The notes under the pieces were generated by a model. That model did no database searches. It worked only from the letters and a program-made list of their open reading frames with translations, and was not told the DNA's origin. From Arenicola marina (Eukaryota > Annelida > Polychaeta > Arenicolidae), in assembly GCA_964019135.1 (NCBI GenBank), contig OZ025248.1:10671574-10735573 (forward strand): 64,000 bases of DNA, in the 5' to 3' direction. The stretch's first letter is position 1, and every line of letters begins with the position of its first letter. Position numbers and translations under genes: made by a program. Positions 1-64,000 of this stretch are shown piece after piece.

Positions 1-3000
1 AATACGTTGCGGAGCTGTATTGGTCCATGTCGTTTGCTGAACATACTAAAATGCCGTTCATATATTACTGCTGCGTTCTTCTTTGAGCACTTTAATAAAA
101 GTGTCCTTTATCAGATTTACCAATATAAGCGCGAAAGAATTATCTAAAAAATAAGGTAGTAATGAGAACAAATATTGATCCTTTTTTTGAGATACCACAA
201 ACTGGGCAAAAAAGTATATTTGGCAACTTTCCCTTTCAGTATCGCACATTATATATTTGTAATTATGTAAAAAGGACCTAAATAGATCTTTCCAATTAAC
301 TTAGTATTGTTGTTTTTCTCCGTATAAACAACGCTGTAGGAGCAGCTATAATAGTATAGCCTCACGTCAGCGACACCAATACTCAATCATAGCGCAGCCG
401 TTGCGGAAAAGCTTAAAGAAGAATACATACAACATGAAGGTAACTGCGAGTCAACATAAATAATTGCAGTTTTTATACCATCCATACTGATGGCACAGAG
501 TTATTGCACCGAACGTTTTTGATATCGTAAATATCTTGCTTCATAGACTATTTCATATTTGGTCTTTTGCCAAAAAGCGGAATATCTACGACGCGTCAAA
601 TTGTATGAGGTATAAATTTGTAGCCCAGTGACAAATTTGTGGTATTTTGCTTCGCAATGGGCCAGGGCTGTCTTTATAGTAATGTACACAAGCAGTCCTA
701 TTTGTATATACATGTACATTAACCTGTTTACGCGTATATCCCACGTTGACGGAAACGTGTGGATAACCGGGAAGCACTAGTAACGTAGAACTGACTGTAT
801 CATATTAGATCCACTAATCATATGATTATTTATTAGCAGAATTAGTATTATTAAATTTGTCAATAAATTTCGCCCGAAATCATGTTGATCGATCAACTTT
901 GTTTGATCTGAGAATTTTTGGATTAGGTGATATGCGTACGACCATATTCTTCAGTGAGTATTGGTGCTTCAAACGCCGCTCAAGACTTGACTAATAAATC
1001 TGACAACAGTGGTTTTATAATAAAATGGTCTTCATCAGCATTGTTTCTTTCATGTTGGACCGTTGTCATGGCAGCGTTGTCTACCTGTTGCCTCTGCTGT
1101 TTAGCCCGCGTGCCCATATATAAGTATATGTATGCGTTGTTCAGATAAATGCTCATAATTATATCCAGATAATCTCCTCCTTGAGTTGGTAACGTATGAT
1201 GTGAACGTCCGGTAGGACAGGGGCGTGGAGGCTCTATACTTTCGAGGAAGTAACACGGAGGGCGGGGTGCGGGTGACTCCTAGGCGATTTTTCTTTCCTC
1301 GGAGCCCAGAGGAGATCGCACCTAAAGTGCGGGGATGATCCAGGCTGGGGTGAAAAGAAATTTGCAACGGAGTACCATTTGCACTGCAAAAAGGTATCTA
1401 GATTGGCCCAGACCCCGGCCTGTACAGTCCCTACAACATCCAGTTCATAGGCCCAACGAAATGAGACAAATCACATGGGGCGGGATTAAGTAAAGTTTAC
1501 AAAATATTATCACGTGAGTTGTCTTTTCTATATATATACTCTCTGTTGAGCTGCTTTTTCCGAACTTAAAAGAATTAAAGTGATTCACAGGCTTTGTTTG
1601 AAAGGGGGCGGAAACGAAACAACCGTGGTCTGAGTTAAGGGAAAAATCGACATTCGACACTGAGAATTTTGCAAATTCGACCCTGGACACTGGATTTAGG
1701 CCCCTCTTCCAGACCCCCAATACTTCAACCATGATGCTAGATACTGCATAAAGCAGTGAAGAAGCTCCGCAATGACGATGGTAGATCCTGATAAGACCAT
1801 AATAAATATGACGAAGACCACGGCAGACGCTGCAGACATCAGACTTCAGCCAACGTACAGACTGCTAAAGGAATCGCGACACACAACGGGTACAGCCGCA
1901 TGGCAGCCACCCTCCCGCCTCCCCCGTCTCGCCACAAAGAAAGCCAAGTGGAGCGACTAGACCTGACAGCTAAGCAATTCCGGGGAACCCAATAACCACG
2001 TGAGGAACACATGGCACCCACAGACAAGGAGATATTGGCTGCCAGGCTTCATATGATCTGACAACCCTGCCCTGGGCAGCCGGGTGCAAGCGAAATTGAG
2101 GACGGACTGCTTCCAACATGAAGCATAAAGCTCCAGTCGTAAAAATCTTAGACCAATGTCTACAGAAATCTATATACCGCGCCTTGTTGTGGCGAGGTGT
2201 TGTTGGATATTGGGTCAACAACTGGTCTCCCGTCCAAGCTATTTACTTCCGCAGTAACACATATGGTGTCGACGCTTCGGTTGGTTCCTATCGATTCTTG
2301 CGAGAACCACCATCATGATTATTTGTCGGTTTTTTAAGACGAAATTGTTCCATTTTCGTCTTATGTCGGTGTGTTCGATTAGCATCTGTTTGTCACGCGG
2401 CGCATTATCTTTCGAACGCCTTGAGATATCAACTTCCAAATTCACAGAAAGATGCGGAGTGGCAATCGTCAGGCTAAGTTGGTACATGGGCCATGTAGGT
2501 CAAAGGTCAAGGCCACAGGAATTTTTCGAAATTCGCTTAACCATTGAAAGATAGGAACAAAAATCGCTATAGCGTTCCCAGTTTTTACTTAATGATGCTC
2601 AAAATTAATTCACGTGTTGGGTTCACATGTACCTTGTATACAGTGTTTCAATTTTGAAAATCCTCCGAATAGTTCAATACTGCAAAAAAATTCCCAAAGT
2701 TTAACATGGGATCCCACGGCAGCATTTTGGCGGGAACATGGTCTCAATTTTTTCGTGAAGGTTACAAGTGAGACAAACGTCACCGGGCGTGCTACATGAC
2801 ATCAGTAATTGGGCACGAATAACTATATTGATCAAGGTCACGCTTCCAAGGCCAAGGTCACAGCAAGGTCATGGTCACGAAACAGATTTTCCCGCGTATC
2901 TCCGTTAATATCGGGTCTAGAGATTCGCTATTTGTTTGAGAGTATTCGTCAGGGAGAGGCGATGACGCAGTACTCGCTCAGATTTTCCGGATACTGAACG

Positions 3001-4575
3001 ATTTTCGAGTAATCGGCCAATCAATATTCAGCGTACGTGTCAAGTGGCGTTTTGAACTTTGCAAGGCCATAACTCGGTCAATATATTTGAGCTAGGGAGC
3101 CCAGATTTGGCATGAATGGAGAGACAAATGTGAGCTAGGTGGGTCGAAACCACCTCAGAATTGCTCTAGGACGCTTAGTTTGGCCGCTAGAGCGCTCGCA
3201 AGAGGTGCACCCCCCTCCATGCCGACGCTCCCATTATGAGTCAACGGCGATATGGACCGGCACTCTTTCGGGGCTGCGATGGCCGCCGTTCGCTTAATAG
3301 CGACGCTAGAGAGTCGGGACCGGTTGCAAAAGACGGGCAAACGTCGACTTGGGTATGGAAACCGCCTTCGTTTTTTGCCTATTACGCTTAGTTCCGCCGC
3401 TAGGGGGCTCCGTAATTCAGCGATGACGAGTCCGAGAAGAGCGATTAGGGCGTGACCAAGGACGCCTAGAAAGTCGGGATTCGAACGCATTCACTCTAAA
3501 CGACGCCCCCGACCTGGCAAAATAGCCCGCGTTCAACAGCAGCCGTTAGATGGCGCTCGTCCAGCACATCACGATATTTGGGGTCCAATTTGGGCTAATT
3601 TGCGCTTTCAGCCAGCAATTTGGCCTGGCTACAACTTTCAGTGGGCGATATGGTCTAGAAACGCCAGGCCGAACAACCAATGAGCGAGCGGCCATGGGTC
3701 TTAAAATGGTCGAAATAGTCCCCAAACTCCCATTTTCGTCCCTTCTCAAGCTCTGCTTGACCGTCTAGTCTTGGATGTAGCAGAGGAGCACAGACTTGAG
3801 TACATCAAGTGGCGTATGATGGACATATTTATGTCCGCACAGGAGGCTACTAGAATGCCCATTGGCTACTGTCAGCACAGACAACATTCGTCATGTCTGC
3901 TGTCTGTTAACGTCTCACTGTTTAGTAGGTCTCGAAACTGCGGAAGCGCCTCCTGTTGCTGTTCACCTTCAAGTATGACGTCTCGTGTGCAATTTCCCAA
4001 GCCCAAGCTCATCGTCGTGAGTTCAGACCGAGAATTGCTACCCGATCTCCCAGCAGAGGGCGTTACGCTTGCGCCATAGTCCCTCTGCCCCACGTCAAAA
4101 TTAACCATCAGAATTATCCTTCATACGTGAAAATTGAAATGAATCTAATCGAAGATAAATTCGCAGTTTGGCATCAAATACACCACTGTTTAACATTTAC
4201 TGTGCCACTGGTACCATACCGGACGAATGCACTTGCGTTTGATTAATTTGAAGCCATGTTACTTTCGAACTATATTTTCGAGTGCGGTCGAGGTCAAATG
4301 CGTGAAGCGTTTTGAACTTTGACCCCGTGTTATTTTGAAATATTTTTTCGCATAACTCCTCCGTTGTGATCATTCGACAACGCAATGTCTATATTTTTCA
4401 AATTCTGCATCGAAAATTCAATATTCAATCTAAACCCTCTGAAACCATTCGTGACCCCAGGACCGTTGGGGTCAACTGTGAGGTAGGCTGTGACGCGGGG
4501 CAGAGGTGATGTGAGGAACAAGCTCCCTCTGCCGGTAGAGTGGTTGCAACCATGTATCTCTTATGTGACGCCAAA
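1..4575. other. Region without a recognised gene (repeat-derived DNA)
   Basis: No exon series, conserved domain or RNA gene was recognised here. The open frames are short and on both strands. Positions about 2480-2900 contain strings of GGTCA-type words and read like a decayed dispersed repeat. Positions 3160-3480 contain two similar stretches (near 3171 and near 3384) with CGCTTAGTT and a CCGCTAG motif, giving overlapping frames on both strands that look like repeat shadows. A segment near 1645-1690 matches, in inverted orientation, a segment near 5259-5305, so both probably come from one repeat family. The region lies downstream of the 3' end of DENND6. Confidence 0.6.
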
Positions 4576-4988
4576 TTAAAGTTGCATGTGGAGCTCATTC
4601 CCGCCAAAAGTAAAGAGGTCAAAATACAAATAAGAATCAGTCCTTGAATCGTTCAAGATTGGTTTTGTCTGTACTCCACCCATGCCAGACTGCCAAATAG
4701 TGTCTCTTAGCCTTGCCCGTGATATCAATTTACCACAAATTTTCATTTCAGTGGTAAACGTCATCAGTTTGTGTGCTTCGCGATGCTTTGTTATAAGTAG
4801 CAGTGCCGCGACAGAGTGCTGTGGTGTCGCGGGATAGACACGTTTGCCACACCACAGCCGAATAGAAACGGCGAAGTTTATCAGGTTTCTGAATTTATGG
4901 AATGGAACAATCGAGTTTTCTGCAAATTTTGATATAAATTTCGCCTGGGTTTAGTTTTGGCGGGAAAGAACTCGACATGCAACTTTAA
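4576..4988 (-). mobile_element. Non-autonomous inverted-repeat element flanked by TTAA, copy A
   Basis: Both ends read TTAA followed by a terminal inverted repeat of about 35 bp (AAGTTGCATGT... then CCCGCCAAAA). The body has no coding capacity. A second copy in opposite orientation lies at 32700-33107 and matches over the full length with scattered substitutions and small indels. Two full-length copies with shared ends define the element boundaries. The TTAA flanks would fit a piggyBac-like target site, or TAA/TTA for a Harbinger-like one; the superfamily is not settled by what is visible. Confidence 0.75.
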
Positions 4989-7900
4989 GATATTTGTGTC
5001 CCCTATCCTCCTTCGTCGGAATAGGTCATGTAAGAAGGAGCGGAATTCAATTACAGACCCTATGGCGAACTACGCCAAAGGTATACGCAACATTCGGGGA
5101 AGAATTTAGGGGAATGACAGAAGGGATACCCTATCAAATGAAAGGAAGCGAAAATCAGCTATTTTCCTGGGCCAGTGGTAGTGAAATTATTCTCTTTTGC
5201 CTATTGTTAATGTTAAAAAAACTAAATAAATATGATATGAATTGCTATTGTAAGGGGTGGTCCAGTGTCGATTTTTCAAAATTCTCCGTGTCGAATGTCG
5301 ATTGTTCACGTTTCGTGTTGCTTTTTGGCTAAGTAGGTAGGTAACAAAGTATGGCAAAAATTTGTCTGGTGAGAAGATCTCGTTTGGTGAAGACACACAG
5401 GCTATTTTCGCGTTTCTATGGCAAAGAAAAACATACATATGAGGATGCATTGTTGGCTAGCATTGACGATAGATGTACGTTCATGTTAAGCTATAAAGTG
5501 CCTTCGATACATTTCATGTCAAAATAAGGACCTTCGACGTAAAAAGTAAATGTCCACATAGACAGATAGAACTATGTAAGTAATCGAGCATCTTTTTGCC
5601 TATTCGCCTACCTCGACCCCATTCGGCCTGTGAGAAGGGCATTTTGTGTGAATGCACTGTTTTCCTTGCCGACAAGCCCCTTCAAACGAGGTAGGTGAGG
5701 CGTGTCGCTTCAAACTACAAAAGCATTTCAGCCATATATTCTCTCGCAGGGTATCACCGATATTTTTGTTTTGTTTGAATGTTTCGCTGTTTACGTGGCA
5801 TCCATATATTCTTCCCTCGCAGTGTAGCACCGATGTTCGTTTTTTTCTTTGAAGGTCTGACTGTTTACGTGGCATCCATGCCATCGGTGATATTATAACT
5901 ACCGCAAGCATTTACATTTTACAATCTGGCTCGCTCAAGGATCCACAATTTCACAATGTCTAAACTTTTATTGAAATGGTTGAGTTGAGTGAGACACATA
6001 TATGCTAGTAATGAATACAGATGATATACGAATCGAGAACGATGCCAAGCGAAAGACAAACAGCGAAAAGCTAGTACAGCACCAAGGGTTACATATGCAC
6101 GAACACGAGACAAACTTTTACATCATAAAAATAATTTATACATGACTATTCATATGCCATCTCACATAATGTCGTTTTGATCAACCATCACAGTTTAACT
6201 CGATACCCATATGGTTTCTTCATCACCACGGCGATCTCAACAGCAGATATCCGCCGTTTACTAACCCCATCATGATTCCATTTAATCTAAGGTGGAGTCG
6301 CTGCCACTTGTCTTTCACAAGCAGGCGCGTCCATTTAAACTGTAACGTATTTCTACTATTTTCACAAATTGAATATACATATATACTTAGTCGTAGATAT
6401 ATCTAGTCACTTTAAGTATCCACACTATAATATCCAAAACTTCAAACATCTTTTGAAGTTCTGTCACCTCTTGAGCAATTCTCGGAGTTCGTCGAATAGC
6501 TCAGTCACATAAACATGATATCCGCGGTTTATGTCTATAGCTTCCACTCCATTGCCTACTTATATTTCATTCCTGCTTCCGTTTGCCGCAGATATAAATG
6601 AATACACCCACATCGGTCACGTACAACGCTCATAATCACTCCACAATAATATTTGTTTTATAGACAGCAAATTTTAGCCACAGTCGTATTTATGGACATA
6701 TCGTGGAAGCCGGGATCCTGACAAAAACATCTCGAAGAAGAAGGGACATTCTGCAAACGCTCGTTTGGTAGAGATAACCATGCATGCGATGCACATTTGA
6801 AAAGAGTACAGCATAACCATGATTGGCCAATCAATCAAAGGAAGGTGCGGACCCTAAACCACCATGACGCACCATTGAATAAAAATCCAAAATTCACCTT
6901 TTAGAATGCACCTACAGACGAACACAAGTTTAAATAATAACTTTACAATGATGCTGATAAATAAGTAAACCACTGACGACTACGTATGCGTCTAAATAAA
7001 CAATTTTTTTTTTTTAAACTTAATCATGTCATATCTTACGTATTTCAGATTGTTATATTATACACATAAATAATGCTTCACTTTCAATGAGCACGAGAAC
7101 AGGTCGAAAACTACACTGTACCAACCGGCTGAAAGCAAACGACTGAACGGCACGACGATACTCCAGTATCCGCCATATCAGTGTCATTCTTTACTTGGTT
7201 AATGGTGGGTACCCTTGGCAATAGTACACGCGGGGGTGTGAGATAGCGGGATGCACCACCGTTATAATCCCAGATCTGGCTCTCAAACATATTAAAGGCG
7301 TTTCCGCGAAGCATCGATAACTAGGTGTCTACCAACTTATCCATCACCAGAGCGTTTGTACATGTATGAAGCTCAACAAGTTACTAATAACCGAAAAGTG
7401 TTCGTTACGATATTTCCGGCTGATATCCGGTATCCTGATATCTGATAACTATCCCGTGAGACAACTTTTGTCGGAGATACGACGACATTCGAGGGTAAAC
7501 AGGGACGACTACAAGAAACGTGTAAATAATAATACTGGGAGACTTCAATACAAGGTTATATCATAGCAGTGTTTGCCTCTCTACAAGACAATAAAGACTA
7601 GACGTATGTGAATATCAATAATGTGTTTAGTATAACGGGTGCTTACCGTCACGGCTGAATTGCGCTTAGCGACTGTATATTGGTAACTCACTTTGACTCC
7701 TGCGCCACTGGACAACCCACAAGTAAGTGATTACGGGCAGGTCGACCACTCTCCACGATTTCCATGGTGTCGCGGTGTAGTACGCTGCCCAATAATGATG
7801 AACAACTGGTAAATACCAGCACTGGTCCTCTGCATACAATGTATTAGCAATGCCACCGAATCTTATCTTTAAGCGCTAACGGAACGATAATGGCCAAGAA

Positions 7901-8999
7901 ATATTTACCGATTTAACGAAAAGTACAAAATTGAGCTGTTATATGTTTTAATTTCCTACGTGTAAATTTCAAATTTTAAAACTTAATTTCTGCTGGTTGT
8001 ATTTACAATGACCCTGACTCCGGCCCCGTCTGGCACAATGATACATTGTGGCATCACTTGGAGCTAATATGGGTGGAGCTACGTCAATGCTGCCAACCTC
8101 ATAAGAGAAACTACTAATTCCGTGATGCAACACCGAAACCAGTACCACCTGGTGATTGCCTAGTCTACTAATCAGTTTAGTAACAAAATTGGTCATTATT
8201 TTTACCGAGTCTGTTGACAAAAATGCTGTATTTTTACATCTATTTGTAAGTCAGGAAATTACAATTCCATTATACGCATAACGAACTTAAATACTACACG
8301 TTGGACGATCATATTTAGTTTCCCCGACAGATAGTGACAAATCACTACTTGCTACCTCCTCTAATAATATTTAGTCCCAGTCACCTTTGTCAGAGCTGAG
8401 AAATCAATTATAGACATTATCAACTTTTCAGAGAATTTCTTTTCTTAACTTTTCATAAAATTTAGATTGCAAGAAAACGTTTCTTCGTGTTAACATTTTC
8501 AGCACATTATTAGCGAAAACGTCCTAAAGGAAAGCCTGTCTTTTCAATGTATAGCATCCATTTTTATGTAGTATCATTCCAGTGACTGCCTCACATCTCT
8601 CCCTCACCTAGCCCCCTAGCAATGATAATGCAGTACTACAACAACACATAAAATAATCATCATTAAAAAGAGTTCAAAGTCCAAGCAAAATGTATTATTA
8701 CAGAACTAAATTCGCTAAAAAATCATCAAATTCTTAAATAAGCACGCAAACAAAATACTAGCCACTGCTGTTTCAGCGAGTGGTGGTACGATTCACTGCA
8801 GACATATTGTCCTGGTGACACTGACACTGGAGTTTCCATGCCGGAGTATTGCCACGACGCGTCCTGCACAGTGATTCACATACTGGCCAGAGATTTCGAG
8901 GAGTATTGTGGCGTTGACGCCCCCAAACCGCCGGGACGAGTTACCTAGAGTTTTATACTAGAATCCATGTCGAATGGTGCCTGCACACAGCGACAGGCT
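4989..8999. other. Region without a recognised gene, 3' flank of DENND6
   Basis: AT-rich non-coding sequence. No splice-bounded coding segments with recognisable similarity were found on either strand. The part next to 9000 should contain the DENND6 3' UTR, because transcription runs leftwards. A TTTAAT (ATTAAA on the minus strand) near 7945 could be a weak polyadenylation hexamer, but I cannot place the transcript end with confidence. Confidence 0.55.
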
Positions 9000-11147
9000 T
9001 CAGTTGCTCTTCAGCACAGACTGGAGGTCCTCGGGCAACGATCGGATGATAGTATCGTGGTGCGACTGCAGCTTGTAGATGACGTCGGGTTCCAGGAAGA
9101 TGCGATTGTTATTGGCACTTGACTGAAACATGACATACGGTGAAACTTATATAGTGACGCGGAACTATTTAACCGATAAATCGTTAAGGAAAAACTAATA
9201 AAACTTTACCGGAAGTAAATATTCTCATTGAATCCATAAAGAGGCCATCTGTATTTTGAAATCACCTCTATTAAGCGGCCATCTCTATTCCGAAACCACC
9301 TCTATTACACGGCCATCTCTATTCCGAATTTAACTCTATTACACGGCCATCTCTATTCCGAAATCAGCTCTGTTACACGGCCACCTCTATTCCGAAATCA
9401 GCTCTATTACACGGCCATCTCTATTCCGAATGTAACTCGATTACGCGGCCACCTCTATATAGTCGCCATGTAGTGTCACTCCAGCTGCATCAACTCCAAC
9501 GGCCATCTCTATTCCAAAATCAGCTCTGTTACACGGCCATCTCTATTCCAAAATCACCTCTATTACGCGGCCATCTCTATTCCGAAATCAGCTCTGTTAC
9601 ACGGCCACCTCTATTCCGAAATCAGCTCTATTACACGGCCATCTCTATTCCGAATGTAACTCGATTACGCGGCCACCTCTATATAGTCGCCATGTAGTGT
9701 CACTCCAGCTGCATAGACGATAATCTTGTGCACGCCCGATTTTACTATGTCGACCAAACCAATATTTTTCACAATTGTGCGATACAAAGCAGCAATGAGA
9801 AACTCGATAATCAACGTTGCATTATACAGACACAAACCAAATCGAAAACTCGATTCTTCTAATTTTACCCCACATAACAGCTGTTTCTTGGCAAGTGTTC
9901 CATGTAATCACGGGTATATTTCAAAACGAACCTCCGCTTACTGGCAACAACACTTTCATACGGCCTTTCTACTGACTCAACTCATTTAAAACTTTCCTAA
10001 GGTTACTCGTGCACGTACCAGTTTTTCGCGAAGTCTCAAAATGAGATCCACCACTTCCACTTCCTGTTTATCCTGGATCCAGTTGACCAAATCCTGGAGG
10101 GAAATACAAACACTGTCAATAACAGCCTTGGATATTTGTGGTTAAATGGCCAACATCTGCATCATGGTCAGCCTCTGTTTAAAGCAGCCTACTTACATGC
10201 GCCATCTTAATTTTTTGAAAATTTGAAAATTATTCCGCGGTCGACATAACATAGAATACCGCACAGCGAACAGGCGCACAGGGATATAAAGCCGGCCACC
10301 AACTTCTGCTCCGGTGAACAAATTTGCTTCTCTCCGGATAGCCCACAGGCTTTCAGGATTTAAATTACAGACAGAATATACTTATTTGACATGGAGAAGA
10401 GGTTGGTAACACAAAACGTTACAGAATATATCACTTTAAAGAACAATTAAGAGGTTAACCGGGAAAAGTGGGCACGTTAAGATCAGCGGTTTAAGTGAAA
10501 ACACTCATATCGCAACACCGAGCGTTTCAATTTCTGATCAGTGCAATTGCGGTCACCAGATGGCGCCACTCACCGACTGGCAGAGCGCTTCCACGTGGAG
10601 TGCCTGCAACTTCTGATTGACCTCTTCCTGGCGGTACAACAACCAGCCCTCAAAGTTAGCACTCCGGAAGAAACGTCTGTAAGTAGATCAGAACATACAG
10701 AACACTAATAATGCTGTATACCAAATAACTATAGGAAAAGAAAACTATAAACACCAGAAACAAGAACACAATAATCAGATCCCGCCATCCCCAAATCACC
10801 CAGTGTCTGGCTTCCCCCTATTGTCAGATCCAGGATCCGGTCAATCATATCAGATCAAGATCCATGGTTCGACTATTAAATTTTCAATCCATGGTCTGAC
10901 TATTAAAACTGTCATGTCCAAAGTATCACTATTCCGCTCAGCGATCCAGAACCAAGATTGGTCGAATACAAGCCCACACCCACCTGTAGAGTCCGACCCA
11001 GTCGCCCTTGAGCCCGGAGGTCAGCTGCGGCCCGGATGTCTCAATGGTCTTCAGGAACTCTTCGGGATCAAAGTTTTTAAGCCGCGGCGGCCCTTTGTGC
11101 GGAGAGATGTTTCTCTGGAGCGGCATCAGACTGGCCATGTACCGCTC
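9000..11147 (-). CDS. DENND6: DENND6 exons 17-20 (C-terminal region) and stop
   Basis: Exon coordinates: 17, 10984-11147; 18, 10574-10676; 19, 10019-10093; 20, 9000-9122. They encode residues 422-575. Exon 17 carries [16 protein letters not shown] and [16 protein letters not shown], exon 18 [20 protein letters not shown], exon 19 [15 protein letters not shown] and exon 20 the end [16 protein letters not shown] followed by TGA at 9000-9002. The C-terminal LPEDLQ string is typical of the family end, so the protein is full length. Confidence 0.94.
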
Positions 11148-14100
11148 CTGAAGCACACATGAAGGTCATACTTGTACAGTTGGGTGGAGAGAAGTTATTC
11201 CTGGAGATATTCCACTGGGCATTTACATCTGAATAAGGACCCTATGGATATATAGACTGTTGGAGCCGTTTCAACATATGGTTTTGCATTACCACAAGCC
11301 ATCGACAAGAAATTACAGTATCAAATTATGAATAGACAACTTCTCCACACAAATGTCGCTACATAGATTTCTCATTATTAGATTAGGCAGCGTATTACGC
11401 AAGTGTTATCAACTATAAAGTGTACCATTGTTGACTGGCAAAGTACATAATCGACTCACCAGGGGGATCATGAAGCTCTGCGTTAGTTCCAGTAAGTACC
11501 GCTTGAGCATTGCGTTCTGCACCTCCACGGGTCGCTTGGTTTGGATGCCCTGAGAAGTAGAAACCGGGGGAAATTTCTATGACAAAAGCACAATTTGAAA
11601 TCAATTAGTAGGAGCTGAACGTTCAGGGTTATAAATCTCAAACGATTGAGTAACACGTTAACAATTGTTTGGATTTAACATGTTAATCGTGACCTTATGA
11701 TGAGATATATGTTATCTGATGTTGATACAAATCGTCATATATTGTATATATTCCGGTATATGATGCGGAGTTTATTATAAATATAATAGTGTTTACCTTG
11801 ACTAATCTCTTGAGGATGGTCTTGTCCTTGTTGAGGTAAGACTTGTAGCGTGTATAAACACCTAGAGACAAGACACTATGATAAGCAAACCTTGGTCGTA
11901 AACAGATTATTTGTAGCTTCCGCGCAATATATCACGATAAAATAAGTATAACATTTCCACCTGAATGAAGCGACTTATCTAACCATTGCCAAATTACATA
12001 TATTCGTTCTTGTCAGAGGCAAATAGATCCGTTATTTCTGATGATCCAACTATGTATGATTTATTGATTGAAAAATAAAGAGGAGTGTATTGAAGTACTG
12101 GGCGGTTGATTAGCAATCGGCAATTCCTTAGATACAATATAGACTGATTTATAGGTATGATACGTCGACTGTGTGAGACCAAATACGTAAGGCATAAATA
12201 CATCATTTTCCTTACCAGGCTTGGAGTCCAGAGTTTTCAAGTTGCCGCCTTTCCTTGCTTTGTTGGCAGCCTTGGGTCCCGCTGATAGAGAACAAAGATA
12301 GTAGCATACAACCATCACAACAGCAATACATCCTTAAATCGACTAAAATTTTTTTTAAAAATCCCGTTCTCAGCAAAATCATTATAATCAATTACGAGGT
12401 ACGTAGCCTGGTTTATTTCATATTTAATTACGCGAAGCACTGTGGCACGAATTGCATACTTACTGCCCAGCATCTCCCCAATTCTGACAATGTGAGGCCA
12501 ATGCTGGAGCGTCTTGGCGAAGAAGGGATTAGTCACTCCGAGAATCACCGTTGGACTGTGGTAACAACAAGGACAAGGTATTGCCATATCCCAACATAAT
12601 ATCACGACTGAATGAGTCAATAGGTGCTGATCCCGAACGAGCTGGTACATGAATATTACCACTATAAAACTTGTCTAAACCCAGAGTCCTACCAGACACT
12701 TTTACGATTTAAACGCTTGCATAGCGTGTATAGTAGATTCGGATACGCGACCCATAACTTGATGATCGAATAGGGTCGACATTTAAATCTACCCTTCGAA
12801 GAAAGGATATGCGTCCATTTTCAACGCGTCGGTGTGGATGAAGTCTAGTCACAAGTTTACTTTTTACTAAAGTGCCCATTGTATGACGATATTGGTGAAA
12901 TCTACATACATAATTACTATTATACCTACCCAACAAGGGATACATTTGTAGACTTGATGTCCACAATCAAGGAGCTGTTTAATTTTTATGTAAATATCTA
13001 TGCTTGGCTCTCGAAACGAAAACAGGTTACAGAAGATTCCCGCATTCATTTTCATTTCGCCTGCATGTACTGTCATGACCGACTGTCATTTGTTTTTGTT
13101 TATGTACCTTGGCTGGAAGTCAGCCAATACAATATAAACTGTTACTGTTACTGATACCAAACGACACGTGAGACCATCTGTAAACTCCAGGCACCCCGCA
13201 AGAGGATCGATTCATCGAATATTATCGACATTACGTCAATAATAAGCAGAAAGCTGAGGAGGTTACCAGTTGAGCCACGGAGGCACCTTAATAATTAATA
13301 ATAATTAATCATTATAATATGAAAGAAGGACACTTACGGAGCCTGCGTCTTTGTCGTATATTCCTTGAATTCGCTGTCGTGTATCGTGAAGTACGGTCTA
13401 TAGTCTGTGCAATACTTCAAAGGCCAAATCATGCTGCAAAGAACCACAAACGTACTGAATCACACCCAAGAATCATTCACGTGCATCCTTAACAACTTAT
13501 TTTAAACTTATTTTTAACTTATCAGCATATATGCCATTAAAAAATACGAGCAATACACTAACAATTAAAATTAACAAGGTTTGCCTCTTCAACGGAATGA
13601 CACGTTTCTTTATCATAATCGCGCCATTATGGGAAATATAACTTTGATGACACTTTGGTGAAGCACATATGACGGAGACTGAGAGTGTCCCTGATCAACG
13701 AGCGACCTTCAGTGGATTGCACTGCGAACGTCCAAAATTACGACCCAATAATAATGTATATTCGTCCAACTCTAAAGTCTAACTTGTTACTTAAGCATGT
13801 GCATCATTCAGGGTAATCGCAATGAGGAAGACTAGACGGCAAACGGCGCTCGCCTGCTCACCTGACTAGAGCTTCGACCGTATTGGCACAGACTGTGGGG
13901 AGAGATGACATCACCACCAGAGGCTGCAAGACGACAGCCAGGTCTTAGATTAGGTACATCCATGTATACTATACGCAATAATCGTACAGCTCGAGGTAAA
14001 CACAATTCATTAGAGGTAACATTTACATACGGGCGCGTATTTCGATGTTAGAATCCTTCGAAAGTTTTTTTTAACAGAATTCTTTATCTAGTTACCGTTG

Positions 14101-17100
14101 CTTAACAGCGATCGATCGGTTGTCTGATTATCACGTACATATATGTCATGTACGGTTTTACTGACACCATATTAATGAATATTTGTAATTAAAATTGAAT
14201 AGATTTTAATATTTAATGAATATTTATAATAAGACTTTTAAGACCATAAATGCAATAGAGGTTAATAAAACAACGATCGCTGGTCTGTTGAAAACACAAT
14301 GGTAACGATTGGAGACAGTTCTGCAGAGAAATGCTCACCTCTCCCGTAAGGACTAGTTCCCATAACATTTGGATATGAGGCAAGACTGGTTGAAAAGCAC
14401 TGCAAATAAATCATATAAAAGTTATGTCAGTATTTTAGGTCAAGTGATAATTAGCATAATTAACACTCTCTTCTACTTTATTAAGAATGTGTCACTATTA
14501 AAATATATGTATTTCGCAAGTTATTCACATTAGTTATTAACGTGACTTTAGAGGAATAAGAATATATGACATACCCAACTTAAGGATAGCATCAAAAACC
14601 AGTGTGCATTATTATACAGAAAACGGATGTTTCACTTGAGAAAAAAATCATCTTTAGATGAATTAGATTACCTGAAGGCATCCACTTCGTGTACAGTGGG
14701 CAGAATGCTATTTGCTGGCATCTGAGGCTGTTAAAAGTGAAAAAAAATACCCACAAATTAGATGTCGAGCACATAGTTAAGGCAATTGTAATACTAACTA
14801 TTGATAACGCTGCTAAATTAAGCAATTGTTATAACAGTTTGAGGAAACACAACTCAAGTTCGATTACCGGATGTGACACTACATCCAAACGCACTGGCGA
14901 TAAAAGTGACACAGAGAGCAAATGATTCTCAGTCATAACAAAATAATTACCAGCATACCTACCAGCTCACTGATTAGTTCCCACACAGTGGTGCTTTTAA
15001 ATCGTTGAGGTGGTAATTTCATGTGTAATCGACGTTCACAAGGTCTTAATATAAATAATTGTTACCACAACAAATTATATGAAATTCTCCGCGTACACCA
15101 AATGGTTTCTTACCATATTCTGGTTTTTGATTTGTGAGATTCCAATGAGTTTATCAGTTCTGCAGGGTAGGCGTATCTGACAGGAAGAAGATCAACTTGT
15201 TAGAAAATGTGCACTATAGATAATATTCCACCAATTAGTGTCCAACTAAGTTAATACTATGTTGAGTGTAGTAAGAATAACGTGTCGTATATATATACAC
15301 GCATATACAGGTTTTAAGATTAAATTGGAAATTTATTAAAGTCTTATTTGTACTTACTTGTACAACAGTTCCCATCAGCGGTAGGTTTAGTGTCTCGCCC
15401 GGTATTGGATATGGCCATTGGTCTATGTCATGACAGGCTGCAGGAAAATTAAGTCACATGATCAGACACACATAACTAATTACTCACTCCTGTTCTAACA
15501 AATATGCATGCCGTTTCTGCTTGGTTATGAGTGACTACATATTCGTATTATTCTTGCAATAAAGTTTTATTGTCACATTCACTCTGTAGTGTAAGTACCC
15601 TACATATGTTTCCACGGGGCAATGTTAAGCCTTTACGGGTGGCAATATTATACAATGCAATGTCTTAATTTCATTAATGTTTCCTACATACCCCATGTTA
15701 CATATTTAATTAAAATATCTGACGTTAAACCTTACACAAGGTGAAACAAATGGTGAAATATTAAGTCTAATCCTATGCGTCCATAACATGCTTAAATTAT
15801 CTGAGTTATCGCAACGCACCTGCTTCGAGCGTCGGTTCTCCATTCTCAAAGTATTCTGGCGCAATGATTCCTACCAGATAATCAAACAAGGCAGCAAATG
15901 GCAGCTTGGAAATGAGTACAACAGACTGAAATAAAAAGGTACAAAGAATTAAATCTATTTACACTACAGAGATATAAATTTGTACGAAAAATCAATAACG
16001 TTCGCATTATCACGTTAATGAAACGTGAGACGTCGTATCGGTATGCTATGCACAGCTTTTAGGATATACATGTATATTTATATGAGATAAAAGGATGACA
16101 ATACCTTTTGGAAATAACCTCGTCTGATCGTTTTGTCTTTAATTTGTCGAAAATAAACAAATCCGTAATAATATCCAGCATCAGTCTGTAACATAGAAAA
16201 CAGAAGCAGCCTCATTGCACAATGTATATATTGAAGCCACTAGTGTATATTCGTTTCATGTAATTAAATAAAGTCACAAAGAACACATAGTATGCATGTA
16301 TGGAAAGTATGGTAGGATAGCAAGAAGTCATTATTGACGCTATCGACCTGCAGTTCAATTTTCAGGACGCTAAAAATGATGCTTCAGGAGACATTTCTAT
16401 ATTTGCTTTGGTTAAATAAAGTACATGTACTACTTATAACTGTACTACAATAGGATATACAGGGTAGGGCCATGGAAGGTAAGGTGAAATAACGCGGAAT
16501 GATTATCTTGAGGCTGCTGACCTGCAGTGCTGCAGGGCAATCCTTGTCATAGTCTTTATGGACAGTAACTGACGCTCTCCATCCAGGACATCTTCTGATG
16601 CGGAAGTGAAACTTTGTATCACCCATACACCCTGTAGAACATTGAAAGCAACTTATTGTACATATAAAAGTCAAACACTGACGCACTCTATGTGTGCTTT
16701 CTGTATGCACAACAATGTAACAGTACCTGGTATATACAGTAATTTAAATCTACTGGTTAGAGGAAACAAGATAATGATAGCTTTATCTATATACTGGTAA
16801 ACTTGAAGCTGACTCTTAACAGGGCAAAGAGAATTTCATCATAATCTGTGTTCTGCAGTAACAGAGGCAAGAGGGATAAAGACTGATGGATGATTATCCA
16901 ATGAAATATCAGGTTATTCATGTAGGACACAGCTCCACTGTCAGACTGTGTGCAGATAGAATTATCCAAATGGGCAGAAGGTTAGAACATATGCAGAGGC
17001 CTGTCATAACATTAATATATTTGATTGAGAATGTAACTATCATGCATGGATCAAACTTATTGTAAAAAATAGGCAATAACCGACAAATAAATACATAGGA

Positions 17101-18706
17101 ATTAATTCACTGCCACTTATCTCTCAGGGGTGTGTTGGTAAATTGTATAAAAAAGAATCATGGTTATAATTATAGGCACAGTTCTCCTAAGATAATATAT
17201 ACCTGAATTGGAGTCAGGGAAAGACAGGTAACAGATGTTGGTTTTCTGAAATTAAAGCAAGAAATATAATTATGGTTTATATGAAACTATATCTATGCAT
17301 AGTACATATTCTTATAAATCATAAAAATGACTCAGAAGCTTAAAATGAAATCTTAATATAAATTTATAAGAATCTGATGCAACCTAGACAAGCATTATTT
17401 CTACATATTAGTAAACATGGACTGATATATTGATATCAGTAATCACTTGCTCCCTTAATATCATAAAACTATAATTTATATCATGATCCATGTCATATAT
17501 CACATACCTCACGGTCTGTCAATTTCACATGCGCTGGATATACAGTCTGAAGAAAAAGAAAAATGAATATCATATGCAAGATTACCTTGGATATGATAGA
17601 AAAATAGATTAGCACATAAAGGAAAGTATGATTGAATTGGTTGGGTCTCTGGGTTCTGCAGCCTGTGTGTAGATTTCCAAGCACTCACTCCAATTTTAAC
17701 GAAAACATCGGCGAAAAACAGTGTGAACGGCATTAATGAATTTGACTATAGTATATATGACTACCTTCGTTATACAGTCTTTTTGGGTTGTCAGAACAGA
17801 AGACGCGTAATGCAGGGACCACTGTATTACCCTCCCCTGCCTCCACCCCGGATTGCCCAGTAATACCCTTACAGTATACACATATGGCCAGCCTGGCTGC
17901 TACTTTCATGCACCCCTCCTGCCTCTACCCTTAACCTATATAGCTGTTCTGGTAGTATAGTTGTCCTGTCTATACACTGTGCCATTACAGCATTATACTT
18001 GTCTTTAGCTCTGACATCAAAACCATCACCAAGGTGAAGGTTTTGAATAGTACAACGCTTTTCGATGCATAAACAAATATGGCGGAGTGCGCAAACTAGA
18101 CAAGTAAAAGGCTTTATATTTCACATGTTAGTGTATACATAGCCGACATTCAACTTCTGAAAAAGCGCCGAGAGTAAGAATAAAGTTTGTAGATGGCAAA
18201 AAGGTAAATATTTTAAACATTAGGTCACACAATTTGCGCCGGGAGCTTTCGAAAGGGACTACATCGAAAAGTGTTGTGCTATGGTGGTGGTTTTGTCTTT
18301 TGATGTCAGAGCTAACTTGTCTTATACAAGTTATAGAGAGGAGATTGCAACCCAGTATGAACCATAGTAGCTTAACTGAGCCCTCAAATTCGGTATTGTC
18401 CATATGCGCCTGTGGTTATTTCTATCAGACCATGACTGTGTGAATAGGTGTCAAACCGGTTATTCGAGAGTGACAACTGAACTGTCAACAGTGTCATTCA
18501 GACATTCAATAGACTGGATGTCCTACAAATCAGAGCCTACAAATTACCTCCATGGCTTGACCGAGTTCCAAGTCGAATGTCACAACACAGACACAATGAA
18601 CCCAGTTTTGAAACCGATCCCATGGCAGAACAGTGGGACTCCTCGGATTATCCTCTAGCTGCATTTTCTGAAAGGAAAGTCTAGCCTCCTCCTCATCCGT
18701 CGCCAT
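9000..18706 (-). CDS. DENND6: DENN domain-containing protein 6 (Rab guanine-nucleotide exchange factor), 20 exons
   Basis: A complete gene read from the minus strand. The 20 GT-AG exons sum to 1728 bp, or 575 residues plus stop, close to vertebrate DENND6A/B (about 600 residues). Recognisable family strings run through the length: [90 protein letters not shown] and [19 protein letters not shown]6 proteins act as exchange factors for Rab14 and related Rabs on recycling endosomes (family knowledge). The start at 18706 has a good context (AAGATGGCG); an in-frame ATG 21 codons upstream (18769) is less likely. The single copy resembles both vertebrate paralogues, as expected for a pre-duplication gene. 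Introns hold minisatellite DNA but no exon is broken. Confidence 0.95.
9240..9715. repeat. 34-bp minisatellite with a 223-bp higher-order duplication, in the last DENND6 intron
   Basis: The basic unit is GGCCATCTCTATTCCGAAAT continued by CAGCTCTATTACAC, about 34 bp, with variants (GGCCACC, TGTAACTCGATTACGC). A longer block running from CCGAATGTAACTCGATTACG through TAGTCGCCATGTAGTGTCAC occurs twice, near 9427 and near 9650, so several basic units were duplicated together with a period of about 223 bp. The array begins about 120 bp upstream, in the sense of transcription, of the final-exon acceptor. It lies entirely in intron 19. Confidence 0.85.
11460..14721 (-). CDS. DENND6: DENND6 exons 9-16 (central DENN core)
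   Basis: Exon coordinates: 9, 14672-14721; 10, 14339-14399; 11, 13862-13923; 12, 13338-13433; 13, 12464-12555; 14, 12216-12281; 15, 11797-11861; 16, 11460-11549. They encode residues 228-421. Exon 9 gives [11 protein letters not shown], exon 10 [11 protein letters not shown], exon 11 PLVVM followed by a divergent stretch, exon 12 [16 protein letters not shown], exon 13 [20 protein letters not shown], exon 14 a lysine-rich linker ending NLKTLDSKP, exon 15 [20 protein letters not shown] and exon 16 [16 protein letters not shown]. The order and spacing match vertebrate DENND6. The exon 11 segment is the least conserved part. Confidence 0.93.
15114..18706 (-). CDS. DENND6: DENND6 exons 1-8 (N-terminal DENN region)
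   Basis: Exon coordinates: 1, 18548-18706; 2, 17508-17546; 3, 17203-17245; 4, 16522-16631; 5, 16105-16185; 6, 15820-15925; 7, 15358-15437; 8, 15114-15176. They encode residues 1-227. Exon 1 carries an acidic start (MATDEEE) and the [16 protein letters not shown] block that opens the upstream DENN region. Exons 2-3 read [13 protein letters not shown] and [14 protein letters not shown], exon 5 [16 protein letters not shown], exon 6 [16 protein letters not shown] and exon 7 [17 protein letters not shown], all close to the vertebrate proteins. Every exon length fits its phase. Exon 2 is only 39 bp and exon 3 is 43 bp. Confidence 0.93.
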
Positions 18707-18975
18707 CTTGGGCAGCCGAGGAACCTGTTTATGTTCGGTTCGGCAAATGTCGGCTGTGTACGTAAGCACTCGGCCTTGACTGACAAAGCGGACGTCGCAC
18801 CGACGTCAACCCGGTACAACGATTATGGGGTGCATGTCGTATCGTTGGCTTTTACTCGGCGAGGACGAAATGCAAAGGCAGAAAGAAGGTTGAAATGCAG
18901 CTTTTATGACCGTAATTCTACTAATATTAAGTAAAATTAATATTATTTACTCACAAACACATCATTATAAAGCCA

Positions 18976-19369
18976 GGGGGGGGACTACATATAGATAGGC
19001 ATATACATATGTGCCGCCCAAATGACCCCTTTCTTCGCCTTTTTGCTCTCAATCCCGGCCCGAAGCATAAATCAACAATTCCTCTCGATATGCCCATCTG
19101 AGTCTGTTTTTTTCCTTCAAAATTGCAGTTTTTGGCCTTGTCTAGTTTATACCGAAAGTTTTCAAATAATTTTAAACTTTAATTCTAATTTAGATGTCTT
19201 TTTAACCAAACAAATCTGTCAGTGTCCATTTTAGATGCCTTTTTTAGCCAAAACATTCTCTCTCAGTGACCACATAATCGGGCACCTTTCTGTCGCTTTT
19301 CAAATCCTCTCTACGGCATGGGCGGCACATCCCCACCACTGTAGTAATGTAGTGCCCCCCCCCCCCCCC
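18976..19369. mobile_element. G-rich terminal-inverted-repeat element, copy 1
   Basis: Starts with a run of G followed by ACTACATATAG and ends with GTAATGTAGTGC followed by a run of C, so the ends are inverted repeats of the form G(n)CACTACAT. Internal motifs ATACATATGTGCCGCCCAAA and TGACCCCTTT near the left end and CATGGGCGGCACA near the right end are shared with copy 2 at 20798-21088. The central part differs between the copies. No transposase is present, so it is a non-autonomous element. The superfamily was not assigned. Confidence 0.65.
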
Positions 19370-20797
19370 GGGACTGACCTCTCAAAAGTATCGTATATAT
19401 GGCAAGAAGTATGGGTACCGTGACAAATAAGCACACACATTTGATTCGTGATTAAAAATAATTTATTTGCCGACAATGTGATTGATTGATAGTCTTCATA
19501 CCTTGCAATGAATCCGAAAAGTTAAAAAACAGTCGTTTTCGTCACCAGACTTTTCGATTGAATTTTGGCATCAATTTTCTCCCATCTATGCTACGGTTGG
19601 CTGCTATAAGACCTATACACGTTGCAACTGTTTGATAATTTATTTTCTATCGCAACTGCTGATTAATATGAATGAGACGAAGTTTGATGGAGATATTATA
19701 TTTGAAACATCAACTGTCACTTTGATGCCAAACAAAGGTAGTTGACTACGAGGGTTGCACCGGGTTGCTGTCGGTGTAAAAGCCGAGGCGAGTAACCTTA
19801 CTCTCAAATACCTATCCAAGTCTTGAGATTGTATGCGAACCGTCGTACAGCAAAGACTGGTTTCATCAAAACAAAATTCCTTTGATGATGTAACAACGTT
19901 CACTTGTGTTGAAAAAAGGCCTTTATACACTTAACAGGAGCCATGGTTCTTGTTTTCAAGCGCTAGTTTGAAGTTGGTTGATGTGACAAGAGTATGATCA
20001 TAATAAGGGATCGTTTATTTCTTGATTTTCTTTTTGGCTAGATGTATGGATGGTTACGTCCAAGTTTTGGTGATGTACGTAGTAGTACACAAGATAAACA
20101 ATAAACACACTAATATGGCAAAAATATCTCTATAAGGACCGAAATACATTAATTTTCAATTTTGAAAAATTGATGCATGCGCAACTGTATACTGATCGAT
20201 CTCTGGCACCTGGGGCTATTGTTTGATCCAGCCCCTTTGTCCCGACAGATTTCTCTCTTTTACTTCACACGTGTGTTAGAACAGCCTGCACCATCTAAGA
20301 TCACCATCCAGCTACGCCATGGCTACAAATTATTCTCTCTTGACGGGGGTAATGATCGACTATATCAGGCAGTACGTAACACTGCAGCTTCAGATATATA
20401 TATATATGGTAAGCGCTTTCAGAAAATAGGACATAAAATTAGGTATGGATGAACTTGACCCGACCCGAAATCTGTGCTAAGTTGCCGATTGTCGGACATT
20501 TTTTTTTTATTATATCGTGTTGCGTCTTTGGAATCAATCAAGAGAGATTAACGTCAGCTTGACGTACGTGGCCGAGTTTTCATGTAACAACTATTGTAAT
20601 ATATGGCTCACTGGCAGATCCAGGAAGGTCCAATATGTGGACACCCCACTTCCCTCGTCCCCCCGCCTCCGCGGTGGTCAAGTGTCGAAGCTCATTATGT
20701 TTAATTATTCAGTGGTTATGCCCACAACAAAAGAGAACATTTCGCTGCGAGTTCAGTGTGACCAAAATTGCGCATGGCGATTGACCGATACCGAACC

Positions 20798-21088
20798 CCG
20801 GGGGGTAGGTGTGGGGGGGGGGGCGCACTACATATAGTTAGGTATATACATATGTGCCGTCCAAATGACCCCTTTTTCGCCTTTTTTCTTTCAATCCCCA
20901 AAGCAGATTTCCCGAAGCAGTTCTTGATGGATGGATGGATGTTCTCGTGGTTCCACCCATGTAACCCTCTCCATGTAACCCAACGACCACAAAATCGCGC
21001 ACTTCTCTCGTTGTCGAAATGCTCTCTATGACATGGGCGGCACACCCTCACCACTATAGTAATGTAGTGCCCCCCACCCGCCCCCCGG
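20798..21088. mobile_element. G-rich terminal-inverted-repeat element, copy 2
   Basis: Second copy of the element at 18976-19369, in the same orientation and about 100 bp shorter because the centre differs. The left end has GGGGGGCGCACTACATATAG and the right end AATGTAGTGCCCCCC. The outer flanks extend the inverted repeat with CCGGGGGG and CCCCCCGG, so the true ends may lie at 20798 and 21088. Confidence 0.65.
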
Positions 21089-22082
21089 ATGCCGAAACTT
21101 AAATTAAACCGCCAGCCTGGCCTCTAATGGCGCTTTACCGTATGATATCCAAGTGCATGTCTATCCTCCACATTACAGAATTTTCCGTCGTGTCTGTGGC
21201 TCACAATAAAATTTAGAATTGACCGCTAACCACGATTTCGCCGCTTAACCAGGCGGCAGCAATTTTTGGAGGTGTGTCAGCCATTGACCAATCAGATACT
21301 CTAATTATCTTTAAACCGGAAATGACGCCTACTGTGTGAGCAAAGCAAGAGCGCGAGATATATCATTATGTTTGGATGCTATTTTTCCATGAAACACGAA
21401 GATCACGGTCTGCTGCGCGGCTTAATTGGAACTGCCGCATTTAATCCGTAATTATAGCGGCCTTAATTGATCTCTCGTTTCACGCGTTTCCCTTGAAGGG
21501 CAGCTCCACTGTGAAGAGTTCCCTACGCAAGATAACTTCCAGTTCTAACATAAAGCGGCGCCGCATCAGGGGTCATAATATATGTCACTTTGCTCCGGCA
21601 AAATGGCGCGCTGCTCGACATTGATGGGGGCGCGTCGGCTTAATTTGTTTCTCCTTACCAGTCGGCCGAAACGAAACTTTAACACTCGCCAAATTAATTT
21701 TAAGTTGTCAACTTTCAGTGCAGATCGCGATTAGATTAGGTTGGACACGCGCTTTAACGGGGGATCGCAAAGTTTTTACGCGGCGGTCGACTGCGATGCG
21801 GAACTCAACCCGGAGGTCCGTGTTATGAAATAACAAATGCTCCCTTCCATGTCAACACCAAAACGAGGATTCGGGAGGAAGTTTTTGAAAGGCTGTGCCT
21901 TACTTCATCAATTTTCTTTCCATTTTGGTAGGTATTTGCGCCAATTTGTCTGTTCATTGCAACATTGACTCATCTTAGTGTATTTTCTCTGTGTATTTCG
22001 GTTCCAACGGGCAAGGTTACTCCGAGCGATAGTAAATTATGCAGCCATTGGATAACTTTCGAAGATTTCGGACAACATGGCT

Positions 22083-24559
22083 GACTTTCTCTAAACTGAG
22101 TGTGTCAAACTTCGCTTTCAAACAGGAAACATCGTGTTTTAACTGTTTTAGTTCTCGACTGTTTTCTTTGTTGGAGGCTTGGTATGTAAGATTACTATAA
22201 GCTCTTGTAGATGCAATTTGAGAGAAGTCAGAAAGTCGAATGTTACGAATAAGGGAGATCCGAATGCATGAAGAATTAACACATTTTGGAAGAAACATCC
22301 AATGAAGTTTGAATGGGGCACCCAGCCTGTGACCAGAAAATCCTTGGTCCAAATCCAAAAAACAGACTGGCTGTTCATTAAGGATCTGTAATCTAGACAT
22401 TGCCAAAGTTTAAAGGACAGCTTTTGGGTAACTTAATTCATAAATATAATGTAATATCCCTGTAGAAGAATAAATATTATTGATACATGATCAGAGTTTT
22501 ATGCACTGTTTTCTTGTCTGCATAGAAAATATTTGCAGTTTCGTTTTCTAATTTGACGCAAAATATTTCTTTGACAAACCTAAAATCAGTTTATATTTGT
22601 CAGCTTCAACCAAAGACCTTGATAAATGGCTGCTTAAACGTTCAGGGTATTAGCCAGATTTTTTTTGTTGCCAGCCAAAATTTTGGCTGGTAAGCAAAGT
22701 GTTCATATAAAATTTTGAGCGATATGATTTTCTTCTAAAAGTCCCGACCAAAAGACTTGTTTTGGGCAGGTAAACGGCATGTGACTGCCCGCCAAACTGA
22801 AAATCTGCCTGCTAAAACTCAGACTGCCTACCTATCCGGAGGGCAGGCGGATCTCTAGTTAATACCCACAGGCGCTGCAGATCGACTGATACAGGCCGGG
22901 GGGGATCGCGCACCGCCCAAAATTTATGTAGGCGGTGAGCGACCCCCCTCCCCCAGCCTGTGTCGGTCGATCTGCAGCGTCTGTGTTAATACCCTACATA
23001 CGCATTAGTACCAGCTACATGAGAGCCATGAAGTGTAAGTCACATGTGACCAAGAATTTGTGAGGGTGTGCATGCATTGTATACTTTTTTTTACCTTTTA
23101 TCGATAGATCCCCTACCACCCAGAGTGATAACAAGTTTTTCCATAAGTGTTAAGCCTTTCTTTTGTGGCTTTGTATCTGGGGTGCAGCTTTTAAAAAGTA
23201 AAATCTGCTATAAACAATACCATATTTTTTTGATACTAGCTAAGACTTGTGGAATTACTTTTTCTCACTTTTGATGGCAGGCAATTTACTGATTATATTC
23301 TTCATGGCTCTCTCGCATGTCGGGTATCAATGCGTATGAGAGCCATGTATCAGGACTAGGTGCAAGAGCCCCCAGGCAAGCCCGCTTCTCTGGAGGTACA
23401 ACAGTATCAATGATTAATACCTTAGACATAAGTAGTTTATCGACTGTAGGTTTAATTACAATGTATGTGTATATAAGTACTTACCTATTACACCATTGGG
23501 AGAAACTGACAGCCCTGCATCTGATGTTCAATTATGTCCAACTATGACAATGGACCCTTTAATCACTCCACTCCCTCCCTACAAATGCAACACAGTTTAA
23601 CTGACCATGCGACGTGTCAACCACCTATATAAACAATGCCTAATTTACTCACCCGCTCTATTAGTTGACTGTAATCTGTGGGTGTTAAGCTGCTGAAACT
23701 GTGCTCTGAGTATCTATCAAAGAAACATATGTCAATTGTTATGGTCTTTGACAGCAAACAGTGTGGGGGTGCCGAGTTAAAGACAATTACAGGCAATAGT
23801 TAAAAATAATGGGCACATGTCAGAATATCGATTCCGGCTTCCACAAGGCAGAACTGTGGAAGTGCATGTTTCTTGATGCCCGCCATAAAAAACTTGCTTC
23901 AAGTCACCGGCAAATCTCACATTTAATGTACAACTTATATATGAGTACGAATACAGCTAAAGACTAAATACTTCTCACATTTGGTGGGTGTGACTTGTAC
24001 CCTTAAAATTACGGTAGTATAATTTTTAAATCCAGACACAGACATTAACTTTGGATGTCGTCTGTCCTGTCAGGCCTGTGGTGTTGAGATTGACCTGCCC
24101 CAATGAAAATTTACCTGTCTGATCAAACTGAGAACAACTACATTGATACAACTAATAAACAATTTATTTACAAGAATTTTGCGCACAGGTTTCCAATGTG
24201 ATATTGTCAGGGCCAAAACATGAAAGCTACCATGTATTGATCTGTGCCTGCAGGTTGTTTACTCTGTGTAACTGATGAACAACTTCACCAGTGCTGTCAG
24301 GCATACAACCAGTATTCTGGCCTGTCCGACCATGTAATTCAACTGTCCCATACAGTCAGTTATGTCTCTCCCTGAAATCATACTTAAGCATATATGTATT
24401 TCATGTGTCACAGGTATGTATTAAACCAAGTTACTTTGCTGAGACTACCTGCTAAAAATTGTATAGCCTGAGCTATATATTGTTATTTTTGTTCAAAAAG
24501 GTGTTAAGCAATTCAACAGAATTTTGATACGGTAGTATAATTTTAGAAAGTCTAAACTA
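22083..24559. repeat. 2.47-kb tandem unit, copy 1
   Basis: First of three near-identical tandem units of about 2.47 kb. All begin at GACTTTCTCTAAACTGAG and end just after AATTCAACAGAATTTTGATA and a short variable linker. The unit carries a minus-strand open frame starting MAMSRLQILNEQPVCFLDLD (ATG at 22406) with a Lys/Leu-rich end. In this copy that frame reads on past the unit boundary to 22017 (129 codons). It also carries short plus-strand frames and the foldback element at 22867-22985. I recognise no family for these frames, and their low length and lack of splice context argue against real genes. Confidence 0.9.
22867..22985. mobile_element. hAT-like foldback MITE with TTAATACC target duplication (in unit 1)
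   Basis: A 119-bp element flanked on both sides by the 8-bp direct repeat TTAATACC (22859-22866 and 22986-22993). Its arms are inverted repeats of about 50 bp beginning CACAGGCGCTGCAGATCGAC on the left and, read inwards on the other strand, CACAGACGCTGCAGATCGAC. About 14 nt of loop (AAAATTTATGTA) lies between them. An 8-bp duplication and a CACAG-type end are usual for hAT elements, so a hAT-derived MITE is the likeliest class. No coding capacity. Confidence 0.75.
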
Positions 24560-27033
24560 GACTTTCTCTAAACTGAGTGTGTCAAACTTCGCTTTCAAAC
24601 AGGAAACATCATGTTTTAGCTGTTTTAGTTCTCGACTGTTTTCTTTGTTGGAGGCTTGGTATGTAAGATTACTGTAAGCTCTTGTAGATGCAATTTGAGA
24701 GAAGTCAGAAAGTCGAATTTTACGAATAAGGGAGATCCGAATGCATGAAAAATTAACACATTTTGGAAGAAACATCCAATGAAGTTTGAATGGGGCACCC
24801 AGCCCGTGACCAGAAAATCTATGGTCCAAATCCAAAAAACAGACTGGCTGTTCATTAAGGATCTGTAATCTAGACATTGCCAAAGTTTAAAGGACAGCTT
24901 TTGGGTAACTTAATTCATAAATATAATGTAATATCCCTGTAGAAGAATAAATATTATTGATACATGATCAGAGTTTTATGCACTGTTTTCTTGTCTGCAT
25001 AGAAAATATTTGCAGTTTCGTTTTCTAATTTGATGCAAAATATTTCATTGACAAACCTAAAATCAGTTTATATTTGTCAGCTTCAACCAAAGACCTTGAT
25101 ACATGGCTGCTCATACGTTCAGGGTATTAGCCAGATTTTTTTTGTTGCCAGCCAAAATTTTGGCTGGTAAGCAAAGTGTTCATATAAAATTTTGAGCGAT
25201 ATGATTTTCTTCTAAAAGTCTCGACCAAAAGACTTGTTTTGGGCAGGTAAACGGCATGTGACTGCCCGCCAAACTGAAAATCTGCCTGCTAAAACTCAGA
25301 CTGCCTGTCTATCCGGAGGGCAGGCGGATCTCTAGTTAATACCCACAGGCGCTGCAGATCGACTGATACAGGCCGGGGGGGGATCGCGCACCGCCCAAAA
25401 TGTATGTAGGCGGTGAGCGACCCCCATCCCCCAGCCTGTGTCGGTCGATCTGCAGCGCCTGTGTTAATACCCTACATACGCATTAGTACCCGCTACATGA
25501 GAGCCATGAAGTGTAAGTCCCGTGTGACCAAGAATTTGTGAGGGTGTGCATGCATTGTATACTTTTTTTTACCTTTTATCGATAGATCCCCTACCACCCA
25601 GAGTGATAACAAGTTTTTCCATAAGTGTTAAGCCTTTCTTTTGTGGCTTTGTATCTGGGGTGCATCTTTTAAAAAGTAAAATCTGCTATAAACAATACCA
25701 TATTTTTTTGATACTAGCTAAGACTTGTGGAATTACTTTTTCTCACTTTTGATGGCAGGCAATTTACTGATTATATTCTTCATGGCTCTCTCGCATGTCG
25801 GGTATCAATGCGTATGAGAGCCATGTATCAGGACTAGGTGCAAGAGCCCCCAGGCAAGCCCGCTTCTCTGGAGGTACAACAGTATCAATGATTAATACCT
25901 TAGACATAAGTAGTTTATCGACTGTAGGTTTAATTATAATGTATGTGTATATAAGTACTTACCTATTACACCATTGGGAGAAACTGACAGCCCTGCATCT
26001 GATGTTCAATTATGTCCAACTATGACAATGAACCCTTTAATCACTCCACTCCCTCCCTACAAATGCAACACAGTTTAACTGACCATGCGACGTGTCAACC
26101 ACCTATATAAACAATGCCTAATTTACTCACCCGCTCTATTAGTTGACTGTAATCTGTGGGTTTTAAGCTGCTGAAACTGTGCTCTGAGTATCTATCAAAG
26201 AAACATATGTCAATTGTTATGGTCTTTGACAGCAAACAGTGTGGGGGTGCCGAGTTAAAGACAATTACAGGCAATAGTTAAAAATAATGGGCACATGTCA
26301 GAATATCGATTCCGGCTTCCACAAGGCAGAACTGTGGAAGTGCATGTTTCTTGATGCCCGCCATAAAAAACTTGCTTCAAGTCACCGGCAAATCTCACAT
26401 TTAATGTACAACTTATATATGAGTGCGAATACAGCTAAAGACTAAATACTTCTCACATTTGGTGGGTGTGACTTATACCCTTAAAATTACGGTAGTATAA
26501 TTTTTAAATCCAGAGACAGACATTAACTTTGGATGTTGTCTGTCCTGTCAGGCCTGTGGTGTTGAGATTGACCTGCCCCAATGAAAATTTACCTGTCTGA
26601 TCAAACTGAAAAACAACTACATTGATACAACTAATAAACAATTTATTTACAAGAATTTTGCGCACAGGTTTCCAATGTGATATTGTCAGGGCCAAAACAT
26701 GAAAGCTACCATGTATTGATCTGTGCCTGCAGGTTGTTTACTCTGTGTAACTGATGAACAACTTCACCAGCGCTGTCAGGCATACAACCAGTATTCTGGC
26801 CTGTCCGACCATGTAATTCAACTGTCCCATACAGTCAGTTATGTCTCTCCCTGAAATCATACTTAAGCATATATGTATTTCATGTGTCACAGGTATGTAT
26901 TAAACCAAGTTACTTTGCTGAGACTACCTGCTAAAAATTGTATAGCCTGAGCTATATATTGTTATTTTTGTTCAAAAAGGTGTTAAGCAATTCAACAGAA
27001 TTTTGATACGGTAGTATAATTTTTTCAAAACTA
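24560..27033. repeat. 2.47-kb tandem unit, copy 2
   Basis: Second unit, 2474 bp. It differs from the neighbours by scattered single-base changes and a few short indels, on reading of the order of one to a few per cent. The minus-strand frame is 108 codons here, because the flanking sequence beyond the unit start is different from that in copy 1. Confidence 0.9.
25344..25463. mobile_element. hAT-like foldback MITE (in unit 2)
   Basis: The same element carried along in the second tandem unit, 120 bp, with the same TTAATACC flanks at 25336-25343 and 25464-25471. It shares its insertion site with the other two units, so it was present before the triplication. Confidence 0.75.
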
Positions 27034-29480
27034 GACTTTCTCTAAACTGAGTGTGTCAAACTTCGCTTTCAAACAGGAAACATCGTGTTTTAACTGTTTT
27101 AGTTCTCGACTGTTTTCTTTGTTGGAGGCTTGGTATGTAAGATTACTATAAGCTCTTGTAGATGCAATTTGAGAGAAGTCAGAAAGTCGAATGTTACGAA
27201 TAAGGGAGATCCGAATGCATGAAAAATTAACACATTTTGGAAGAAACATCCAATGAAGTTTAAATGGGGCACCCAGCCTGTGACCAGAAAATCCTTGGTC
27301 CAAATCCAAAAAACAGACTGGCTGTTCATTAAGGATCTGTAATCTAGACATTGCCAAAGTTTAAAGGACAGCTTTTGGGTAACTTAATTCATAAATATAA
27401 TGTAATATCCCTGTAGAAGAATAAATATTATTGATACATGATCAGAGTTTTATGCACTGTTTTCTTGTCTGCATAGAAAATATTTGCAGTTTCGTTTTCT
27501 AATTTGACGCAAAATATTTCATTGACAAACCTAAAATCAGTTTATATTTGTCAGCTTCAACCAAAGACCTTGATAAATGGCTGCTTATACGTTCAGGGTA
27601 TTAGCCAGATTTTTTTTGTTGCCAGCCAAAATTTTGGCTGGTAAGCAAAGTGTTCATATAAAATTTTGAGCGATATGATTTTCTTCTAAAAGTCCCGACC
27701 AAAAGACTTGTTTTGGGCAGGTAAACGGCATGTGACTGCCCGCCAAACTGAAAATCTGCCTGCTAAAACTCAGACTGCCTACCTATCCGGAGGGCAGGCG
27801 GATCTCTAGTTAATACCCACAGGCGCTGCAGATCGACTGATACAGGCCGGGGGGGATCGCGCACCGCCCAAAATTTATGTAGGCGGTGAGCGACCCCCCT
27901 CCCCCAGCCTGTGTCGGTCGATCTGCAGCGTCTGTGTTAATACCCTACATACGCATTAGTACCCGCTACATGAGAGCCATGAAGTGTAAGTCACATGTGA
28001 CCAAGAATTTGTGAGGGTGTGCATGCATTGTATACTTTTTTTTACCTTTTATCGATAGATCCCCTGCCACCCAGAGTGATAACAAGTTTTTCCATAAGTA
28101 TTAAGCCTTTCTTTTGTGGCTTTGTATCTGGGGTGCAGCTTTTAAAAAGTAAAATCTGCTATAAACAATACCATATTTTTTTGATACTAGCTAAGACTTG
28201 TGGAATTACTTTTTCTCACTTTTGATGGCAGGCAATTTACTGATTATATTCTTCATGGCTCTCTCGCATGTCGGGTATCAATGCGTATGAGAGCCATGTA
28301 TCAGGACTAGGTGCAAGAGCCCCCAGGCAAGCCCGCTTCTCTGGAGGTACAACAGTATCAATGATTAATACCTTAGACATAAGTAGTTTATCGACTGTAG
28401 GTTTAATTATAATGTATGTGTATATAAGTACTTACCTATTACACCATTGGGAGAAACTGACAGCCCTGCATCTGATGTTCAATTATGTCCAACTATGACA
28501 ATGAACCCTTTAATCACTCCACTCCCTCCCTACAAATGCAACACAGTTTAACTGACCATGCGACGTGTCAACCACCTATATAAACAATGCCTAATTTACT
28601 CACCCGCTCTATTAGTTGACTGTAATCTGTGGGTTTTAAGCTGCTGAAACTGTGCTCTGAGTATCTATCAAAGAAACATATGTCAATTGTTATGGTCTTT
28701 GACAGCAAACAGTGTGGGGGTGCTGAGTTAAAGACAATTACAGGCAATAGTTAAAAATAATGGGCACATGTCAGAATATCGATTCCGGCTTCCACAAGGC
28801 AGAACTGTGGAAGTGCATGTTTCTTGATGCCGCCATAAAAAACTTGCTTCAAGTCACCGGCAAATCTCACATTTAATGTACAACTTATATATGAGTGCGA
28901 ATACAGCTAAAGACTAAATACTTCTCACATTTGGTGGGTGTGACTTATACCCTTAAAATTACGGTAGTATAATTTTGAAATCCAGAGACAGACATTAACT
29001 TTGGATGTTGTCTGTCCTGTCAGGCCTGTGGTGTTGAGATTGACCTGCCCCAATGAAAATTTACCTGTCTGATCAAACTGAGAAACAACTACATTGATAC
29101 AACTAATAAACAATTTATTTACAAGAATTTTGCGCACAGGTTTCCAATGTGATATTGTCAGGGCCAAAACATGAAAGCTACCATGTATTGATCTGTGCCT
29201 GCAGGTTGTTTACTCTGTGTAACTGATGAACAACTTCACCAGCGCTGTCAGGCATACAACCAGTATTCTGGCCTGTCCGACCATGTAATTCAACTGTCCC
29301 ATACAGTCAGTTATGTCTCTCCCTGAAATCATACTTAAGCATATATGTATTTCATGTGTCACAGGTATGTATTAAACCAAGTTACTTTGCTGAGACTACC
29401 TGCTAAAAATTCTATAGCCTGAGCTATATATTGTTATTTTTGTTCAAAAAGGTGTTAAGCAATTCAACAGAATTTTGATA
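27034..29480. repeat. 2.47-kb tandem unit, copy 3
   Basis: Third unit. Its end is followed by a short extra duplication: about 57 bp ending in AATTCAACAGAATTTTGATA is repeated imperfectly at about 29483-29539. This may be a remnant of the junction at which the tandem amplification started. Confidence 0.9.
27818..27936. mobile_element. hAT-like foldback MITE (in unit 3)
   Basis: Third copy, 119 bp, flanked by TTAATACC at 27810-27817 and 27937-27944, at the same place within the tandem unit. Confidence 0.75.
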
Positions 29481-29539
29481 CCCTCTATATTGTTAATTTT
29501 TGTTCAAAAATGTGTTAAGCAATTCAACAGAATTTTGAT

Positions 29540-30697
29540 GCTGATAAGCAGTGTTTATAATGAATGTTTACTGCATACATGTGTATCTGAAGCATATATA
29601 AACCCAATACGTGTAAATACAACACATGTAGTCCGTTCTGACCTGTAAAAATTGCTAACTTCGGTTAATTGCAACTTTTTTGCTGATAAATAGAAGTGGC
29701 AATTAAGCTGAATGCACTGTATATAGATAACAGTGTGTTTTGATTCAATCAAGTTCAAGCACTATTTTTTGCTTTTCTTACCAGTATGATGTCTGTGTGG
29801 TTCAGGCCACCACAATGGCAACCCTCACCTTTTCAGTTTCTGCTTGGTGAGCAGGCATTTACTGTTATTTTTTCTTCATTAGAGTGTGTGAATGGTTTGA
29901 GAGCAACTCATGGCTAGCTCTTATTACAATAATCAACTTTGAGTGCTCCTAAGTTGAAATATGGACTGGTGAAGGTATCCGGGCAATTTCCAGGTACTTG
30001 TCTGTCCTCATCTATCCATGAGTGGGTACATGTCCTTGATTGTACCTTACTACTGAAGTGAGTTCTATGAATTGATAAGTATTACTGATACTGATTTGTC
30101 AGGGTTGTGACACCAGTCATTAAAGCATTATTTTTGTCAGTTCATTTGGTATCTTATCAGTTAAGAGACAATAGCTTTAGCATGTCAAATAATTGGAAAC
30201 AATACTGGTACACACTTTCCTAATGCCCCTCATGCAATATCATTCTAACAAATATATATATATATACCTGTAATATTTTAACCTTTTTTTTTCGTCTGAG
30301 ATATCAGCTGGACACCTATACGTCTTTTGTACAGCTCCAGCTCCATATTAATTTATAAATCTACTTGCCCAACCGATTGCACCTACCTCCCTGACCCAAA
30401 TATTTACCAGTCACAGGCATGTCAGGCAGGCATTAGTTTGAGCCCTGGGCTCTACACAGTCTTCAACTCTACATGCTCTCTAAATACATCTACATCTTCA
30501 TTTGCAGATTTCCCTGAAGACATCCGGGGTCTCCGGGGAGCATGAGTTGATCTACACCCCGCCGTCGCTTCCTGTTGAAGGAATACAACAGTGTCACGGC
30601 TGTACTGAATCTCCGATGGATGTCATCCCCAGTGGTCACCAGCAAGTCATGTGACCTCCAGTAAACACAATCGGGAAACAGCTTTGACTTGACGACC
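29540..30697. other. Upstream region and probable 5' UTR of SLMAP
   Basis: No coding exon was recognised. A possible acceptor (TTCATTTGCAG) ends at 30507, and the sequence from there to the SLMAP ATG reads without any obvious repeat, so it may be the start of the first coding exon preceded by a spliced non-coding exon. A short TA repeat lies near 30250. No decisive promoter element is visible. Confidence 0.4.
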
Positions 30698-33600
30698 ATG
30701 TCGGTGACGTTCACGTGTCGACCTAACTCCCACCCATTCCAGGAGAGACATATTTCTATACAGGAGCCCATTAAGATAGGTCGCTCCGTGGCCAGAGCGC
30801 GGCCCGCACCAAACAATGCCATATTTGACTGTAAGGTCTTATCCAGAAACCATGCCTTGTTGTGGTATGAAAACAACACAGTGAGTACCCCTTTTTGTTA
30901 TTTAAGTTAATAATGGGTATCTTTTCTTATGAGATACAAGTGCAGATGTTTCAATTCATTTCACCAACTTTTGAACAGAATGACTTGGTTGGACTATTTT
31001 TCTCAGTGACCAATAATCCCAATGTTCTGTTTTACTGATCGTCAGCTCAAATGGTGTGATGCTTAGTATGCTAGTACATGTAACATTTTCAGCTTTGTAC
31101 AGTTAATTAAGTTTAACTGCTGTACACCGTAATTGGGCTAAATTCGGTTGTAATTACCAGGACTGTCCTTGTGCCTAATTAGTTCTTGAAACTGAACTTT
31201 TGGACGCTCTAATTACTGTCTTGACATCACAAAATATCATGATACATTTTTCAACACATTTCGACAACCCCAGATACACCCTGCAAGCATACATAACACA
31301 TCCTTGAATTATCAAATCGGCATCGCAGAATTAGCAAGTGAGACTTGTGTACGACTAGGAGGTTAAGCACATGTGCTGGTGGAAACGAAATCCTCCACCA
31401 TCAATAATAAGGAGCTAGTCAGAGAATATGATGGCTTTGGTATTAGGTCTGGCTTGAGGGGAGCCTTTCTACAGATAGTTCTGTACGGGACGAGAAAGGC
31501 CGTTTTTTTTTTATTGGCCTTGGAAACCAAACCGATTTGCTTGCGATTTAGCCTCTCACGCTCTTGGCTTGGGTGTTCTGTTTGCTGTTGCTAGCACCCA
31601 TCGAGTGAGATGGTGGAGAGTACCTGCATCCAGCAACCCCTGGATTGTCTATTTTCGTCGCTAATAGAGTTCGCGCGAGGCGACGCCGTGCAGCGTAGGC
31701 CTTGCAGACGACCAAAGCGACACGAATGGCGGGAAAGCGATTGATGTGCTATTGTAGTCCCTGTTCAGTCACGTGTGCTTGGCATTACTGAGGCGCTGTA
31801 TATCGATCGACTTGCACCCAGCCGCCCCCTATTATGTGTACTGGCTGAAGAGTGAGTGATGCGAACTGCGGTGGTGATTGAAGACAATCAATCCCGGGGA
31901 GGAGGAGGGGGGGGGGGGTGCTGTCATTGATATGCAATAGTACGCATCAAGGTCAGATAATGATGCCTCCCATGTCTGGTTATACTATATGGTCAGCTGT
32001 AAGTCCACATCATTATGGTGTGAGAGACAGGACCACACAACCCTGATTAGTGTCTGCGGTACAATAAGGATGAGCGCACGACAACAGTACCTGCCTATAA
32101 TACAAATCTACAATAGGGGTAAATGTACGATTGGTTGTACATTACAAATGTCAAATGTTGCGATGGGCAGAGTGTGGGTTGTTGTTCTGTTGTGGCCGGT
32201 TACGTGATGATTTTATTGACTGTCGAATAACCGATAAATGACAGTTTTTTATTACGCTGCTTTAGCGTGGTAGTAATCGAGGCCATGTCAGGAGTGTATT
32301 CGATACACCCCGCTTTTGACATTTAAAAGCGTGAATAACAACCATTCGCCCAATCCCAGTGACCTTTAGGAAATCTAAATAATTCGTTAATAACGTCATT
32401 CAACTTCAAAGTGGAACAACAATGTCGGCAGCCATTACGTAGGTCTAGGCTCCACGGCAACACAACACATTTTATTGTCATACTGTGTAAGGAGTCATTG
32501 ACATTTAATTCCGTATTATGGTAATGATTTGTCTGGGTATCCTTTTTTCAATACTACTTTTGTTGTTTCACGAGAGGATGCTTGCTTTGATTCAGATTCA
32601 TATCATCCCTGAATGATTTTCAGTTTTACCTGCTCCTCCATTTTTGGCGATTCTTACGGCCGAGACTAAATGTGATTCAGAGAATGTCAATATATAATAT
32701 TAAAGTTGCATGTCGAGTTATTTCCCGCCAAAACTAAGCCCAGGCGAAATTTTTATCAAAATTTGCAGAAAACTCGATTGTGCCATTACATAAATTCAGA
32801 AACCTGATAAACCTCGCTGTTTCGGCTGTGGTGTGGCAAACGTGTCTATCCCGCGACACCACAGCACTCTGTCGCGGCACTGCTACTTATAACAAAGCAT
32901 CGCGAAGCACACAAACTGATGACGTTTACCACTGAAATGAAAATTTGTGGTAAACTGATATCCCGGGCAAGGCTAAGAGACACTATTTGGCAGTCTGGCA
33001 TGGGTGGAGTATAGACAAAACCAATCTTGAATGATTCAAGGACTGATTCTTATTTGTATTTTGACCTCTTTAGTTTTGGCGGGAAAGAGCTCCACATGCA
33101 ACTTTAAGTATCGATACGCAAAAGTAAAATGCCTATAATTCTATCAGCGTTAGTCAGTGAAGTGCAGGTACGACATTTGGCCAGCCTTTCTCTGTTGTTG
33201 CATATTGTCAAGAAGGGTGGATTTGCGGCAGTAGTCCTGAGAGGAAAGTGCTCCCCTGTTTGGATAGTCTACCGTGCGTAACCGTGTCGTTTGCCATGCC
33301 AGCGTGGTTAACCTCTGTATGTAGCGGCCAGATTGGAGTACCGGAGAACATGTAGGGTTTGGTATTACCGTACTTAATGTGAGTTGCTGCGTTTTTTGTA
33401 CCTAGTGTATATGGGAGAAAGTACATTTTTGGCTCAGAGGGAACTTCCGGACGTTTCGCCTCTCAGACATTTCGGCTACCGGACTTTTCGCCTCTCAGAC
33501 ATTCCGGCTGCCGGAAGTTTCGGCTCTCAGACATTTTCGGCTGCCGGACGTTTCGTCGTCAGATATTTCGGCTATGGAACAATTCGGCTTCCGGTGGACT

Positions 33601-36600
33601 GGTGGCTTTTGTTTTTGGGTTCTTTTAGCGGTGTGGAAAATGTATTTTTTATCTGAAGTTTGCTTGAGAAAATTGTTGATAGCGTATGTTAATCCTTGTG
33701 CACGGCGGGGAGAGAAAACTAGAGAAAGGGAGAGTGTTGTAGAGAGTGCGAGAAAAAGGGTATTGTAGAGAGTGCGAGAAGGAGGATATTGTAGAGAGGG
33801 CGAGAAGGAGGGTATTGTAGAGAGGGCGAGAAGGAGGGTATTGTAGAGTAGGCGAGAAGGAGGGTATTGTATAGAGGGCGAGAAGGAGGGTATTGTAGAG
33901 AGGACGAGAAGGAGGGTATTGTAGAGAGGGCGAGAAGAAGGGTATTGTAGAGTAGGCGAGTAGGAGGATATTGTAGAGAGGGCGAGAAGGAGGGTATTGT
34001 AGAGAGGGCGAGAAGGAGGGTATTGTAGAGAGGGCGAGAAGGAGGGTATTGTAGAGTAGGCGAGAAGGAGGGTATTGTATAGAGGGCGAGAAGGAGGGTA
34101 TTGTAGAGAGGGCGAGAATGAGGGTATTGTATAGAGGGCGAGAAGGAGGGTATTGTAGAGAGGGCGAGAATGAGGGTATTGTAGAGTAGGCGAGAAGGAG
34201 GGTATTGTAGAGAGGGCGAGAAGGAGGGTATTGTAGAGAGGGCGAGAATGAGGGTATTGTAGAGTAGGCGAGAAGGAGGGTATTGTAGAGAGGGCGAGAA
34301 GGAGGGTATTGTAGAGAGGGCGAGAAGGAGGGTATTGTAGAGATGGTGAGAAGAAGGGTATTGTAGAGTAGGCGAGAAGGAGGGTATTGTAGAGAGGGCG
34401 AGAAGGAGGGTATTGTAGAGAGGGCGAGAATGAGGGTATTGTAGAGTAGGCGAGAAGGAGGGTATTGTAGAGAGGGCGAGAAGGAGGGTATTGTAGAGAG
34501 GGCGAGAAGGAGGGTATTGTAGAGATGGTGAGAAGAAGGGTATTGTAGAGTAGGCGAGAAGGAGGGTATTGTAGAGAGGGCGAGAAGGAGGGTATTGTAG
34601 AGATGGTGAGAAGAAGGGTATTGTAGAGTAGGCGAGAAGGAGGGTATTGTAAAGAGGGCGAGAAGGAGGGTATTGTAGAGATGGTGAGAAGAAGGGTATT
34701 GTAGAGTAGGCGAGAAGGAGGGTATTGTAGAGAGGGCGAGAAGGAGGGTATTGTAGAGAGGGCGAGAAGGAGGGTATTGTAGAGAGGGCGAGAAGGATGG
34801 TATTGTAGAGAGGGCGAGAAGGAGGATATTGTAGAGAGGGCGAGAAGGAGGGTATTGTAGAGTAGGCGAGAAGGAGGGCATTGTAGAGTAGGCGAGAAGA
34901 AGGGTGTTGTAGAGAGGGCGAGAAGGAGGGTATTGTAGAGTAGGCGAGAAGGAGGGTATTGTAGAGAGGGCGAGAAGGAGGGTATCGTAGAGTAGGCGAG
35001 AAGGAGGGTATTGTAGAGAGTGCGAGAAGGAGGGTATTGTAGAGGGCGAGAAGGAGGGTATTGTAGAGAGGGCGAGAAGGAGGGTATTGTAGAGTGAGAG
35101 GAGGATATTGTAGAGAGTGCGGGAAGGAGGGTATTGTAGAGTAGGCGAGAAGGAGGGTATTGTAAAGAGGGCAAGAAGGAGGGTATTGTAGAGAGGGCGA
35201 GCAGGAGGATACTGTAGAGCAGGCGAGAAGGAGGGTATTGTAGAGAGGGTGAGAAGGAGGCTATTGTAGAGAGGGCGAGAAGGAGGGTATTGTAGAGAGG
35301 GCGAGAAGGAAGTATTGTAGAGAGGGTGAGAAGGAGGCTATTGTAGAGAGGGCGAGAAGGAGGGTATTGTAGAGAGGGCGAGAAGGAGGGTATTGTAGAG
35401 AGGGCGAGAAGGAGGGTATTGTAGAGAGGGCGAGAAGGAGGGTATTGTAGAGAGTGCGAGAAGGAGGGTATTGTAGAGAGGGCGAGAAGGAGGGTATTGT
35501 AGAGAGGGCGAGAAGGAGGGTATTGTAGAGAGTGCGGGAAGGAGGGTATTGCAGAGAGGGCGAGAAAGAGGGTATTATAGAGAGTGCGAGAAGAAGGGTA
35601 TTGTCGAAAGGGCGAGAATGAGGGTATTGTAGAGAGGGCGAGAAGGAGGGTATTGTAGAGAGGGCGAGAAGGAGGGTATTGTAGAGAGGGCGAGAAGGAG
35701 GGTATTGTAGAGAGGGTGAGAAGGAGGGTCTTGTAGAGAGGGCGAGAAGGAGGGTATTGTAGAGAGGGCGAGAAGGAGGGTATTGTAGAGAGGGCGAGAA
35801 GGAGGGTATTGTAGAGAGGGCGAGAATGAGGGTATTGTAGAGAGGGTGAGAAGGAGGGTATTGTAGAGAGGGCGAGAAGGAGGGTATTGTAAAAAGGGCG
35901 AGAAGGAGGGTATTGTAGAGAGGGCGAGAAGGAGGGTATTGTAGAGAGGGCGAGAAGGAGGGTATTGTAGAGTAGGCGAGAAGGAGGGCATTGTAGAGTA
36001 GGCGAGAATGAGGGTATTGTAGAGTGAGAGGAGGATATTGTAGAGAGGGCGAGAAGGAGGGTATTGTAGAGAGTGCGAGAAGGAGGGTATTGTAGAGAGG
36101 GCGAGAAGGAGGGTATTGTAGAGAGGGCGAGAAGGAGGGTATTGTAGAGAGGGCGAGAAGGAGGGTATTGTAGAGAGGGCGAGAAGGAGGGTATTGTAGA
36201 GAGGGCGAGAAGGAGGGTATTGTAGAGAGGGCGAGAAGGAGGGTATTGTAGAGAGGGCGAGAAGGAGGGTATTGTAGAGAGGGCGAGAAGGAGGGTATTG
36301 TAGAGTAGGCGAGAAGGAGGGTATTGTAGAGAGGGCGAGAAGGAGGGTATTGTAGAGAGGGCGAGAAGGAGGGTATTGTAGAGAGGGCGAGAAGGAGGGT
36401 ATTGTAGAGAGGGCGAGAAGGAGGGTATTGTAGAGAGGGCGAGAAGGAGGGTATTGTAGAGAGGGCGAGAAGGAGGGTATTGTAGAGTAGGCGAGAAGAT
36501 AGGTATTGTAGAGGGCGAGAAGGAGGGTATTGTAGAGAGGGCGAGAAGGAGGGTATTGTAGAGAGGGCGAGAAGGAGGGTATTGTAGAGAGGGCGAGAAG

Positions 36601-39600
36601 GAGGGTATTGTAGAGTAGGCGAGAAGGAGGGCATTGTAGAGTAGGCGAGAATGAGGGTATTGTAGAGAGGGTGAGAAGGAGGGTATTGTAGAGAGGACGA
36701 GAAGGAGGCTATTGTAGAGAGGGCGAGAAGGAGGGTATTGTAGAGAGGGCGAGAAGGAGGGTATTGTAGAGTAGGCGAGAAGGAGGGTATCGTAGAGAGG
36801 GCGAGAAGGAGGGTATTGTAGAGTAGCCGAGAAGGATGGCATTGTAGAGTAGGCGAGAAGGAGGGTATTGTAGAGAGGGCGAGAAGGAGGGTATTGTAGA
36901 GAGGGCGAGAATGAGGGTATTGTAGAGTAGGCGAGAAGGAGGGTATTGTAGAGAGGGCGAGAAGGAGGGTATTGTAGAGTAGCCGAGAAGGATGGCATTG
37001 TAGAGTAGGCGAGAAGGAGGGTATTGTAGAGAGGGCGAGAAGGAGGGTATTGTAGAGAGGGCGAGAATGAGGGTATTGTAGAGAGGGCGAGAAGGAGGGT
37101 ATTGTAGAGAGGGCGAGAAGGAGGGTATTGTAGAGAGGGCGAGAAGGAGGGTATTGTGGAGAGGGCGAGAAGGAGGGTATTGTAGAGAGGGCGAGAAGGA
37201 GGGTGAGTAGGATAGAGGGGGCGAGAAGGAGGGTATTGTAGAGAGGGCGAGAAGGAGGGTGAGTAGGATAGAGGGGGCGAGAAGAGGGTGAGTAGGATAG
37301 AGGGGGGAGGAGAGGGTGAGTAAGAGAGAGAGAGGGCGAGGAGATGGTGAGTATGATAGAGGGGGGAGGAGTGGGGGGGTAGGATAGAAAGACCGAGGAG
37401 ATGGAGAATGAGAGAGTAGAAAAGACAGAGAGAGAGAGAAGAGAGAATGGCAACATTACTTATCTGCCTGGAACTGACCTAAAGGGCAAGACACCCAAGC
37501 CTTCTAGAAGGGCACGCTGGCTAACGACGGCTGTGTTCACACTGATGGCAGCCAGGTGCTATAGTACTGCCCCAATGGCGCTGTACACACGCTGGGCGGG
37601 AACAGAGCTCGCCTGGCTCGGGTGGAGATGGGTAGATGGGTGGCCCAGCAGTGCTTGGTTACCATCACGATACGTTCCCAGGCAGGTGGAGTGATCGAGT
37701 TCACAGGTGGAACAGACCTTCCAATGAACCAAGCTCCCCTACGTTTTTAACCAACACCTGGGATGGCAACGTTTTTGTCACTGTAGGGTTAATTTTGGAG
37801 CTAGAGAGTGGTTAGTAAGGAGTGGTTAGGTTAGCTAGTAAAGTGGGCCAGAAGGAAGTTAACAAATAATGTGGAGTACTAGACAAGGATTTATAGCTGG
37901 CTATTAATAATATACGGAGGGAACGCTCAGCTGTTTTTAAACCCCTTGGAGTTGAACTGCAAGAAAGTCCATTGCACGTTTGTTTGCAAGTAGAATTTTA
38001 GATGCAGTTAAATGTGTATTTCATTTGTAGAAGAACAGCAACACACGTTTGGAACGTATGCAAACTGTTTTCGATATATGGTGCATGTATTACGGCTTGC
38101 CATAAGTACATCAGCGGCTTGATTTCTTTCCCATTTATTACCATGGCCGGGTTACCAGTGTGAACCAAACCCACCAGGAAATCTCCGCCAGACTTCTCCC
38201 CTGCAGTTCTCCACACTACGATCCGGGGATGACCAAAGAACACCATAGTAACCCCAGCTCCATGGCGCTATAGTCGATGGCATTCCGAATCGGTGGTGTA
38301 GGATTGCATACCGGGCGGGCCAAGAGTCCAGGTTCCAGGCATGGCCATGGTTTGGTTTTGGTGTGGCTTCGGTCGCTTTGATCGGCCGTTACCCGTGCCA
38401 GAGGTCAGGCCGCTTGTGGTTAGGATCGCTGGCCCCTGCCTAAACCACAACCAGAAGCCGCTATGTTAGGCCGGGCTGCCACCGTGCTCTTACAGATAAC
38501 TAACTGTAGGACGTTCTCAAGGATTTAATGCTGTGAACCGTCGGCTCAAGCCCCCTCCCCACCTCCACCACCCACAGACACACACAAGTGGGCGACTCTA
38601 GAAACGTGTTTTTTATTTCATATAAAAGGGGATTCCATTTACACGATTTTATCATTAATTAAATCTATTGAGGCAGGTCGCCATGTAAAGCTGTTATCAG
38701 CCGGAAACACGCGTAGGTGTTGGCAGTCTTAGCTGTTCCAAGGCCTTCATCAGGTGGGTCGCTGTGTTTCCGGACTCATATCGGTCCTATATATATATAT
38801 ATGTATATATATATGGATCCTATACAGGTCGGCTTATAATTTTACTTGCATCATCGCGTGACTTGTGTGGATAGAGGGATCGGCGGCGAAGGCTTATCCG
38901 GGTACTGATGTGTCGGCCTGCATGACAGTTTTATTGCCGAAAGTGCAAGTGTAGTCATGTGAGCGGCTGGAGGGGTGGGGGATGGGGGCTCTTTGACCCC
39001 TGCTTACAACTCACGCACGACGGTACCGACATACATGTGCTAAGTGTATGGTCGGTTCTAGATTCAACATAATTACTTTGACAAAGCTGAAATATTTCAT
39101 ACCTAGCCAAACCGAACGAACAAGACCACTTCGACAAGGACGACTGTAAAATCCTTATCATTGGATAAGTTGTACCAAAAATATAATTACCCGGTACGCG
39201 TATATGCGGGTAATTATAACTTGTGACTTAGTAGTTAGTTACAAGCTGTTCCGTTCCAAATAAGTAGCACTTGGAAATTGAAGTTGTAACAAGTTTTTTC
39301 GCACAAATGGCTGGGATCAGGGGATGAGCGTTTGCCATCCTACTCTTTGCGAAGGAAGAATATGACCACATCTGATCCCGTCCTCCCTCACCGTTTCACA
39401 TGGGGCGTCCGCCATCGTGCTCCGCCGCTCGTTATATCATGTATACTATGAGCGGCCGCCTTGTTGGAATGTCATATTGAGCGCCAGACGCGGCACCAGG
39501 TAATCATATTTACATACATGTGGAGACCCGGCGCATTCCCCCAAATTGCCTTGAGCGCCCAACCGTCGGGGGCAACTATTTCTGGGTGGCCCACCCAGTC

Positions 39601-42600
39601 AGTATTCGATGACGTCACTCCCCTTGGCTTGGCCTGTGTTACGTGTCTGGTGGACTGGTCAGTGGTAAGCGTTGGCGACGTCGTCATGGAGCTCGCGCGA
39701 TGAGAGGACTGCCCTTAGATACACGTGCAGTCATGGAGACCAGCGTGCCGCCATGGACACACACATCCCAACGCTTTTAGCGAGGCGTCGTTGCCAGCTA
39801 TTGGCGGCAGGTTATCGATTTTTCTCTGCTGCGAATTGCACGGCGAATAAGACCCTGGAGAGTTGTTATCTCACCACAGTGATCGAGATCTACCCCCTAA
39901 CGTATATTGGATGTTGCAGTCGCAAAGGGATGTGAAAAAAAAATGAAGCGACCGTGTCCGATTATAGATGTGTCCTTTATCACAGACAATCCAAAGGCCG
40001 TAATGAGAGACCTGTGATCTCTCACTTACGCAATGTATTACTCGTATTTTTTATTTACAATGTTACTCGTATTTTGCGTTTTGTCGACATGTTTTTTTTT
40101 TAGTTTTTATTTGAAGATGAAATAATAGAAGTCTTCTCTAAATAAAGATTTAGTAAATTTGACATTTACCCGCATGTGTCTTTGCCGTTATCTCCGATAG
40201 TCATGATGATATGAATTGGCGTCTGGGTTAGTTATTTCCGCATGGATATTTGACCAGGTGAAGTACAATCAGCTTTAACAGTGATTCTTCTTGGAAGAAT
40301 GAGATCCGTGTAGTGTATATGGTTCAGCAATCAAGAGGCAACGGGGGGGCCTCCCTGGTGTAGTGGTTAGCGCACTAGACCGCAGATCAATAGGTCCTGG
40401 GTTCGAATCCGGGCTCGGGCACCTAATCTGGGGCATGTTTCATTCCTTCATCCTTCATCGTCTCGGGAGGTTCCTTGGCCCAATTTAGCCTGTATGTGCA
40501 CAAAAGTGGCCTAAAACACCAACATTCCATTCAAGAGGCAACGTACTGAGGGTGGCCACTGGCATTGGCGCCATGCTGTCTTAGTTGTCGCAAGTACAAT
40601 CATATTGTTGGCACTGTATATAGATAAGTCATTCTGAGCTAAGAAAACGAGGTAATATTGAACAACAGAGAACCAGTAATTGGGTCATTGGGGCATTAGG
40701 TTGGGAATGTTGCAACTCCCGTTTTACTGGTTAATAATCGCATAACTCTCTTCCACACAGTGTTTACTGCACATGAAGGGCAATCGACATCACTTTAGCA
40801 CCTGGTGCATCTGTAATAGACTCTGGTCCCTTCAGACAGAGAGTCATGATGCTGCCCGGTAGTGGTGTTTCCATGCACCATGGGGGGCAGCAGACATAAC
40901 GTGGTGTATCTGGAAGCCAGAGGGGTCAGCTCAGCTGGCTGCGGCCGACTTCAAGGATGGTAATGACAGGACCAAATCCAATAGAGCCGCTGACGATTGG
41001 GTCGGCGATTGGTCTGGGCCTTGCAGGGAGCTATTCCCATCACGTCAACCTATACAGTCACTCTAATGCTGCGCGATAACACGTTTTCCTTGCTTTGATG
41101 GTGTTGGTTCTGTGCCGTTCATGGATGGGTTCACGCCCTAGCCCGGTTACCTGCATTTGGGGCGTGTTCACGTGTTCCATCCAACCCCATATCATTGTCC
41201 TGGGAGGCTTCTTAGCCCAGTGTTGCCTTGCAAGTGGCATACATACCAGCATTTCCGTTCGCTGATGGTTGTAGTGCCACATGGGGGGCGAGGGGGGGGG
41301 GGGGCAATGAAAGGGGAGGCTGGGGGGCAATGGAAGAATGAGATGCGTATAATGTATAGGATGCAGCAACGCAAGAGGCAACGTACTGAAGGTGGCCACT
41401 GGCATTTGCGCCGGCGGGACTCGAACCCACAACACAAGAGTTTAAACGAAGACATCGGTACCGTCTTAGTTGTCACAAGTGCAATCATTGGAATGTATTG
41501 GAATGCAATGTATGAAGATTGGTCACTGAGCTAAGAGAACGAGGTAAAATGGAACAATACAGCACAACACAGTAATTGGATCACTGGTGCAGCAAGGTTG
41601 GGAACTCCCGTGTCCCCGTTACAGCCATAGGCAAATAACCCCTGTTGCCAATATCTTGCTCGCCCCCCCCCCCCCCCCCCCAATTTGGTCAATTTGGCCA
41701 CCCGCCCTCTTGTCGTGCGTTGTGGACACAAACTTTCTGACGTCGGTCTTTCGCCTTGCGCCCCCCCCCCCCCGCCCTCACCCTCTGACACGCACAGTAG
41801 CCGCACGCCATGCTGCAGCGTTCACCATGGTTAACATGGAGATGATATCACGATGATTGATTTACACGCTATATGCGGCGGCTTCACGGGGCTTGGCGAT
41901 GTGATAACGCAGGTCCCCAGGCGCTTCCCGGTAGTTTTTACAGCTGGAAGATAATATAGCGCGTTACTGCGCGTTATCGAGGGTTTACCGAGGCGGCTCA
42001 CCCATACCCGAGGTTAGCCGGTGTGTACAGTGGACCCTCCCAGCACAGAACCCCGAGTAAACACAAATCCTGGCAATATCGGACCTTTTTTCATGTCTCG
42101 ATGTTTTTGTTATTCCAAACCTGGGACTTTATAAGTTAAAACCTCTGTACACCGAGCACGTGGCTATGTCCCAAGCAATTTCGTTTTATCTCAGGGTGCT
42201 ACTATACTTCCAGTCTCTTCCTGATATCACCGCCAATGCTGCGTCTGCCACTTATTTTTCAGAAGTAAAGCAATCGTGCTTCGATACGTCATCGATCCAT
42301 TGTCGAGAAACACAATGCTGTGCCGACGGACATGGAGCCTCTAGCAAAACGTAGGGCATTAATGTATCCATTCGGCGTCCCAACCCACATCCCGACACCC
42401 GATGTACACATTGCGTACCATTCGGCGTCCCAACCCACAACCCTAGACACCCGATGTACGCATTGCGTACCATTCGGCGTCCCAACCCACATCTCTAACA
42501 CCCGATGTAAACATTGCGTACCATTCGGCGTCCCAACCCACAACCCTAGACACTCGATATTCGAGGTAATCATTCACATGTGTATTCGCTGTTGAAAACC

Positions 42601-45138
42601 TCGCAAAATAAATAAAGTTTATTCAAAAAAAAAACCTAGACACCCGATGTACACAAATGGCTAGATCTCGCCTTACAGGATGAAAGTGCCGTTAAACCCG
42701 AATCAAATCGAATGATCGAGTTCTAGAAACAGAAAATATGTGTCTGCTGTATGCTCATATCCGGGCTTATCTGACGGGGTGTCTAGGCGAGATGCACATG
42801 AATGTATGTGTCTATGTAGCAATCCCGCGTTGTGGCCGTGGGAAGCTTGGTCAGCCCCAGACTCAATTAGTGTGCAAGGTACACACGACTTGGGCACGGC
42901 GCCAGCTGAACCTGCCCCGAGCATACATTCACCCCACGGTGCATGTCTGCTGGCGCCCTCTGGAGGAAGAGTGAGCTCAGCCCTGCTGGTGGTGTGTAAT
43001 GGTGTGTGTGCCGCAGCGGTGCGGCGCAACCGCATCAGCCAACACCCACTGTGGGAACATTACAGTCAAGTCATTCACAGCGTTATCTTCAAATTAAGGG
43101 ATTAACACTTAGTTCATGTGAGGGTCCGTGATAAAACTGAACTCCCAAATCCGTTGTAACCTATATATGGGTTCATGGTATGGGGTATCAATGTAGGAAG
43201 GATGTGAAGAGTGGTTACAGATATCAGCGACTGTTACAATGCACGTAGGGACCACCCGAATGCTATGGCGGTTGGCGGTTCGCCCGCTCGGCTTGGTTCT
43301 CGCCCCAATGCCCGTGCAGGATATACGTTAATCCCATGTCCTGCTCCGAAATGAGTAGGGGGTTACCCCCTGAGAAATGGCTCCGCACTTACCCTTTATC
43401 GTCCCCCTTATGAGGCGCGATATGAGCCTCGTGGATTTAACTTGAACCCTCTAACCCTTGGTTACACGGACGTGCGTAGCACTAACTTATGTCTGAAGAC
43501 AGACATGGAATTCATGCCGACTACACTAATTGCTACACTCACAGAACACGATAACAGTAATGGCTGGGCCTTTACCCCAAAATTACCGACAAACTACGCT
43601 GCTGAAATACCTTTCCTGTCTGGCGTTACGCGTTTGGTACATATTTACAACATGAATTATTTGTCATGCTATTTCACATTGCGTAAAATATCTCAGTGAG
43701 GCATAGGACGACGTTGTTCGTCACCCCGTGGCTGAGTGCATAGGGCGCTCAGCTAATGTCTATTGTGCTCAGCTCAGGGCAGCCCTAGCCGGCGGTGCGT
43801 GGATGGAGTCCCTTCTGTGCAGATATGTGCATGTTAATGTTACTCATGCAGCATTATTTTTCTTGAGAAACTTTAAAAATGGTTTCACTGGAAATGATGT
43901 ATTGCTATTCTACATGTTGTTAAGCGCGTTTTGTGGCCCAATTAGTGTGTCTCATGTGGGAAAGTGGCTTCTCTCTGCCTCCACCCATTTCGTTGTCGCG
44001 ATATGATATATACAGCGACCTAGTCACATCAGTCAAATCAATCGTCATCGGCCCTCATTCGATGCCATATGCGGACTCGCACTGCCTAAAATGAGTCCGC
44101 CTGACCATGTATCTATGCTCGCAAATATTGCGTTACCCCCATGTGGAGATATGATATCGTTACCATGTAACAAAGTGGCCATGCACGAACTTTTTTGTAT
44201 TTATCGCCTGACTATCTACTGCTTCCTCTTTCAATCCAAGTTCTGTATGAGTGGCCTCTTTTCGCAAACGATCTAACTCATCCCGAGTCGCCATGGACTC
44301 TTAAACACCGATCGCCACTGTGAACACTGAACATAGAGTCGTCATGCCAACCAAGGTCACCATAGTAATTTTTGATTTGACTAAAAAACGGACCTTTTTT
44401 CCATTCCTACTCATGCTGTTGTAAAGGTGCATTGTTGCGCCATTGATTATTATGATATGAAAGCTATGCAAGCATGTTAATGTATCTTCTATCTATTTAC
44501 CGCCTTTTTTTTTAGTTCTACCTCCAAGACACAAAGAGCAGCAATGGCACGTTCGTCAACAACCAGAGGCTCAGCAAAGGCTCCGAGGAAAGCCCGCCAC
44601 AGGAAATCTTCTCCGGGGACCTCGTCCAGTTTGGTGTTGACGTCATGGAGAACTCCAGGCGAGGTGAGACGTAGGGGGCATGTGTAAGGGGGGGGGGGCG
44701 AGCGGGGTGATTGCTGATGTGTGGGTACATCTCAGTCGTCAGGCCATTTCTCTGAGATGTGTGCGGGGGTGCATGCTGCGGGGGCCTTTGGGGAACCCCG
44801 CGCAGTTCACCAGAATCATACCCTAAAAAGAGATCATATTAATGACGCATGCCAATGTCTAAATAACCTGCGCCATGTTGAAACGCTAAGCATGTGAAAC
44901 GATGTGTTCGCCCTTAGGTGGGCAAACCATTGAAGCCCGTTTCCAAAACGGTTTCGGTTTCCCATAGGTTTCATATAAATCGAAACCCGTCCTCACTGTT
45001 ACACGATGTCATATCTTTCAGTACTTTTCCATAATATGTGGTTAACATTCCGTGTTTCTGTGTCCTTGCAGTGACCCACAGCTGTATCATTGCCTCGGTA
45101 CAGCTCTTTCACTCCGATGGAAGGGAAGCAACAAATAG
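30698..45138 (+). CDS. SLMAP: SLMAP exons 1-3: FHA domain
   Basis: Exon coordinates: 1, 30698-30880; 2, 44516-44663; 3, 45072-45138. They encode residues 1-132. The FHA phospho-threonine pocket is intact: GRS at 28-30, SRNH at 49-52 and NGT at 71-73. Arg29 corresponds to human Arg32, known to contact phosphorylated MST2. Intron 1 is 13.6 kb and interrupts the domain. Joining exons 1 and 2 gives NNT followed by FYLQD. Human has two more residues (Gly-Lys) here, so either this species has lost them in a surface turn or a 6-nt microexon was missed. Confidence 0.95.
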
Positions 45139-48100
45139 GTCAGTGAATCGCCATATTGTTTCTGCCGACATGCCACTTTCTTACCTTTATAAGCTCCCAT
45201 ATTATTTGTTGCCAATCTACTCTTATATACTGGCGGGTCGTGGGTCGTGTGTGTAGTAAAATTGTTTTATACTGTCTATCTTCATATTTGAAAGCAAAAC
45301 GTAATGTCGATGACGCAGTGAATGAAAACATCACTTTACCAGCGTCAAGAAGTGTCTTCAGCAATGTCTCCTTTGATTTATTGCACATTTTATATTTGTA
45401 TTGATGGAGTAAGGAATTGTTTAATGCATAATTTCCATTTTTATAATTTATAATAATTCTCAGGGGAAATATTGTTGCATGAGTAGCTGTAACTTCGCTT
45501 TGTGTTTCAGTCATTCCAGTCCATTCCTCAGCTCTCCGGGAAGCCCGCTAACAGCGCAGTCTCAGGAACTCTACCAGCTCGCCCAGTACCTCCAGGTAAA
45601 CTTACTTACCCTAACGTTATACAAGCTCGCACAGTACCTCCAGGTAAACTTACTTACCCCAACGTTATGCAAGCTCGCATAGTACCTCCAGGTAAACTTA
45701 CTTACCCCATCGTTATGCAAGCTCGCACAGTACCTTCAGGTAAACTTACCCCAACGTTATGCAAGCTCGCACAGTACCTCCAGGTAAACTTACTTACCCC
45801 AACATTATGCAAGCTCGCACAGTACCTCCAGGTAAACTTACTTACCCCAACGTTATACAAGCTCGCACAGTACCTCCAGGTAAACTTACTTACCCCAACG
45901 TTATACAAGCTCGCACAGTACCTTCAGGTAAACTTACTTACCCCAACGTTATACAAGCTCGCACAGTACCTTCAGGTAAACTTACTTACCCCAACGTTAT
46001 ACAAGCTCGCACAGTACCTTCAGGTAAACTTACTTACCCCAACTTAATGCAAACTCACACAGTACCTCCAGGTAAAGCCAGTCTTACCTGCCCAACTTTA
46101 TGCAAACTCACACAGTACCTCCAGGTAAAACCAGTCTTACCTGCCCAACTTTATGCAAACTCACACAGTACCTCCAGGTGGAGCCAGTCTTACCTGCCCA
46201 ACTTTATGCAAACTCACACAGTACCTCCAGGTGAAGCCAGTCTTACGTACACCATTATCATGCCAATTGTATAATACTAAAGACCTGATGTCTCGAAAGG
46301 TATCGGTAATTATGCATTTGTTAAGACGTCATCTTTACGCTGACTAAGTAGTTTATACTTGTATGCAAATATTGTTTGGTCTTAGCCTCGAAGCATTGTT
46401 TGTGACTGCTTTGTCCCATTGCTATGGCAGGAGGCGTTACACAGGGAGCAAATGTTGGAGAACAAGCTAGCCTCCCTCCAGAGCCTGGTACAGAACACGC
46501 AAGAAGCCTCCGACAGTGGCTGGCAGGTACGCCACGTGGTCCTTGCCGTCTCGCATTTAATACATATGGTTTCATATAGTCAACGTATGCAGTACAGCAT
46601 TTCCAGCAAGCAGACATATAATCGTAATGTGTGAATAATGAATACTTTTACATTATCCAATCACTGATGTGATATGTGAAGGTCACATCTCCCTGATATC
46701 CACGCGGTGTGATATTGGTGTGTTAACAATCCAGTCTAAAGCGGGTTTTATTACTCTATTTACTACATGTCTGGCAAGAAATTACTATAGTTATGCCTCT
46801 GGTAAATATGTATAATGGGAAGTCTACGTCATTGTGTGTTTATCTTCGACTTGCAGGCTTTAATAGACGAAGATCGACTTCTTTCGCGGCTGGAGGTTTT
46901 GGAAAACCAGTTAGCAACCTGCTCCAAAGTGAGTGACATTTCGCAAATGGTTTCTCATTAGTTCGTCTTCTTTGTCTAGATCGATTAGCGATGTTGTTTT
47001 GTCGATAGAGGAAGGAGATTCCCATTAATTCCTCACCCTTGAGCTGACCTGGACAAGGCCACGGTTTGATTGACTATCCTCCATCCAAGTTGTGTTTGTT
47101 TTGCATGTGTGAGACTGAGAGGTCTTTGCCGTTATATCTGCCGCGGTGGTAGCCTCTTCCTATGGTTGCTAGTGGAGGCAAACATGCTATAGTAGCGCTC
47201 TATATGATAGAGCTGACATATCAGGACCTACAATCAGAAGTATTTGGCTGTATGGTAGTATGAATGTCGTACACGCATCAAAATGCATACCGATACTTTG
47301 TACAGTAGCCCAATAGTAATGCCGATAACAAATCATACACTAATCATATAATGAATGTCTTTACTTGGCTTTGTTTGATTTGCTTGGGCTGTAACGGTGT
47401 GTATATTATGCATAAAATAATGCCATGGTACCTGCTTGTGCATTTTCCACATCTCAGGGGCCCTCATGCCATGCCATGCTAAACTCGTTCACAAATTACA
47501 TGTATGTTATTATCATTTAGAAAAGGTATCCAAATTTATGATCAATAAAGGTTGTAAGATATTTATCTCCCTACGATTATGGCACTTGTTGGATATTCCT
47601 GACCAGCTCTGGAGACAATTAGGGGGGTCTCCTCCGCTCAGTTTATCTGCGTTGCCAAACAGGTGGCGGGTTCGAACCCTGGCACCTGTATGTGGGGCTT
47701 CGTGCAGCTGTATATATGGCACGGTCACGGGAGGTTTATTGACTTTCATGTTACAAACAAAAGCAGCCTAGAACACTTAACGTTTCATTTCTGGAGAATA
47801 TTATGTGCGGACGACGGCTCCAAGTGCTTGTCGTCCAACTACTCGCAACTAAAGCCTGTCTCGTAATACCCACGCCTTGTTACCAATCCCCCACACTCGT
47901 GGTTGTGATGCATGTATGAGACTAAGACGTCTCAACCGTTATATCTGCCATGGTAGCCTGCTTCGTATGGCTGCTAGTGGAGGGAAGCATGCTATAGTAG
48001 AGCTCTATATATGATAGAGCTGACATATCAGGACCTGCAACCAGGAGTATTCGGTTGTACGGTAGTATGAATGTCGTACACAATTCCTCTTTTCGCTCTG

Positions 48101-51100
48101 ATTTGCCAAATGTACACACAAGTTGATGTTTACATGTGCAATTGTAACACCAAGTAAAGGTCCCTGCTTAGGTGAGGGTCCAATTAGATACTAGTACCAA
48201 GTAACCCCTGGTAATAAGCAACATACATATCTGGGGGGTTTTCATGGTGTGGTGTCACTGGGTTTCTTCACAATCCGGCCTACTATACACCGTCAACAAT
48301 TGTTCATAACTTGCTTTTCAGAATCAAACAGAAGACACTTTGCGACAAGAACTGGTTGCGCTACAGGAAGACAAATACAACTACGAAACCACAGCTAAGG
48401 TAAGTGTCGTTGTTATGGAATGGCGCAGAAACGTTACTTGTCACTATTTTTTAAGAAATATATCTGTAATTTCGGCCTATACCGGTATGTCACTCTCATT
48501 TACAGACATGCTCTCGTTTGGTGTATGCTGAGATAAAGGCCCCACTGATGCCCCGACAAATGTATTCAGTTCATTTAACTGCATTTCAATTTATTTTTCA
48601 AGGCAATTGTGTTATCTATGGCGCAATGTACAATAATTGATCAAGGTAACTTTTTTGTTTACCCAGGAATCATTGCGGAAGGTGCTACAAGAAAAACTGG
48701 AAGCTGTGAGAAAACTTTCGGATCTTGAGGTATTTATTATGTCCAATCACGAAATCAAATGAACTTGCTAAATCTGATACAGCAATAAAATAATGCCAGT
48801 CGCCTTGGTTTCAGCTAGGTCTCTCTTCATTATTTTGTGAGTATAAATATAATAAATATTTGTTTTTACCACAAAGTTGTTTTTAAGTTATTCTGTAAAT
48901 TAACTAGTCCTTGGGTGATGCTATGGCGTATTCAACCATCTAATAGTTCACGCTCGGAGATTAAGCAGTACCCAATATACCTTGTGACTGCTGTTTGCTG
49001 GGCCGGTACCTCCCGGATGACCAACATGCTATCAATGGTCTTAGAGAGCCCCTTGTGCCTGTCTGTATTGGTCATTGCTCGTGACCGTCGCTTCGTCTCT
49101 TGTCGCGCAGCGGTCGCTCGGTATCACGGAGGACGAATGCAGTCACCTGAGAGAAATGTGCGAATCCTCCCAGACGGAGCTCCAGGAACTGGCCGAGAAG
49201 CACCAGGAACAGCTGCAGGAAATCCAGAGTCTGCAGGAACAACTCCAGGTACGACGTCTGCTTGCCTACGAGTGTGGCATGTGTTTCCGGCCTCTGCAGT
49301 GTTCAGTATACGTATAATAATAAGGCGACATCTTGATGACTTACCATGAACTTTCGGTAAAGAACTTTATCCAGGGTCCGTAACCACTGTTACTAGATAT
49401 TATGAAACGCGGTCTGGTCCAGATTTAGCTTGCGAAAAGGATTGGCCGATCAGTTTGGTTTAAGGGCCGAAGACTTAACCCTTGGGATTTATTCCCATTT
49501 TTATTCTCTCCCATTGACGTGATATGACCTTGCAGCTTCATGGCATTTTTGCCAATAACCAACTGTTGGTTTGTAATGTTTCTTTGCGTCCTTCGCTTGT
49601 GACACAGGAGGCTGAGCGCAAACAGCAGGAGGAGGTGGAAAACGTGGAGAAAGAGAAGACAGATCTTCAGGCGAAACTGGAAGAAATGGTCAAACAGGAG
49701 AGTCAGCTACACGCAAAGGTAGGTCAAGATCAAGTAGAAGGGAAGAATCAGCTAATGCAGGTGAGGCAGGAGGGTTAGCTACATGTAAGGGTAGTTCTAT
49801 GGATCAAGTGATAGAGTCCGTTACAGACAAACGTAGGTCAAGGTCGTGCTACAGCTGCAGCCAAATATACAAGACTGGGTGTGCATCAGGGAACTACGGG
49901 TCATCCTACACGAAAGTGAGCGACGTTCGCTTGTGAATCTAGATGAATCACCCGATGAATCACAATAGAGAGACATTTTGAGACTGATGTTCTGTCTCTC
50001 CTTACAGGTTGAATCTATACAAGCCGATAACGACTTCACGAAGGAACAGCTCACAAACATAAAAGGTGAGAAAATGTCAGTGAAGAGCTTCAAAGCAGAT
50101 ACGGTTTAAGTCTGAAAGTGACCTAAAGCTACGTATTGATATGAGTAGAAGCTTTGTATATGTGATATTTTCACTCCGCTTTTGCCACATGACATGACAT
50201 CTGGAGATGCCAAGTGAGATATTTTCCGGGTGTCTTGATTTTCACAATTTACATGGCAGCTTTGAATAAGCTTGTAAATACTGTTTTGTTGTAGTTAAAA
50301 TGGAGGCCCTGAAGGAAAACAACGGAGGGTCTCCGCGGATCATGGAGACCGAGAGTCAAGGTGAGACCCCGCACAGTGAGACCCCATACAGTGAGACCAC
50401 ACACAGTGAAACCCCATACAGTGAGACCCCACACACAGTAAGACCCCACACAGTGAGACCCCACACAGTGAGACCCCACACACGCAGTGAGACCTCACAC
50501 AGTGAGACCCCACACAGTAAGAACCCATACAGTGGGACCCCACGCAGTGAGACCTCACACCGTGAGACCCTACACAGTGAGACCCCGCTCAGTGAGACCC
50601 GACACAGACTCCACAGAGTGAGACCCACACAGTGAGACCCTACACAGTAAGAACCCATACAGTGGGGCCCCACGCAGTGAGACCTCACACCGTGAGACCC
50701 TACACAGTGAGACCCCACACAGTAAGACTCACACACAGTGAGACCCCGCATAGTAAGAACCCCATACAGTAATACCCCACACAGTGACCCCACATTGTGA
50801 GACCCCACACAGTGAGACCCCACGCAGCGACGCCACACAGTGAGACCCCACACAGTGAGACCCCGCACAATGAGACCCCACACAGTGAGACCCCACACAG
50901 TGAGACCCCACACAGTAATACCCACACACAGTGAGACCCCACACAGTGAGACCCCGCACAGTGAGACCCCATACAGGGAGACCCCACACAGTGAGAACTC
51001 ATACAGTAAGACCCCACACTGAGACCCCCACACTGTGAGACCCCCACACTGTGAGACCCCACACTGTGAGACTCCACACCGTGAGACCCCACACAGTAAG

Positions 51101-54100
51101 ACCCCACACAGTGAGACCCCGCACTGTGAGACCCCCACACTGTGAGACCCCACACTGTGAGACTCCACACAGTAAGACCCCACACAGTGAGACCCTACAC
51201 AGTGAGACCCCGCACTGTGAGACCCCGACACTCGTTGCTAACCTATTGTTCCAGACAATTTAAGCCAGACCGATGCAGCGAGCTAAAGTCGCTTTTAGCG
51301 TTTGGCTTAATCTTTTTGGAGATACGTGTTTATTTGATGCTTGTCTTACAATTAAGTACTTTATTTTGGAAGTCGTAATATATCAGAGGTAAAGAATATG
51401 CTGCTTTCAAATAATCCTTCTGCAATAAAGGACAAAGTGTATAAATAGTAGAAAAGAAGGCCTTAAATAACGAAGACAATGTTAAACATCGTTATGATCG
51501 GTAAAACTAAGAGAAAGGGATTTAAATGTGTATGCCACTTGCACTGATGTTGTTCTAAACATTACAACTGATGTGTCGTGCATCACTCTTACACCAGGAG
51601 TCCAAGTCGACCTTGTCAGCCTTCTGGACCTGAAGATGCTCCGAGGTCAGACGTCAGACGACAGTGACGACGACGAAATGGATGACGTCAAGCCGCCGAT
51701 CTGCGGCGACAGCGGAAGCGACAGTGACGGCGACGACAACGAGAAGGACGTCACCACTATCGAGGAAGCGTTCGAGAATCCCAAGGACAACAAGGTCAAC
51801 GGCAAGGACGAGGTCAAGGACGAAGCCAAGGACGCTGACAAAGACCGGGACGAAAGCGAAGACCTCAATGAGGAGGCGCTGAAAGGTAGACCGAGCTGTG
51901 AACGTGCATGGTTGTACTGCTGTAGAGAGGCATGCAAACATGCTAATAATTTTTCGCTTGGTGTATCAATGTCTAAGGTGAATGGTTTAGCTTATACTAT
52001 CGCTAATTATTTATATCATCCTGTTTCTTCGTTCCAGAAAAATTGAAGGACACACAGGCCAAGGTAGAATATTATAAAGGTAAGAAAGAGCTAAAATAGC
52101 TTGATATGTTGTCTTCAATTCAGATACTATTCTTGTAGCTTTTAGACGTGGCCTTATAGCGATCCACCTGTGCCACTTGGTAGAATGCACTGCTGACCGA
52201 TTCTTATTTCTGATCTGTGTTATTTTATTTTTATTATCAGGCCAACTTGAGGTATCCAGCAAACGACTCAAGACGAGTCAACAGGGACTGGACAAACTTC
52301 AAAGTAAGTTCAATGGCGCGTGTCGTGATTATTTACATCATATCAGAGTTTATGTTTCTTCCTTGTGCAGAGACGTTCACAACAAATAAAAGTCTATAAG
52401 GCTTCCTATAGAAGTGAAATATACTAAAGAACGGTATGGCTGTCGCTGCACTGAAATATTATAGGGTTAAGGTGGGTTTTAATCAAATGTGTTACTGTAT
52501 TTAATATGTTTTACTGTTCTTTGCGATTGCAGCTGAACTGGACCAGGCCAAGTCCGAGACTGTCTCTCAGAGGGTTAAGATTGTTTCTCTGGAAGGTAAT
52601 TTCATCGTCGTTCTGCTCGTTACGTCGAATGTGTGCGTCTGTGGACAATGCCCCCACCCCTATCTCTTGTCTCTTTTGAGAGAACAATATACCATCCTTA
52701 ATATGTGCTATATAACTATGATGGAGGTTCGTTGGTTCGGGTGTGTACACAAGAATGGCATAAATCGCCCTGTCTGTCCATCCATATATTATATTGCTAA
52801 GCTCTCGTTATAGCTTCCTCGACTCCCTAATTAAGACATATACGAGTAAGGTAAGAGTCTCTAGATATACATGTATAACCAGGATAGCAATTTTGTGGCA
52901 AAGAATTCAAAGAATTGTTATTCTGTTTGTGATACTTGACCAGATATATGTGTTTTGTCTGCAGAGAAGCTGAGTAAGTCTGAAGCCACGGTGCAGCAGA
53001 TGGTGGACAATGCTGTGGCAGACCTCACCGGTGAGTTCACAGTCGCCAGGGAATGCCGCCACGGTCGAGAAGTAGCGTACTGGACCAACAGAGTGCATGT
53101 TCCAAGGCCTCTTGTTTCTGGGGCGTTTCACCTATTTGTTCCAGGGGTGCCTGGCCCAAGTGAGCAGAAAGGTGGTCAGAATGTCTAATGCTTGCACGAT
53201 CGTCCTTTTCAACGCTATCTACCTAGCTATCTACGATAGCGTTCAGCATCCAAGTACATGTATACACTAAATTCCTATGAAAAATGGTATTTCTCGGGAT
53301 AACTCGGGACTTCTACATTAAAGTTCAAAGCATGCTTAAAGCCAATGGTACGCTTAATATATTACAGCTCAGCTGACCGAGTTTCAGAAGCAAGCGCAAA
53401 TCAGTGCAGGGCTCGTCAAGCAACTCCAAGGTTAGTGGCCCAGCAGTTTGCGGATCTATTGGGGACAACCTGGTGGCGGCTTTGTTGGGGGAGCTCTGCC
53501 CGGCCACCCATCGTGCCTGAGTCCGGGGTGCAAACATGCCTTGAAAACCTATCCTTGTTTGCAGTTTGCATTACGGCAGCCTAACTTATATTTTATTTTT
53601 GTGATTTTTGCACAATTGTTGATAGACTTTTCGATAGTCTTAATGTTCTTTGCCCTCTTATGTTCTTGTCTCATCTGTTCCGCAGGGCAAATAGCAATAT
53701 TGGAGCAGCGTCTCCAAGGCGGGGCGGTGGAGGCTGTGATACGCACTACGGCGACTGCTACGGCCGCCGCCCCGCCCCCCTCCTCACCGCCCCCCTCCTC
53801 ACCGGCGAGTCAAGGCGAAAGCTTGCAACAGGAGGTGGAAAAACTCAAAGGTAGGTCGCTTTCCTTACCAGTCTGCTAGTAGGTACAACGTCTTCAAAGA
53901 CACACAGGGTGGAAATAGGAGCGGAAGGGGACATCATCGTATTCCAACAATCTAAATATAAGATTGGTCGCCAACTTGTGTAGCGTGTTATAATTCAACA
54001 ACTGTTTTTCTGTTATGGCTTCCTCGGGAATGAACCTGGAATGACTGTCCCCTTGTGGGTTATTAACCTTTGACCTTTGTGGGTCACGGCATGCTTTTTG

Positions 54101-57100
54101 CAGATATGCTGCAAGAGGCTAAACAGACCCACCGGAGGAGTGAGGAGCGGGTGACCCAGTCCCAAGGTGACGTGTGGGGGTCCTTACGGCGCTAATGACA
54201 GAGGTCAACACATAGTACAGTATATAATACCACCTCTCAATGGCAGCAATAAAAACCTTGGCGTTAGCATCTTTCATAATCGCATAAAGTCCCCCCCCCC
54301 CCCCCGCCCCATGATGTCGATGTCGAGTTGTCGTTCAATGAGTGATGTACCTTTACAGCTGAGCTTGAGAGTCACCGGCAGCAGTTATCCAAGTCCTCCG
54401 AGACGACCAAACAGCTGCAGACACAGCTATCGGAGACACAGAAGCTGGCGAAGGAGAAGGCCGACCACGTGTGCACGCTCCAAGGTCAGTCCATGATACT
54501 CGGTCGTCTGCGCTCTGATATGTAGTCATGGTAACAGGACCTGTGGGGTGTAGGCGCTCTTATCTGTAGTCATAGTAACAGAACCTGTGGGGCGCCGGTG
54601 GTGCTATGTGTAGTCATAGTAACCGGGCCCATTGTATGCCGGCGCTTCTATTTCCTATCATAGTAACCTGACGCGGGGGTAGCTACATGGGTTTCTTATA
54701 TATCGTCATATAAACCTGACCCGTGGGGCGCAGTCCGTACAGATTGATGATCTATACGGACTGTTTTATATGATCTGCATAATGTGCTTATTCTGTATAT
54801 GGACTGTTGTATGATGTATATAGTCAGTGTATCATCTGTGTATGATCTGTACGCGGTCTATATGTGATATGGATCGTATGCTTCACCCAGTATGTCTTAG
54901 TCCAAATGATTGGCATGTTCCTATTTAACGCTTGCTTGACAGATCGCCTGTCCAAGATGGAATGCTCTGCGAAGGACGTGAAACAACAGATAATCACATT
55001 GCGAGGTAGGTAGCTTCTTGCACGATCCCTTCCTATCTAACGAGGCATGCATGGCTGCTGCTAGCACATTGGCCTTTCAGCTTACCGGCACGACCGTCGC
55101 CGACAAACCGGGCCCCATGGATACTGACGTCATCACCTTGCGCAGTGCTTTCATTGCACAATTGACTAAACCGTGCGGTTGTTTTTTTACGAAGCCAAGG
55201 TGAGTTTATGTCTATAAGAGTGTTTCTCTATAAATAACTTTGTTTTTTCTTTTCCTGTTGTTGTTTTTGTTTTGTCTTGTCTCCTATCGACGGTCGGTCT
55301 GTTTACTTACGTGTCGGTATAGGTCAGCTCTCGTTGCATGTCTACAGCAGGGTGTGATTTTATCCAAACTTATCTTCTCACCTTAAAAAGCTCCCCTAAA
55401 ACCCTCTGAAACTCCATACTAGACGCGGCCTAGTTTGAAGGGGTGATAATCGTTTTCTATAAGAAACAAATTTTAGGTAAGAGTCCCTTGTTATGTGCTA
55501 CTACAGGTGCAAGAGAACTAATGCTTCTTCGGAATCGCTTGGCTTAATACGGAATTGGGAAGATGAATTGGGAAGAACGTGGCCAGTTAATCTTCTTTGC
55601 GATCCGTAGTTAACAATTGAAGCCAGCGAAATGGTACATTAAGTAAGACCTCGCCCTAATTACTGGCACACACTTTCTATCTTCCTTTTGTACGATTGCA
55701 GTGGCATTGTAGACAGAATACTGTAGGGCGTACAATAAACCCTCATCTCCTATCATGCATGTTTTTTTTGCGCAAACACTCCTACGGCTTAAACTTCATG
55801 ACTTCAACCCAGCATGGTATTGTCCCTTTTGTGTGAAGTTCTGCATATAGAGTGCACTAGCTGCTTTAGCTGCATAACATGCACATTCTATCAGATAAGG
55901 AGAAAGTAATTTCGTGTTATGTGATAGCAGCACTGATTGGAATAATGATAGGGACACTTTTAAGTGACTCGCAGTTTTAAAGTTTACCACATAATTCGTG
56001 TGGAATGAACCTCGGCAAGTTGCATTCCGCTGCCACAATGTTTCCGTGTTACGTAATATATCACGTGGTGTCCAGTATTTGTGTATAACTATTATTAGAG
56101 CGAGTGCGGAGTTGGAACATGGAGGCAATGGTTGGCATGTGATTGAGGTTACACCGCCACTTAGTAATGTAATTAATGATTGCAATATAGGGTCACAATT
56201 ACTATTGTAGGCAACAGTGTGTTATTATTTAGTGTGTAGTGCAACAAGTCTGCAAGAATTATTTTACAATGGACACACTCTTAAACAAAATTTGGTTTTG
56301 TATGCATCTTTCCTTTTTATATTTTCTGTTAGTTGGGTGTGTTCACATAGATAAGTTTTGTTCACATATCTGTTTTTATTTGGTTAATTCGTTCACGATT
56401 GGTTGATTTGTGAGCTACCGTAAACACTTCACCTTGTGTACGGATAACACACCATGTTGATTTATTCACCTAGTTTTTCTTTACTTTGCCGACATAGTTG
56501 CATTTCCCATGTGTTGTTATCTTTTTGCAAACGTTCTCTAATTATTTTTTCAAAATTACAGTTGTGAACACACTAACCTTGTGCTTCATCCATGCTACCT
56601 CTTTCTCTTTCCCCCCTCGCTCGCTCCGCCCACTTTACTTCGTCGCCATTGGCAACTACCAATCAGATCGCTTGTTAGAGGAGCAAGAGCAAGGGAAAGC
56701 CAACCAGAAGGAAGGTGACAAGCTGCGAAGTGAGTGCACCACCTGGCGTGTAGGGCTCTCCCTCGCTGTGACGTGGCATGGATGACAGACAGTTTTTCTG
56801 TATTCTAATTTCATTGTTGCTGTAGCTCTTTTATGTCGTTTATCAAGAGTGACGAGCCGAGCGAGTCATTTCCATCGAGAAGTGAAGACTATGTAACATT
56901 TACTACGATTATCTTCATGTACATCGCAAAATTATGTCAATCTATATTTAGATTACCATGATCTCTTGCATTGTATATAGTGCAGACATTTGCCTTCTCG
57001 GGTCCTTTCCATCAACGGGGGTTAATCGAGATATTGACCTGCTTTTTGGTTCAGATGATCTCTTGGGATCGGTACAACCGCTAAACTTGGCGAACCCACG

Positions 57101-60100
57101 TAGGAATGCTAGCATATAAGGAGCTAAAAACGCATGGCATCTGTCATATAATCTTCACTACATAAAAAGAGGCTAATACCATATCAATCTACTCCCATCT
57201 CAACCCAACCCGCCTACCCTCCGCTATATAATTGTAGCCACTCTTGGATGACCAATATTAATTAACGTATATACATATATTGACTAAGTAGTAAATTATA
57301 GTAGTAACCCACTGTGAGGCAGGAGAATTCTGTGGGGTTGAAAAGCGATCGGGCATTCTCCTCTCGGCGGCAACACTCATGTTCTCCGTCGATTATTCTT
57401 ACAGAGCCATTGTCAATATGAGTGCGCAAGCTTTCTATGGTCCGCTTGGCCATCTGAGAGCGCAAGCTTTCTATGGTCTGCTTGGTCATGTGAGAGCGCA
57501 AGCTTTCTATGCTCCGTTGGTCATATGAGAACGCAAGCTGTCTATGGTCCGCTTGGCCATCTGAGAGCGCAAGCTTTCTATGGTCCGCTTAGTCATGTGA
57601 GAGCGCAAGCTTTCTATGCTCCGCTTGGTCATATGAGAACGCAAGCTTTCTGTGGTCCGCTTGACCATGTGAGAGCGCAAGCTTTCTATGGTCTGCTTGG
57701 TCATATGAGAGCGCAAGCTTTCTATGGTCCGCTTGGCCATATGAGAGCTCAAGCTTTCTATGGTCCGCTTGGCCATATGAGAGCTCAAGCTTTCTATGGT
57801 CCGCTTGGCCATATGAGAGCTCAAGCTTTCTATGGTCCGCTTGGCCATATGAGAGCTCAAGCTTTCTATGGTCCGCTTGGCCATATGAGAGCGCAAGCTT
57901 TCTATGGTCCGCTTGGTCATATGAGAGCTCAAGCTTTCTATGGTCGGCTTGGCCATATGAGAGCGCAAGCTTTCTATGGTCCGCTTGGTCACATGAGAGC
58001 TCAAGCTTTCTATGGTCCGCTTGGCCATATGAGAGCGCAAGCTTTCTATGGTTCGCTTGGCCATCTGAAAGCGCAAGCTTTCTATGGTCCGCTTGGTCAT
58101 ATGAGAGCGCAATCTTGCTATAGTATGGTTCTCTTGGCTTGGTCGCAAGCATCGTCCAAAGTTAATCATGAAGATGGTCTGAAACATATCTCGAAACAGT
58201 CGAATTTAGCGACTTCCTGATGTACATATTGCTCGAGTCTCCAGTGTGAGATTATAGTTGATATCTTAAAAGTACCTCTTGCGCCTCTAGATTCGCTTTT
58301 ATAGACTTGTGCAAGTTAAAGATATAGTTCAGAATAGGACACTCAGGATTGCCAATAAAAAACGTAAAATCGTAGTTTAAGGTTAGAATGTGACAGATTA
58401 TATATGTATATTATATTTATAAAAATAAACGCATATACATGTATATAAAATATATATATATGTGCTTTTTTGCTGTGTGGCTCAATCATGCAAATATATA
58501 GTAGATTGTGTTGCATCGCTAAATTATGAGACAACGCTCTAGATTTATATGTTACGAAGCCATAATTTATGTGCTTAAAGTATATAATATATTAAATTAT
58601 GCTCCATGCTAGCAATTTCTTCCGTTTCGCAATCTGATTTTATTGAAAATTGATCTTGTAATATGTCTGATCGCCACGTAACTCAAATTGCAAGTCCTGG
58701 TTGAGGAAGGCGCCCCATGTGGGTGTGCGATGGAAATGGCTCGATGGGCGGGGTGGTGTACAGTGTGTTGTAAAGCGGGGGACAGAGCCGGGAGGTGGCT
58801 GGTGGACGGGGCGGGGTGGTGCTGCGCGGGGCGGGGTGGTGCTGGACGGGGCGGAGTGACTGCTGCTCAGCGGCGGCTGGAGACGTGCAGCTAGGATTTC
58901 AGAGTACGTGGTCCCCTCTGTAATCACGCCATTGGGCCCCTCCGCGAGAAGACACAAGTGGATTTCGTAATGTTTAGTCGCTGTTGGTGATCTTGTGTGT
59001 GTAACTACGTTATTACTATCATCTCATCTTCATCATCGTGATCTGCATCAGCAGCAGCAGCAGCATTAGCATCTTCATCATTATAATCTAATTAAAGCAT
59101 CTATCGCCGTCATATTGGCTAGTACTATCATCTCGTCATCGTCATAACCATCATCAGTATCACCTTCGTCAGCATCATCGTTGTTGTTTCTTAATAGAAG
59201 CAGAATGCATCGTCTAATTACCGAAAGTGTCTATCGTCATTGTCTTCATCATTCTAATTACCGACAGTATCTATCGTCATTATCATCATCGTTCTAATTA
59301 CCAAAAGTATCTTTCGTCATTATCATCATCGTTCTAATTACCGAAAGTATATTTCGTCATTATCATCATCGTTCTAATTACCGAAAGTGTCTATCGTCAT
59401 TATCATCATCGTTCTAATTACCGAAAGTATATTTCGTCATTATCATCATCGTTCTAATTACCGAAAGTGTCTATCGTCATTGTCATCATCGTTCTAATCA
59501 CCGAAAGTATCTATCGTCATTATCATAATTGTTCTAATTACCGAAAGTATATATCGTCATTATCATCATCGTTCTAATTACCGAAAGTATCTTTCGTCAT
59601 TATCATCATCGTTCTAATTACCAAAAGTATCTATCGTCATTAACCACATGATCATTTACCGCCCCTCAACCATTAGTCTAGGGAGTCTCTGTAGCTCAGT
59701 CGATAGTACACTGACCTTCATTCCACTTAATGGGGTTCGAATGTCGTGGGGGTTTTAAGTCGCGGCAATATTTCACATGTTCACATTTTCATGGTCCCGG
59801 GCGCTTCCTTGGGCCGGTTCAGCGCATGTGTGCACAAATGTGGCCAAAAACACCCATCCATGCATGTACCATGACTTACCATCATCGTCATGAACACCAG
59901 TATGACGTAGTTACTCTCGCACCCAGCACCAGACGTGAGTCTGTCTTGCCGAAGTAGCCTTGTTGCTGACCCTCTGCTGCACTTCTCCGCCGTTGATGCA
60001 TTTTAATTGTTATCGGTCGGTTAGTGTCATTTACGTTGGGCAAAAAAAGGTTAATTCAAGGATGAATGGTGGTAGATGTATGTTTCATGGTAAAAGGGTT

Positions 60101-60420
60101 AAAGTCAACATTTTTTTCCATTCAGCAGAAAAATGTTATTGTATTTGAATAAGTGTGTCTTTAATTGTATGAGGACTATGTCTGCAGAAGCGAAATTGTG
60201 TATGAACTGTACACGAAAGTACCGGTAGTTGTGTGTCAAATATGTTGGTGTTTTCTCTGAAACGAAACTTTACCTTGAAATTGTCACTGCAGGTACGTTA
60301 AGTCTGTTCTGGAAGTCAAATGTTTGTGATGCTGAACGCGCTAAGTGGTTAGGATTAAACTGTGATGGTTTATCTCTGCTCGTCATCGTATATTTTCTGG
60401 CGTATGCGGCGCTTCCATAG
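30698..60420 (+). CDS. SLMAP: Sarcolemma membrane-associated protein (FHA domain plus coiled coil), 24 proposed exons
   Basis: The exons listed in the four block entries sum to 2358 bp, or 785 residues plus stop, near the vertebrate length (about 810-830). The first 160 residues and many coiled-coil exons can be aligned by eye with vertebrate SLMAP ([53 protein letters not shown]). SLMAP is a STRIPAK subunit: its FHA domain binds phosphorylated MST1/2, which restrains Hippo signalling, and a C-terminal anchor places it on the ER, sarcolemma or centrosomal membranes (family knowledge). The start ATG at 30698 has a usable context (ACCATGTC). Exons 1-23 are firm. The last exon is a proposal, and additional C-terminal coiled-coil exons could lie beyond the window. 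Confidence 0.92.
32700..33107 (+). mobile_element. Non-autonomous inverted-repeat element flanked by TTAA, copy B (SLMAP intron 1)
   Basis: This is the inverted partner of the element at 4576-4988. Left end TTAAAGTTGCATGTCGAG, right end CTCCACATGCAACTTTAA. The internal segment with TGTCTATCCCGCGACACCAC and the palindromic CACCACAGCACTCTGTCG region is shared with copy A. No open frame of note. Confidence 0.75.
33448..33585. repeat. Short 32-bp tandem repeat
   Basis: Four imperfect units of about 32 bp: CGGACGTTTCGCCTCTCAGA followed by CATTTCGGCTAC and variants. It lies about 130 bp before the large 26-bp array. Both are in SLMAP intron 1. Confidence 0.8.
33711..37290 (+). repeat. Large 26-bp minisatellite in SLMAP intron 1, purine-rich sense strand
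   Basis: About 136 units of GAGAAGGAGGGTATTGTAGA followed by GAGGGC. Common variants are GAGTAGGC for GAGAGGGC, GAATGAGGG for GAAGGAGGG and GATGGTGAGAAGAAGGG. Near 37200 the units change to GGGTGAGTAGGATAGAGGGG and decay into GAGAGA-rich sequence by about 37440. The period is 26 bp, not a multiple of three, and no unit holds a stop codon on the minus strand. Long antisense open frames (up to 1167 codons) therefore result, but they are by-products of the repeat and not genes. The sense strand is almost all purine. Confidence 0.95.
37441..40330. other. SLMAP intron 1 segment, nothing recognised
   Basis: No exon, RNA gene or clear element was recognised. A TA-rich microsatellite lies at about 38791-38814. 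Short open frames on both strands have no family resemblance or splice context. Confidence 0.5.
40343..40530 (+). mobile_element. tRNA-derived SINE with 12-bp target-site duplication
   Basis: A 188-bp insertion bounded by the direct repeat TCAAGAGGCAAC (40331-40342 and 40531-40542). The head is tRNA-like, with an A box TGGTGTAGTGG (40356-40366) and a B box GGTTCGAATCC (40400-40410) followed by the pairing CGGGCTCGGGCACC. The body contains TGTGCACAAAAGTGGCCTAA, shared in similar form by the element at 59681. There is no poly(A) tail. The related sequence at about 41365-41380 lacks the insertion and shows the uninterrupted site. Confidence 0.85.
41340..41610 (-). mobile_element. Degenerate SINE-like repeat, related to sequence flanking 40343-40530
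   Basis: On the minus strand a B-box-like GGGTTCGAGTCCC (41416-41428 on the plus strand as GGGACTCGAACCC) is preceded by tRNA-like sequence. The segment with CAAGAGGCAACGTACTGA, GGTGGCCACTGGCATT, CTTAGTTGTC and AACGAGGTAA is repeated at 40530-40730, so both are copies of one older dispersed repeat. Confidence 0.5.
41655..41775. repeat. Long C homopolymer tracts
   Basis: C runs of about 17 (41664-41680) and about 14 (41760-41774), with a G run near 41290. Similar runs occur at about 19355, 31905 and 54293. They have G-quadruplex potential on the G-rich strand and are places where assembly length errors are likely. Confidence 0.8.
42369..42560. repeat. 51-bp tandem repeat, about four units
   Basis: Units of 50-52 bp reading ATTCGGCGTCCCAACCCACA, then a variable core with ACACCCGATGTA and a CATTGCGTACC end. 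A further partial unit (CCTAGACACCCGATGTACAC) follows at 42635, separated by a short A-tailed insertion at about 42566-42634. Confidence 0.85.
43728..43830 (+). mobile_element. Possible decayed tRNA-derived SINE head
   Basis: CGTGGCTGAGTGCATAGGGC resembles a tRNA-Leu-like A-box region. The expected B box downstream is poor (about 43797-43820). No target duplication was found. Weak call. Confidence 0.3.
45511..50360 (+). CDS. SLMAP: SLMAP exons 4-12: linker and first coiled-coil part
   Basis: Exon coordinates: 4, 45511-45595; 5, 46431-46526; 6, 46857-46928; 7, 48322-48399; 8, 48667-48729; 9, 49111-49248; 10, 49608-49718; 11, 50008-50065; 12, 50295-50360. They encode residues 133-388. Exon 4 gives [12 protein letters not shown], exon 5 [17 protein letters not shown], exon 6 [19 protein letters not shown], exon 7 [17 protein letters not shown], exon 8 [20 protein letters not shown], exon 9 [11 protein letters not shown] and exon 11 [17 protein letters not shown]. 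These are strong matches to vertebrate SLMAP in order. Exons 5-10 are all phase 0 and whole numbers of codons. The donors of exons 4 and 12 are both the first unit of a minisatellite. Confidence 0.94.
45575..46255 (+). repeat. Minisatellite that repeats the SLMAP exon 4 end and its splice donor, 14 copies
   Basis: The unit is AAGCTCGCACAGTACCTCCA|G then GTAAACTTACTTACCCCAAC and GTTATGC, 48 bp. Unit 1 is the real end of exon 4 (donor after 45595). Ten units are of the 48-bp type (one is 44 bp), then four have a divergent 53-55-bp intronic part (GTAAAGCCAGTCTTACCTGC). CAG|GT donors follow positions 45595, 45643, 45691, 45739, 45783, 45831, 45879, 45927, 45975, 46023, 46071, 46124, 46177 and 46230. 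Extension to the second donor adds 16 in-frame codons. Unit 3 has an in-frame TAG, so use of later donors would truncate the protein. Confidence 0.95.
47102..47275. repeat. Dispersed direct repeat in SLMAP intron 6, copy 1
   Basis: About 175 bp from TGCATGTGTGAGACTGAGAG to GAATGTCGTACAC, repeated in the same orientation at 47908-48081 with about 15 per cent differences. Shared landmarks are CTATATGATAGAGCTGACAT and ATCAGGACCT. No coding content. Confidence 0.8.
47610..47790 (+). mobile_element. Degenerate tRNA-derived SINE
   Basis: A perfect B box GGGTTCGAACCC (47668-47679) follows a degenerate A-box region (CCGCTCAGTTTATCTGC). Downstream, ACAAAAGCAGCCTAGAACAC recalls the tail motif of the SINE at 40343. 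No clear target duplication was found, so it is an older copy. Confidence 0.55.
47908..48081. repeat. Dispersed direct repeat in SLMAP intron 6, copy 2
   Basis: Partner of 47102-47275 in the same orientation, 806 bp away. A SINE-like sequence lies between the two copies. Confidence 0.8.
50361..51230 (+). repeat. 15-bp minisatellite starting at the SLMAP exon 12 splice donor, about 57 units
   Basis: The unit is GTGAGACCCCACACA. The first GTGAGACCCC is the 5' end of intron 12 itself (donor after 50360). Many units keep GTGAG and so remain donor-like. Variants include GTAAGACCCC, GTGAGACCTC and 14-16-bp lengths. Read through from exon 12, the array continues in frame as Ser-Glu-Thr-Pro-His repeats until a frame change, with a stop at about 50635. 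A block of about 130 bp containing GAACCCATACAGTGGG is itself duplicated (near 50522 and 50650). The long antisense frame (about 290 codons) is a by-product of the repeat. Confidence 0.95.
51598..56729 (+). CDS. SLMAP: SLMAP exons 13-23: acidic segment and modular coiled coil
   Basis: Exon coordinates: 13, 51598-51885; 14, 52038-52079; 15, 52241-52303; 16, 52533-52595; 17, 52965-53030; 18, 53368-53430; 19, 53686-53850; 20, 54104-54166; 21, 54359-54484; 22, 54943-55005; 23, 56667-56729. They encode residues 389-743. Exon 13 opens with GVQVD, as in human (GIQVD), then becomes highly acidic ([23 protein letters not shown]). Exons 14-23 are short coiled-coil modules, all entered and left in phase 1. 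Exon 19 contains a proline/serine insert ([14 protein letters not shown]) between two heptad stretches. Similarity to the vertebrate proteins is weaker here, and the assignment rests on phase, splice sites and coiled-coil character. Confidence 0.88.
54525..54735. repeat. Degenerate tandem repeat of about 55 bp in SLMAP intron 21
   Basis: Four to five imperfect units around TAGTCATAGTAACAGAACCT and GTGGGGCGC. They lie directly downstream of exon 21 but about 40 bp inside the intron, so they do not include the donor. Confidence 0.6.
55006..56666. other. SLMAP intron 22, nothing recognised
   Basis: 1.66 kb of intron with no exon that fits the phase-1 module pattern and no recognised element. 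Short open frames (for example 55796-56185 on the minus strand) have no support. Confidence 0.55.
57415..58125. repeat. 36-bp minisatellite, about 20 units, open on both strands (SLMAP intron 23)
   Basis: The unit is GAGAGCGCAAGCTTTCTATG then GTCCGCTTGGCCATAT, with a HindIII site in almost every copy. Because 36 is a multiple of three and no unit carries a stop, the plus strand reads a 12-residue repeat ([12 protein letters not shown]) over 231 codons. The minus strand reads [12 protein letters not shown] in one frame and [12 protein letters not shown] in another. A one-base deletion near 57510 breaks the frame at the left end. There is no splice context or family match, so coding use is unlikely. 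Confidence 0.9.
58730..58865. repeat. G-rich short repeat
   Basis: About three units of GGACGGGGCGGGGTGGTGCT between 58806 and 58855, in a wider G-rich stretch. G-quadruplex formation is plausible on the plus strand. It lies in the proposed last SLMAP intron. Confidence 0.7.
59205..59645. repeat. 40-bp minisatellite, about 11 units
   Basis: The unit is CGTTCTAATTACCGAAAGTA then TCTATCGTCATTATCATCAT, 40 bp. Two variants partly alternate (GTATATTTCG and GTGTCTATCG). The array grows out of a CAT/TCA-rich stretch that starts near 59025. Confidence 0.92.
59681..59870 (+). mobile_element. tRNA-derived SINE
   Basis: The head has an A box in TAGCTCAGTCGATAG and a B box GGTTCGAAT at 59734-59742. The body motif TGTGCACAAATGTGGCCAAA matches the SINE at 40343-40530, so both share a tail family with different tRNA heads. 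It is inserted next to the end of the 40-bp minisatellite. A target duplication was not found by eye. Confidence 0.7.
60293..60420 (+). CDS. SLMAP: Proposed SLMAP exon 24: C-terminal membrane anchor
   Basis: After the acceptor CACTGCAG at 60285-60292 the phase left by exon 23 (one base) continues without interruption for 41 codons to TAG at 60418-60420. The final residues [16 protein letters not shown] form one hydrophobic segment ending at the stop, the layout of a tail anchor as known for SLMAP, although the sequence is not that of the vertebrate anchors. The total then closes at 2358 bp. Doubts: the exon begins GTACGT directly after CAG, so the same site also resembles a donor, and 3.6 kb of intron separates it from exon 23. 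Confidence 0.5.
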
Positions 60421-63400
60421 TGCTACAGAATGCCTTTCGTCCTTTTTAACGTTAACGTTTTTATTACACTTTTGCCCCGGTACGTATACTTGTGGTGTGT
60501 TTTTCAGCTTCAAACTCACTTGTTTTTAATATTCCAATATCAATGTCAAAATGGAATATAAGCGAGTGTTGGTGTACGAGCTAGGACCAATAGAACCAGT
60601 AGTGTCACATTCCAATTAATCTGAGTGACCCCCCATCGCCGCTGGGTACGACCTGCGATAGTTGCTTATCGGTTTATGTACGTTATTGTGTAGAGGCCTT
60701 CCGGGCGCTCGTACTGACCCACCGCTCCCCCTCCCCCTCTCCTCGCTACACCAACACCCACCATGTTTATTATAGTCTGTTAAGGTTACTGATATGGCCA
60801 CTAACGAATCAAAATGAATCTAATGCTTATTCGCATGTCTATTTACATTGTAACCACCCGTCAGTGGTTAACTGGTATATTGAAGTAATAGTGTAATAGT
60901 ACTTGATGGCCATTGGGAACTGAGTCGGTTGTATGATCGTTTCTAGGCTGGTATGATGCCGCTACTTTAAGCACTTTATTTTGTATGCGTTTTTCTACCT
61001 TCACTTGGTAGAGTTGTCTTTTCTTGTTTACTCCATAAGTGAGAGTTTAAACTTCTTGTTTCTACGTCTTAGCATGAATTTATTAATTGACCCACGTTCA
61101 CAACCCATCATTATTTTTATCTGATTTTACATAAATATTGTACGGATAAATCAAGAAAAAATTACGTTTGAAATGTACTTAATTGGTTCCACTCTTTCAA
61201 CGTTTGTTTGCCTACGGTATTCGTTTACGAGTATGTCGCCATCGCTTCGTTTGGTGGTAGACTGATCACATGCGATCCCGTGCCAAATGCTCGTTATATC
61301 GTTCTGATATAGTACACTGTACACTGCGCGAATAGCCTCTGTATGTTAACCTTGAAGTGAATGACTGTAATAGACCTCGTGGTTTGTGTTCGTTATGCGC
61401 ATGCGTCGTTGTTTTACAATGAATTCCTTTATCATATCCTAGGAATTGTGTTTATTAATTTGTACTTGAAAAGCGTGGTAGTTTATTGTCATTGCTGCAT
61501 TTGAATATTGATGGTGCGGAAGATATAAGAGATTGTCAACGGTTCAGCATAATTACTGAAATTATGTCTTTTCGTCATTAACATGCACACGTAAATTGTA
61601 AATATACATACATACATAGAACAAGTATTGAGGAATCTGGAATTGTGGAAGGAAAAAATTATTCACTTCGTCCCCTGGTGTATAGTGAAACATGGCCTGA
61701 TTTGTTACGTGCATGTGATTGTAATTTATATATATTGACACTCTTTAAACGCCTTATTGTATAATTCAAACAGTTGTATATATACACATATACCCTACAT
61801 ATGTAGCCAATGCTTTTATGGTGTGATACGAAGAATAAATTTGTCTCTGACTTGTATATCCTAATTTCGGGTTTGGGTAGTATTTTATTTCAATTCTGGT
61901 AGTGACGACCAACTGCAAATGGTTTCATATATGTAAACGGTGAATGCAGTTCACATATTCGATCACTGAGGTTTCAGAATGGCTTTTCATGCGGTTCTGT
62001 TACTGGTGTATGTCATTTCTGGATGCCTTTTTTCCCGCCTTTGACTTATCTACGCGTTTCGTCCCTTTCTCTGCTTGAATTGCATAATTCGTTAGTCTGT
62101 AATTGAAATATACCATGTTGTATACGCGTTAACACCACTCATCCACGCTTGTAATCGGCTAACTGTTCTATGCGAGACTGTTCCTTTATTGATACAACGA
62201 TGTATTTCGGGTCGTCGACATGAGGTATCGCAGGTACATATGATCCGTGCCACGTTAATATGCTTTCAAGTTTCGCACCACATAACTAATCACGTGCAGA
62301 GGGTTACACGCTCTCCTGAGCTCCTAAATCGCACCGATAACCTTTCATTACAATTCTTGCACTTCACAAACGCTTCTGGTACAAGTACACTTGCAAATAT
62401 GTGTGCACGGCTGATGTCAGTGGGGTTAGTGTGCGACAACTATCCGAGCGACAACAAAGTGAAACCAATACACCACAACCTTCCTATGTTATATGCTACA
62501 CCGACTCCAGAGACATATCCACGTGCTATATACACTCCTCACACCTCATATGGGGCCATTTCACCAAGGGTTACTAGCTCATAACCCGATACTTGTAGAT
62601 ATTAATTCTTCCTACATTTACCAAATAGGACGATTAACGTTGTGCGAGAATTATTGGCGTCCAACGATCATAATGCAACTCTGTTCTGGACGGTATTAGA
62701 TCTAGATACTGTTACAAGATATTTATGATTATGATATTATTCGTTTCTGAACGGCCTTATGATACCGACTTTCAGCATAACGCGATTTTAGTGAAATAGT
62801 CCATAGGTGTTTATTGTAATCCGACACCATTTACCACATGGGGATGTGAGACCGTATAGCTATCCGCCTAGTTATCCGCATAGCTTGGCAGTTCAAAATT
62901 AACACTACAACATGAATAACTGTCGCCCCTGTTTAATAAGTGACGTGAAGTGTTATTTTAATTGATCGTGAATCCGATTTAATTTTGTGGCTACATTTTG
63001 ACCACATATTTATAAACTGATATGTTTTTCAGTTTGAATTTCTATATAATTACCTATATATATATGTATGTAGACGATTTTTTTTTTATTATGGATAATA
63101 TGCTTCATGCAACGAAACGTGATCCACAACGTTTACATTTCGTTGGCATTTATTCCTTGCTGACTTATATCATCGGCATTGCCACGGACACCATGTACCG
63201 GTTATTAGAGTTGAATCCTTTACCCGCTTCAACCCGTGCTTTGTATAGCCTTAAGTGGATCCTCAAGTAATCCTGCTAGTTGACTTAATGAAACTAATTG
63301 GGATGACGATAAACCCTATTTTGAAGATACGGGTGGCATATTATGTATTCCCGGGCTGTCAGCCACACACTAAACCCTGGAGCATAACTATACGTAAACA

Positions 63401-64000
63401 TCGTATATTACGGCTTCGGTGTTAATACATATAGTTTATTATTGCGAAATTATCCAAGGAAGTTGGGTCTCAATGCCGTATTTTCAATATTTCCGATACG
63501 TTTATAACAGCGCTAGTATATACTGCTTGGGAAAAGTTCATTACCATGGCACTTGTGATATCGGTGTAAGTGGTTGCTGTGGCCAACGATGATTGAATTT
63601 CGCATGCACCCCACCCTTCCACCTCCCACCCCACCTCACGAGGTATTGCTAGTTTTTCTTTGGTTGAATTATCAGTCCCGTTTGAACGTTACGCTTGGAA
63701 ACGAAATGAACATTTTTAATTCAATTGACTTTGTCATCCGTTTTTCACTTAATTGCTTACCGTCCCGCCTGATGTGCATTTTAATTAACCGTCCTTTATT
63801 ATCGCTGAATGTAAACTTAATTATTAAGTTTAGCAGCAAGGGAAATGGGATGGGGACATGGTGAGCTATGGCTTGGGCAGGACTGATAGCGCTAGTGGGT
63901 ATTTGAGGATGCGGTGTTGCAATAGCAATCAACATTATTCAACCAATCATTATCTTCCCGCCAAAACACCTGAACAATAAAAAATAGCTGACATTGTAGG
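60421..64000. other. Probable SLMAP 3' UTR and flank, no gene recognised
   Basis: No further coiled-coil or membrane exon was recognised to the window end. AATAAA hexamers at 61834-61839 and about 63976-63981 are candidate polyadenylation signals. Short open frames at 62189-62584 and 63022-63270 lack any family resemblance. Confidence 0.5.
61834..61839 (+). terminator. Candidate polyadenylation signal AATAAA
   Basis: Canonical hexamer about 1.4 kb after the proposed SLMAP stop, followed within 20 bp by a T/G-containing stretch (TTTGTCTCTGACTTG). Only the hexamer and its position support it. Confidence 0.35.

Follow-up and report, generated by a model that had tools for sequence, protein, structure and literature searches.

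The fourth coding exon of the SLMAP gene of the annelid Arenicola marina ends within a minisatellite, each of whose 14 copies comprises the end of the exon and the start of the following intron, so that the 5' splice site (donor) is present 14 times in tandem. The array is a mirage in an annelid, mirages being the tandem repeats over exon-intron boundaries described in the amphioxus globin genes BflGb6 and BflGb9 in the available part of PMC3087553. With a probability of about three in four, it is a 5'-splice-site mirage whose first donor is used nearly always, the additional donors being tolerated bystanders. What is new is the setting, a genome rich in tandem arrays in which donor arrays recur at the ALDH1L, TTLL and POT1 genes and reach extreme copy numbers.

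The gene around the array was identified as SLMAP, in agreement with the initial annotation, by the translation of the flanking exons, which contains an FHA domain (Pfam, 1.9e-17; PDB 6ar0, 6.8e-64) and, C-terminal to it, matches the coiled coil of PDB 6akm (4e-22), which is known to bind SIKE1. Its closest named relatives come from annelids and molluscs, the Capitella protein being 76% identical over 73% of the query. Contig 762 (15,942 bases) encodes COX1 and appears to be the mitochondrial genome; its COX1 has Pilargis wolfi as the best hit, at 92% identity, and the named entries among the first 48 hits are all annelids to judge by their names, which points to a polychaete near Pilargidae. 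An amphioxus host was rejected on the basis of both COX1 and the SLMAP relatives. In the window (the whole 64,000-nt stretch of DNA analysed), the coding exon 1 with the start of the FHA domain (30698..30880), exon 2 with a further part of this domain (44516..44663), and exon 3 (45072..45138), all on the + strand, were located by homology and delimited by eye. The coding exon 4 of 85 nt (45511..45595, + strand) is bounded by the acceptor TTTGTGTTTCAG and the donor CAG/GTAAAC (here and below, the slash marks the splice junction), and its product ends in LYQLAQYLQ. Exon 5, encoding 32 residues (46431..46526, + strand; homology and protein continuity), and exon 6 (46857..46928, + strand; homology) follow. 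The YLQ/EAL sequence, joining the end of exon 4 to the start of exon 5, is uninterrupted in all 120 of the top-scoring relatives among 8000, a set with many vertebrate isoforms or proteins of close species; in 112 of them continuity was recognised by a pattern and in eight by reading, the latter showing substitutions only. The alignment to PDB 6akm likewise places the end of exon 4 at copy 1. Since the proteins of the relatives are unbroken across the junction, exon 4 ends at copy 1 of the array, as had been claimed, and intron 4 comprises positions 45596-46430; the authentic donor 1 is the GT at 45596..45597 (+ strand). The array occupies most of this 835-nt intron.

A 48-bp array at 45572-46179 was detected by TRF with a score of 867, so a chance origin is of no concern. 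A direct scan with TACCT[TC]CAGGT bears out the 14 donors proposed earlier, the first being the true exon 4 end; the complete structure, from the TRF start to the point at which, by eye, the likeness of copy 14 fades, covers 45572..46254 on the + strand. The exon-like parts of the copies end at 45595, 45643, 45691, 45739, 45783, 45831, 45879, 45927, 45975, 46023, 46071, 46124, 46177, and 46230, so the donors are spaced by 48 nt (three times), 44 nt, 48 nt (six times) and 53 nt (three times). The 44-nt unit (45740..45783, + strand), found by the scan, shifts the frame of the repeat. Donors 1-10 have the identical 9-mer CAGGTAAAC, while donors 11, 12, 13, and 14 read CAGGTAAAG, CAGGTAAAA, CAGGTGGAG, and CAGGTGAAG, respectively. 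These last four belong to the distal copies (46048..46254, + strand), which are distinguished in the scan, the donor 9-mers and the folding by their 53-nt spacing and diverged intron-like part. The unit had been described as 21 nt of exon and 27 nt of intron, which is one valid rotation of the 48-mer; the TRF array begins 24 nt inside the exon, and the last 24 nt of exon 4 constitute its copy 1. The later donor variants GTAAAG, GTGGAG and GTGAAG listed in the initial annotation are all present, and GTAAAA, omitted there, has to be added. In the genome of 867 Mb (762 contigs), a 91-nt piece of the array matches the SLMAP locus only, in 12 overlapping matches, by a search that skips very common words. 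As expected of a mirage, the repeat unit spans the exon-intron boundary, the true end of the exon lies in its outermost copy, and the splice signals are kept, with CAG/GT in all 14 copies, which were found by that pattern. The minisatellite probably originated across the 3' boundary of exon 4 and expanded from there into intron 4, by which the last codons of the exon and its donor were copied 13 more times and the true exon was left as the outermost 5' copy.

The consequences of using the later donors, as read by frame computation, are those already envisaged in the initial annotation. Donor 2 (GT at 45644..45645, + strand; scan and frame computation) would add 16 in-frame open codons, that is 16 residues, whereas donors 3-14, i.e., 12 of the 13 alternative donors, all run into an in-frame TAG at 45680..45682 (+ strand), which lies within copy 3, in its exon-like portion. 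Messenger RNAs with a premature stop are expected to undergo nonsense-mediated decay, and the products of a slip to donors 3-14 would probably be destroyed in this way. Since every unit terminates with a repetition of the exon end, the donor 2 insert restores LYKLAQYLQ beside EAL, and the coiled coil would presumably keep its start after such a slip. The native frame is open in seven of the nine 48-nt units following a donor, but this is uninformative on coding use because copies derived from a single founder do not count as independent evidence.

Arrays of donors are also present elsewhere in this genome. Scans for three tandem copies of CAGGTAAG or of AAGGTAAG yielded 6,387 and 5,937 matches, compared with 1,778 and 834, respectively, for the patterns read backwards. 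Matches within an array overlap one another and do not count as independent, and a simple five-base repeat accounts for 20 of the 100 AAGGTAAG places listed. Fourteen arrays were recognised among the matches listed, three with CAGGTAAG and 11 with AAGGTAAG, and for nine of them the 5' edge was read. Three of the nine start at homology-supported coding exons, those of ALDH1L, a tubulin tyrosine ligase-like protein (TTLL), and POT1. The strongest case of exon-end amplification is ALDH1L, whose exon (Pfam Aldedh, 5.4e-14; PDB, 1.3e-34) precedes an array of a 39-bp unit (13 codons) repeated 168.5 times (L032 and L035; G000:C1:605765-612308), the protein being unbroken across the array into the next exon (3.4e-47). 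The stretch read contains 112 exact CAG/GTAAGT sites, and the authentic donor is a full consensus like its exact copies. Twenty-two of these sites share the phase of donor 1. Twelve, counting the first itself, are accessible from donor 1 with no intervening stop, every one of them in frame, and the earliest stop in this frame lies at 606360. The exons of TTLL (Pfam TTL, 6e-15; best PDB match 5vlq, 4.6e-9) and POT1 (Pfam, 1.5e-8; PDB, 1.9e-5) are supported by homology that concerns only the exon upstream of the array and reaches the 5'-most donor or comes within one residue of it. Their units are 52 and 50 nt long, so that donor 2 would shift the frame and its regular use at those loci is unlikely; frame-shifting units are thus found in two of the four homology-supported arrays (SLMAP, ALDH1L, TTLL, and POT1).

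Among the other arrays, L040 has at its edge an open exon of no named family, whose PDB matches (E 0.09-0.79) were discounted, all being to designed proteins, and L037 has only a possible start-codon exon. Reading the 5' edges of L039 and L041 revealed no exon, and the L033 and L034 arrays extend past the stretch read. One contig has 10 non-simple AAGGTAAG arrays within its first 27.85 Mb, from which about 300 such arrays can be estimated genome-wide, a figure to be taken as an order of magnitude, and perhaps a third of them start at recognisable exons. The four homology-supported cases concern 5' boundaries, and for a 3' boundary there is one candidate, with its array at L020 1926-2244, lacking homology support. 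This candidate acceptor-side mirage (L020:1926-2317) consists of 56-bp units, four of them with TGT(T/A)(G/A)CAG, the last one leading into the transmembrane-like exon GLTIGLAVAIAVVVLVVLVIGVFGFLRKR followed by GTAAGA; the candidate has no PDB match, and its short exon no Pfam match.

The cause of the probable preference for donor 1 could in principle be sought in the strength of the sites, in RNA structure, or in position. With a matrix based on human data, donors 1-10 score 3.84 each, within the 1.15-8.76 range of 15 other donors of the gene, and 12 of the 14 array donors score at least as high as donor 1 or at most 0.1 below it. As donors 1-10 are identical, strength is unable to pick the first. 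The SLMAP exon 4 donor has no G at +5, and this feature and its score, together with the presence in tandem of many near-identical sites complementary to U1, would suit a role of the extra donors as U1 snRNP docking sites that block premature polyadenylation or aid a weak donor. Such a role is nevertheless very unlikely, because the ALDH1L donor, already a full consensus, needs no help, and protection is hard to justify for an intron as short as that of SLMAP. Hiding of the extra donors by RNA structure, through pairing of the donor with a TTACC or TTACCTG immediately downstream, can be considered still less probable. It is favoured by copies 11 and 12 (window 46063-46151), in which CAGGTAA and TTACCTG form a perfect hairpin over the donor at -7.6 kcal/mol, a stability attained by 5 and 0 of 200 shuffles, respectively, and by the predicted accessibility of donors 11-13, the lowest in the array (0.0001-0.0002). 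However, the stability of five of the seven folded copies falls in the range of the shuffles, and the donors of SLMAP exons 5 and 9 are predicted to be even more closed (0.0002 and 0.0006) than donor 1 (0.0016). The hairpin was rejected as a selector of donor 1, since the small hairpin of donor 2 is also formed at donor 1 and the accessibility of the latter resembles that of donors 2-10 (0.0006-0.0040); sharing both properties with its neighbours, donor 1 cannot be singled out by structure. With strength and structure ruled out, position and exon definition remain as the selector, and it is through these that donor 1 is probably chosen. When a test construct carries two identical 5' splice sites, the downstream one is often preferred, from which the opposite would be predicted; to our knowledge, donor choice among equals has mostly been studied with two or three sites per construct.

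The bystander status of the extra donors is no given, since alternative transcripts are common in human paralogs with repeats at exon-intron boundaries, according to the available part of PMC2812944. Donor slippage might thus be real and regulated, involving donor 2 of SLMAP and several in-frame donors of ALDH1L, with longer isoforms produced and their output tuned by copy number. The first SLMAP unit would allow this, being open, a multiple of three in length, and able to restore the residues preceding the junction, as would the 13-codon unit of ALDH1L with its 12 stop-free, in-frame donors. Regulated slippage is unlikely all the same, given that nearly all SLMAP alternatives meet a stop, that so few of the exact ALDH1L donors are in phase with the first, and that the unit lengths in TTLL and POT1 are frame-shifting; moreover, none of the 120 best relatives has an insert at the junction, although the array is not known from any of them. 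Tuning of SLMAP isoforms by copy number, suggested in the initial annotation, could draw on the divergence over all 14 SLMAP copies, 0.095 in the exon-like as against 0.327 in the intron-like half, a difference that could hint at constraint. It is the 53-nt units that produce this contrast (0.0 and 0.153 in copies 11-14), and no additional constraint on the exon-like half is seen in the main SLMAP block (0.055 and 0.040 in copies 2-10 without copy 4) or in the ALDH1L array (0.052 and 0.057). Since amphioxus mirages are also reported, in the available parts of PMC3087553 and PMC3902484, to be spliced normally, copy-number tuning is disfavoured, and neutral retention of an array in which the first donor prevails appears to fit the data better. 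Finally, tandem arrays are the hardest part of any assembly, and the array might have been made or lengthened by mis-assembly. We regard this as the least probable of the explanations, as the copies differ from one another in spacing (44, 48, and 53 nt) and in private changes, lie on a contig of 77 Mb, and have counterparts of like anatomy at other genes.

Tandem alternative donors a few bases apart compete for one exon; the sites in the annelid arrays differ from these in being about 39-57 nt apart, in belonging to near-identical repeats, and in being far more numerous. The closest counterparts are the amphioxus mirages, which, like the SLMAP array, are boundary-spanning minisatellites. In the available text of PMC3087553, BflGb6 is reported to have six and three units in its two haplotypes, the Adh3 mirage is cited as having units of 10-72 bp and somatic instability, the Adh3 data and RT-PCR suggest that splicing is undisturbed, and mirages are proposed as a source of new introns; PMC3902484, in its available part, adds PGBD5 as another case and mentions Adh and troponin C mirages without aberrant mRNA. 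The array described here differs in its annelid host and in copy number, with 14 units in SLMAP and 168 in ALDH1L (one assembled haplotype) compared with those of BflGb6. In the annelid, moreover, recurrence was sought genome-wide. In human segmental-duplication paralogs, variable minisatellites (on average 30-bp units in four copies) likewise reach exon-intron boundaries, alter the structure of genes and are tied to novel introns, alternative transcripts being given for 66% of intron modifications in the available part of PMC2812944; these repeats have low copy numbers and belong to recent paralogs, while the SLMAP copies sit in an existing intron. As in SLMAP, ready-made splice signals were supplied by a boundary-crossing duplication in the potato RdRp gene, where, according to the available part of PMC4974935, a new intron originated by tandem duplication across a splice boundary; a single duplication was involved there, whereas SLMAP has a large number of copies and a new intron is not proposed for it. 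In the literature searched, outside of which most subscription papers lie, no boundary-spanning case was found from an annelid or another protostome, and the accessible part of one paper on earthworm metallothionein describes intronic minisatellites, with no boundary-spanning case found.

The capture of splice sites is expected given the density of minisatellites in this genome. Twenty stretches of 10 kb (L012-L031) were sampled, of which 18 come from contig 1 (mostly at 4-Mb steps) and one each from contigs 2 and 3, and 37.3% of these 200 kb lies in tandem arrays (period of at least 10, at least three copies). The 70 arrays are distributed over all 20 stretches, with a median period of 33 and about eight copies, and one stretch is satellite throughout; in the 64,000-nt window such arrays account for 7,120 bases. 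This very high load merits a study of its own, and it suggests that the mirages of amphioxus follow from a high birth rate of minisatellites and not from a peculiarity of cephalochordates. It can be proposed, as yet tentatively, that minisatellites have amplified working donors, probably in hundreds of genes and up to about 112 identical consensus sites, and that this is harmless under a strict rule by which the first donor after an acceptor is used. If so, ALDH1L, SLMAP, TTLL, and POT1 offer natural tests of the way in which the spliceosome chooses among equal donors, with ten identical ones in SLMAP and 112 in ALDH1L, each in its own exon context. As donor arrays recur and reach extreme copy numbers, the question of choice among equals becomes answerable with ordinary RNA sequencing, the rule being readable from long reads.

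Several other observations concern the repeats of the sample and the window. A Pfam search with 146 of the 171 open frames that touch the edge of an array of the 200-kb sample gave 12 families at E <=0.01, one frame each, the best being RNA_pol_Rpb2_3 (4.2e-10), in a frame not traceable by motif. With the gathering scores of Rfam, the window yielded no hit. At 57416-58121 of the window there is a 36-bp array of 19.6 copies with several frames open as 12-residue repeats, the coding status of which is putative. Between SLMAP exons 1 and 2, at 33729-37289, a G-/A-rich minisatellite of 26 bp is present in 137 copies and displays a very strong strand asymmetry. Further upstream, at 22074-29383, a 2.47-kb segment occurs in three tandem copies, whose 300-nt blocks are 88-100% alike.
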